Below are positions 1 through 39,067 of a DNA stretch of 39,067 nt, piece after piece. Position numbers and translations under genes: made by a program. Positions within the stretch are counted from its first letter, which is position 1. Every line of letters begins with the position of its first letter. Source of the stretch: a virus; IMG/VR virus record IMGVR_UViG_3300047322_000329, positions 1 through 39,067 of that record. The stretch is one strand, 5' to 3'. The notes beneath the pieces were generated by a model. The model did not search any database, had not been told where the DNA came from, and worked only from the letters and a program-made list of their open reading frames with translations.

Positions 1-12
1 CGGGAGTCGTCA

Positions 13-27
13 TGCCGGCAACCGGCT
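13..27. other. 15-bp segment inverted between the two contig ends
   Basis: Positions 13-27 read TGCCGGCAACCGGCT, while the equivalent place at the other end (38934-38948) reads the exact reverse complement. The flanks agree on both sides (GAGTCGTCA on the left, TGACGG on the right). The block is bounded by a 5-bp inverted repeat CGTCA/TGACG. It covers the start of the small HTH gene ending at 38686: one orientation supplies ATG at 38949, the other moves the in-frame ATG five codons downstream. Confidence 0.85.
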
Positions 28-146
28 TGACGGTCAGGTGTTGCGCGATGTGGACCGCTCGCGGGAGCGCCGTGAATGGAACCGGCAATGGTCCCGGTCC
101 GGGGGGATCAGGACGCCGCACGACTTGTTGTATTGGGTGAGCCACC
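28..146. repeat. Terminal direct repeat, left copy
   Basis: These 119 bases are identical to the last 119 bases of the window (38949-39067). The simplest reading is a circular genome assembled as a linear contig with an end overlap. 119 equals a k-mer size commonly used by short-read assemblers, so the length may reflect the assembler rather than a biological terminal repeat. A real short direct terminal repeat cannot be excluded from sequence alone. Similarity continues outward to positions 4-12, interrupted by the inverted block at 13-27. Confidence 0.95.
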
Positions 147-195
147 CATGGTCCTCCGTTCCGATCGGTTCACCGGGACACCGGTGCATCTTCAC
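34..195 (-). CDS. Small Cys/His-cluster (putative zinc) protein
   Basis: Not recognised as a named family. The 53-residue product has Cys6, Cys26, Cys37 and His40, ending in a C-x2-H turn (CRFH) like several other tiny proteins of this phage, which suggests one bound zinc ion. The GTG at 195 is used; an ATG two codons in (189) is the alternative. The ribosome-binding site is weak (AGGCG). It is the first gene after the 201-225 dyad, and its stop lies 5 nt before the start of the HTH gene once the circle is closed. The junction repeat duplicates its 3' two-thirds at 38955-39067. Confidence 0.6.
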   Translation of the reverse strand: MKMHRCPGEPIGTEDHGWLTQYNKSCGVLIPPDRDHCRFHSRRSRERSTSRNT

Positions 196-200
196 GCGCG

Positions 201-225
201 CCTGTGACAGCTTAGGTGTCACAGG
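201..225. promoter_or_regulatory. Perfect 9-bp dyad over a possible -10
   Basis: CCTGTGACA and TGTCACAGG flank a 7-base centre. On the minus strand the centre holds TAAGCT (plus 209-214), a TANNNT-type -10, just upstream of the gene starting at 195. No good -35 is visible. The layout suits an operator occluding a promoter that starts the early block; a simple transcript hairpin between the genes at 335-583 and 34-195 is the alternative. The stretch 226-334 holds nothing else recognisable beyond a GCGC-rich short hairpin. Confidence 0.45.
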
Positions 226-334
226 GTCCGCGCCGGCCATCCCCCGAGCAGGGAACAACCGGCGCGGTGTCGCGGCAACCAACCCGGAGGTCGGTGAGCG
301 CCTAGCAAGCGCCCGCCGCGTGGGACCCTGTTGA

Positions 335-583
335 CTAGACTTCGATGCCGGCCGTGTCGGTGACGTCAACCGCGGCAACAACAACGCCGCGAAAACGCTC
401 CGCGTTGCGGACCAACGCCGTGATCGCCTCATCCGTGGCGTTGCCGATTTCGATGGACGACGCCGGAAGGGGGATCACGATCGACGTTGACGCCACGTTG
501 TCTTGCGAGTAGGCGCCTTCACGCCGTTCGGTGATCGTGATGTCCACCTTGACCGCGCGCGAGGTAACAGGTTTCTCCGCCAT
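335..583 (-). CDS. Hypothetical protein, 82 aa
   Basis: Not recognised. The ATG at 583 has a clear GGAGG ribosome-binding site 8 nt upstream, preceded by the leader segment GATCGAAC shared with other operon-first genes. The product is acidic-neutral with alternating beta-type hydrophobic residues and a conserved-looking centre rich in Ser, Ile and Val, and lacks membrane segments or cysteines. It stands alone behind its own promoter (636-664) and is followed by about 140 bases without a gene. Confidence 0.75.
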   Translation of the reverse strand: MAEKPVTSRAVKVDITITERREGAYSQDNVASTSIVIPLPASSIEIGNATDEAITALVRNAERFRGVVVAAVDVTDTAGIEV

Positions 584-592
584 GACTTGAGC

Positions 593-664
593 CTCCGGGT
601 TCGATCGTTGCCGGACACTTGCCGGCCACCAACGGATCGTGCCACCGCGCGAGGGACCCGTCAA
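593..664 (-). promoter_or_regulatory. Promoter and leader of the 335-583 gene
   Basis: On the minus strand TTGACG (659-664) is separated by exactly 17 bp from CACGAT (636-641). The early transcript can form a bulged hairpin using CCGG arms at 611-614 and 622-625 inside CGTTG/CAACG arms at 606-610 and 630-634. A GATCGAAC-type segment with GGAGG follows at 593-607. It lacks the CGTACGG box of the main promoter family, so it is probably a related but separately controlled promoter. The remaining bases 665-778 between the two divergent genes show no further clear element. Confidence 0.6.
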
Positions 665-778
665 CCGGTCAAGTGATGTGATGTTGCCGCAACGCGCCGG
701 CCGGTGCGCCACGGCCCGGAATTGAGGCCGATCCGGAGGAAATGCGCGTGTCGGGAGCAACACAGGGAGGTCCGACCA

Positions 779-1144
779 ATGGCGAAGGAAATGCACACCC
801 GCGACGTGGACGATCCGCAACGCGAACAGGCCGCGCGGATCGACGCACCAACGGACATCAGTGACCGGCCGGCCGCACAGCCCACGGTCGAGCCGAACGA
901 CGTCGTGCGGGAGCGAACCGGCGCGCCCCGGAACCCGAACGACCACGCGGAGCCGCATCCCGCTCTAGGGGAGTGCATGGAAACGCCGGCGTCAGGGGGG
1001 ATTGACGCCGGCGTTTCTGTGTGTCCTCCGTGGAGGACTCTGTTGGTTACTTGGACCGGCTCGCCACCTTCGCGGCCGCCGTCGCCACCTTGCGATCCAT
1101 CATCTTCGCGATGGTCGGGTCGAGCAGCGCCACCGTCCGGTTGA
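779..1144 (+). CDS. Plus-strand hypothetical, frame uncertain at the 3' end
   Basis: One of only two plausible plus-strand genes. The ATG at 779 follows a strong GGGAGG ribosome-binding site. The first roughly 62 codons have GC-rich third positions and encode a charged, Pro/Asp/Arg-rich, probably disordered peptide. The open frame then runs straight through a 14-bp terminator hairpin (980-1017) and into the 3' end of the convergent DUF932 gene, where it no longer looks coding. In the +1 frame a TAG occurs at 966-968, right before the hairpin, so a one-base error or real frameshift near 960 is plausible. Function unknown. Confidence 0.45.
   Translation: MAKEMHTRDVDDPQREQAARIDAPTDISDRPAAQPTVEPNDVVRERTGAPRNPNDHAEPHPALGECMETPASGGIDAGVSVCPPWRTLLVTWTGSPPSRPPSPPCDPSSSRWSGRAAPPSG
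980..1017. terminator. Bidirectional terminator hairpin
   Basis: Perfect 14-bp stem (arms 980-993 and 1004-1017) with a 10-base loop. The outer bases are GAAAC/GTTTC, so both strands end in a short T-containing run. It lies between two convergent genes, the plus-strand ORF from 779 and the DUF932 gene ending at 1047, and would stop both. Confidence 0.8.
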
Positions 1145-2078
1145 GGGTGTCTTGCGACGATCCCCACAGGACTTGCGTTGCCTTGACGTCCAACGCCTCG
1201 CGGTCCGTGGCTCGCCCGTAGGACCGGTCATGGTCCACGTACTCGGCGACCGCGTTGACCACGCCCCACCCGGTCCCGTAGAACGCCTTGAGGTCCGGCG
1301 CGGACCCGTAGATTTCCATCGTCCGCGTCGCGGGATGGTTGGCGAACCGCTTGGAGTCCGTCGCGCCCTCAAGGTCCTCGGACATTGCGAACACGTCCCG
1401 GATGACCGCCTCGGCGCGATCCTCATTGACGGTGAGGTCCTGCAACGCGGCCGCGACGTTTTCGAAGCGCCGCATGTAGTCCACGGTGATCCCGAGCGCG
1501 TCGCGCGCGGCGTTCATCTTGGACTTGACGTCCCCGCTGTGCCGGACATTGAAAATGCCCTTGGAGCCGGCGAAGGCGAAGTTGAGGGTGTTTTTGCACA
1601 CGACGCGGACCGGCGTCACGGTGGCGCGAACGGCCTTGGTGCCGTCGTGCGTGTTGGACAGGACAAGGAAGGTGTCAACGGGACTGTCGCCGTGGACCTT
1701 GATCGGTTCGACGCCGTTCAATTCCATTGACAGGAACACGGTCCGCCCGCCGTCGAGCGCGCCGGCCGTTTCGAAGTGGCTTCCGGTGTCCGCCACGATC
1801 CCGTCCGCGAAGTCGAACGCGTCCGCGTTCTGAACGGGCTGATAGTTGGTCCCCACGACGCCGAGCACCTTGCGATCCGACTGTCGGACCACCGCGCGCT
1901 TGAAGTCGATCGGCTCGCCGGCCGCGGTTTGGATCGGTTCACAATCGACCGTCCAATCCAACCCGGACGCCTTGATCGCCTCGGCGGAATTCATGAGGGT
2001 TTCGACCGGCGTTCCGAGTCCATGCCACGGCACACCGCGAGCCTTCACGTAGGCGAGGGTTTCCACACTTGCGGGCAT
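1047..2078 (-). CDS. DUF932 phage/plasmid-like protein
   Basis: The 343-residue product matches the DUF932 (phage/plasmid-like, TIGR03299) type: an N-terminal segment with WHGLG, a central stretch around GTNYQPVQN followed by FADGIV, then VCKNTLNFAF and a C-terminal helix region ending in a Lys-rich tail. Family members are common on actinobacterial phages and conjugative plasmids and are often strongly expressed early, but their biochemical role is not established. The ATG at 2078 follows CAGGAGG in the stereotyped leader segment and is chosen over an upstream ATG. Own promoter at 2123-2161, own terminator at 980-1017: a monocistronic unit. Confidence 0.9.
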   Translation of the reverse strand: MPASVETLAYVKARGVPWHGLGTPVETLMNSAEAIKASGLDWTVDCEPIQTAAGEPIDFKRAVVRQSDRKVLGVVGTNYQPVQNADAFDFADGIVADTGSHFETAGALDGGRTVFLSMELNGVEPIKVHGDSPVDTFLVLSNTHDGTKAVRATVTPVRVVCKNTLNFAFAGSKGIFNVRHSGDVKSKMNAARDALGITVDYMRRFENVAAALQDLTVNEDRAEAVIRDVFAMSEDLEGATDSKRFANHPATRTMEIYGSAPDLKAFYGTGWGVVNAVAEYVDHDRSYGRATDREALDVKATQVLWGSSQDTLNRTVALLDPTIAKMMDRKVATAAAKVASRSK

Positions 2079-2084
2079 TGCTGC

Positions 2085-2161
2085 CTCCTGTTCGATCGTT
2101 GTCGGAAGTCCCGACACAGGGAACACTACGCGCGCAATTACGCCCGGTCAACCCGTACTTT
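2085..2161 (-). promoter_or_regulatory. CGTACGG-family promoter module for the DUF932 gene
   Basis: Minus strand: box AAAGTACGGGTT (2150-2161, one mismatch to the family box), -35 TTGACC (2146-2151), 17-bp spacer, -10 TAGTGT (2123-2128). Six bases after the -10 a perfect 6-bp stem with a 5-base loop begins (2100-2116), followed by GATCGAACAGGAGG (2085-2097). The -35 overlaps the stop codon of the gene at 2148-2384. This is the copy closest to a consensus sigma-A promoter. Confidence 0.85.
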
Positions 2162-2384
2162 GGTAATCCCCCGATCGCCGTTGCTCGCACGCCACGGAGT
2201 CGCGGCACCGCGTCACGGCGTGGAATACGCCCGCCTCATCCCGGTCCAACCGAGGCGCCACGCGAGGGATGCGATCCATGTTTCCGCACCTGTCGCACAC
2301 GTGGAACCGGGTGTACCGTGTCGTGTCCAAACGCAAACGAGGACCGGCGTCTATCACCGATCCCCGTCGCGATCCGCTGTCCAT
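2148..2384 (-). CDS. Small zinc-ribbon-like protein
   Basis: The 78-residue product carries Cys30 and Cys33 (CDRC), then His55, Cys60 and Cys66, a spacing like a small zinc ribbon with two knuckles. No named family recognised. The ATG at 2384 has only a weak ribosome-binding site; GTG at 2357 preceded by GGGGA is an alternative start that keeps all cysteines. It is divergent from the LexA-like gene on the plus strand. Its stop codon lies inside the promoter of the DUF932 gene. Confidence 0.6.
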   Translation of the reverse strand: MDSGSRRGSVIDAGPRLRLDTTRYTRFHVCDRCGNMDRIPRVAPRLDRDEAGVFHAVTRCRDSVACEQRRSGDYQSTG

Positions 2385-2478
2385 GCCGATTGCGACGAGT
2401 TTCGACTACAGGTTGTGTCGTGTCAAGTGATGCCACACCACCGATAGGACACCGGCCCGAGTGTCACGGAGTCGCAAC
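2385..2478. promoter_or_regulatory. Divergent intergenic region
   Basis: Separates the minus-strand zinc-ribbon gene from the plus-strand LexA-like gene. On the minus strand it has a perfect TTGACA hexamer near 2424-2429, with TAGTCG only 12 bp further on, which is too short for a standard spacer. The plus-strand 11-mer GTCAAGTGATG here is also present near 668-678, in the other divergent region. The position fits a regulatory switch, but no promoter pair can be fixed confidently. Confidence 0.35.
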
Positions 2479-2940
2479 GTGAACCGTCGCCCGCTTCCCG
2501 CCCATGTGGCCGCCCTGTTGACGTGCCGAGTGCTGTCCCCGCGCCGATCGCGCGCGTGGTGGATCAGCGATCACCAACGCGCCGGCGTCGCCCGGACGAT
2601 GGGTTCCGGGGAGTGGTCCGGGACTCAACGCGAGCTTCGCGTGGTCCTCGGATACGCCTCCCTCGGTGGCGTTCAGTCGTGGTTGCACATGGTCCGCAAC
2701 GCCGGCATCGCGTCTTGGTGGACCGCTCGCGGACGCCTCGGCCGGACCCGGATCAGGTTCGTCCGCGGAGTGACGTGTGATCGAATGTACGCGAACGTCC
2801 CCCAAGCGTTAGAACAACCACTAGAACGAACGAGTGATGTTTCAACCGTGAGGGACGAACGCGTACATTCCCGTCCGACCGCGATCGGGGACCTACTTCA
2901 CCAAGCCTTGCCGGCCGGCCTTCGGTCATCCGTTCGGTGA
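2479..2940 (+). CDS. LexA-like winged-helix DNA-binding protein
   Basis: Plus-strand gene opposed to its neighbours. Residues roughly 50-95 read as a LexA-type winged helix: a first helix with TQRELRVVLGY, a turn and recognition helix SLGGVQSWLHMVRNAGI, and a wing GRLGRTRIRFV. No autoproteolysis domain is visible, so it is not a LexA. GTG at 2479 is preferred because GGAG lies 7 nt upstream; GTG at 2461 lacks a site. Codon third positions are GC-rich up to about 2770 and less so after, where a large inverted repeat lies, so the true C-terminus may be shorter in function than the frame. Best candidate for the phage regulator; the role is inference. Confidence 0.6.
   Translation: MNRRPLPAHVAALLTCRVLSPRRSRAWWISDHQRAGVARTMGSGEWSGTQRELRVVLGYASLGGVQSWLHMVRNAGIASWWTARGRLGRTRIRFVRGVTCDRMYANVPQALEQPLERTSDVSTVRDERVHSRPTAIGDLLHQALPAGLRSSVR
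2783..2870. promoter_or_regulatory. Long inverted repeat enclosing an antisense promoter
   Basis: Two 19-base arms (2783-2801 and 2852-2870) are inverted copies with two mismatches. Between them, on the minus strand, TTGAAA (2840-2845), a 16-bp spacer and TAGTGG (2818-2823) form a good promoter, with a short direct repeat GTTCTA near the start point. It overlaps the 3' part of the plus-strand regulator frame and would produce RNA antisense to that gene. As RNA the arms could instead end the minus-strand operon whose last gene stops at 2898. Confidence 0.5.
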
Positions 2941-3164
2941 GCAGTCCGGCCGCGAAGGGACGTGACCGCCTCGCGCGGGACGACGCCGGTTGAGCCGTCA
3001 TCCATCGCCACGACGAACGAGCCAACGCCCATGATCCCGACGATGGTCCCGCGATCGCCCCGGTGGAATTGCTCCGGTTCGCCACGCCTCGCGTCTTGGT
3101 TGTCCGCGACTTCCGGGACGATGATGATCCGGTCCCCGGCTTGCGCCGGCGCGGGTTCGTTCAT
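2898..3164 (-). CDS. Small SH3-like hypothetical, 88 aa
   Basis: Starts at ATG 3164 in an ATGA overlap with the preceding gene. The core GDRGTIVGI followed by FVVAMDDGSTGVVP has the alternating pattern of a small SH3-like beta-barrel, often seen in nucleic-acid or protein-binding adaptors. The N-terminus has a second short beta segment (DRIIIVPEV). Not assignable to a named family. Last gene of the operon driven from 4249-4287; its 3' end overlaps the plus-strand regulator frame by 43 bases, so the two are convergent. Confidence 0.7.
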   Translation of the reverse strand: MNEPAPAQAGDRIIIVPEVADNQDARRGEPEQFHRGDRGTIVGIMGVGSFVVAMDDGSTGVVPREAVTSLRGRTAHRTDDRRPAGKAW

Positions 3165-3409
3165 GAGACGGTGTGAGCGTACCGAGGCCCGCGATCGCGC
3201 ACCACGACTTCCCACCCGCCCGACGCCGGCGCCCACTCCACGTGGAGGATTTCGCCCCACGTCCGCCCCGGATGGAGCCGGTCCGCGAGCATCGGCGCCA
3301 CGTGGCGCGCGATCCCCTCATTGGGTGTGACCACAAGGACGGACACGCCCTGTGGGTTGGCCGCCAACCGGCGGACTTCCTCGGCGATGCCTTCGATTGA
3401 GTCGAACAT
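3161..3409 (-). CDS. Hypothetical protein, 82 aa
   Basis: Unrecognised alpha/beta protein. Start ATG at 3409 overlaps the previous stop as TGATG. The sequence has an N-terminal helix, a beta strand VSVLVVTPN, a helix ending in MLADRL, and two strands (ILHVEWA, WEVVVRDRG). Translationally coupled on both sides within the 4026-4205 to 2898-3164 operon. Confidence 0.75.
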   Translation of the reverse strand: MFDSIEGIAEEVRRLAANPQGVSVLVVTPNEGIARHVAPMLADRLHPGRTWGEILHVEWAPASGGWEVVVRDRGPRYAHTVS

Positions 3410-4029
3410 CACAGCCACCCATCCCCTTCGCCGGCGTCGCACGCACAGGCGCGCCCTTCATGGTGATGTACGCGAACGTAGTCATCCGCGTTGAACGGGA
3501 TCGGATCGCCGATGAGCCATCCGTCCACCCGGCGCCGTTTCATGAGGCCGGGAGCCGTGACGTAGAACGTGGCGTCCGGCGTTGGGTAGTCCGGGTCTAC
3601 GTCCACCTTCGGCGTGATGATCCAATCCTTCCCCCATGCTTGTTCGGCCGCGAGTTGCATGGCCGCATCCGTGGCCGCGAGCCGATCGCTGCCCGCCTTG
3701 GAAGCGATCCGGCTCGCGAGCAATTCGGCCGCGTGAACCGCCTCCGCCTCGCGATCCGCCGGGATCGTCGGGAGGACTGAGCCATTCCGGCCGGCGATGG
3801 TGAACCCGAGCAGGACGCCGCTGTTGTCCCGCCGCTCAAGCGTGACGGTCAGCGCCGCGGGTTCGGCGTCGAAGTACCGGTTGATCCGCCCGCGCGTGTC
3901 TGCGTCGATCCCGGCCGCCCGGAGGCAATAGCCGCAGTCTCCGCACGTGCGCGCCGCAAGGTCAACGGCGTTCTCGTCCGTGTGATCGTGGATGTGGCCG
4001 CACACGGAACAGCTTGTTGTGAAATTCAT
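3409..4029 (-). CDS. Zinc-finger-containing hypothetical, 206 aa
   Basis: The N-terminus has CSVCGHIH and, about 20 residues on, CGDCGYC (Cys7, Cys10, His12/His14, Cys29, Cys32, Cys35), a compact zinc-binding module. The remaining 160 residues look like a beta-rich domain followed by an Ala-rich helix and a C-terminus ending in another CAC motif. No family recognised. ATG at 4029 is chosen because it forms an ATGA overlap with the upstream 59-aa gene; a TTG four codons upstream is possible. Confidence 0.75.
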   Translation of the reverse strand: MNFTTSCSVCGHIHDHTDENAVDLAARTCGDCGYCLRAAGIDADTRGRINRYFDAEPAALTVTLERRDNSGVLLGFTIAGRNGSVLPTIPADREAEAVHAAELLASRIASKAGSDRLAATDAAMQLAAEQAWGKDWIITPKVDVDPDYPTPDATFYVTAPGLMKRRRVDGWLIGDPIPFNADDYVRVHHHEGRACACDAGEGDGWL

Positions 4030-4205
4030 TTCCCCGTCCAATTCCCGGCAACCTGTCGTTGCCGCTTGACTGCAACCGCGATGTCCAAGTCCCGGAGCAA
4101 CCCGCCGACGCCGGTCCGCTTCCGCATTTCCACCGCGTTCGCCGCGAGGCCGCGAAGCGTCTCGATCGCGGCTTGGAGGTCCGCGTCAGACATGTCCTTG
4201 AACAC
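4026..4205 (-). CDS. Small helical hypothetical, 59 aa
   Basis: Short gene beginning at GTG 4205, 8 nt after AGGAG in the stereotyped leader. The product is a predicted helical peptide with heptad-like Leu/Ala spacing (DLQAAIETLRGLAANAVEM) and a basic second half (KRQRQ). It is the first gene of the operon from the 4249-4287 promoter and ends in an ATGA overlap with the zinc-finger gene. Function unknown. Confidence 0.75.
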   Translation of the reverse strand: MFKDMSDADLQAAIETLRGLAANAVEMRKRTGVGGLLRDLDIAVAVKRQRQVAGNWTGK

Positions 4206-4212
4206 TTGGTGT

Positions 4213-4287
4213 CTCCTGTTCGATCAGTGGTCGATCGACCACGCCGTGATGATGAGCCGAATTGCGCCGGGTTGGAACCCGTACGTT
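4213..4287 (-). promoter_or_regulatory. CGTACGG-family promoter module
   Basis: Minus strand: box AACGTACGGGTT (4276-4287), -35 TTCCAA (4272-4277), 17-bp spacer, -10 CATCAT (4249-4254). Exactly six bases on begins a perfect 16-base palindrome GTGGTCGATCGACCAC (4227-4242), then TGATCGAACAGGAG (4213-4225 plus flank). The box starts 14 bases after the stop of the upstream gene. Confidence 0.8.
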
Positions 4288-4301
4288 GGTACGGGGACGG
4301 A

Positions 4302-4535
4302 CTAGGACCGCCCCGGCAACCCTTCCATGTCCGGCGCCGTGATCCGGTAGACGCGATCATCGCCGTTCAACAGCCGTTCGAAGTACGCGCCGGCGTGCTT
4401 CGCGCACATGTTCGTTGAGAAGCCGCGCGTGTCGTCACCTTGAGTGACTAGCGTCGTGACGCACGCCCGGACAGGTGCGGTGCAAACGCCGGCCGTGGCG
4501 TTGCAGTAGGCATAAGCCGGCCGGTAGACCTTCAT
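4302..4535 (-). CDS. Small Cys/His-cluster protein, 77 aa
   Basis: Cys11, Cys18, Cys25, Cys44 and His47, ending in C-x2-H (MCAKH), resemble a treble-clef or zinc-knuckle fold like those in the genes at 30476, 35336 and 34. Start ATG 4535 is in an ATGA overlap with the upstream gene. No family name can be given. Stop TAG lies just before the next promoter box. Confidence 0.7.
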   Translation of the reverse strand: MKVYRPAYAYCNATAGVCTAPVRACVTTLVTQGDDTRGFSTNMCAKHAGAYFERLLNGDDRVYRITAPDMEGLPGRS

Positions 4536-4858
4536 GACGCCACCGCCGCGAAGGAACACGGCTCGCCGTCACATTCCTCATGTTCGAAGCAGCCGGCCCA
4601 TTGCTCGCGATCCCGCGCGAGGGACCGACAGAAGGCGTCGTAATCGACGTTCAGCGGGTCCTCACGCAACCATGACTCGCGCGCGAGGGTGTACGTGGTG
4701 TACGCGTCCCCGTTGCGGATGTCCTCGGTGATTTCCTCGGACCGTTGGTGGGACCACGGCCGCGCGTCGCAATCGAGACACCGCATGATCGGCTCGCCGT
4801 CCGAGTCGAGGCCGGCGTCGTTGTACGGGTGATCGAAGTTGCCATCGGGGAGAAACAC
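4532..4858 (-). CDS. Cys-rich acidic hypothetical, 108 aa
   Basis: GTG start at 4858 with CGGAGG upstream. CLDC (Cys27, Cys30) and a C-terminal cluster CFEHEECDGEPC suggest metal binding; the centre is an acidic helix with many Asp/Glu/Arg. No family recognised. It is the first gene of a two-gene operon. Its ribosome-binding site is one arm of a 13-bp inverted repeat whose other arm lies within the promoter, so translation should depend on where the transcript began. Confidence 0.75.
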   Translation of the reverse strand: MFLPDGNFDHPYNDAGLDSDGEPIMRCLDCDARPWSHQRSEEITEDIRNGDAYTTYTLARESWLREDPLNVDYDAFCRSLARDREQWAGCFEHEECDGEPCSFAAVAS

Positions 4859-4859
4859 A

Positions 4860-4976
4860 GGTGCCTCCGAAGTTTTGATCGTGTCGCCCGGTCGGTCGGA
4901 GTTCAGTGATGACCGACGTTCCAACCGGGCAATGCGAACACTAAGCCTTCGGAGGCACCCGAGCAACCCGTACGAT
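4860..4976 (-). promoter_or_regulatory. CGTACGG-family promoter with RBS-sequestering repeat
   Basis: Minus strand: box ATCGTACGGGTT (4965-4976), -35 TTGCTC (4961-4966), 17-bp spacer, -10 TAGTGT (4938-4943). Seven bases on begins a 10-bp stem with one G-U pair (arms 4921-4930 and 4886-4895). The ribosome-binding segment CTTCGGAGGCACC (4860-4872) is perfectly complementary to 4947-4959 in the spacer. That arm is absent from RNA made here but present in read-through RNA from the lysis genes. Confidence 0.85.
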
Positions 4977-4989
4977 CGGGTCACATGGA

Positions 4990-5286
4990 CTAGGACGTTG
5001 GGGGATGGATCGTCCGCTGAATGACCGTGTTGACGTTCTGTGACAGCGCGCCGGCGAGCACGCCCACAAGCACCGCGCCGAGGATCGCGACACCCGTCAA
5101 CGGCGCGACCGTGACCACGGCGAACGACACGGACAGGACAACGCCGATCACCACGGCGATCGCCGGCGCCCACCGGTCGAAGTGTTCCGGCGTGAACAGG
5201 GACCGCGCGACGTTGAGGATCACGCCCACGATCACCGCCGTCCCGGTCGTTGTGGCGAGCATCGCCACGGCGTCTTGTGAGGTCAT
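4990..5286 (-). CDS. Putative holin, three membrane segments
   Basis: 98 residues with membrane segments at about 8-27 (AMLATTTGTAVIVGVIL), 40-60 (AIAVVIGVVLSVSFAVV) and 62-82 (LTGVAILGAVLVGVLAG), short polar termini and no signal peptide. Lying directly after the endolysin gene with a GGAGG site before ATG 5286, it fits a class I holin that permeabilises the membrane to release the lysin. Three further small membrane proteins precede the lysin, so which one is the timing holin is not settled. Confidence 0.7.
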   Translation of the reverse strand: MTSQDAVAMLATTTGTAVIVGVILNVARSLFTPEHFDRWAPAIAVVIGVVLSVSFAVVTVAPLTGVAILGAVLVGVLAGALSQNVNTVIQRTIHPPTS

Positions 5287-5289
5287 GGA

Positions 5290-6132
5290 TCAGCCTCCCG
5301 TCTTGAGTGCGAGCACCGCCGCGGACGCCGCGTCGCGTGCGTCGTTGATCCCCTTTTGCTTCATTGGCGAGCCGTCAGCCGGCGGACGGTTGCCGATGGA
5401 TCGGTTGATCGCGTCCAATTCGTCGTTGCGCGCCGCGATGTAGTGCGAGTGGTCCGGCACCGGGACGGTCGTTCCGCCAAGCGCCTCCAATTCGAACGGG
5501 GAGCCGTAGAAGATGTCGCCATCGATTGCGTGATGCGTGCCGTTGGACGTGAACCGGAACGGCCCGTACTGCCACAGCGGGGGACGGTGGGAGCCGCCGA
5601 ACCCAACCGGCGGGACCGGCGGGAACGGTGGCGCGTTGTTGCGGTAGTCGGCTTGCCACACGTAGTCGAACCCGAGTGACCGGAAGTCCGGGTTGCCGAG
5701 CCGGAACCACGTGCCGTCGTTCGAATACGCGCCGAGCATGTGGACCGGGTGGACGTCACGAAACGCCTTCACCCACTGTTCGATCGACTTGACCGAGGGA
5801 TGGTTGGTGATCGGCCCTGTGTTGTCATCTTCGATGTCGAGCGCCGTGATGCACCCGTCCACGCCTCCGGTGGACTGAACGCCCGTCATGAACGTCTCGG
5901 CTTGCGCCTTGGCGTCGATCGCCTCCACCAAGTAGCCGTAACCGCCGAACGCGTCAAACCCGCCCTTCGCCGTGGCCCGCTTGCGCGTCAGCGCCCACGC
6001 CGTGTCCGGTTGAGTACCGAGACACACGCGAGCGATCAGAAACTTCATGCCGGCGTCGAGCATCGCCCGCCGCGCCGATACAGGGAGGCCGCGCCGCCAT
6101 TGGTTCGCGGAAATGTCGCCGCCTTGGATCAT
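5290..6132 (-). CDS. GH25-type endolysin (lysozyme)
   Basis: 280 residues resembling glycoside hydrolase 25 muramidases: N-terminal GGDISANQ (Asp6), the catalytic-strand motif ALDIEDD (Asp99, Glu101), AYSNDG, WQYG at 187-190 and IDGDIF at 203-208. GH25 enzymes cleave the beta-1,4 bond between N-acetylmuramic acid and N-acetylglucosamine in peptidoglycan. The last 60 residues are a linker-like tail with no recognisable cell-wall repeat. No signal peptide, consistent with holin-dependent export. ATG 6132 has GGGAG upstream. Confidence 0.85.
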   Translation of the reverse strand: MIQGGDISANQWRRGLPVSARRAMLDAGMKFLIARVCLGTQPDTAWALTRKRATAKGGFDAFGGYGYLVEAIDAKAQAETFMTGVQSTGGVDGCITALDIEDDNTGPITNHPSVKSIEQWVKAFRDVHPVHMLGAYSNDGTWFRLGNPDFRSLGFDYVWQADYRNNAPPFPPVPPVGFGGSHRPPLWQYGPFRFTSNGTHHAIDGDIFYGSPFELEALGGTTVPVPDHSHYIAARNDELDAINRSIGNRPPADGSPMKQKGINDARDAASAAVLALKTGG

Positions 6133-6154
6133 TGACCGTCGCTCCCGATGCGGA

Positions 6155-6514
6155 TTAGTTGCCGCCTATCGTACGGCGCCGCCACTTCGGCCGGCGCGGT
6201 CGAATGTGACGGAGGCACCAATTGAACGTCAGTCCGTGCGCGAGCGCCATCACAAGGAACAGCCCGAACCGCCCCACGATCCGCGGCCACAGGGGATCGC
6301 CGGCCGCAAATGCGCCGATCGTTTGCAGCACGTAGAACAGGAACCCGGTCCACGCCACGGACAGCGCCGACAGCCACGCCAACGGATAGTGCGCCGGGAT
6401 GCGTTCGAACGCCCAATCCGGAGCGAACAGCGCGCCGGCCATGGACAGGACCACGCCGGCAAGGATCGCCATGAGCGCCGTTTCCAAGGACAGGTTGACG
6501 AGCAGGACGTCCAC
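6155..6514 (-). CDS. Membrane protein of the lysis region, 119 aa
   Basis: Three to four hydrophobic segments (about residues 3-30, 45-68 and 78-98) and a strongly basic C-terminus (RPRRPKWRRR). GTG start at 6514, immediately after the previous gene. The topology would suit a holin, antiholin or other membrane effector. No family is recognised. Confidence 0.7.
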   Translation of the reverse strand: MDVLLVNLSLETALMAILAGVVLSMAGALFAPDWAFERIPAHYPLAWLSALSVAWTGFLFYVLQTIGAFAAGDPLWPRIVGRFGLFLVMALAHGLTFNWCLRHIRPRRPKWRRRTIGGN

Positions 6515-6515
6515 G

Positions 6516-6719
6516 TCAGCCGCGGAGGTTCGGGAGGTCCACCGCCAACAGGCCCGCCGCCGCGACGAGCAGGGGGACCACGATCAGCGGTTGGGGACTG
6601 TTGCCTCGCACCGCGTCAAGTAGGACCGCGAACGCGACCACCGCAACCAACAGGATCGCCGAGGCTTGGCGAGCCGTGCGGTATGCCGAGGATGAGGGAG
6701 GCCGATCATTTCCGGTCAT
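6516..6719 (-). CDS. Small two-span membrane protein, 67 aa
   Basis: A polar N-terminus of about 20 residues precedes two hydrophobic stretches (SAILLVAVVAFAVLL and LIVVPLLVAAAGLLAV). ATG 6719 overlaps the upstream gene by 14 bases. Lysis-cassette location; possible holin partner. Confidence 0.65.
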   Translation of the reverse strand: MTGNDRPPSSSAYRTARQASAILLVAVVAFAVLLDAVRGNSPQPLIVVPLLVAAAGLLAVDLPNLRG

Positions 6720-6924
6720 GAGTGGCGCGCACGAATGGGAACAGGCCGCGGTCCACCAACCACGGCACAACCCACACGCCAAAGATCACGCCGGCAAGGA
6801 ATGAGGCAACCATCATCGCGACGATCAACACGATGTCATCCGACACCCACGCGCCACGATCCGCAATTGTGATTAGCGTCGCGACCACGATCGACATTAT
6901 GAGGCCCACGCGAAGCAGCGCCAC
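6706..6924 (-). CDS. Small two-span membrane protein, 72 aa
   Basis: GTG at 6924 is the chosen start; ATG nine codons in is an alternative that loses part of the first span. Hydrophobic stretches at about 3-20 and 31-57. The short motif VVPWLVDRGLFPFVR follows the second span. Located between fibre and lysis genes; function not recognisable. Confidence 0.6.
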   Translation of the reverse strand: MALLRVGLIMSIVVATLITIADRGAWVSDDIVLIVAMMVASFLAGVIFGVWVVPWLVDRGLFPFVRATHDRK

Positions 6925-6949
6925 GCCCTCATTGTCCGCCGGCTGTCCA

Positions 6950-8956
6950 TCACGTGATTTCCGCGAGCACAACGCCGCCGGCCGCCGCCACGTTGGACAT
7001 GGTTTGCGCGTACACCGTGCTTCCCTTCGCGAACCCGCACATGATGTTGACTCGCCCAAAGTTGACACCCACCGCCGGGATGGTGAGGTCGATCCCGGCC
7101 CAATTGTTCGCCGTGGTGTTGTCAACGCCTGTGATGCAAGCCACAAGGTGTCCGTCCGTGATGGAGGCGATCGACAACAGGTCCCCGAATAGTTGTCCGG
7201 TGTTCGTTGTGCCGGCGACAGGCGTTGACGAAACGGCCGTGTCAATCTCGATGCAAACCGCCGTCGTGAAACTGTTTGGGTTCGTCCACGTGATCGACGT
7301 CCCGCCCGCCCCGGAGACGTGGCCCGCGTATAGCTCAACGTGAGCGCCGCCCGACGTGGTGATCCGAGCAATGAAGGTCCACGTGACGTTCGTACAGGCG
7401 AGTGACGAAATGTTGCCGCTGTTGAACCCGACGATCCCGAACAGCAACGTGTTTCCGGACGTCGGAGCCGTGCCGAGGGTGAGTGACGTAATCGCGCCGG
7501 TCCCGTTGATCTTGGCTTGGATCACCTTCGGGAGCGTCAGGCCGCCGGCGGCCGCCGCCCACTTCATGCCGCCGGTGGATGCCGCGTCCGCCGTCAGGAC
7601 TTGCGTGTCGGAGCCGATGCCCTTCCGGATCGCCGCGCCGCCGGTGTCGCCAACGATCAGGTCGCCCTTGGTTGTCATCGGGTTCGTGAACCCGGACGAT
7701 GGCGTCTCCCACGTGATGTGGTGCGTGGTCGCGTCGATCGTCAGGACCGTCGAGTCCGATCCCTTGGCGAGCCGCGTAGGCGCCCCGGAAGCGCCGCCGA
7801 TGATGATGTCGTCTTGCGTGGTCATCGGGTTCGCGAACCCGCCGGCAACCCACGTCCCGTCGTCCCGGAGGAAGTTGGAGCCGTTGCGCGTGCCGGTGCC
7901 GAGCAGCGCCGGGAACGCAACGCCGGTTGTCGAGTCAATGACCGGATACGGGAGCGTGTAGATGGTGACTTCCTGAACCTGAACGTTTCCCGTCGCCGAG
8001 CCGAACAGCATCCGCCAATAGCGATGGTTCAACCCGATGTCGTCCGCCTCATCGGTGACGCCGGGACCGTTGCCGGTGCGCGTTTGGTAGGTCGTCCACG
8101 CGGACCCGTTGTCCGACCATTGGAGGTCGTACGACGCGAACGAGTTTCCGCCGTTGCCCTGTTGCGTCATCACCCACCGGGTGACGAACCGGCCCATTCC
8201 AAGATCGATGTCCAAGTGCTGTCCGGACACGGACCCGGTGGACTCCCAATACGTGCCGGACGATCCGTCGATCGCGTTGGCCGCCACGTGGCCGCCGTTC
8301 GCGGATGACGCGGAGGCTGTGGCGAGTGGCTTGATCCCGTTCGCGTCCGGCTCGCGAAGGTGTTGGTGTGCCGCGTCCGCGGTCAGGCCGGTTGTCCCCT
8401 GAACCGCGACATCGCCCGGATAGGAAGGCCCGAGTTGGAAGTTGCAGCCGGCGGAAATGCTGCCAAGCGCGTTGACCAACAGGACCTTCGCCGTGTGTCC
8501 GGAAGTGACGGACTCCAACAGCATCCCAACGGCGTTGTTCCGCATCCCATCCACGGCCGAGGCTTGTCCGAGCGTGGTTGACGGGATCACGAATTGGCCC
8601 GGTGATCCGGAGCCGTGGAACAGGACGTCCACCACGCCAACCTGTGCAATTGCGCCCACCGCGTCCGCCGGCACGTCCACGCCGAACGTCACCGCGCCGG
8701 TGTTCACGTCATAGGTGCCGAGGACAACGCCGATCACGCGATCCGTCGCCGTCGTGGTCATGGTGACGGTCGGATACGTGCCGTTCAGCTTGACGAGCGC
8801 GCCCCACGTTGCCGGCGTGGTGCCGCCGGACGCGAAGTTGGATGGGTAGTACGCCCACGGCGTCGCCGCGCCCGGTACGTAGCCCTTGACGTTGCCGGAC
8901 CCGCCGAACCGGATCGGGAGCAGCCCGCGAATTTGGTGGCTCGCGTCAACCGTCAT
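6950..8956 (-). CDS. Tail fibre with F5/8 type C (discoidin) domain
   Basis: 668 residues. Residues 1-200 are a Gly/Thr/Val-rich beta region. Residues about 208-333 match an F5/8 type C (discoidin) fold: ATASASS, AIDGSSGTYW, LDIDLGMG, YDLQWSDNGSAW, RYWRMLF, VQEVTIY. This fold usually binds carbohydrates. Two tandem repeats follow (about 373-416 and 423-466) sharing NPMTT, a D-x-I-x-G strand and GSD-x2-VLT, as in trimeric phage fibres. The C-terminal 200 residues are a Thr/Ser/Gly beta domain. ATGA overlap with the tail-tip gene. Probable receptor-binding protein. Confidence 0.8.
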   Translation of the reverse strand: MTVDASHQIRGLLPIRFGGSGNVKGYVPGAATPWAYYPSNFASGGTTPATWGALVKLNGTYPTVTMTTTATDRVIGVVLGTYDVNTGAVTFGVDVPADAVGAIAQVGVVDVLFHGSGSPGQFVIPSTTLGQASAVDGMRNNAVGMLLESVTSGHTAKVLLVNALGSISAGCNFQLGPSYPGDVAVQGTTGLTADAAHQHLREPDANGIKPLATASASSANGGHVAANAIDGSSGTYWESTGSVSGQHLDIDLGMGRFVTRWVMTQQGNGGNSFASYDLQWSDNGSAWTTYQTRTGNGPGVTDEADDIGLNHRYWRMLFGSATGNVQVQEVTIYTLPYPVIDSTTGVAFPALLGTGTRNGSNFLRDDGTWVAGGFANPMTTQDDIIIGGASGAPTRLAKGSDSTVLTIDATTHHITWETPSSGFTNPMTTKGDLIVGDTGGAAIRKGIGSDTQVLTADAASTGGMKWAAAAGGLTLPKVIQAKINGTGAITSLTLGTAPTSGNTLLFGIVGFNSGNISSLACTNVTWTFIARITTSGGAHVELYAGHVSGAGGTSITWTNPNSFTTAVCIEIDTAVSSTPVAGTTNTGQLFGDLLSIASITDGHLVACITGVDNTTANNWAGIDLTIPAVGVNFGRVNIMCGFAKGSTVYAQTMSNVAAAGGVVLAEIT

Positions 8957-10914
8957 ACCGGGACGTCTCCGACGTGGTAGCGCGCCGTCATGTTGTCCCC
9001 GGATTGTGGCGTCTCGGTCAGGGTGACGGTGCCGGCCGTGGGATCGGTGGACGCGAGGTCCACCTTGACGCCGTTCCGGTGGATCACCGGGAGGTCCGTC
9101 CCGTCCCAACCAACGAGCGTGAAGGTTTGGAGCGTGCCATCCGGGGACTCAAACGGACCGGCGTCGATCCATCCCGCCGTCCCGGAGTCAATGCCGATGT
9201 ATTCGATCGAGAGTGAGGCCGGGAACCCGCTGAATTCCCCACAGCCGAGTTGCGCCGTTTGCTCCGGTCGTTGGCCGCCGGCGATCGCGCACACGTAGCC
9301 GCCTGTGTCCACCGCCCACGCCGGGAACACGACGATACAGAAGTCCGCGCCCCATGGGATCAGGCCGCCGGGGATCAGCACGTCTTGATCGCCTTGGAGA
9401 AGGTCCGTGACAGGCGTCCCGTAGAACGCCGGGTCCTCCGAGTAGGGGACCGTCGTGCCGACGAACACGTACGCGTTCCACCCGACCGCGTTTCCGTGTG
9501 TCGCGTTCGGCCCGAACGCCGGCAACTTGGCGCCAACCTGTCCCACGTTCGCCGGCGCCGTGAACGCGTAGTACCCACCGGCCGGGAACGGGTTTCGCCA
9601 CGCGCCGGCGCCGACACCACACGGAGTGAACGGCCACGCCACGTTTTCCGCGCCCCACCCGGCGCCATTGGCGAACACAAGGGACGCGCCCAACGGGGAC
9701 AATTCCACCCACGGTGTCGTTGCCGAGGTCGATTGAACGGACGTGCTCGCCGGCGCGTTGAGGATCGGCGCGGAAGGGACGTTCGGGTTGTCGCCGTTCG
9801 GTGCCGGGTGCCGGACCTTCGATCCACCCTGTTTCGGATAGTTGGTTAGCTCCAAGTCCAACCGGTAGAAGTCCTGTGTCGCGCCGTCCTGTTGGACCGT
9901 CCGCCGGGTGATGCGAACGTACGTGTAGGACGAGTAACCCGGAAGGTGGGTGAATTTGACTTGGATACGTTGGCCCGCCCGGAACAGGTTGACGAGCGCC
10001 CGCGGGACCTTGAACAAGGACGTTGTGATCTTGTCCAATTCCAACGCCGCCTCGGCGAGCCACTTGTCCGCCTTCCCGTCCGCCTTGGCGGATGAGGACA
10101 GCGTGACGTCCGTCCATGACGTCTCGCGCTTGTGACCGATCGCCGCCTCCACGCCGGCGTCGGTCCGGTAGACGGATTGGCTTCCGTCGCCGTAGCGGTA
10201 ATACACACCCGAATACACCCGCGACGGATCGCGATTGAGCTTGGTGTCCCGCGAGGGTGCGTACACCGTCGAGCCATCGACGTCCGACGCGACGTTGCTG
10301 ATCTTGAGTGAACAGTCGTTGTACGCCCGCGACGGGTCGTAATAGTGGAGACGTGGCGCGAAGATGGTTTGGTCCCACGCCACGAAATAGTTGTTGCCGG
10401 ACACTTGCGCGCAATCGGACAGCACGTCCGCGAGCGTCATCCCCCGATAGTCCTGTTTGTCGAGATTGACGCCGGCGCCGAACACGGCGTCCCCGTTGGT
10501 GGAAATAGGCCCGGTGAACCCGGAGCCGAGCGCCCACGCGAGCCGCGCCGTGTCCGTCTCCGCCGGCCGGTTGGATGAGGACCCGCGGAAGATTTCGAAT
10601 TGCAACGCCGCGTTCAGGTCATAGACGGTCCCGTCCCAAATGCGTTCGGCGCCGAGGATCAGGGAGTCCGCGCGCGCCACGTTGCGATCGGCGAAATAGC
10701 CCTTGAACAGCGTCGGCCACGACGTGCAAGCCGTCTCCGCCACCCGGAAGTCGTGGTGTCCGACGATGTTGAGCGCGCCGGCCACGTCGTCCACCCGGAC
10801 GCGCGACATGGCGTACGTTCCGCTGTCGGCCGCCTCCGTGAACGTGAACCCGGAGCCGAGCCGGACGGCCGTGTTGCCGAGGTCGCCGGTCCCGTAATAG
10901 AAAAACAGCGTCAC
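8953..10914 (-). CDS. Minor tail / tail-tip protein
   Basis: 653 residues following the tape measure gene, the position of the distal tail/baseplate proteins of siphoviruses. The N-terminal 350 residues are mixed alpha/beta with motifs such as DYRGMTLADVLSDCAQ and FRAGQRIQVKFTHLP, typical of phage tail-associated proteins that process or anchor the tip. The C-terminal 250 residues are Pro/Gly-rich beta segments with several Trp. The exact family is not certain. GTG at 10914 is chosen; it starts five bases past the tape measure stop. Confidence 0.7.
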   Translation of the reverse strand: MTLFFYYGTGDLGNTAVRLGSGFTFTEAADSGTYAMSRVRVDDVAGALNIVGHHDFRVAETACTSWPTLFKGYFADRNVARADSLILGAERIWDGTVYDLNAALQFEIFRGSSSNRPAETDTARLAWALGSGFTGPISTNGDAVFGAGVNLDKQDYRGMTLADVLSDCAQVSGNNYFVAWDQTIFAPRLHYYDPSRAYNDCSLKISNVASDVDGSTVYAPSRDTKLNRDPSRVYSGVYYRYGDGSQSVYRTDAGVEAAIGHKRETSWTDVTLSSSAKADGKADKWLAEAALELDKITTSLFKVPRALVNLFRAGQRIQVKFTHLPGYSSYTYVRITRRTVQQDGATQDFYRLDLELTNYPKQGGSKVRHPAPNGDNPNVPSAPILNAPASTSVQSTSATTPWVELSPLGASLVFANGAGWGAENVAWPFTPCGVGAGAWRNPFPAGGYYAFTAPANVGQVGAKLPAFGPNATHGNAVGWNAYVFVGTTVPYSEDPAFYGTPVTDLLQGDQDVLIPGGLIPWGADFCIVVFPAWAVDTGGYVCAIAGGQRPEQTAQLGCGEFSGFPASLSIEYIGIDSGTAGWIDAGPFESPDGTLQTFTLVGWDGTDLPVIHRNGVKVDLASTDPTAGTVTLTETPQSGDNMTARYHVGDVPV

Positions 10915-10918
10915 GGCG

Positions 10919-12760
10919 TTAGACCGCTTGCATCCCGTACCGGCTCGCAACGTGCGCCGTCGCCGACGTGTCGCGCGTGCTCAAGGTCGCGTTGACGTTC
11001 GTCGTGGTGTTGACCGTGACGGTTGTCGGCTGATTGGCGATCGTGGACAGCAGCCCGGTTTGCGCGTTGTTGCCGGCCGCGAGGCGCGCTTGGAGCGTCG
11101 CGATGTCCGTCCCGATGTGGTCCGACACTGTGGTTGCTCCGCGCGCCTGTGCTTGAACCTGTGCGGCTTGGAGCGTGCTGATCGCGTCCGTCAATTGCGC
11201 CGTGGTCAGGTGTCCGTTTTGCGTCACGGAGTCCGCGAGGTTCTGCAACGCGTCGGCTTCCTGTTTGCCGCCGAAGGTGTCGCCGAGGATGCGATCCAAG
11301 CCTTGCAACGAGCCGAGTTTGTTGTTGAGGTTCTTGAGGTTGGACAACGCGTCCGTCGCCGTTTGCTGTTGTGCCGCGTCCGCCTTCGCCTGTAGGTCCG
11401 CCTGTGCCTGTGCGTTGGTTTGCATGAAGGTGCCGAATTGTTGAGCCATGAGATAGATCGACGTGCCGGCGATCGCGACCGCGCCGAGGATCGAAACCGC
11501 ACTAACGAGCTTCGAACCGATCCCGCCGCCGGCGGACTCCGCCGCGCCCACCGCTCCGCCGCCGAGGCCGCCACCAAGGCCGCCCTCCACCGTCACGAAC
11601 ATCGGGTTTCCCGGCCCGCCGCGTTGGAAGATGCCGCCGAGTAGTCCCTTGAGCGCGCCGCCGATCGCGTCCTTGGCAATTCCGCCGAGGTCGATCCCGA
11701 ACAGGAATTTGACCGTCTTGTTGGCAACCAACCCGCCAACGATGAGGTCCTTGAGTGGTCCGGGGATGCGGGACCAAAAGCCTTCGGCCACGCTCGCGAA
11801 CGTCTTGATCGTGGGGATCAGGGTGCCGGTGACGAACGATCCGACCTTTTCCGCGCCGGACACGATGCCGTCAAAGAATGTGCCGAGTTGCTTCGATCCA
11901 CCCGTCGTGAGCCAATCGGAAACGGCCTTCGCGACCTTGGAGATTTGCGGAACGAGCTTGAGGCCCAATTGCAATTCGACGCCGCTGATCGCGTCGTTGA
12001 GGTCGTGCATGTTGTGGCGATAGTCCGCGAGGTCGGACACGTTCTGTGTCGTGAGCGTCAGGCCGAGGTCCTTGGCGGCCGCCTCCGCGTCCCGGATGCC
12101 CTGTGATCCCTTGGACAACAGCGGGATCAGGTCGGTGTACGACTTGCCGAATACCTTGGACGCGAGCGCCGCCGCCTCCGCCCGGTTTTTGTTGGTGGCG
12201 TAGTTATCGGCGACTTCCATGAGAAGGGTGTTGAACGAAACAACCTTCCCCTTGGAGTCCTCAACCTGAATTCCGTATTGCTTTTCGAACGCGAGTGCGG
12301 ACTTGCGCGTCGCCGTAATTGTGCCGAGCGTCTTTTCCGCGAACCCGGCCATCGTGATCGCCTTTTGCGCGCTGATGTGGTACTTGTCGAGCACCGCCAC
12401 GTATGCCGACAGGTTCTCCGCGGAGTCGCCGGTGATCGCCGACAGCTTCGCGGTTTCGGAGCCGAGGTCATTCGCCTTTTGAATGGACTCGGTGAACGCC
12501 GCGCCCACGCCGCCCACCAACGCGCCGAGGCCGAGGAACCCGAGTGGACCGGATAGCAGCCCGCCAACCGCGCCCTTGAAATGGGTGAAGGCACCGCCGG
12601 CCTTTTCCGCCACACCCGACAGCCGCCCCACGGACGCGCCGGCGGACACGGCCGCCTTGTCCATGCCGGCAACGTTCGCCTCGGCCGCCGTCGCCGCGCC
12701 GGACAGGTTGTCCTTGAGGTCCAATTCGGCGACTAGGTGCGCGGTTTCAGTGAGTGCCAT
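10919..12760 (-). CDS. Tape measure protein
   Basis: 613 residues, short for a tape measure, implying a comparatively short tail. Features are an Ala-rich helical N-terminus, hydrophobic segments (GALVGGVGAAF, about residue 80; DLIVGGLVANKTVKFLF, about 340; VSAVSILGAVAIAGTSIYLM, about 425), a Gly-rich linker (GGLGGGLGGGAVG) and a Gln/Ala coiled-coil stretch after 450. It sets tail length and is delivered with the DNA. ATG 12760 lies inside the last codons of the frameshift chaperone gene. Confidence 0.92.
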   Translation of the reverse strand: MALTETAHLVAELDLKDNLSGAATAAEANVAGMDKAAVSAGASVGRLSGVAEKAGGAFTHFKGAVGGLLSGPLGFLGLGALVGGVGAAFTESIQKANDLGSETAKLSAITGDSAENLSAYVAVLDKYHISAQKAITMAGFAEKTLGTITATRKSALAFEKQYGIQVEDSKGKVVSFNTLLMEVADNYATNKNRAEAAALASKVFGKSYTDLIPLLSKGSQGIRDAEAAAKDLGLTLTTQNVSDLADYRHNMHDLNDAISGVELQLGLKLVPQISKVAKAVSDWLTTGGSKQLGTFFDGIVSGAEKVGSFVTGTLIPTIKTFASVAEGFWSRIPGPLKDLIVGGLVANKTVKFLFGIDLGGIAKDAIGGALKGLLGGIFQRGGPGNPMFVTVEGGLGGGLGGGAVGAAESAGGGIGSKLVSAVSILGAVAIAGTSIYLMAQQFGTFMQTNAQAQADLQAKADAAQQQTATDALSNLKNLNNKLGSLQGLDRILGDTFGGKQEADALQNLADSVTQNGHLTTAQLTDAISTLQAAQVQAQARGATTVSDHIGTDIATLQARLAAGNNAQTGLLSTIANQPTTVTVNTTTNVNATLSTRDTSATAHVASRYGMQAV

Positions 12761-13130
12761 TCATCGCCTGTGCTACAGCCGCGACAGCTTCCGCCGCCGC
12801 ATCCTCACGCGCCTTCGCCTCCATGGTGGCGCGCCTCATGATCGATCCAACACGTTCCTCGGCCATCACTTGCAAGCTAAGGATCGCCTCCCGGTAGGTT
12901 AGGGTGCCGGGTCCACGGACGGCTTCCCATCCGAGTCGGTGCGCGAGGATTGCCGCGACGGCTTCGGGTGCCTCGGCGATGTAGTGCGGGTGACTGATGT
13001 CGATCCGTCCATCGGCCCACCCGGCGATTGCTTCGATGTCCGGTTGAGCAAGGGTCGGAGTATGCGGGACGAATACAGGGTGTCCGCCGCGTCCGCGACC
13101 GTCATCCCGCCTTCCCACCACGGCAACCAC
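12747..13130 (-). CDS. Tail assembly chaperone, frameshift extension
   Basis: This frame is -1 relative to the gene at 12899-13411, overlaps its 3' part and ends inside the tape measure start. It is the normal layout of the lambda G/GT pair, where a fraction of ribosomes slip to make a longer chaperone that contacts the tape measure. The frame is closed upstream by TGA at 13134-13136, so slipping must occur after that. Codon quality favours this frame only below about 13065. The C-terminus is an Ala/Glu-rich helix. The interval is the open frame, not an independent start. Confidence 0.7.
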   Translation of the reverse strand: MVAVVGRRDDGRGRGGHPVFVPHTPTLAQPDIEAIAGWADGRIDISHPHYIAEAPEAVAAILAHRLGWEAVRGPGTLTYREAILSLQVMAEERVGSIMRRATMEAKAREDAAAEAVAAVAQAMNGTH

Positions 13131-13411
13131 TTTTCAACGAGCGCCGGCCACTCCATCGCGTTCGGTCGGACCGCTACCGGCTCGCCCTCATCGTCAAGGA
13201 AGGACCACGCCACGATGCCTTGCGTCATGTAGACGCGCGCCATTTCCCCGGTGAGCAACGTTGGATCGTCGCCCACCTTGCGGATCGCGGCCACGACAGC
13301 CGCGCCCATTTGCACCGTGGGATCGGGTGCGAGGTCAACCCAATCGTGATGATGAGGACTGCCGGCACATCGGCAGTCCTCAAGGTTCACGCGGACAGGC
13401 TTATCGCTCAT
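12899..13411 (-). CDS. Tail assembly chaperone (G-like)
   Basis: 170-residue frame between major tail protein and tape measure, ATG 13411 with GGGAAGG upstream. Contains a Cys/His segment near the N-terminus (DCRCAGSPHHHDW) and a Trp-rich core (WPALVEKWLPWWEGGM). The last 45 residues are Ser/Arg/Pro-rich and look like an out-of-frame shadow of the extension. No textbook slippery heptamer was found; candidates are GAAAAG at 13130-13135 and ACCCTTG near 13049-13055. Confidence 0.75.
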   Translation of the reverse strand: MSDKPVRVNLEDCRCAGSPHHHDWVDLAPDPTVQMGAAVVAAIRKVGDDPTLLTGEMARVYMTQGIVAWSFLDDEGEPVAVRPNAMEWPALVEKWLPWWEGGMTVADAADTLYSSRILRPLLNRTSKQSPGGPMDGSTSVTRTTSPRHPKPSRQSSRTDSDGKPSVDPAP

Positions 13412-13430
13412 CGCCTTCCCTCCCTGTGAA

Positions 13431-14468
13431 TTACGCCGCCGGCAACAGTGACGCCGCCGCGTTGATGACCCGGACGTCGATCGGTGCCACCAAGGCCGGG
13501 TTGTAGATGTGGTGACACACCAACTGAACGGCCGAGTTGGAACCCACCGCCTGTTCGGACCGTGTGAACCAAAAGCCGGCAAACCGGATGCGTTGCGAGT
13601 AGTGGACGCCGCTCGATCCGATCAGGGTCCGGGACGTGGTGTCGAGCGCCACGTATCGCTCCACCGGGTCCGCGTTCAGCCAATTCGCGAATTCCTGCAA
13701 CGCCTGTGTGGACTTGGCGAAGGTGAACGTGGTTTCCATCGTCCGCCCGCCGCGCCCGTAGCCGGCCACGGAGAAGTTGGCGTTGGAGCCGTTCGCGAAC
13801 CGCTTGACGTCGTTGTTGGCCGCGATCGTGATCGACGCGTCGTGCATCGAATTCACCATCGGAGTGATGCCGATCGCGCCGGCGTTGTCGTTCATGTAGA
13901 GCGTGGTGTCCGCCGCGTACAGCCACGTTGGCGTCGCGTCCACGTTGAGGGACTGCCGGGTGTGTGGGTAGACGAGTTGACCGAACCGGAAGTCCGCCGT
14001 GATGGCGATCGGTCCGAGGTCCTGCGGGAACGAGAGTTGGAGTTGATCCACGATCCCGTCGTAATAGGCGAATTGATCGCCCGTCACTTCGTCGCCCCAC
14101 TCCGCCGACAGCAATTCGTACACATCGGCCGAGGTTGACGCCGGCGAGAATTGCCACGTTTCGGAAGGGGACACGCCGGCGGACGGTGCCACGCCGCCAA
14201 CGAGCAGTCCGGCCCACAACGCTTGCGCGTCGTTCGCCGCTAGGGGACCGACCGCCTGTCCGGTGATGTCCTCGGCCATCCGGTACGGCTGAATTGCCGG
14301 ATCGAGTGTGCCGGTGTCAACGTCCGGGTTCGTCCAATGGGGATCGACGGTCGGAGTGAAGCGCCACGGCATCCGGCGCGTCGCGTCCACGCGCGTTCCG
14401 AACGTCGATTGCTTGCCGAGTTGGAAGGCCCGGAAACGGACATTACCGGGCATCGCCGCAACGGTCAC
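13431..14468 (-). CDS. Major tail protein (tail tube)
   Basis: 345 residues, located between the tail terminator region and the chaperones. Beta-rich with the pattern of siphovirus tube proteins: FQLGKQSTFGT near the N-terminus, then PDVDTGTL, EDITGQAVGPLA and a C-terminal half with many Phe/Tyr strands. GTG 14468 with AGGAG about 9 nt upstream; ATG five codons further in is an alternative. Confidence 0.85.
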   Translation of the reverse strand: MTVAAMPGNVRFRAFQLGKQSTFGTRVDATRRMPWRFTPTVDPHWTNPDVDTGTLDPAIQPYRMAEDITGQAVGPLAANDAQALWAGLLVGGVAPSAGVSPSETWQFSPASTSADVYELLSAEWGDEVTGDQFAYYDGIVDQLQLSFPQDLGPIAITADFRFGQLVYPHTRQSLNVDATPTWLYAADTTLYMNDNAGAIGITPMVNSMHDASITIAANNDVKRFANGSNANFSVAGYGRGGRTMETTFTFAKSTQALQEFANWLNADPVERYVALDTTSRTLIGSSGVHYSQRIRFAGFWFTRSEQAVGSNSAVQLVCHHIYNPALVAPIDVRVINAAASLLPAA

Positions 14469-14469
14469 G

Positions 14470-14751
14470 TTAGTTGCTCCTGTGCTGCGCCGGCATGATG
14501 CCGAGCCTTGCCATTGGCAACCACGCACCTTCGCCTATGTAGACGTTCGGTTCGCTCCGCGAGGCTGACTTGTGAGTCGTGGATTTCCCTGTGCGGTGTG
14601 TCCTCCCATGATGCGCCGGCGGAGTGCTCGCCGGGTGATGTTGTGGATGCGCCGGTTTCGGCGTGGTCGGGTGCGCCGGCTTCGGTGACTTCGCCGGCGG
14701 ATGGTGATGGTGGGTTGCGGGAGTCGGTGTCGAGTGCCCTTGGAGGATCAC
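14470..14751 (-). CDS. His/Pro/Lys-rich low-complexity protein, 93 aa
   Basis: GTG start in a GTGA overlap with the preceding membrane protein gene. The first 60 residues are a low-complexity stretch of His, Pro, Ala, Lys and Thr with HHHH and repeated KPAHP units; the final 30 residues are ordinary sequence ending GAWLPMARLGIMP. DNA of the unit GCGCCGGNTTCGG is repeated three times, suggesting growth by repeat expansion. Placement between tail terminator and tube genes suggests a virion or assembly role, possibly metal binding or surface display. Function unknown. Confidence 0.7.
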   Translation of the reverse strand: MILQGHSTPTPATHHHHPPAKSPKPAHPTTPKPAHPQHHPASTPPAHHGRTHRTGKSTTHKSASRSEPNVYIGEGAWLPMARLGIMPAQHRSN

Positions 14752-14891
14752 GGCTTCCACACCCACAGGATGAGGTCCCCGAACGCGACCAACGCGCCGA
14801 CACCGATGATCCCGGCGTCCCGCCGGTACGTCCCGAACGCCGTGATTGCGAACGCGATCACCATCACCACAAGGAATAGGACGTTGGTCAT
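14748..14891 (-). CDS. Small membrane protein, 47 aa
   Basis: Two hydrophobic segments (NVLFLVVMVIAFAITAFG and IIGVGALVAFGDLILWVW) around a basic turn TYRRD. ATG 14891 is in an ATGA overlap with the tail terminator gene and its stop overlaps the next GTG start, so it is locked into the head-tail operon. Unusual place for a membrane peptide. Confidence 0.75.
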   Translation of the reverse strand: MTNVLFLVVMVIAFAITAFGTYRRDAGIIGVGALVAFGDLILWVWKP

Positions 14892-15361
14892 GGGTTGCCT
14901 CCCTGATCCCCGCGCCGGACACGGTACTCATAGAGCAATTGCGGAGCGCCGAAGATGAGTTGCCCTTGGCGCAATTCGCCCTCTTGGAACGAGACTTGCG
15001 CGAGCACGGCCGCCCCGTTGACGGTCGATCGGTTGACTTCGAACAGGTCCGACATGTGGTCCGCGAACGCGTTGACCCGGTTGTTGTACGCCTCGCGATC
15101 GGTGATCCAATCGATGTAATAGACAGCGCCGGCGAATACGCGAGCGTGTGTCTGATCGGTGAAGGTGTGCGTTTCCGTGATGTCGCCGAGGACGATCAAC
15201 GGCCCTTCCCCGGTGAACGAGTCCGGGACTTCGGACAGGAATTTCCGCCCGATCGTGTAGGACTGTTGCTGAATGAAGGCGTCCACGATCGCCTCCAACG
15301 CGTCGTTGAGGTCCTGTCGGTCGGATTGGTAGGAAGTCGGGAGGACCGGCGTGTACGTCAT
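14888..15361 (-). CDS. Tail terminator-like protein
   Basis: 157 residues between the gp10-like protein and the tube region, the usual slot of the tail terminator (lambda gpU / HK97 gp10-adjacent). Alternating beta strands around TETHTFTD, ARVFAGAVYYIDW, and a C-terminal LLYEYRV strand. It would cap the tail tube and join it to the head connector. Assignment rests on order and size. Confidence 0.65.
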   Translation of the reverse strand: MTYTPVLPTSYQSDRQDLNDALEAIVDAFIQQQSYTIGRKFLSEVPDSFTGEGPLIVLGDITETHTFTDQTHARVFAGAVYYIDWITDREAYNNRVNAFADHMSDLFEVNRSTVNGAAVLAQVSFQEGELRQGQLIFGAPQLLYEYRVRRGDQGGNP

Positions 15362-15819
15362 GCCGCCTCATTCCATGCCGTCTCGATCACTTGGACGCCG
15401 ATTTCCTTCACCGCTTGATCGGCCGCCGGCGCGAGGAACGGGATCGGCCGCGTCCCCGGATGGTGGACCCGCATCGCGAACATGGTGGCTTCGGAGCCGG
15501 ACCGTAGGGAGCCTGTTTGCCGGCGCGAGCCGCCCCACGCGAGCACCTTCGCGTACCGCGGGACGATGATGTGTGGACGGGTGCCGAATTCCACGTATGA
15601 CGCGTAATCCGCGCCGGCTTCCACCTTGGCGTTGCTTGGCGTAATCGCGCCGGGACGGATAGTCCGGCCGAGGTTGCCGGTGACACGGTGCGGTTGGATG
15701 TTCCGCTTCGCCAATTCGACCGTCCGGACTTGCCACAGCTTGAGGGTGTGAGGCCCGGACAGGGTGCCGACCGCGTGGATACGCCGAATGAGTTGCGCGG
15801 TTCCCTGAATTCCGCTCAT
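15358..15819 (-). CDS. HK97 gp10-like neck/tail completion protein
   Basis: 153 residues with the family signature region: a basic N-terminal helix, TGNLGRTI, YASYVEFGTRPHII and IPFLAPAADQ. The VEFGT strand-turn and the terminal helix are typical of HK97-gp10/putative tail-component proteins. ATGA overlaps on both sides. Confidence 0.8.
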   Translation of the reverse strand: MSGIQGTAQLIRRIHAVGTLSGPHTLKLWQVRTVELAKRNIQPHRVTGNLGRTIRPGAITPSNAKVEAGADYASYVEFGTRPHIIVPRYAKVLAWGGSRRQTGSLRSGSEATMFAMRVHHPGTRPIPFLAPAADQAVKEIGVQVIETAWNEAA

Positions 15820-16535
15820 CCGACGCCGGCCGCCTGTTGACCGATCTTCCAATCCGCCACGAATTCGATCACTTCCGGCGGGAGGTCCGAGTACGCGATC
15901 GCCGCGCCACCCGGTGAAACGGCCGTGTTCCCGAACATGCCGGCCGGCCGCATGGTGTACCAAGATGCGAGCGCCCGGACCGCGCCCCACACCGCCACCG
16001 GTGCCGTGCCGGGTGCGTAGCCACCGTCTCCGACGATCACAAGGTCGTTCGGCATTGAGGTCCACGCGTAGCCGCCGCCCCAATTCCCCGGATAGAACGG
16101 GGAGTCCAACAGCTTGTCCCACCACAGCGCGTCCGCGTAGTACCAAGGCCGGTCGTTGTCCACGCGCCAAGGTCGGAATTGCAACCCGACAACGAGTTGT
16201 GTCCCGTCCTGAACGCCCGGTGATTGCTCCCACAGTCCCCACGCGGAAGGCGATGTGTTGCCGTCGCCGGGGACCGCGACCGACATGATCGTCCCGCCCC
16301 ACGTGACCGACGCGAAGGAACGGAAACCCGGCAACGGGACTTGCGCCTGTAGCAGCGTCGTTGTCGCCCACGTGACGGACGGGTGATCCGCGAACCACCG
16401 GTGGCACTCCGCCTCAAGGTAGGACTGAGCGAACCAAATGTTGCTTCCGATCGTGGCGTCGTCATAGCGCGAGGACGCGGAGCCGTTCAATTCCAAGTAG
16501 CCGCGAACGTCGTCCGGCGTCACGATGTAGTTCAC
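15816..16535 (-). CDS. Head-tail connector-like protein
   Basis: 239 residues. N-terminal TPDDVRGYLEL and the helix with SYLEAECHRWF resemble gp6-type connector adaptors that stack below the portal, but the protein is about twice the usual length, with a long Trp/Gly/Pro-rich central insertion. GTG 16535 is a GTGA overlap with the glycosyltransferase stop, so virion and modification genes are translationally linked. Confidence 0.65.
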   Translation of the reverse strand: MNYIVTPDDVRGYLELNGSASSRYDDATIGSNIWFAQSYLEAECHRWFADHPSVTWATTTLLQAQVPLPGFRSFASVTWGGTIMSVAVPGDGNTSPSAWGLWEQSPGVQDGTQLVVGLQFRPWRVDNDRPWYYADALWWDKLLDSPFYPGNWGGGYAWTSMPNDLVIVGDGGYAPGTAPVAVWGAVRALASWYTMRPAGMFGNTAVSPGGAAIAYSDLPPEVIEFVADWKIGQQAAGVG

Positions 16536-17935
16536 GTCCGCGCCTCCACCAAGCCGATCGCCGCCATGCGCCGCGATGGTGACACAGGCCGAGCCGCCGG
16601 AACAGGTGCGTTGGATAGGATCGCTTCGAATTGCTCCGCCGCGGTGTCCCATGAGAATTGCGCGATGTGCGCGGGACCGAGCGCCCCGAGCCGCCGCCGC
16701 TCCGCCGGATCAGTGACCAACGCGTCAACCGCCTGTGTGTATCCGTCGCCCTTCGGGATGGCCCAAAAGTACGAATAGATGTTGTCGATCAGCGCGAAGT
16801 CGCCCACACACACGCCGGCCGGTCCCACCACTTCCGGAAGGCTAGAGTAACCGAGCGCCACAGCCGGCGTCCCGCACGCAAGGGACTCGGCGACGGTCAA
16901 CCCGAACCCTTCCGCGGACGTGCTGATATACAGGTCCGCCGCGTTATACATCGCCGTCAGCAATTGCCGAGGCACGCCGCCGGCGCGATCGTGGAACCCG
17001 GTGTTGCCGATCTTTTCGCGGATGTAGTCCGGATACTTGGACGTCTCATGCCACAGGTTGCCGCCCTGATCGATCGTCCGACAGTGAAGGAACAGGACCG
17101 CGTTTCGTGTCGCGAGGATCGGCGCGAGCGCCCGGAACATGGACGGAAACGCCTTGCGCGGCATCATCCGATCCGCCCGGAACATGATCGTTGCGTCCTT
17201 CGGCCATCCGAGGAAGGCACGACATTCCGCCCGCGACCGGAGCGTAATGAGGTCGCGATCGGTGCGAATGACTAACGGTTTGACGCCGGACACCGGCCAA
17301 AAGTCGTCCGGGTTCACGCCGTGGTACACCATCGGCGGCCGCTCGCCGGTGATCGGCTCGATTTGATCGGCGCCGAAGTTGGTCATCGCGACCGGCTTGA
17401 CCCGCTCCCACAGCTTCCCCCACGACGGAGGCAAGTCCACGCCTTCGATCGGGACGTAATTCCACGCCGGCAAGTGCTCCGGGATCAGCTTCGGCCACGG
17501 TGACATTTCCAAGGACGCATGATCCGACACGATCAGCACCGTTTCCGGCACCCATCCGGGGATCGTCGCGCCGGCGAACACGCCCACCGCCCGTTTGACA
17601 ATCTCGGCCGCGTCGTTCCCCTTCATGGCGAGCCACCCATTCGGGAGGCCCAACAGGACGGTCCGTTGGATCAATTCCGCCGGCCATGACGGATCGATGG
17701 CGAACCCGGCGTCCTCATTCATGGACAACAGCCGGACGTCGATCCCGCGCCGCACCATCGCCACCGCGAGGTCACGCGTGACGGTTCCGAACCCTGTCCC
17801 GGCCGTGTCGCCGAGCAACAGCACCCGCAATCCGCCCGTTGGTGGAAGGTAGTCCGGCTGAATTCCCCCACGTTGCGGATCGGACACGATGTGGAAGCCG
17901 CGTCGATCCGCCCGCCGTTGCGCCCGGTTGCTCAT
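16532..17935 (-). CDS. GT4-like glycosyltransferase
   Basis: 467 residues with GT-B features: N-terminal GLRVLLLGDTAGTGFG, VYHGVNPDDF at 203-212, the phosphate-binding RADRMMPRKAF region near 253-263, and EGFGLTVAESLACGTPAVAL at 342-361, the E-x7-E nucleotide-sugar motif of GT4 retaining enzymes. It would transfer a sugar from an NDP donor to protein or glycan. It ends the four-gene cassette downstream of the capsid gene; virion glycosylation is inferred from that position. Confidence 0.85.
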   Translation of the reverse strand: MSNRAQRRADRRGFHIVSDPQRGGIQPDYLPPTGGLRVLLLGDTAGTGFGTVTRDLAVAMVRRGIDVRLLSMNEDAGFAIDPSWPAELIQRTVLLGLPNGWLAMKGNDAAEIVKRAVGVFAGATIPGWVPETVLIVSDHASLEMSPWPKLIPEHLPAWNYVPIEGVDLPPSWGKLWERVKPVAMTNFGADQIEPITGERPPMVYHGVNPDDFWPVSGVKPLVIRTDRDLITLRSRAECRAFLGWPKDATIMFRADRMMPRKAFPSMFRALAPILATRNAVLFLHCRTIDQGGNLWHETSKYPDYIREKIGNTGFHDRAGGVPRQLLTAMYNAADLYISTSAEGFGLTVAESLACGTPAVALGYSSLPEVVGPAGVCVGDFALIDNIYSYFWAIPKGDGYTQAVDALVTDPAERRRLGALGPAHIAQFSWDTAAEQFEAILSNAPVPAARPVSPSRRMAAIGLVEART

Positions 17936-19005
17936 GCCGGCACCGGATCGGACAGCACGTTGTCGAGCATGGCGCGAATTGCGGCCGCCTCGGCGCCGAA
18001 GTCCACCACTTCCCGGAACCGATCGGCCATGGCGTCGCACATGCGAACCCACCGATCGTCGTCCAAGGTGAGCATCCGGACCGCCGCCGCGATGTCGCCG
18101 GCGCCCATGCGTTCGATGTTGAACGACGTTTCGTCCGTGAACAGCGGACCGGCGAGCTTGTCCGCGTAGTAATCCCCGGTGACGAACACAGGCCGGCCGA
18201 TCGCCGCCCAATTGTGGATCACGTGTCCGTACCCATCGCTCCAACGCTTCGCGTGCCACGCGATCCGCGCCCGGTGCATGTCCCGCGCCACTTCCGGCGT
18301 GTTCTGAGCGTTGCCGCCGAACAGGTCATCGGTTGGCTCGCAATGACCGAACCACCGGAACGTTGCTTCGGGGACCGCCTCGGCCGTGGCCCGGAACAGC
18401 GCGTAATCCGGCGACGTTTGGAAGCATTGAACGCGAGACATCACAAGGTTCCGCATGAGCAGGGAGCCGAGGCCGCCGTCCGGATAGAACAGCTTGAGGT
18501 CGAATTCCTGCCGGTAGGTCACATGTGGTTTCCACGGTGTGAAGCCGGGTGTGGTGACGGACAGCAAGCCGAATTCCGCCAACGGCCACAGGTTCGGCGC
18601 GCCTTGGTTGCCAACCTGTATCCCGTAGTGCGCGCCGTGCTCCCGCGCCCACCGTGCGAGGCCGATTTCGTTCTCGGCGAGTGTGGCGATCACAAGGTCC
18701 GGTTTGAGGTCCGCCGCCTGTTCCATGGTGACGAGCCGTATCCACTCGCCGGGATGCGTGTCGTCCTTCCGCAAGGTGTGTTCGGTCCGCTCGATCAGGT
18801 CCACGGAGTGAAGGTCGGACGTCCACGGCGTGAGGAATTGCCGCGCCACCGCGTCGCCGATCCGCGCCACGTCGAATTGCCATATCCCGGAGTCGCACCA
18901 TTCCATGCCGATCGGCCGGTACATTTCCCACCCGAACCGGCCTTCGAACAGCATCCGCAAGGACTCCCACAAGTCCGCGTGGATGGCGTCACACAGGACC
19001 TTCAT
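17932..19005 (-). CDS. Glycosyltransferase-like protein (GT-B fold)
   Basis: 357 residues, ATGA overlap with both neighbours. The N-terminal half contains KPDLVIATLAENEIG, as in the acceptor domain of GT-B proteins. The C-terminal half has WHAKRWSDGYGHVIHNWAAI followed by GRPVFVTGDYYADKL, placed like the donor-binding domain of spore-coat/GT4-related enzymes. The canonical E-x7-E is not obvious, so it may be a divergent or inactive partner. Confidence 0.65.
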   Translation of the reverse strand: MKVLCDAIHADLWESLRMLFEGRFGWEMYRPIGMEWCDSGIWQFDVARIGDAVARQFLTPWTSDLHSVDLIERTEHTLRKDDTHPGEWIRLVTMEQAADLKPDLVIATLAENEIGLARWAREHGAHYGIQVGNQGAPNLWPLAEFGLLSVTTPGFTPWKPHVTYRQEFDLKLFYPDGGLGSLLMRNLVMSRVQCFQTSPDYALFRATAEAVPEATFRWFGHCEPTDDLFGGNAQNTPEVARDMHRARIAWHAKRWSDGYGHVIHNWAAIGRPVFVTGDYYADKLAGPLFTDETSFNIERMGAGDIAAAVRMLTLDDDRWVRMCDAMADRFREVVDFGAEAAAIRAMLDNVLSDPVPA

Positions 19006-20027
19006 GACAGGGTGCCGAGGAATTCCACCCACTGAGGCCCGATCGTTTCGACGTCGAATAGCCGGCTCGCCGCCGTCGTCATGTGTTGCGAGTGCTCCGC
19101 CGCCGCCTGTTTGTTCTGCAACCACAGCGCCACAGGGACGTCCGCCGAGGGACCAACGAGCGTGTCCGCCTCCCACAATTCGGGGACCGCGAACCGCTCG
19201 CGCGGCATGGTGGAGATTGGAACGCCCACGGCCATCGCTTCGATGAGGCCGAGGGTGTAGGACGCCGGCGCCGTGCCGGTGTAGAGGTACGCGCCGGCGT
19301 GGACAAGGTAGTCCAACAGCCCGTCATACGACAGGGTGCCGACGCCGCCCGGAAGCCGCTCCGAGCCGGGTCCGGCCGGCTGTGCGTTGAGGCCGCGTGT
19401 CTGATCGAGCCAATAGGACAGCCCGACAGCTTCGCCCCGGCCGGCCATGTTCTGTGTGACGTTCGCCACGTAGCCGCCGTCACCGATCCAACCGGGGAAG
19501 TCCGCGAATAGGTACTTGCCGAACCGGATCAAGACGTCCTCGCCGGCGAACGCGCCCCACTGAGTGAACGCGATCCGCTCGCGTGGTGAGTAGCGGACGA
19601 TCTTGAGCCGCGGTCGGAAGCGCCCCATAAGGGACTCCAACGACGGGTCCGACTGTCCGCACGTGCGCCACACAACGGCCTTGTCACCGAATTTGTGGAA
19701 TTGCGGGACGATCCATCGATCGAGGAAGTGATGGCACACGATCACGTCCGCCCAATCGATGATCTTCGGGTGGAGGTACGCCTTGGCGGGATCGATCACC
19801 CACCGCATTTCGGCTTCCTCGGCCGGGTGCGCCTCGCGGGACTCGATCACCAATTGGCGCAATTCCGGGTGATCGGGTGCGTTGGGTAGCGCCGGCCGCA
19901 ACGAGTCGCCCGGATTGGACGGGTCCGAATAGGCGCCAATGCTGAACACGTCGATCCCGAGGTCCGTGAACATGCGGAGGTCGTCGTACTCGGCAATCGA
20001 GTGCGCCGTGAGCAACAGGACCTTCAC
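19002..20027 (-). CDS. GT4-like glycosyltransferase
   Basis: 341 residues. N-terminal MKVLLLTAHS strand, then ADVIVCHHFLDRW, and GTAPASYTLGLIEAMAVG at 251-268, a GT4-type donor-site motif with Glu263 as the second acid. GTG start at 20027 in a GTGA overlap with the methyltransferase gene. Second clear glycosyltransferase of the cassette. Confidence 0.8.
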   Translation of the reverse strand: MKVLLLTAHSIAEYDDLRMFTDLGIDVFSIGAYSDPSNPGDSLRPALPNAPDHPELRQLVIESREAHPAEEAEMRWVIDPAKAYLHPKIIDWADVIVCHHFLDRWIVPQFHKFGDKAVVWRTCGQSDPSLESLMGRFRPRLKIVRYSPRERIAFTQWGAFAGEDVLIRFGKYLFADFPGWIGDGGYVANVTQNMAGRGEAVGLSYWLDQTRGLNAQPAGPGSERLPGGVGTLSYDGLLDYLVHAGAYLYTGTAPASYTLGLIEAMAVGVPISTMPRERFAVPELWEADTLVGPSADVPVALWLQNKQAAAEHSQHMTTAASRLFDVETIGPQWVEFLGTLS

Positions 20028-20749
20028 CGCCGCACCGCCTCAAACGGCCCAACGCCGGCGTCGGTGCCGACTGTCATGTGGTGCGTTCGCTCCAACAGCG
20101 CGCGGATGTCGGCCGCCGGATCAAGGTGGAACACAGGCGAGCCGTTCAGGCCGGCGTGGTACTCCCCGATGATGTGCGCCACGCGATCGAGCGCCGGGGA
20201 GTCGAGGAACGCCCATTCGCATCCCTCGCAATCGATCTTGAGCCACGTGATGTCCGCGCCGGCGATCGCGATCAGGTCCTCAAGGCTGAACGTCTCCATG
20301 ACGCCGCCGTACGCCGGCTGTGCTTGGTCCTGCCACGTGTTCCCAATGAACCGGTGCGCCGCCACGTAGCCGTCCGAGTCGCGCGTGTCGTGCGTGTACC
20401 CGTAGTGACAGGTGGACGTGGTGCCCGCCTTGCCGGCCGCCTTGTTGACGACGGTGACGCGATCCGTCAGCCCGTTCAACCGGAGGTTTTCGCGGAGGAT
20501 GTCCACGTTGTCCGGGACCGCTTCCACCGCGACGATGTGGAGGTCCGGGTTGTCGAGCGCGAGTGGCACCGTGACCGCGCCAATGTGCGCGCCGATGTCG
20601 GCCGCGTAGCCGGTCAGTCCTTCGGGGATGCCGTACTCATCGCCGAGGTTGGACGCGCCCACAACCGAGTCGTCATTGGTGCCCAACCGGACAAGGAAGG
20701 TGGACAGGTGTCCGTGCGGCGTACTTCCGCGCCAAAGTTGCGTCTCCAC
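20024..20749 (-). CDS. FkbM-family SAM methyltransferase
   Basis: 241 residues from GTG 20749, chosen because GGGAG lies 6 nt upstream; a longer frame to 20848 would run back into the capsid terminator. SAM-binding DIGAHIGAVT at 51-60, VAVEAVPDN at 73-81 and LKIDCEGCEW at 170-179 are the FkbM signatures. Family members O-methylate sugars or other small groups, so it probably caps the glycan built by the adjacent transferases. First gene of the cassette after the capsid hairpin. Confidence 0.85.
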   Translation of the reverse strand: METQLWRGSTPHGHLSTFLVRLGTNDDSVVGASNLGDEYGIPEGLTGYAADIGAHIGAVTVPLALDNPDLHIVAVEAVPDNVDILRENLRLNGLTDRVTVVNKAAGKAGTTSTCHYGYTHDTRDSDGYVAAHRFIGNTWQDQAQPAYGGVMETFSLEDLIAIAGADITWLKIDCEGCEWAFLDSPALDRVAHIIGEYHAGLNGSPVFHLDPAADIRALLERTHHMTVGTDAGVGPFEAVRR

Positions 20750-20830
20750 TGTTCGCTCCCACAGTGATTTCGCTCCCTGTCCATAGGCGCCGGCGGGATC
20801 GGGAGCGAACGTCACCCGCCGGCATGAGTT

Positions 20831-20859
20831 GGGGGACGCCCGATGCACCGGCGTCCCCC
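20831..20859 (-). terminator. Hairpin after the major capsid gene
   Basis: Perfect 10-bp stem GGGGGACGCC/GGCGTCCCCC with a 9-base loop, starting 8 bases past the capsid stop. No T-run follows, so it is likely a partial terminator or 3' stabiliser that lowers expression of the modification cassette relative to capsid. Confidence 0.75.
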
Positions 20860-20867
20860 GTTGGATG

Positions 20868-22499
20868 CTAGGCGATTACCGCCGTATACAACTGCGCCGC
20901 TCCGACGTGGACGGGAGTCTCGGCGTTGAAACCAAGCTCCATTTCCCCGCGGAAGCCGACGAGGTTCTGATCCCATCGGGTGCCGGCGACGTCCGACGAG
21001 TCGATCCGGAATTCCATGCCGCGATACAGCTTGAACGCGTCCCACTCCGCGCCGATGGCGATCTTTGTGGTGGCGTTCGCGCCGAGGTTCGTGTCATAGA
21101 AGATCGGGACGCCCCAAAAGGCGATCCCGCCGGACTCCGTTCGGGTGAAGCCTGTCGGCCCACCGTCCGGGTTGATCCAAAAGCCGGCCGTATCGGAACC
21201 CTGAGCGAGCGCCGTGAAGTAGGTCGTGCTGTCCACGATCACGGCGTTCGGCGTCCGGTTGCGACCCGCAAGCGATCCCATCATCTGAGCGATCGCGGTT
21301 GCGAGCGAACCGGCGACGGTTGACTGTGACGCGCCCGAGAAGGCCGTCTTGTAGCCGAGGAAGGTGGGAGTCGCGTTCAACGACGTGTAAACGCCGAGGC
21401 ACGCATCGCCGGCACCAACCGAGCCGCTGCCGGGTCCCGCAATGATTTCGAAGTTCTCCGCAAGGTCCGCCGCCTTCGCGAGTTCGTCAAGGACGTCCCG
21501 CTCCGCCGCGCCTGCGCTGAACCGAAGGTACTGCTTGCCGACGTCATAGATGCGCGCGAACGTGACCAATGACGCGGTGTACGAACCGTACGCTTCGTTC
21601 AGGTTTTCCTTGGTGGCGCCCCAATCCTGCGCCGTCATCCGCGTCGGTGCCCCGAGTCGGTACGGCTGATCGATGCCTCGGACCGCGACACCGTTGATTA
21701 CGGTGACGAGGTTCCGATACACCGCGGACTGAGTTTTCGGCTTCACCACGGAGTCAACAAGGTTGTTCGGGAGCACGTAGCCGCCCGTCGCACCCGTCGT
21801 TCCGAGGGTTGCCTTGCCGGTTGACAGGTCAGGCGCGCCCATCCACAGGACGCCCAATTCCGCGAGGCGAGCCTTGCCGGCGTTGATCGCTTCGATGTCG
21901 ATCCCGTCCGACATGTAGCCCTTGTACGCGGACAGCGCCCGGAGGAAGGAACCGGACTCATAGTCCTCGCCGAAGATGCCTTGGAGCATCGGCGATGCCT
22001 TCATGGCACGTTCCGAGAATGAGCGCGTGGTGGCGGGACCGTTGCCGATCACGCCGGCCATGGAAGGCTGTCGAACGCCGGCGAGTGCCGCCTTGACCGC
22101 CTCATTGATTTCCTGTTGGCGAGCCGCCTTTTCCGCTGTCGCCGCCTTTTCGGCGCGAAGCGTGGTCAATTCCGCGAGTTGATCCGCGATTTGCTTGGTG
22201 GCGTCCGCGGACTCAAGGACTCGCGCCTTGTCACCCGTTGCGGCCGCCTCATTGCGCGTTGCCGCGAGCTTGAGGATCGCATCGGATAGCGTGTCGATCT
22301 TCGCGTCGAGTGACGCATCGTCTCCGCCGGCGATCGGCGCCGCGACAATGACGTTGCCACGCTTGCCAATGAACACGCCGGCGTCCTCCATCGTGGAGTA
22401 ACCGAGCGCCATGAGCGCGAGCATGACCCGCTGTGCCGCGACGTTGCCGGCGTACCGCTCAAGCGGTGTTCCGTTGTTCGCGAGGTCGGTGGCGTCCAC
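20868..22499 (-). CDS. Major capsid protein, HK97 fold, with built-in scaffold
   Basis: 543 residues. Residues about 45-125 are a long charged coiled coil (delta domain) typical of HK97-type capsids that need no separate scaffold gene. The mature part shows LPNNLVDSVVKPKTQSAVYRN-like N-arm and E-loop regions, then NAVIVDSTTYFTAL, GIAFWGVPIFYDTN and the P-domain strand WDAFKLYRGMEFRI. The delta domain would be removed by the protease encoded upstream. GTG 22499 with GGAGG upstream. Confidence 0.93.
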   Translation of the reverse strand: MDATDLANNGTPLERYAGNVAAQRVMLALMALGYSTMEDAGVFIGKRGNVIVAAPIAGGDDASLDAKIDTLSDAILKLAATRNEAAATGDKARVLESADATKQIADQLAELTTLRAEKAATAEKAARQQEINEAVKAALAGVRQPSMAGVIGNGPATTRSFSERAMKASPMLQGIFGEDYESGSFLRALSAYKGYMSDGIDIEAINAGKARLAELGVLWMGAPDLSTGKATLGTTGATGGYVLPNNLVDSVVKPKTQSAVYRNLVTVINGVAVRGIDQPYRLGAPTRMTAQDWGATKENLNEAYGSYTASLVTFARIYDVGKQYLRFSAGAAERDVLDELAKAADLAENFEIIAGPGSGSVGAGDACLGVYTSLNATPTFLGYKTAFSGASQSTVAGSLATAIAQMMGSLAGRNRTPNAVIVDSTTYFTALAQGSDTAGFWINPDGGPTGFTRTESGGIAFWGVPIFYDTNLGANATTKIAIGAEWDAFKLYRGMEFRIDSSDVAGTRWDQNLVGFRGEMELGFNAETPVHVGAAQLYTAVIA

Positions 22500-22516
22500 C
22501 GGGGATGTCCTCCTGT

Positions 22517-23320
22517 CTAGGGGAGCACGACTTTCGCCAACGCGTCAAGCGCCGCCTCAAGGCGTGCCTTTTGACTTGGCGTCAGGTCGCCGACATTCCC
22601 CGAGACATTCCCCACACCGCCCGCGCGGTCAGGTGTCCAAGGTGCGGAACCGTCCATGTCGAGCATAGCAGCGTGAATTGCGCCAACGCTCAACGAGTTT
22701 TCCGGTTCGATTGCGCCGGTCAGGATCGCCTTGATCGACGGGACCGTGGCGTACGTGTTCTGTGGGGACGTGGTGATCGTGTGTCGGATCACCGGCCACA
22801 CGTCGATATGCCGGCCGCCCTCGGCCATGGTGGACTTGCGGACCGCGGACGTGATCGCCTGTGACGAGCCGTACAGCGGGACGCCCTTGGCTTCCAATTG
22901 CGCCATGAGGGTCCGCCGTTTCTCGCCGGCGTTCGCCCAAAAGTCCGCCCACAACCCGTCCTCGGAAGGGTCCTCATCCATGACGATCCGCCCGAGCACG
23001 GCGCCCTTCATGACGCCTGTCGGATCGCCGTCGTGGTGCCAATCCACCAACCGTTCGCGGGTTTCCATGAGCGCCGGGAACCCGCCGTACAGGTCGGTGT
23101 CCGCGTCGAACGCGTCGCCGTCAAGGTCAAGGCCGGCCTTGCCGCCCGGTAGCGGACCGCCGAACGGGATGACGAGCACACGCCGCGCGCGCTGTCCCGC
23201 GAGCCAATGATCCATTTGCGCCGTGGTCAACGGTTCGGCCTTCATTTCGTCCGGCCACGCCTTCCACCACGGAGACGGAGACGTCTTGCCTTCGGCCGTT
23301 GCCGGCTTCGATTTCGCCAT
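22517..23320 (-). CDS. Prohead serine protease-like protein
   Basis: 267 residues, immediately upstream of the capsid gene. VDWHHDGDPTG (His95/His96), LWADFWAN, and LYGSSQAI (Ser152/Ser153) match phage prohead proteases of the XkdF-like serine type, with the His and Ser of the active site. IDVWPVIRHTITTSPQN follows the Ser as usual. The last 35 residues are a helical capsid-interacting tail. Confidence 0.8.
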   Translation of the reverse strand: MAKSKPATAEGKTSPSPWWKAWPDEMKAEPLTTAQMDHWLAGQRARRVLVIPFGGPLPGGKAGLDLDGDAFDADTDLYGGFPALMETRERLVDWHHDGDPTGVMKGAVLGRIVMDEDPSEDGLWADFWANAGEKRRTLMAQLEAKGVPLYGSSQAITSAVRKSTMAEGGRHIDVWPVIRHTITTSPQNTYATVPSIKAILTGAIEPENSLSVGAIHAAMLDMDGSAPWTPDRAGGVGNVSGNVGDLTPSQKARLEAALDALAKVVLP

Positions 23321-23331
23321 GTCACACCGCC

Positions 23332-23571
23332 CTAGCTAACCGTGACGGTCGCGTCCGCGATCGCCGTGTTGGTCGCGTGAACCACCGCCGCCGTGCCGTA
23401 GGTGCCGCGGTTGACGGACAACAGCACGGTCCCCTCCCCGCCGGTGACTTCCACGACTTCGGACTCGCATTTCATGAGGCACGGATACGCGCCCGTCTTG
23501 ATCCACGCCGGCGCGACCGTGATGACTGACTGACTCGCCGTGATTGCGCCAATGAGTGTGTACGACGCCAT
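23332..23571 (-). CDS. Small head protein, 79 aa
   Basis: All-beta protein (SVITVAPA, EVVEVTGGEGTVLLSV, GTYGTAAVVHATNTAI) between MuF and protease genes. It resembles small head-decoration or capsid-associated proteins in which the VNRG-x-YGT turn recurs. ATG 23571 follows GGAGG. Confidence 0.65.
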   Translation of the reverse strand: MASYTLIGAITASQSVITVAPAWIKTGAYPCLMKCESEVVEVTGGEGTVLLSVNRGTYGTAAVVHATNTAIADATVTVS

Positions 23572-23574
23572 GAC

Positions 23575-24102
23575 CTAGCCTCCAATCGAGCTTGTGATCG
23601 GTATCCAATCGAGGGTCCCGTTGGGATGATCTTCGATGCCGGCCGCCTCATCCACCGTGAACACTTGTCCGTCGCGGTCAGCACATTCCTCATCGTCGTC
23701 GCCGTCCATCGCCTCCACTTGTTGCACACCATAGGCGCCGTACGACGCGAGCGCGGCTTGGTTGTAGGCGAACATCAATTCGGTTCGCGCGATCCGCTCC
23801 GCCCGGTACTCACTGAACCCGGTTGCGGCTTGCACCAAGTCGCCCGCCTCCCCCGCGGATAGCCCTTGTTCAACCGCCGTCGCGATCAGCCGGCGCAATT
23901 CCCGCCGCGTCGCCTCATTGACCGACGTGACCCGGCCGGCGCCACGGAGCAGGACATTCGCCACGATCCCATGCGCCGCGCCGCTGTGGCCGCCTCGGTC
24001 CGGGAGTCCGTTGGCGCGAAGGTGCCGGACGTACGCCTGTCGTTGGCGATCGGAGACGCGGACGCCGCCCTCATACAGCGGGACGCCGCCCCGGAGCGTC
24101 AT
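23575..24102 (-). CDS. MuF / SPP1 gp7-like minor head protein
   Basis: 175 residues in an ATGA overlap after the portal. RIARTELMFAYNQAAL, GVQQVEAMDGDDDEEC, RDGQVFTV and HPNGTLDW follow the MuF C-terminal pattern; the usual HPNCRC is replaced by HPNGT, so the second metal-type Cys is missing. Family members sit inside the head next to the portal. Shorter than typical MuF (about 250 aa or more), carrying mainly the conserved domain. Confidence 0.75.
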   Translation of the reverse strand: MTLRGGVPLYEGGVRVSDRQRQAYVRHLRANGLPDRGGHSGAAHGIVANVLLRGAGRVTSVNEATRRELRRLIATAVEQGLSAGEAGDLVQAATGFSEYRAERIARTELMFAYNQAALASYGAYGVQQVEAMDGDDDEECADRDGQVFTVDEAAGIEDHPNGTLDWIPITSSIGG

Positions 24103-25970
24103 TCGATCGCGGGTGTGTCGAGCGCGTCGCGGATGTGGTCGTGGACGACTTCCGCCATGCCGGCCAACGCCGGTTCCAAGGCGTCCACCAACAGCTTGTC
24201 TTGGTGGGATGCACTCGGCCACCACAGGGACTCATCCGCCGGCCCATGGCGTTTGATCGTCTCCCAATTGCGTTCGATCAGGCGAGACACTTCGCGCCGC
24301 TGATCTTGGAGCGCGTTGTGGACAGCGGATTTCACGTGCGGTTCGACGTGGCGTTGCATTTGCTCGCGCAATCGCACCGCGCCGATGTCGTGACCACGCC
24401 GGGGAGCCGTGAGGGACGCCTTGCCGGCCGCGCGCTGTGCCGCCATCGCCGAGGGTGCGAGCGCCGCCGGCGTGATGCCCTTCGGTGGCGCCGGCGGGAC
24501 GTTGGCCGCGGGAGCCGCCACGCCGCCCGCCTGTGCCGGGATCACGCCGCCATCCGCTGATTGGATGAGGATCGGCGCCGGCGTTTCGTCCTCAAGGTCG
24601 GACTCCGGGATTTCGCCTGTGTCCGGGTTCGGTGCCATGCCGAATTCAACGAACGTCACCGGGAGGACGATTTGGTTGTCCAACGCCTCATCGCCGAAGG
24701 GATCGAGGCCCACGATCGCGCGCCGCTCACTGTTCCGCATCGGGAGGCCGGCCGAGAGTTGGACTTTCTTGAATGAGGGTTCGTCGTCATCGAATTCGGG
24801 TTCGTCAAAGATCAGGGTTGGCGCCCACCCGATCGCGTCCTCCCACCGGTCAAGGATCGCGTTTTGGATGTTCTCGCGGATTTCAACGAGCCGGTCGTGT
24901 ACGGCGCCCTGCCACAACGCCGCCTCATCGTACTTGCGGGTTTCGCCGCTGTTCAGTCCGCCGCTTGAGGTCGAGCCGCCGAGCATGGACAGCGGGACGC
25001 CCCACAGCGCGAGCAGCGCGTCCCTGTTGTGGTACATGAGGTCGATGATTTGCATTTCGCCGACCGACTGAACGGTTGACGTGAATTCCACCGGAGCGCG
25101 GACGATTTGCAGCCGGCGCGCCGCCTCCGGTTGCTCCGTGATGTTCCGCCAATCCTTGACGAGTTGGTTGTATAGCGTGTCGTCATCGATCCGGCCTTCC
25201 TTCGGCATGAGGATGCCGCTGATCCGGCCGCCCGACGCGAGCAGCGCCGAGTAATGGCGATCGATCAACCCGTTGTTCAGCGCCTTCGCCATGGATGACT
25301 CGATCAGGCCCGGAGCGAAGATGCCGGTATCCGGCATTTGGAGTTGGAACAGGACGACGGACTCCGGATCGAGTGGCGTCCCCGGATCACCCGGCCGCTT
25401 GTCGAGCAACCACGACTTGAGCAACCCGGAGTCGGTGCAATCCGGCGTCAGGCGATCCGGCCGGATGTAGAGGATCGCGTGCGGACAGCCGTTGCCGTCA
25501 AGGTTGTCGAGGAACCACGCGCCCTGTCCCGCGAGGCCCATGTGGCGTGACGTGATCCCCATTTGCTGCCGGCGCGTTTGCCGTCGCCCAATTCCGCCGA
25601 CGCCGCTGATTGGTAGGTCCGCCTGTGGTGACTCCAACAGGTGCAAGGCGTCGAGCGCCAACGGGTTGTAAGCCGGCGAGTCCTGCCAATCGTCATCGTT
25701 GATCGTGTTCGCGTCCGGGTCCTCAAGGTGCCAATCCGCGCCCGCCACCTTGCCGGAAATGATCCGCTCCGCCGCCCGCACCCAATCGACTTCGGTCCCG
25801 ATCTTGAGCGCCCGTTGCATCCGCTGTTGTGGTTCGGTGCCAAGGATCGTCGGAAGTAGGTACTCGGTCATCAGTACGCCGGCACCCGGACCAACCGGAC
25901 CGGCCTTCACCGCGGCCGCCGGCGCAATTGCGACAGGCGCCCGAACCGGGACGGGGACATGGAGACTCAC
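24099..25970 (-). CDS. Portal protein
   Basis: 623 residues. Wing/stem features include DWVRAAERIISGKVAGADWHL, ADLPISGVGG, HYSALLASGG, VPLSMLGGSTSSGGLNSGETRKYDE and a stem helix around the 400s. Residues about 475-530 form a Pro/Ala-rich linker to a C-terminal helical extension, making it longer than many HK97-type portals. Forms the dodecameric DNA gate. ATGA overlap with the small membrane gene upstream. Confidence 0.9.
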   Translation of the reverse strand: MSLHVPVPVRAPVAIAPAAAVKAGPVGPGAGVLMTEYLLPTILGTEPQQRMQRALKIGTEVDWVRAAERIISGKVAGADWHLEDPDANTINDDDWQDSPAYNPLALDALHLLESPQADLPISGVGGIGRRQTRRQQMGITSRHMGLAGQGAWFLDNLDGNGCPHAILYIRPDRLTPDCTDSGLLKSWLLDKRPGDPGTPLDPESVVLFQLQMPDTGIFAPGLIESSMAKALNNGLIDRHYSALLASGGRISGILMPKEGRIDDDTLYNQLVKDWRNITEQPEAARRLQIVRAPVEFTSTVQSVGEMQIIDLMYHNRDALLALWGVPLSMLGGSTSSGGLNSGETRKYDEAALWQGAVHDRLVEIRENIQNAILDRWEDAIGWAPTLIFDEPEFDDDEPSFKKVQLSAGLPMRNSERRAIVGLDPFGDEALDNQIVLPVTFVEFGMAPNPDTGEIPESDLEDETPAPILIQSADGGVIPAQAGGVAAPAANVPPAPPKGITPAALAPSAMAAQRAAGKASLTAPRRGHDIGAVRLREQMQRHVEPHVKSAVHNALQDQRREVSRLIERNWETIKRHGPADESLWWPSASHQDKLLVDALEPALAGMAEVVHDHIRDALDTPAIE

Positions 25971-26146
25971 GGTTCACCTTCCGTTCCGGTTGTTGGCGTG
26001 GTGCGATCGGCGACGAACGCGAGGACCGCGAAGTACGCGCCGGCCACGATCAGCGCGAGCCACGGCCACGGCGTCATCGCCGCCCCTGTGACGAGCAACG
26101 CGAACGCCGCTTCCCGTAGGTCGATCGTGACGCCTCGGAGGTTCAC
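25967..26146 (-). CDS. Small membrane protein, 59 aa
   Basis: Two hydrophobic stretches (AAFALLVTGAAM and WLALIVAGAYFAVLAFVA). GTG 26146 in GTGA overlap with the large terminase stop; GGAG five bases upstream. Inserted between terminase and portal; function unknown. Confidence 0.7.
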   Translation of the reverse strand: MNLRGVTIDLREAAFALLVTGAAMTPWPWLALIVAGAYFAVLAFVADRTTPTTGTEGEP

Positions 26147-27489
26147 GCCACTCCGCCGGCGGACTTCATGCCCTGCCAAGGGTTCGCCTCGGTGGGGATG
26201 AGCAATTCGTGGAAGGCCCACACCATCGCGTCCATGCGGTCCGGCGACTTGTCATCCGAGCCGGGGAGCCACGTGCATTGCTGATCTTCCAATTCCGGAT
26301 AGGCGCCGATGTGGTGGATGCGCGCCTGTTCGTACATGGCCGCCACAGGTTCGGCGCGGACCGCCTTCCCACGCGAGGCCCGGACCGCACGGTACGCAAC
26401 CGAGGGATCGACGGCTCGCAATGTGGCTTCCACCATGTCGCCTCCGTTGTTCACTTCGGCCACCACTCGATCCGCCTTGAACGTGTGGTACGCGTCCACA
26501 GCACGCCGCGCCCAATCGATCGGCGCGTACCGGCCCGATAGGTCCGCGAGGACGTAGCCATGTGACGGGTCCCTCGCATCCACACCGGCAACGATTATGC
26601 CTGTCTCGTCGCTCCCATCGCCGGACGTTACAGCAGGATCAACGGAAACCACAATACGGCGCAATTCCGGCGCCACTGTCCGCCGCGCCTGTTCGATCAT
26701 CGCCCGACGCCACAACGCGCCTTCGATGTCATCGATCAATTCCGCGTCCAATTCCTGCCGGCCGAGTTGCGTCCCGCCGTACCGCTCATACAGCTTCGCG
26801 CGCCGCTTGGCGTCAAGGTGCGGGTTGTCACTGAGTTTGGCGTGCGTGACGATCGTGTCCGCCCGCTTCATGATTTCAATGAACCGCTTGCGTAGCTTCG
26901 GCGTCGTGGTGATTACGCCGCGCGGGTGAGGCCCGAGCCGCAACCCGAATTCGATCATGTCCCACGCATCGTCCAACTTGCGCCACGCCGCCAATTCGTC
27001 CGCCCAATAGAAACAGTGTTGCGGACCGCGGAACCGTTCGACGTCCTCCGGGACGAACGTGCCGAATAGGTTGGCTTCCGCTCCGTTCGGCCACGACAGG
27101 TCCGCGAACAGGCTCGATCCCGGACGGAACCGGACGCGAGGATCGGCGCGAAGGATGCCGGACTCGCCTCGGACGCACGTGTCCACGGCGTCGTCATGCG
27201 TGGTGGAAATGATCGCCATCCGGTGAGGGACAGGACCGGGGAGACACGGCGTGGACTCGGCGTGTTGGTTCACAGCGTGCGAGCCGGCGTCAGTCTTGCC
27301 GGAACCGCGCCCGCCCATGAGCACCCACGCGCCCCAATCGTCGCCATCGGGAGGGACTTGGTGAGGCAACGGCAACCACGGCGCCGCCTCGCGCACCACG
27401 GCCGCCATGCGTAGGCGAAGGACCGCGAGCCGTACCGCCTCGGTTGCTGAGTCCGGCGCAATCCGGCCGAGCATGGTGTACGCCGGCAT
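26143..27489 (-). CDS. terL: Terminase large subunit
   Basis: 448 residues. ATPase: Walker A GGRGSGKT at 59-66, Walker B FYWADE at 160-165, coupling motif ITTTP at 193-197. RNase H-like nuclease: VSVDPA (Asp284), VVAEVNNGG (Glu345) and DRMDAM (Asp420). It packages DNA into the prohead and cuts concatemers. ATG 27489 follows the small subunit by 11 bases. Confidence 0.95.
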   Translation of the reverse strand: MPAYTMLGRIAPDSATEAVRLAVLRLRMAAVVREAAPWLPLPHQVPPDGDDWGAWVLMGGRGSGKTDAGSHAVNQHAESTPCLPGPVPHRMAIISTTHDDAVDTCVRGESGILRADPRVRFRPGSSLFADLSWPNGAEANLFGTFVPEDVERFRGPQHCFYWADELAAWRKLDDAWDMIEFGLRLGPHPRGVITTTPKLRKRFIEIMKRADTIVTHAKLSDNPHLDAKRRAKLYERYGGTQLGRQELDAELIDDIEGALWRRAMIEQARRTVAPELRRIVVSVDPAVTSGDGSDETGIIVAGVDARDPSHGYVLADLSGRYAPIDWARRAVDAYHTFKADRVVAEVNNGGDMVEATLRAVDPSVAYRAVRASRGKAVRAEPVAAMYEQARIHHIGAYPELEDQQCTWLPGSDDKSPDRMDAMVWAFHELLIPTEANPWQGMKSAGGVA

Positions 27490-27500
27490 GTGCCGCGCCC

Positions 27501-27923
27501 CTACTTGGTGCCGGCGTGTTCCCGGACGATCGTGTCCGCCTCGGCGAGCACATCGTCAACGCTCAAGCCGTGTTCGGCCGCCAATCGCTCCGCCTCCTGT
27601 CGAACGTCAACGCTGATTTCCATCCGCGCCTTCGGTCCGTACTGATCCGGCCAACGCCGCTCAAGCAACCATGCGGCCGCGTTCCATGACTGAGGGAGCC
27701 GAGCTTGCGCCGCCGCCACGATCACAGCCGTCAACGTTTGCTTCGCCGTGGACTCCGCCATGGCGAGCCGATCGGCGAAGTCCTCATCCTCGGTTTTCCA
27801 CCGATACAGGGTGATCCGGTGAATTCCCGCCGCCTGTGCCGCGTCCGTTTGCGTCAACCCGGCTTCGATGCCGGCGAGTACGGCCGCCTCCAATTCCGGC
27901 GATTTCGTGTGCGCGCGTGTCAC
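27501..27923 (-). CDS. terS: Terminase small subunit
   Basis: 140 residues from GTG 27923. N-terminal helix-turn-helix GLTQTDAAQAAGIHRITLYR at about 22-41, a helical oligomerisation core and an acidic helix near the C-terminus (LAAEHGLSVDDVLAEA). It recognises the packaging site and hands it to the large subunit. A weak TGATACGCT extended -10 lies just upstream (27924-27954). Confidence 0.85.
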   Translation of the reverse strand: MTRAHTKSPELEAAVLAGIEAGLTQTDAAQAAGIHRITLYRWKTEDEDFADRLAMAESTAKQTLTAVIVAAAQARLPQSWNAAAWLLERRWPDQYGPKARMEISVDVRQEAERLAAEHGLSVDDVLAEADTIVREHAGTK

Positions 27924-27954
27924 GTTGCGGAGCGTATCACTTGAGCGCGAGCGT

Positions 27955-28125
27955 TCAGTCCACCCGGAAGTACCGATCGAGCCGGCGGAGGTCGTCATCG
28001 GTGAGGATGCCCGCGTCCACCGCGCCCCGTAGCTTCCGCTTGAGCCACGCCACCGTCCACCACATCCCCACCAAGCCACCCGCGAGGAACGCGACCACAA
28101 CCACGATCACCACGGCCCAATCCAT
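27955..28125 (-). CDS. Small single-span membrane protein, 56 aa
   Basis: One membrane span at residues 3-27 (VVIVVVVAFLAGGLVGMWW), then a basic segment and an acidic tail LTDDDLRRLDRYFRVD resembling SHOCT-like short C-terminal helices. ATG shares one base with the preceding TAA stop. Confidence 0.75.
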   Translation of the reverse strand: MDWAVVIVVVVAFLAGGLVGMWWTVAWLKRKLRGAVDAGILTDDDLRRLDRYFRVD

Positions 28126-28658
28126 TACGGGTTCGCCCGGATATAGGCTTCCACGTCCTCATCGGCCAACGCATCCACGGCCGCGAAGTCCATCCCCGGC
28201 CCGATCGTCTCCACCCAATGCGCCGGGATCAGGACACCCGGCTCGCGATCGTGGACACCACGCTCGCCGTTTGCGCGCGCTGTAGTCCGCGTGACGATGT
28301 GAGGCTCGCAACCGTCCGTGATCCGCACATCCGCCCACACCATCACGTCGATCAATTGCCACACCGCGAGCAGGGACACCAACCCGACGTCGTACGGTCC
28401 CGGCCGCAACCGATCCCGGAGGGACTTGAGTTTCCGGTTGGACACGAACAGGCACGCACGGCCGCGAGTCGCCCACCGATCTTTCGGCCGGCATTTCAAC
28501 TCGGCGAACGCCACGATTTCGCCGTCCACCTTGAACCGGAAGTCCACTTCGCCGAATTGCTTGGCGATCGCCACGTTCCAATCGGTGCGGTTGCATATCC
28601 GCGCCGCGACAACCTTTTGGCGCCGGCGATCCTCCGGGGACTCAAGAGTGGCCGCCAT
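28125..28658 (-). CDS. PD-(D/E)XK-like nuclease
   Basis: 177 residues. VDFRFKVDGEIVAFAELKCR gives the Asp and Glu-x-Lys core of the PD-(D/E)XK fold, preceded by a helix (NVAIAKQFGE) and followed by a Lys/Arg-rich segment. No specificity domain recognisable. Could act as a resolvase, a host-DNA-degrading nuclease or a packaging nuclease. TGATG overlap with the gene upstream. Confidence 0.65.
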   Translation of the reverse strand: MAATLESPEDRRRQKVVAARICNRTDWNVAIAKQFGEVDFRFKVDGEIVAFAELKCRPKDRWATRGRACLFVSNRKLKSLRDRLRPGPYDVGLVSLLAVWQLIDVMVWADVRITDGCEPHIVTRTTARANGERGVHDREPGVLIPAHWVETIGPGMDFAAVDALADEDVEAYIRANP

Positions 28659-28906
28659 CACTCGGACACCATGACGGGAGTGTCCCCCGGACGCACCGCG
28701 CGTTCCCACCGGACCGGCGCGACACGGCCACACTCGCACCACGCCCACACGCTGTTCCCGCCGGCCATGAAGGGACGATGGCCCGCCATGCCGATCGCTC
28801 CCCCGAGCATGTGGACGGACCGTTGGTCGAACCGGTGCCGGTGGAATTGCCGCCGGCCGCCGCGCGGATGACCGCCTCGCGTGTGTCGCGTCGCCGGCGA
28901 CGTCAC
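28658..28906 (-). CDS. Basic hypothetical with CxC motif, 82 aa
   Basis: GTG in a GTGA overlap with the upstream gene. The N-terminal third is Arg/His-rich and probably unstructured; the second half has WAWCECGRVAPVRW (Cys57, Cys59), a half zinc-ribbon. Unrecognised. Confidence 0.6.
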   Translation of the reverse strand: MTSPATRHTRGGHPRGGRRQFHRHRFDQRSVHMLGGAIGMAGHRPFMAGGNSVWAWCECGRVAPVRWERAVRPGDTPVMVSE

Positions 28907-29166
28907 GTCCCGCGCGCCTCGGCGACTGTCTCCACGTCCTGTGTGATCCGGACCACGTACCAACCCGACACGGAGTCCCGATGCCACTTCACCCGCGGCT
29001 TGCCGAGCGCCCACGTCTTGAACACGCGCCGGCGCCACCCGACTTGGCGCGCCATGGTTTCCAACGCGATCCGCCGTTCCAACCTGAACGCGGCAAGCAC
29101 GCCGCCCCGGTAGCGCGCGACGTGTTCCGGCGTGACGGCCCGTTGGAGTTGCAGCGTTTTCACCAT
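28903..29166 (-). CDS. Basic hypothetical, 87 aa
   Basis: Arg-rich small protein with strands around WHRDSVSGWYVVRI at the C-terminus, like single-strand or dsRNA/DNA-binding small folds. ATG 29166 or the following GTG are both possible, since both overlap the upstream stop. Function unknown. Confidence 0.65.
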   Translation of the reverse strand: MVKTLQLQRAVTPEHVARYRGGVLAAFRLERRIALETMARQVGWRRRVFKTWALGKPRVKWHRDSVSGWYVVRITQDVETVAEARGT

Positions 29167-29258
29167 CGCCCGCGCGCCTTGGCGATCCCGGCCGCGAGCA
29201 GGAATTCCACCACGCCGAGCAACAGGAACGCGACCACGCCGGCCGCGACCAACGTCAC
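29160..29258 (-). CDS. Tiny membrane peptide, 32 aa
   Basis: VTLVAAGVVAFLLLGVVEF continues to a basic end (KARGRW). GTG in a GTGA overlap with the upstream stop; its own stop overlaps the next start. The tight coupling is the main evidence that it is real. Confidence 0.6.
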   Translation of the reverse strand: MTLVAAGVVAFLLLGVVEFLLAAGIAKARGRW

Positions 29259-29503
29259 CGCGTCCACCGTGTCACCCGGTCCCACACGGCCCACCACCCG
29301 ATCGGCATCGTCACCTTGCGGACTCCCTTGACGATCGAGTCTTGCCGCGCGGACGTGTCCCGGAACAGCATGGCGTCGCCCTTCGCGTCCGAGGCCCACC
29401 CGGAGCCACACACCGGACACACGCGCCCGGTCCACGTGACGCCTCGGATGGTGACGGTCCGGAACGCCATGAGGGACCCGTCCACCTTGCACCGGTCATT
29501 CAC
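29255..29503 (-). CDS. Zinc-knuckle hypothetical, 82 aa
   Basis: CPVCGSGW (Cys29, Cys32) plus Cys5 and an N-terminal beta pair; aromatic C-terminus IGWWAVWDRV. GTGA overlap start at 29503. Unrecognised. Confidence 0.65.
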   Translation of the reverse strand: MNDRCKVDGSLMAFRTVTIRGVTWTGRVCPVCGSGWASDAKGDAMLFRDTSARQDSIVKGVRKVTMPIGWWAVWDRVTRWTR

Positions 29504-29736
29504 CGGAGCGCCGCGCCCCGCTTCACCAATTCCACCGTGATCGCCCGAACGGTGTCGTACCGCGGGTCCGGATAGCCGATCCCACACACGCGCATACCAT
29601 CGGCGATCCGCTCGATCGTGTACGCCAATTCGCGCTGTAGTGTCCATGTCTCCGCCGTCGCAATCTCAACGCCACGGTCGAACGTGCGCGTTGTCGTGAT
29701 CCCGTAGTTAGTCGTTCCCGGATATTCGTGAGTCAC
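29500..29736 (-). CDS. Hypothetical, 78 aa
   Basis: GTG start with AAGGGGA upstream, GTGA overlap. Contains ETWTLQRELAYTIERIADGM, a probable amphipathic helix, and a second helix VRAITVELVKR. No family recognised. Confidence 0.65.
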   Translation of the reverse strand: MTHEYPGTTNYGITTTRTFDRGVEIATAETWTLQRELAYTIERIADGMRVCGIGYPDPRYDTVRAITVELVKRGAALR

Positions 29737-29858
29737 CGTCGTCCCCTTCGATCGCGGAACCGGACGCCGCCCCCACGGCGCCCGATCCACCACTCAAGCG
29801 CGCCGGCCGCGAGGCACATCGCCAACGGTCCCAACGCGAGCGCGAGCGCGCCGGCCAC
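29733..29858 (-). CDS. Tiny membrane peptide, 41 aa
   Basis: Single hydrophobic stretch ALALALGPLAMCLAAGAL followed by a strongly basic tail. The GTG start shares a base with the upstream TAG. Coupled both sides. Confidence 0.6.
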   Translation of the reverse strand: MAGALALALGPLAMCLAAGALEWWIGRRGGGVRFRDRRGRR

Positions 29859-30226
29859 TACGCCTTCGGCTTCCGCCGAGACTTGGCGAGCCGTTCCCGC
29901 GCCGCCGCGATCCGCTCCGCCTTGACGTCCGGGTCCATGTCGGCCCACCGCTGTCGAGCGCGGGACTTGCGCCCCACCTTGACCACGGCGTCCCGCTGCC
30001 GGTAGATCGCCTCGGCGACCTTCGGCGGGAGCACCATCCGCACGGAGCCTTCCGCGCCGACTTGCTGAATGAACACGTACAACCCTTCCTCGGTCGAATA
30101 CGTTTGGACGACGTGCGCCGACGAATTGCCGAGCATGGGTTGGACGGTCGCGATCGTGGTTGGCCGCGTCTTGTGAACGCCGGGGATGCCATCCATCGAT
30201 CCGATGATCCGGTCGAATGTGTCCAA
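29858..30226 (-). CDS. Hypothetical DNA-associated protein, 122 aa
   Basis: TTG start at 30226 is supported by GGAGG seven bases upstream, in the same leader arrangement as other operon-first genes. A beta core (GLYVFIQQVG, VRMVLPPKV) is followed by a basic helical tail (RARQRWADMD, then KAERIAAARERLAKSRR). It heads the operon running down to the nuclease and terminase genes. A regulatory or nucleoid-like role is possible but unproven. Confidence 0.65.
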   Translation of the reverse strand: MDTFDRIIGSMDGIPGVHKTRPTTIATVQPMLGNSSAHVVQTYSTEEGLYVFIQQVGAEGSVRMVLPPKVAEAIYRQRDAVVKVGRKSRARQRWADMDPDVKAERIAAARERLAKSRRKPKA

Positions 30227-30313
30227 GGGTCGCCTCCGTTTCCGATCGTCGTGGCCCAAGGGGACCACGCCCTAAGACTACAACGCCGGCGTCGCGACGG
30301 GAACCCGTACGAT
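30227..30313 (-). promoter_or_regulatory. CGTACGG-family promoter module
   Basis: Minus strand: box ATCGTACGGGTT (30302-30313), -35 TTCCCG (30298-30303), 17-bp spacer, -10 TAGTCT (30275-30280). Five bases on begins an 8-bp stem with one G-U pair and a CCTT loop (30250-30269), then GATCGGAAACGGAGG. The spacer contains the palindromes CGTCGCGACG and ACGCCGGCGT. Confidence 0.8.
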
Positions 30314-30338
30314 CGTCCGGCGTTGCGTAGTACCAACG

Positions 30339-30479
30339 TCAGGAAGCGATCAGCCACCCGACGACGAGCGCGAAGCCGAGGAAGGTCCATCCGAGCCGGC
30401 GCCTTGCCGGCCGGGACGATTGCGCGAGCTTCCCGGCGATTGCGAAGGTGGCGATCAGCCACAGCCACAACAGGATCAT
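30339..30479 (-). CDS. Small two-span membrane protein, 46 aa
   Basis: ILLWLWLIATFAIAG, a basic turn (RPARRR) and WTFLGFALVVGWLIAS. ATG 30479 in ATGA overlap with the upstream zinc-cluster gene, GGAGG upstream. Function unknown. Confidence 0.75.
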   Translation of the reverse strand: MILLWLWLIATFAIAGKLAQSSRPARRRLGWTFLGFALVVGWLIAS

Positions 30480-30676
30480 TGGTTGCCTCCGATCAATTCG
30501 ACTTCACCGAGCTTGGCGTGGTGGCCGCACAGCCGAGCGCCGGCCACGCCCCACCGGCCGCGCCACGGACATTGGTGGATGTCCCACCGCCATCGCCCGC
30601 GGACTTCCGCTTGGCATTGAGGGACGGCATAGGCGTCCTCCGGAACGGCGTCGAGTGGGATCACAAGGCGCGTCAT
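30476..30676 (-). CDS. Small Cys/His-cluster protein, 66 aa
   Basis: Cys21, Cys36, Cys50 and His53 (LCGHH) with Trp-rich spacing, the same pattern as the genes at 35336 and 34. ATGA overlap with the ADP-ribosyltransferase-like gene. Probably one zinc site; role unknown. Confidence 0.7.
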   Translation of the reverse strand: MTRLVIPLDAVPEDAYAVPQCQAEVRGRWRWDIHQCPWRGRWGVAGARLCGHHAKLGEVELIGGNQ

Positions 30677-31326
30677 TCGGCCAACGCCTTGTCGTCAAAC
30701 GGGTCCCACACCACTTCCGACTCGCCCCGCCCGGTGTTGTATCCGAGCACGGCGTCCCGGTTGATCCGAGCAACGAGGATTTCGCCATCGCGTCCCCGCT
30801 GTCGGAGCGCCGCGCCGTTCGCGAATTTCTCCGCGATGCCCTTGTCCAACGACCACGCGATCCCCGGCTTGGTGCCGGCGTCCTGTCCCCGGTAGACGGT
30901 CAGGACCTTCGACCGCGGCAATCCCTTGCCGTCTCGGAGGTAGCGCCCCTTGAGCGTCCGCGCCCGCTTCCACATGGACAGGAACCGCGGGTCCGTGTCG
31001 TCCGGGTCCGCCCCGCGCCACAGGTGACACAGGTTCCGGACGATCCATTCGTCCGACAACGCGCCCTCGCGCCACAGGTCATGTGCGAGCTTCACGCGAG
31101 CGTACGAACCGGTCAGGAACACGGCTTGTTCCGCTGTCATTTCGCCGGCGCGGAATTGCCGCAACCGCTCCTGCGCGGACAGTTGATCGCCGGCCATGAT
31201 GTGCGCCGTGATCCCCAACGACGGGTCCTTGGCGTACAGGCGAGCCGCGATCTTGTCTTGCTTCACGACGCGTTCGGCCGCCGGCCGGGGGAAACCGACC
31301 TTGACCAATTGCGCGACGGTTGTCAT
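30673..31326 (-). CDS. Putative mono-ADP-ribosyltransferase
   Basis: 217 residues. The C-terminal 80 residues show the R-S-E signature of the toxin-type ART fold: TVYRG (Arg146) on the first strand, IAWSLDKGIAEKFA (Ser159) on the second, and GESEV (Glu202-Ser-Glu204) as the ExE loop, with LVARINRDAVLGY between. The N-terminal 130 residues are a helical domain with no recognised family. Phage ARTs modify host RNA polymerase, ribosomal or other proteins early in infection. Target unknown. First gene after promoter 31375-31413, ATG with AACAGGAG upstream. Confidence 0.7.
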   Translation of the reverse strand: MTTVAQLVKVGFPRPAAERVVKQDKIAARLYAKDPSLGITAHIMAGDQLSAQERLRQFRAGEMTAEQAVFLTGSYARVKLAHDLWREGALSDEWIVRNLCHLWRGADPDDTDPRFLSMWKRARTLKGRYLRDGKGLPRSKVLTVYRGQDAGTKPGIAWSLDKGIAEKFANGAALRQRGRDGEILVARINRDAVLGYNTGRGESEVVWDPFDDKALAE

Positions 31327-31334
31327 CGGGATGT

Positions 31335-31413
31335 CTCCTGTTCGATCGAGTGGATCGGGTGCCGATCCGTGAGGAACGTACACCCGATCCGAGCAGCTTC
31401 CAAGCCGTACGTT
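31335..31413 (-). promoter_or_regulatory. CGTACGG-family promoter module
   Basis: Minus strand: box AACGTACGGCTT (31402-31413), -35 TTGGAA (31398-31403), 17-bp spacer, -10 TACGTT (31375-31380). Exactly six bases on begins GGATCGG-CAC-CCGATCC (31352-31368), then GATCGAACAGGAG (31335-31347). The spacer also holds GGATCGGGTG, complementary to CACCCGATCC in the leader. Confidence 0.85.
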
Positions 31414-31417
31414 CGTC

Positions 31418-31756
31418 CTAGTTAGGAAGTCCCGCCGGCGTTGGGTTGCCGATCGCGCCAAAGTCCACTTTCGGGTCCTCGCCGCGGTCGATTGCCTTGG
31501 TTGCCTCGGTCACGATGCCGAGCATTGCGGCCGCCTTGCCGGCTTCCATAGCCGCCTCGGCGAGCGCGCGGAGCGTGTCCATGTCCACGTTGTCAACGCT
31601 CGCGAATTTCGCGAGGAACGTGGCTTGCGCCAACTTCGCGGTCAGGTCCTTGTGCGCCTTGCGGAGTTGAATGAACAGCACGCGCCCGGTTGCGCGCGCC
31701 GCGTCTCGGATGGCGTCGGTTTCGTCATCCGCGATCGCGTCCGGTACTTCCACCAT
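31418..31756 (-). CDS. Helical hypothetical, 112 aa
   Basis: M-V-E-V start at 31756 with AGGAGG upstream. Mostly helical, Ala-rich (TLRALAEAAMEAGKAAAML), with no signal or membrane segment. Unrecognised; last gene before a promoter. Confidence 0.75.
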   Translation of the reverse strand: MVEVPDAIADDETDAIRDAARATGRVLFIQLRKAHKDLTAKLAQATFLAKFASVDNVDMDTLRALAEAAMEAGKAAAMLGIVTEATKAIDRGEDPKVDFGAIGNPTPAGLPN

Positions 31757-31757
31757 G

Positions 31758-32054
31758 TCATGCCTCCTGTGTCGATCGGTTGACGGGACGGAGCGCCGCG
31801 TCCACGTACGACTTCACGGACCGGAGCGTGTCAGCCACGCCACCGGTGCGAGCGTTCGCCACGGCGACGCCGTGTCCGTTGTCCGTGAGGAACCAATCCC
31901 ACGGATAGTTGTCGATCCCCGGCCGGCCGGTGCAATACGTCTCGGCGACGTTCATCCCGCCCATGTCGGCCCACCATTTCGGCGTGCCGTCCGGTGTTCG
32001 TTCGTGGTGCCACCGCAAGCGGAATTCCGTCCGCCGCGGTTCACGCGTTGCCAT
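31758..32054 (-). CDS. Hypothetical, 98 aa
   Basis: N-terminal beta hairpin (TEFRLRWHHE), then KWWADMGG and DNYPWDWFLTDNG, a Trp-rich surface, and a C-terminal helix. ATG follows the previous stop with no gap, AGGAGG upstream. Unrecognised. Confidence 0.75.
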   Translation of the reverse strand: MATREPRRTEFRLRWHHERTPDGTPKWWADMGGMNVAETYCTGRPGIDNYPWDWFLTDNGHGVAVANARTGGVADTLRSVKSYVDAALRPVNRSTQEA

Positions 32055-32552
32055 TCATGCCTCCTGTGTTCGATCGGGTTTCCGGCCGGTGAGCATTTCA
32101 ACGGTGAAGTCCGTTGGCGTGCCGTCCGGGTTGAGCACCGGCCCGAAGTCCTCATCCGGGATGCGAACGACGGGTGCCGGGTCGTAATTGTGCGGAGCAC
32201 TCGCGCCGCTTCCGAAGTTGTGACGCGGAGCGTGGAGGTCCCCGCCGCACCAACGACACGGCCGCGAGGCCGCCGCTTGGCGCATCCGGTTTGCCGCCGC
32301 TCGCATGTCCGCGAGGTCCGGGAGGGAGTAGGCGCCGGCCGCGGGATCGTATCCACGCTGTCCGATGCCGGACTCCAATTCGTACCGGCGCGCGCCATCG
32401 TTCGGGGACCACCCGGCGCAATCGATCGCGTCCGGGCTGATCCGATACCGCATGGCCGCCAATTCGGCCGTGGACGGATAGTGCGGAGTCTGTGCCGGCA
32501 TCGCCCATCCCCACGTTGAGGGATCGCGGTTGTCGGTTGTCGTGTCGATCAT
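32055..32552 (-). CDS. Hypothetical with CxxC-His-His cluster, 165 aa
   Basis: ATG 32552 with AACAGGAG upstream. CRWCGGDLHAPRH (Cys99, Cys102, His107, His111) is a compact zinc-finger-like element in an otherwise Pro/Asp-rich protein. Unrecognised. Confidence 0.75.
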   Translation of the reverse strand: MIDTTTDNRDPSTWGWAMPAQTPHYPSTAELAAMRYRISPDAIDCAGWSPNDGARRYELESGIGQRGYDPAAGAYSLPDLADMRAAANRMRQAAASRPCRWCGGDLHAPRHNFGSGASAPHNYDPAPVVRIPDEDFGPVLNPDGTPTDFTVEMLTGRKPDRTQEA

Positions 32553-32559
32553 CGGGTGT

Positions 32560-32623
32560 CTCCTGTTCGATCGGGTGTGGAATGAGAGTGCGCCACCCTC
32601 GCGAGTGGCGCAACCCGTACGTT
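32560..32623 (-). promoter_or_regulatory. CGTACGG-family promoter module, no leader hairpin
   Basis: Minus strand: box AACGTACGGGTT (32612-32623), -35 TTGCGC (32608-32613), 17-bp spacer, -10 CACTCT (32585-32590), then GATCGAACAGGAG (32560-32572). This copy alone lacks a stem-loop at the predicted transcript start. It instead has a perfect 8-bp dyad TGCGCCAC/GTGGCGCA (32589-32596, 32605-32612) across the spacer. Confidence 0.8.
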
Positions 32624-32637
32624 GGTCCGGGTGGGTC

Positions 32638-32877
32638 CTAGATGTTCCCCTCAAGGAAGTCGGTCAGGTGATCGCGGAGCGCGGCCGCCTGTTCGCGGGT
32701 GATGACCGCCATTGAGCTTGAGAAGTTGTCGCCAAGATGGTTGACGACCACGGAGCACATCAGCGGGTCCACGCTGTTCGGCCATGCGAGCAACTGCGCG
32801 TCGCCGGGTTCGTTCTGCGCGAAGGATCGCGCGTCGAGCCGAAGGACGTCGTTGGACTTGGCGATGGGAGCGTTCAT
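32638..32877 (-). CDS. Hypothetical, 79 aa
   Basis: Beta-strand-rich middle (MCSVVVNHL, SSSMAVIT) then a helix REQAAALRDHLTDFL. ATG 32877, own promoter, single-gene unit ending at the next promoter. Unrecognised. Confidence 0.8.
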   Translation of the reverse strand: MNAPIAKSNDVLRLDARSFAQNEPGDAQLLAWPNSVDPLMCSVVVNHLGDNFSSSMAVITREQAAALRDHLTDFLEGNI

Positions 32878-32888
32878 TGTTCGGGTGT

Positions 32889-32969
32889 CTCCTGTTCGAT
32901 CGTTCGTGATCGGGTGTCGATCACAGGTGAAGGATGCGCCTCCGGTGAGGGAGGCGCAAGCCGTACGTT
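32889..32969 (-). promoter_or_regulatory. CGTACGG-family promoter module
   Basis: Minus strand: box AACGTACGGCTT (32958-32969), -35 TTGCGC (32954-32959), 17-bp spacer, -10 CATCCT (32931-32936). Exactly six bases on begins the stem GTGATCG/CGATCAC with loop ACACC (32906-32924), then GATCGAACAGGAG (32889-32901). A 9-bp dyad (32935-32943, 32950-32958) fills the spacer. Confidence 0.85.
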
Positions 32970-32973
32970 CGTC

Positions 32974-33327
32974 CTAGATCGGTTGGTACTGTGCGGGTCG
33001 AGCGCGCTTGTCCTCGGCGATCCGGTCAACGAGCGCGGACGCCTCATCGATCGTCTTGCACGTGCCGTCCGCTACCAACTCTTGCGCCAATTGCAGCCGG
33101 CCCACGAACGCCGCAATTCGCGCGCGCCGTGCCTTGGTTGCCATGACGGAGCCGACAACGGCCGCGCGGGTTGCGAAGTGGTCATCGAGCATGAACGAGC
33201 GTTCCGCTTCGACCTTCCACAACTCCCACTGTCGGCCGGCGAACCCGGCTTCATTCCGGACCGCAAGGTACGTCTCGCCGTCAACGGTGAAACGGTACGT
33301 GCCGGCCGGACCCTTGTGGAATTTCAT
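32974..33327 (-). CDS. Hypothetical, 117 aa
   Basis: N-terminal beta sheet (GTYRFTVDGETYLAVRNE) and WELWKVEAE, then helices. ATG 33327 after AACAGGAG. The frame stays open upstream through the whole leader to ATA at about 33480, but no normal start occurs there. Unrecognised. Confidence 0.8.
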   Translation of the reverse strand: MKFHKGPAGTYRFTVDGETYLAVRNEAGFAGRQWELWKVEAERSFMLDDHFATRAAVVGSVMATKARRARIAAFVGRLQLAQELVADGTCKTIDEASALVDRIAEDKRARPAQYQPI

Positions 33328-33501
33328 TGGGTGACTCCTGTTCGATCGGGAGCGATCGCCCCGGAGGGACCGGTACGCCCTCCGCGCCGTTTCGGGACTG
33401 CTAACGCTCCTGCGACCTTGCGGCCCTCCGTGCGTGTCGTCTCGCCCTAGTTTGGCGGCCCGCTTGCGCGGGATTGAAGGTATGCCCTCCGGTTTCGATC
33501 G
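33328..33501 (-). ncRNA. Unassigned long leader RNA
   Basis: About 170 nt with no gene between the +1 hairpin and the coding start. It contains an orphan ribosome-binding segment (GATCGAAACCGGAGG, near 33486-33500) with no start codon after it, a GNRA-capped hairpin CCCGC-GCAA-GCGGG, three copies of GGAGGGC, a stem GGAGGG/CCCTCC, and a final CGATCG-CTCC-CGATCG hairpin before the real site (33335-33347). It may be a regulatory RNA or a decayed small gene. No known riboswitch is recognised. Confidence 0.35.
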
Positions 33502-33567
33502 TTGCGATCAGTGATCGATCGCAAGGTGAACACTACAGGATCGGCGCCACGATCCAAGCCGTACGTT
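33502..33567 (-). promoter_or_regulatory. CGTACGG-family promoter module
   Basis: Minus strand: box AACGTACGGCTT (33556-33567), -35 TTGGAT (33552-33557), 16-bp spacer, -10 TAGTGT (33530-33535). Five bases on begins the perfect 8-bp stem TTGCGATC/GATCGCAA with a 7-base loop (33502-33524). It lies 5 bases after the upstream stop. Confidence 0.85.
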
Positions 33568-33571
33568 CGGC

Positions 33572-33796
33572 CTATCCGGCGCCGGCGACGGTACTACGCT
33601 TCCGCCACCGCGGAGCGTCCGGACAGGTCGCGAAGTGGCTGATCCCGTCCCGGTTGTACGGCGCGTGTTTGCCGGCCGGCGTCGTCACCCACAGGATGAG
33701 TTGGCCGCACGATCGGCATCGGCCGGTGTCGTGCGGCGTTCCCTTGACTTGCGTCCACCCGGCCGCCACCCAATCCCGCCACGGATCGAGCGCCAC
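33572..33796 (-). CDS. Zinc-ribbon-like protein, 74 aa
   Basis: CRSCG (Cys27, Cys30) and HFATC (His54, Cys58) around a beta hairpin with HAPYNRDG, a CCHC zinc module like those in many actinophage small proteins. GTG start with GAGG upstream. Role unknown. Confidence 0.75.
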   Translation of the reverse strand: MALDPWRDWVAAGWTQVKGTPHDTGRCRSCGQLILWVTTPAGKHAPYNRDGISHFATCPDAPRWRKRSTVAGAG

Positions 33797-33800
33797 GGCG

Positions 33801-34103
33801 TCAGTCCTCGATCAGCTTGATCGACAACGCTTCCTTGGCGTCCGTGTGGAATTCCACGTCTCGGCCGGCGCGCATGGTCCGCGCGATCCGCCACTTCCCG
33901 ATCCGCACCGCGGCACCGATCCCGATGTCGAGCGCGTCCAATTCGTCCATGAGGGACGCCTTGGCGCGGTTCGCGGCCGCACGCGCGAGGGATGCCGTGT
34001 CGCGCAATTCCGACCACGCCGTGAGTTTGGCTTCCAAGGCCGGGTTGTCCTCATCGCGTTCGTCCATGCCCAATTGCTCAACCGGCTTGAGGTTTGCCGC
34101 CAT
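33801..34103 (-). CDS. Helical hypothetical, 100 aa
   Basis: GGGAGCGAA upstream of ATG 34103. Acidic helical N-terminus with coiled-coil character (LEAKLTAWSELRDTASLARA), then a beta element IGAAVRIGKWRIA. Overlaps the RuvC-like gene by 26 bases. Unrecognised. Confidence 0.8.
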   Translation of the reverse strand: MAANLKPVEQLGMDERDEDNPALEAKLTAWSELRDTASLARAAANRAKASLMDELDALDIGIGAAVRIGKWRIARTMRAGRDVEFHTDAKEALSIKLIED

Positions 34104-34563
34104 CGCGTTCGCTCCCTTCCTTGTCAGTCCATGTGACAGCCACGGCGAGCGCGGACCACACGTCCCCGCTTACGCCGTACAGGAAACCCGGATGCGCCTT
34201 GGTGCCCTTGTCTCCGAAGCGATCGACCAACGCCTGTCGGATGTTCGGGTCCTTCGCCCGGTGGGTGCCGCACAGGTGCAACTTGACCGCCTTCCGGCCG
34301 ATCCGGTCCACCCGGAGTCCGACCATGGACGCACGTTCGGCGAAGCGCCCGGACCAAAAGACAGTCTCAAACACTTCCGCGCCCACGGCCATCCCGAAGG
34401 ACTCCACTTTCTCGATCACCACGCAATCGACCACGTACCGTGACAGGGACTCCGCGAGGATCACCGGGTTGTCCTCGGTGCCGAAGTCCAACGCCTCGGT
34501 CCCCGGCCCGTACAGGCACCACGCCGAGCGCGTCGGACCGGGATCGATCGCGAGGACGATCAT
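34078..34563 (-). CDS. RuvC-like Holliday junction resolvase
   Basis: 161 residues, the usual size for RuvC. VLAIDPGPTRSAW (Asp7), VVIEKVESFG (Glu51) and YGVSGDVWSALAVAV (Asp134) give three acidic active-site residues of the RNase H-like fold. It would cut branched DNA from recombination or replication before packaging. ATG 34563 forms an ATGA overlap with a 30-aa membrane peptide gene. Confidence 0.85.
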   Translation of the reverse strand: MIVLAIDPGPTRSAWCLYGPGTEALDFGTEDNPVILAESLSRYVVDCVVIEKVESFGMAVGAEVFETVFWSGRFAERASMVGLRVDRIGRKAVKLHLCGTHRAKDPNIRQALVDRFGDKGTKAHPGFLYGVSGDVWSALAVAVTWTDKEGSERDGGKPQAG

Positions 34564-34652
34564 CGCGCGATCACCAATCCGATGACGACGCCGAACCAAA
34601 ACATCAGCACGCCGAACGTGGCGAGCTTCACGTTCGTGTCGATCCGGATCAC
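34560..34652 (-). CDS. Tiny membrane peptide, 30 aa
   Basis: IRIDTNVKLATFGVLMF then WFGVVIGLVIAR, a single span with basic ends. GTG 34652; its TGA overlaps the ATG of the RuvC-like gene, the best evidence for translation. No ribosome-binding site of note. Confidence 0.6.
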   Translation of the reverse strand: MIRIDTNVKLATFGVLMFWFGVVIGLVIAR

Positions 34653-34673
34653 AGCGGCATCACGAACACGCGT

Positions 34674-34889
34674 TCAGGCACGGAGCGCGGCCGCCACGTT
34701 CCGCACCGCCTCCGCCGGCGTGCGCCCGGTGCGTTGGACGCGTTCGACAGCACACATCACTTGACCGGTTTTCCGGCGGAGCGTGATCCGTACTTGCGGC
34801 CACCGCTCGCGATCGGGGATGGCGTCCATGAGGTCATCCCACGCCAACGCGAATTCCCACGCCTCGGATGCCACGATCGCCCTGTCCAT
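34674..34889 (-). CDS. Small hypothetical, 71 aa
   Basis: GGAGG six bases before ATG 34889. N-terminal Trp-rich helix (EAWEFALAWDDLMDAI) and a basic helix with RTPAEAVRNVAAAL. Unrecognised. Confidence 0.75.
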   Translation of the reverse strand: MDRAIVASEAWEFALAWDDLMDAIPDRERWPQVRITLRRKTGQVMCAVERVQRTGRTPAEAVRNVAAALRA

Positions 34890-35043
34890 GCGTCCTCCGT
34901 TCGATCTTATGAGTCCCGGCGCGCCGATCGGGTCGGAGGCAAGTGAGCCACGTTACCGTTGCCGGTCAGGCTACCAACCACACACCCTGAACGCCTGTCA
35001 CATCGGGACCGTTTCGACGTTCTGCGCGCGCGACCGGATCGTA
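34890..35043 (-). promoter_or_regulatory. Intergenic region with possible promoter
   Basis: 154 bases between the HNH gene and the 71-aa gene. On the minus strand TTGGTA, 16 bp and TAACGT form a plausible promoter, and GATCGAACGGAGG precedes the next gene (34894-34906). No CGTACGG box and no clear hairpin at the start point. Nothing else recognised. Confidence 0.4.
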
Positions 35044-35373
35044 TCACCGGTTCGCCGCCTCAAGGTACTCCCGCAATTCCGCCCGGTGCGAAGTCGCCCA
35101 ATTGGTGTTCAGGTGCGCGTACCAACACAGCGTCACCAAGTGCGCCGGATCGGACGGTGCGCGCTTCCCCATCATCGCGTGATCGCGGACGTGATCGAGC
35201 GTCATCCGGTCCAATTGCCGCGGATCGATGTCGTTCCCCCACCGATCACGGCACCGGTGGAACGGATCGAGCTTGGAGGCAACGCACACGCCATCGCGCG
35301 CGAGGACCGTGTTGGCAACGTCCGGCGTGACCGGATCAGGGTGTGGCTTGCGTCGGATCGGGGACCGCCTCAC
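35044..35373 (-). CDS. HNH endonuclease
   Basis: 109 residues from GTG 35373 (a longer frame to 35460 is probably a shadow). MTLDHVRDH (Asp60, His61), DPAHLVTLCWYAHLN (His87, Asn89) and CVASKLDPFHRC carry the beta-beta-alpha-metal core, with Cys30, Cys41 and Cys83 possibly structural. HNH proteins near recombination and terminase genes often cut DNA for packaging or homing. Confidence 0.75.
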   Translation of the reverse strand: MRRSPIRRKPHPDPVTPDVANTVLARDGVCVASKLDPFHRCRDRWGNDIDPRQLDRMTLDHVRDHAMMGKRAPSDPAHLVTLCWYAHLNTNWATSHRAELREYLEAANR

Positions 35374-35548
35374 GCCATCCCGCCGCGCCCGGTGGCGGAG
35401 CGTGCCGGCGACAGCGCCGCGCGCCGTAGATCGACACCCACTCCACCGGTTTCGCCCCACAGTCCAAGTCGCCCCGGTTGGACGGTTCCAACCATGAGCA
35501 TCCGTCAGGGTTCCGGTTGTGCGGGACGTACGTCCTCGGCGTCGTCAT
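35336..35548 (-). CDS. Small Cys/His-cluster protein, 70 aa
   Basis: Cys17, Cys30, Cys46 and His49 (CRRHA) in a Pro/Arg-rich background, matching the pattern of the gene at 30476. It overlaps the upstream gene by 44 bases and the HNH gene by 38. ATG 35548 has a weak site, so the start is uncertain. Confidence 0.65.
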   Translation of the reverse strand: MTTPRTYVPHNRNPDGCSWLEPSNRGDLDCGAKPVEWVSIYGARRCRRHAPPPGAAGWREAVPDPTQATP

Positions 35549-35762
35549 CGCCCAATTCCGCCCCGAGGTTCGACAACGCGGCTTCGATCCGCGCGATGTG
35601 GTTTCCGATTTCCCGAACGGCCTTGTTCGCCGTGTCGGCCCGGTTGGCGTACAGGGTGGACGTGGCTTCCGCCCGTTCCGCGCGAGCCTCCCACGCGGAT
35701 TGATCCTTGAGCAGCTTCGCGCGTTCGTCGCGCAACGCCTGTTCAGCCGTCCGTTTCGTCAT
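35505..35762 (-). CDS. Coiled-coil hypothetical, 85 aa
   Basis: GGGAG before ATG 35762. Nearly all helical: ALRDERAKLLKDQSAWEARA, then further heptads to residue 68, and an acidic tail. It overlaps the RecT gene by 20 bases. It may be a structural partner of the annealing complex. Confidence 0.8.
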   Translation of the reverse strand: MTKRTAEQALRDERAKLLKDQSAWEARAERAEATSTLYANRADTANKAVREIGNHIARIEAALSNLGAELGDDDAEDVRPAQPEP

Positions 35763-36678
35763 CCGTTTCGCTCCCTTCCTCGGCGTCGTCCGCTTCCGCG
35801 TCGTCACCCTCATCCGGTTCGGCCGCCGGCGCCTCCGTTGGGATGCCGAGCGCGCCCGCGAGTTGCTTCCGTGCCGGCGAGACATCGCGGACCTTGACCG
35901 CTTCGCCCTCGGCTTCATCCTCCAATTCCAACGCCCGCGTCAATTCCACCACGGACAGCGGGAGGTACTTGAGAAGGTTCCGGGTTGGCGTCTTGCGCCC
36001 CATTTCCGGATAGTCCGTCACCCACGGCCCGTCGTCCGCCGCCTTCGATCGCCGGCGGATCGCGTCCACTTGATCGATGGACATCACGTGGAATTGCGGT
36101 TCGCCTGTGGACAGGACCGCGATGGCGTACGCCGCTATGTAGCGCCCCCCGTCGAGCAGCCGGCCGGGGACCGTCTCGCCGCGTTCGTCAATCGAGTCCT
36201 CCCCACGCGCGCCGTCCCGGTTGAGGTACGGCCGATGATCGAGAAACTTGTTGGTCCCGTACGCGTAGTCGAACACGTCCCGCTCGCGGACCATTTGTGC
36301 TTCCACGGTCCGGACTTCCCCCGACCGGCGCGCAAGGCCGATCAGCCCGCGGTATCCGGGGATCAACTTCGCCTCATCCCGGCGCGTTTTCTTGTTCCGG
36401 TAGGGGACGAGATACGCCGATCCCATGAGGCCCGATGGTTCTAGGCCCAATTCCGCCGCGTCGATCAGCGCGCGGACGATGGATGCCGGCGTGCAATTCA
36501 ACAGCTTCGGCGATCGCATCACGCCTTGGAGCGCAACCGCTAGGAACCGCTCGCGCGGGATCGTGGACGCCAAGGACGCCACGATCCGGTCCTCGCGCGC
36601 CTTCACTTCCGCCTCGATCGCCGCGTACTGTTCGCGCGGGTTGGTGGGTGCCGCCACCAAGGACCGGACGTCGGTCAT
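35743..36678 (-). CDS. recT: RecT-family ssDNA annealing protein
   Basis: 311 residues. ERFLAVALQGVMRSPKL, the helical CTPASIVRALIDAAELGLEP, and LIPGYRGLIGLARRSGEV are characteristic RecT-type segments, followed by FDYAYG, FHVMSIDQVD and WVTDYPEMGRKT. A long acidic C-terminal tail (Asp/Glu runs from about 280) probably limits DNA binding or binds a partner. It coats and anneals ssDNA made by the exonuclease. ATGA overlap with the 119-aa gene. Confidence 0.9.
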   Translation of the reverse strand: MTDVRSLVAAPTNPREQYAAIEAEVKAREDRIVASLASTIPRERFLAVALQGVMRSPKLLNCTPASIVRALIDAAELGLEPSGLMGSAYLVPYRNKKTRRDEAKLIPGYRGLIGLARRSGEVRTVEAQMVRERDVFDYAYGTNKFLDHRPYLNRDGARGEDSIDERGETVPGRLLDGGRYIAAYAIAVLSTGEPQFHVMSIDQVDAIRRRSKAADDGPWVTDYPEMGRKTPTRNLLKYLPLSVVELTRALELEDEAEGEAVKVRDVSPARKQLAGALGIPTEAPAAEPDEGDDAEADDAEEGSETDDETDG

Positions 36679-37034
36679 GCCGGCCACCCGCCCGTTGACG
36701 GTTCGGACTTCCAACCCGTCTCATTGAGGTCCGGCCGCCAATAGGCCGCGGTCGGTCCGTGGACGACTTCGCCGGCGTCGAGCCGCGCGAGCGTGCCGGA
36801 CAGCGGATCGACCTTGCCGAACCCACGGTCCGTGTACGGCATGTTCACGACACGTAGGCGAGCCTCCGCCCACCGCCGCGTCACGTACACAGGCGCGAGG
36901 TTGCCAACGGCGCGCGTCGCGATCGGGTGCGCCGTGTCGAGCGCGTCGGACACGTCCCCACGCTTCACCGCGCCATCCCACCCGCCGTCGTACGGGAATT
37001 CCAAGGCGCCCGACGCCGCCTCACGCTTCGCCAT
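36675..37034 (-). CDS. Hypothetical between exonuclease and annealing protein, 119 aa
   Basis: The second ATG (37034) lies 6 nt after GGAGG and is chosen over the one at 37040. Beta/alpha protein with VYVTRRWAEARLRVV and a Trp/Pro-rich C-terminus. The operon position suggests a recombination accessory, but no family is recognised. Confidence 0.75.
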   Translation of the reverse strand: MAKREAASGALEFPYDGGWDGAVKRGDVSDALDTAHPIATRAVGNLAPVYVTRRWAEARLRVVNMPYTDRGFGKVDPLSGTLARLDAGEVVHGPTAAYWRPDLNETGWKSEPSTGGWPA

Positions 37035-37953
37035 CACCATCCTCCGATCCGATCATCCGCAACACGCGGAACGTGCTCGCCTTCCGGACTCTATCAAGGA
37101 TGTCGAGCCGATCGATCCTCCGCAATTCCGCCCGCAACTTGTCCGCGTCGATCGTCCGGCGCGTTTGCGCGTGGTACGTCACAACGCCTGTGAACCCGGC
37201 CGCCGGCCCGATCGCCTCACGCACGATGTCGCCGGCCAACGCCTCCGCGTCCTCGGCTTCGGCGAGTAGGCGTTTCGCCGCGCGCCACTCCGCGACCAAC
37301 GCCAATTCCTCCGGAGTGGCCGCGCGATCCGGCTCGCGTTCGACCGGGAACCGCGACCGGAGATACGCCTTGCGGGACTCCGGGTCGGACTTCGCCGGCA
37401 CCCGGCCGGACTGCGCGTCCTCCCACAATTCGACTTCGGCCGCCACTAACGCGGACACAACGGTTTCGTCGCGAGGGACGATGTACCGGCGGAAGTCGTC
37501 CGGGAGCAGCCACGCCGCGACGTCCATGGTGTCCCACTCCATGACGAATTCGATGTGCTGAACCTGAACGAACACGTGAAGGGGGATCGTCATGGACGCG
37601 AGCGTCACGGTGGACTCATCTTCGCCCCACTCGCGCCCGCCGGTTTGCGTCTTGATTTCCAAGTGATCCCGGTCCGGGTGCGCCCCAATGAACGGGAATT
37701 CCGCCGATCGGATCGGTTCCGTGTCGTTCGGGTGTCCTTCGATGATGACCGCCGGCGATCGCCCGGTCCGCGCCTCATACAGCGTGACCACGGACGGTTC
37801 CAACACTTCGCCGAGGTACATCCGCAACGACTGTTCCGGCGGATCATCGATCCCAACGAGCCGGTTCCACACCTTGAGTGGCGAGCCGTACGGCGACAGG
37901 TCCGCCACCATGGCCGCATCGCTCGATCCGATGTACGTCTTGCGATCGTTCAT
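37021..37953 (-). CDS. YqaJ/RecE-type exonuclease
   Basis: 310 residues. N-terminal IGSSDAA, LGEVLEP (Glu52), FIGAHPD (Asp94), HLEIKTQ (Glu99, Lys101) and FVQVQH place it in the YqaJ viral recombinase family of PD-(D/E)XK exonucleases. It would resect dsDNA ends to give ssDNA for the RecT protein. The C-terminal 120 residues are helical with Ala/Glu repeats. ATGA overlap with the upstream gene. Confidence 0.9.
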   Translation of the reverse strand: MNDRKTYIGSSDAAMVADLSPYGSPLKVWNRLVGIDDPPEQSLRMYLGEVLEPSVVTLYEARTGRSPAVIIEGHPNDTEPIRSAEFPFIGAHPDRDHLEIKTQTGGREWGEDESTVTLASMTIPLHVFVQVQHIEFVMEWDTMDVAAWLLPDDFRRYIVPRDETVVSALVAAEVELWEDAQSGRVPAKSDPESRKAYLRSRFPVEREPDRAATPEELALVAEWRAAKRLLAEAEDAEALAGDIVREAIGPAAGFTGVVTYHAQTRRTIDADKLRAELRRIDRLDILDRVRKASTFRVLRMIGSEDGDGEA

Positions 37954-38390
37954 GAGCCGGCCGCCAACAGCTTCGCGCCCTGTGTGGTGTTGATCCAATC
38001 GCCGAGCGTGGTCCCGCCGGCGACGATCATGTACGGGAGGAATTCCCGCTCAAGCGTCGTGTCGCCGCCCTCGGCAAACTCCAACTTCGCCTTGATTAGC
38101 AGGACGTTCGCGCGCCACCGCCGGCGCCACTCCGCGGCCACCTTCGGTCCCCAATCGGTGACGCGGTAGACGCCCTTCCCGTCCTTGCGCCACATCGCTT
38201 GGACGTCCGCCTCGGTTGGCTTCGCGATTTCGAACCGGTAGTGCCGGCCGCCGAGTTGGAATTCCAACCGGTCCCCTTCCGGCCCGGTCCCCCACGCCAT
38301 CCGTTCCACGCCGTGCTTCGCGAGGATGCCGGTGATTTCGCCTCGGCTGTTCTCAACCGTGACCGTCGTCCCCTCCGCGTATCGCGTCAT
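37950..38390 (-). CDS. Hypothetical, 146 aa
   Basis: ATG 38390 in ATGA overlap. Beta-rich first half (TTVTVENSRGE, DRLEFQLGGRHYRFEIAK), then VYRVTDWGPKVAAEWRRRWR and a helical C-terminus. Its place ahead of the exonuclease suggests a role in DNA processing, but no family is recognised. Confidence 0.8.
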   Translation of the reverse strand: MTRYAEGTTVTVENSRGEITGILAKHGVERMAWGTGPEGDRLEFQLGGRHYRFEIAKPTEADVQAMWRKDGKGVYRVTDWGPKVAAEWRRRWRANVLLIKAKLEFAEGGDTTLEREFLPYMIVAGGTTLGDWINTTQGAKLLAAGS

Positions 38391-38689
38391 TCCGTCGCTC
38401 CCATGCTGAACAGCATCGACCGGTAGAACAGGTCCACCCAATCCCGGCGCGATTGCTCCGAGTGGTTCGCGCTGTCGAGTCCCTTGAGGAAGGTGTCCAC
38501 GTCCAACGCTTCCGGCGGGAGCAGGACGAACGGTCGCAACGCCGGATCGGCCGCAATTGCGCCGGCTTGGTGCGCGTAGAACGCCGCCGCCGTGAACGGT
38601 TCGGCGTTGTACCCACAGGCACAACGCATCGCGACCGCGTTCCATTGGTGGCGCGCGATCGGGATGGCGATCGCCTCGGCGAGCTTCAC
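38387..38689 (-). CDS. Hypothetical with CxC motif, 100 aa
   Basis: GTG 38689 is a GTGA overlap with the HTH gene stop. RCACGYN (Cys23, Cys25) near the N-terminus and a helical, Ala/Asp-rich remainder. Unrecognised. Confidence 0.7.
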   Translation of the reverse strand: MKLAEAIAIPIARHQWNAVAMRCACGYNAEPFTAAAFYAHQAGAIAADPALRPFVLLPPEALDVDTFLKGLDSANHSEQSRRDWVDLFYRSMLFSMGATE

Positions 38690-38949
38690 CACAGCCGCTC
38701 GCACCAACAGGGATCGATCGAGTAAGCGATCCGCAACCACTCAAGGCGCCGCAACGCCAACGCGTTCCCGTTCGCCGGGATCGCCTCGCACGGCATCACC
38801 GGTTCGATGTAGCGGACGGTCGCGTACTCCACCATCCGCCGGGACCAATGGAGCCGGCGCGCAACGTCGTTCAGGGTGCCGGGTTCGATCAGGGACGCGA
38901 ACAGCCGTTGGATGTCGCCGTTGTGAGTCGTCAAGCCGGTTGCCGGCAT
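38686..38949 (-). CDS. Small HTH-containing protein, 87 aa
   Basis: TLNDVARRLHWSRRMVEYA at about residues 24-42 fits a helix-turn-helix. The C-terminal ALRRLEWLRIAY is a second helix. The ATG at 38949 falls at the edge of the 15-bp block that is inverted between the contig ends (see 13-27); in the other orientation the next in-frame ATG is five codons on. Its N-terminus lies in the junction, so only the right-hand copy is complete. Might be an early regulator. Confidence 0.6.
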   Translation of the reverse strand: MPATGLTTHNGDIQRLFASLIEPGTLNDVARRLHWSRRMVEYATVRYIEPVMPCEAIPANGNALALRRLEWLRIAYSIDPCWCERLW

Positions 38950-39067
38950 GACGGTCAGGTGTTGCGCGATGTGGACCGCTCGCGGGAGCGCCGTGAATGG
39001 AACCGGCAATGGTCCCGGTCCGGGGGGATCAGGACGCCGCACGACTTGTTGTATTGGGTGAGCCACC
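38949..39067. repeat. Terminal direct repeat, right copy
   Basis: Exact copy of 28-146. It contains a 5'-truncated second copy of the small Cys/His gene (38955-39067, minus), which is an artefact of the linear cut rather than a second gene. Confidence 0.95.

Follow-up and report, generated by a model that had tools for sequence, protein, structure and literature searches.

A phage promoter whose spacer is complementary to the downstream ribosome-binding site, within an eight-copy promoter cassette family

The ribosome-binding site (RBS) of a 108-codon phage gene, at 4860-4872, and a segment at 4947-4959 inside the -35/-10 spacer of its predicted promoter are exact complements over 13 bases, constituting a perfect inverted repeat. 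The original prediction had pointed to this complementarity, and the observation is confirmed. Based mainly on RNA folding, we propose with moderate confidence that region 4973-4858 is a promoter cassette that doubles as a read-through insulator of the 108-codon gene. The promoter belongs to a standard cassette present in eight copies, and this cassette family is a more robust finding than the read-through interpretation of the 4973 copy.

The window analysed here, 39,067 bases with a GC content of 64-66%, corresponds to an entire virus record. A direct terminal repeat of 143 nt (4-146 and 38925-39067, 97% identical) suggests that the genome is complete and either circular or terminally redundant. 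The genes that could be identified are encoded on the minus strand. PHROGs assignments include terminase, portal, capsid, tape measure, endolysin and holin, and genes for a DUF932 protein, a RecE-like nuclease and RecT were also identified. About 30 nt past the stop codon of the DUF932 gene, a perfect 15-bp inverted repeat with an 8-nt loop is found (980-1017), possibly a terminator without a classical U tract. A megablast search of positions 1-25000 against a phage collection revealed no close relative, and no relatives were found for the 108-residue gene product, the lysin or a 217-residue early protein. The TerL relatives present in viral contigs are distant (at most about 62% identical); their structural genes align with those of the window, other regions mostly do not, and the 4973 region is absent. 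DUF932 relatives are at most 35% identical. A scan for a promoter followed by a hairpin in four relatives identified none.

The 4973 promoter and its transcripts

The elements of the 4973 region, all on the minus strand, are as follows.

5290-6132, minus strand: endolysin gene (PHROGs)
4990-5286, minus strand: holin gene (PHROGs), with its stop codon 17 nt ahead of the 4973 cassette
4961-4973, minus strand: cassette motif GTACGGG and -35 hexamer TTGCTC (4966-4961)
4944-4960, minus strand: 17-bp promoter spacer, holding the anti-RBS arm GGTGCCTCCGAAG (4947-4959)
4938-4943, minus strand: predicted -10 hexamer TAGTGT
4885-4931, minus strand: 47-nt hairpin at the 5' terminus of the local RNA, from the predicted +1 (leader z -3.8)
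4860-4872, minus strand: downstream arm CTTCGGAGGCACC, containing the Shine-Dalgarno (SD) sequence GGAGG (4868-4864)
4852-4859, minus strand: U-rich UGUGUUUC immediately past the stem, overlapping the GTG start; a possible terminator tail
4532-4858, minus strand: gated gene of 108 codons with a GTG start at 4858, belonging to no known family

The promoter, TTGCTC-17-TAGTGT, is predicted to be of the sigma70 type, and the upstream arm lies wholly inside its spacer. Assuming that transcription starts seven bases past the -10 hexamer, +1 is predicted at 4931, in agreement with the promoter position and the start at about 4931 proposed originally. The 47-nt hairpin at +1, the eight-copy cassette and the U-rich stretch past the stem had not been recognized in the original prediction. 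The gated gene has a GC3 value of 0.82, similar to other genes. Its stop codon overlaps the ATG of the next gene (4535-4302), and because of this overlap that gene may also be affected through coupling. Modelled without an alignment, the 108-residue protein gave no usable structure (pLDDT 39). We also considered whether CTTCGGAGGCACC at 4947-4959 might be the RBS of a gene on the plus strand, but rejected this because inspection by eye showed no start codon within a usable distance.

We compared the predicted folding of RNA starting at the local promoter with that of RNA entering from upstream. The read-through RNA (4990-4840) folds with an energy of -75.1 kcal/mol (z -5.4; a second computation gave -7.2), and the SD sequence is located within a long stem capped by the inner hairpin. 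RNA starting at 4931 retains the inner hairpin only, which begins at its first base. Opening the region from SD to start costs 7.5 kcal/mol in the local RNA and 19.5-21.3 kcal/mol in the read-through RNA, a difference in the direction that had been anticipated for the two transcript forms. A point against the proposal is that in the local RNA the SD sequence is itself partly paired with the beginning of the coding region (P unpaired 0.07). The corresponding local costs across the other cassettes are 4.7-8.4 kcal/mol. None of the other seven cassettes displays a comparable gain on read-through; the largest, +5.3 kcal/mol, was obtained for the 2158 copy when 45 nt of upstream RNA were included, and disappeared with longer upstream sequence. 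In a 750-nt read-through RNA, all 13 pairs of the outer stem form with a probability of at least 0.995, and shifting the 5' end of the RNA from 4960 to 4945 drops the opening cost from 19.8 to 6.7 kcal/mol. As the holin stop codon (4990-4992) lies some 30 nt upstream of the end of the arm at 4959, a ribosome finishing holin synthesis should not melt the stem.

Taken as a mechanism, RNA begun at about 4931 would carry a 5'-terminal hairpin and a usable RBS, and the 108-codon gene would be translated. RNA arriving from the lysin and holin genes would carry the spacer arm as well, which would pair over 13 bp with the RBS around the inner hairpin and block 30S binding. The outcome would be that late mRNA is kept from expressing the first early-type gene, and this is the likely role because the 4973 cassette is the first one past the late lysis genes. 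We infer read-through from lysin and holin into the cassette on the grounds that no intervening terminator was found, a consensus terminator scan from holin to the cassette having detected none. Folding supports this reading well and the evidence as a whole supports it partly. The analysis establishes the arrangement of the sequence elements, how rare it is statistically, the folds predicted for it and the cassette in eight copies; promoter activity, the translation block in the cell and the early/late timing are, like every functional statement made here, predictions. When a phage genome is transcribed from a single strand, some means is needed to prevent late RNA from expressing early genes again. 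If the proposal is correct, it would represent a compact solution in which the promoter spacer, a stretch of DNA otherwise free in sequence, carries the information that silences the RNA.

An eight-copy promoter cassette

The cassette consists, in order, of GTACGGSTTn, a 17-bp spacer (16 bp in one copy), TAnnnT, six bases, a hairpin and the RBS GATCGAACAGGAGNCACC. The pattern GTACGGSTT-N21-YANNNT matches the window at seven sites, where 0.01 would be expected, and every match is on the minus strand; the eighth copy is the one with the 16-bp spacer. The sequence GATCGAACAGGAG occurs ahead of start codons in six exact copies, with variants in the remaining cassettes. Besides the 4973 copy, the members are the following (SAS-like refers to the mycobacteriophage element compared below).

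2100-2158, minus strand: cassette copy; promoter 2123-2158, +1 hairpin 2100-2116, SAS-like RBS 2085-2097, DUF932 gene from 2078
4227-4284, minus strand: cassette copy; promoter 4249-4284, +1 hairpin 4227-4242, SAS-like RBS 4213-4225
30251-30310, minus strand: cassette copy; promoter 30275-30310, +1 hairpin 30251-30268, TTG-start gene at 30226
31352-31410, minus strand: cassette copy; promoter 31375-31410, +1 hairpin 31352-31368, SAS-like RBS 31335-31347, unsequestered
32578-32620, minus strand: cassette copy without a +1 hairpin; strong spacer hairpin, SAS-like RBS 32560-32572
32906-32966, minus strand: cassette copy; promoter 32931-32966, +1 hairpin 32906-32924, strong spacer hairpin, SAS-like RBS 32889-32901
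33503-33564, minus strand: cassette copy with the 16-bp spacer; promoter 33530-33564, +1 hairpin 33503-33523

An RNA hairpin starts from the predicted +1 in seven of the eight cassettes, with stem sequences that differ from copy to copy. Six copies have a perfect stem, 6 bp or longer, that starts at offset 0 or -1 of the predicted +1 (background 0.051, binomial P 5e-7). The 4973 copy has an imperfect, longer hairpin beginning at the same base, and only the 32620 copy is devoid of one. The combined leader z value is -6.4 (Stouffer), which is overstated, the z values of random windows having a spread of 1.34 rather than 1. Because their sequences differ among copies, the stems at +1 fit RNA structure better than a common operator. 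If correct, the cassette is a defined unit with a hairpin at +1 that may affect mRNA stability.

Dyads are also found in spacers. Those at 32585-32620 (GCGCCAC..GTGGCGC, z -4.5) and 32931-32966 (GCGCCTCC..GGAGGCGC, z -5.1), both on the minus strand, are perfect hairpins; they would be able to form in read-through RNA only, where they could act as terminators devoid of a U tract. A single operator common to the spacer dyads was ruled out, as the sequences differ among copies. Taking these spacers together with the anti-RBS arm, one may suppose that the spacers hold a second, RNA-level code insulating neighbouring units, with single cassettes tuned by spacer structure. In such a code, the anti-RBS arm at the late/early border would make its gene deaf to late read-through, while the strong hairpins of the two other spacers may end or block upstream RNA. 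We consider this generalization doubtful.

The original prediction had further described a weaker, 10-bp version of the RBS complementarity in the module at 31375-31413. The pairing itself exists, between spacer sequence GGATCGGGTG and CACCCGATCC (31352-31361), but its partner is not the RBS: CACCCGATCC makes up the 3' arm of the hairpin in the 5' leader, some 13 nt upstream of the SD sequence. The longest complement between promoter and RBS in this module is shorter than 5 nt, and the SD opening cost is unchanged (7.0 kcal/mol in local RNA and 6.6-7.1 kcal/mol in read-through RNA). The module thus does not share the mechanism.

Concerning the surroundings of the cassettes, several of the cassette starts (31418, 32638, 32974, 4302 and 4990) adjoin the stop codon of the upstream gene. 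The TAG lies within CTAGGAC/CTAGTCC, so that the stop codon belongs to the repeated sequence. Between the +1 of the 33564 cassette and the gene at 33327 lies a leader of about 190 nt (33335-33523, minus strand), which contains a variant RBS-like GGAGG without an obvious nearby start and the hairpins CCCGCGCAAGCGGG and GGAGGG..CCCTCC. It is possibly a non-coding RNA or a regulated leader; an Rfam search that included this leader gave no match. When viral contigs were searched with the module patterns, chance matches in coding regions and one promoter-like site were obtained. The latter is on an otherwise unrelated phage contig (L088) that has no protein in common with the window, and consists of a single CGTACGGCTTGACA-17-TAGTGT just past a TAG stop codon, followed by CCCC..GGGG (6406-6443, minus strand).

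Other explanations for the 13-bp stem

The complementarity may be accidental or a by-product, the real feature being only the cassette of promoter, +1 hairpin and RBS. A perfect 13-nt inverted repeat is nothing rare in a sequence of 39 kb: about 0.5 are expected, by estimate, in a blind scan of this length for repeats within 300 bp, and one such repeat is unremarkable. In addition, the complementarity was picked out of many features at the initial reading, and the anti-RBS arm is present in only one of the eight cassettes, a fact that also counts against an insulator. The significance of the repeat comes from its position, not its mere presence. When the promoter region was shuffled with dinucleotides preserved, 13 nt complementary to the RBS were reached in 2 of 40,000 shuffles, corresponding to a chance of 5e-5 for the 4973 module and about 4e-4 across the eight modules. 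Of the upstream complements at the 42 minus-strand SD/start sites, this is the only one of 13 nt; the next longest is 10 nt and most are 5-6 nt. Moreover, the arm covers the SD sequence exactly, is located at the late/early boundary, and faces an RBS that departs from the cassette consensus inside the paired stretch. Coincidence is an explanation that we regard as unlikely.

The second explanation is that the 13-bp stem is mainly a transcription terminator of the late lysis transcript, with read-through RNA ending at the start codon. Local RNA, without the upstream arm, would pass, and termination and silencing could coexist. Termination stays a serious rival because the U-rich stretch directly follows the stem, and it would have the same outcome as translational silencing. 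The GC-rich stem is followed by UGUGUUUC, with 5 U in 8 nt the most T-rich of 46 SD/start sites, and no further terminator-like site was detected on the minus strand close to where the lysis genes end. On the other hand, with a 74-nt loop that contains an inner hairpin, the stem lacks the compactness of a terminator, its U tract is broken up and falls within codons, and the consensus terminator scan did not report it. We assign termination as the main function a rather low probability. The read-through insulator remains our preferred reading, with the further point counted against it that its long-range stem must form co-transcriptionally.

It is very improbable that the arms act as DNA, forming an operator whose half-sites, set far apart, bind a phage regulator, as has been proposed for the inverted repeats of cluster K ESAS promoters: one half-site does fall between the -35 and -10 hexamers, a suitable place for repressor action, and ESAS repeats overlap the promoter, but the arm sequence is absent from the other seven cassettes and the half-sites are 74 bp apart, one being an RBS. 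Equally remote is a structure serving mainly as a processing or 3'-end stability element of the lysis mRNA, such as an RNase III substrate, which would account for a long, strongly paired RNA (about -73 kcal/mol) directly past the holin stop codon and leave unexplained why the arms exactly match the RBS and the promoter spacer.

Comparison with known systems

Insertion sequences such as IS10 and IS50 likewise hide the RBS of their transposase genes in read-through RNA. As for phages, the parallel to T4 drawn in the original prediction is real and documented. The T4 genes e, soc, 49 and I-TevI remain silent when read from longer transcripts, where the SD sequence is paired (PMC3014915, PMC2988022), and translatable RNA comes from late promoters situated in the 5' strand of the stem, the effect on e being 100-fold (PMC3014915). 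The RBS of mobE in phage Aeh1 is sequestered in the same manner in longer upstream transcripts (PMC3014915, PMC2988022). As in T4 e and I-TevI, the inhibitory stem has the 4973 promoter embedded in its 5' strand, local RNA from the predicted +1 lacks the arm, and the upstream arm is predicted, here by folding, to sequester the SD sequence in longer transcripts. Unlike in T4, the promoter is of the sigma70 type, the phage is GC-rich, and the arm resides in the -35/-10 spacer; the timing is likely inverted, with late read-through onto an early-type gene; and the local RNA starts with a hairpin, its promoter being one of eight cassette copies. The mechanism is already known from T4 e, soc and I-TevI, and it is the setting that is new.

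The cassette family resembles the SAS/ESAS elements of cluster K mycobacteriophages, an iterated repeat of promoter and RBS (PMC3203893, PMC11373665), in its iterated sigma70-like promoter with 17-18-bp spacing and in the repeated RBS-containing sequence just ahead of non-structural gene starts. The sequences differ: the 13-bp SAS found near start codons in cluster K is GGGATAGGAGCCC, whereas the repeat here is GATCGAACAGGAGNCACC, which is unrelated. Furthermore, the 17-bp inverted repeats of the Adephagia ESAS overlap -35 and -10 and have one conserved, operator-like sequence, whereas those identified here start at +1, vary by copy and fit RNA hairpins. Judged by these sequences, the cassette is not a member of the cluster K SAS/ESAS family despite the similar overall plan. 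It may be a functional parallel to these still unexplained elements.

The leaders also recall the 5'-terminal hairpins of the ompA/papA type, described in work cited in PMC3997798 as stabilizing mRNA. In common with the hairpins as described there, the stem begins at the first base of the transcript, here the predicted +1, and is followed by a less structured RBS. What sets the present hairpins apart from that description is that they are repeated across a phage genome within one standard promoter cassette.
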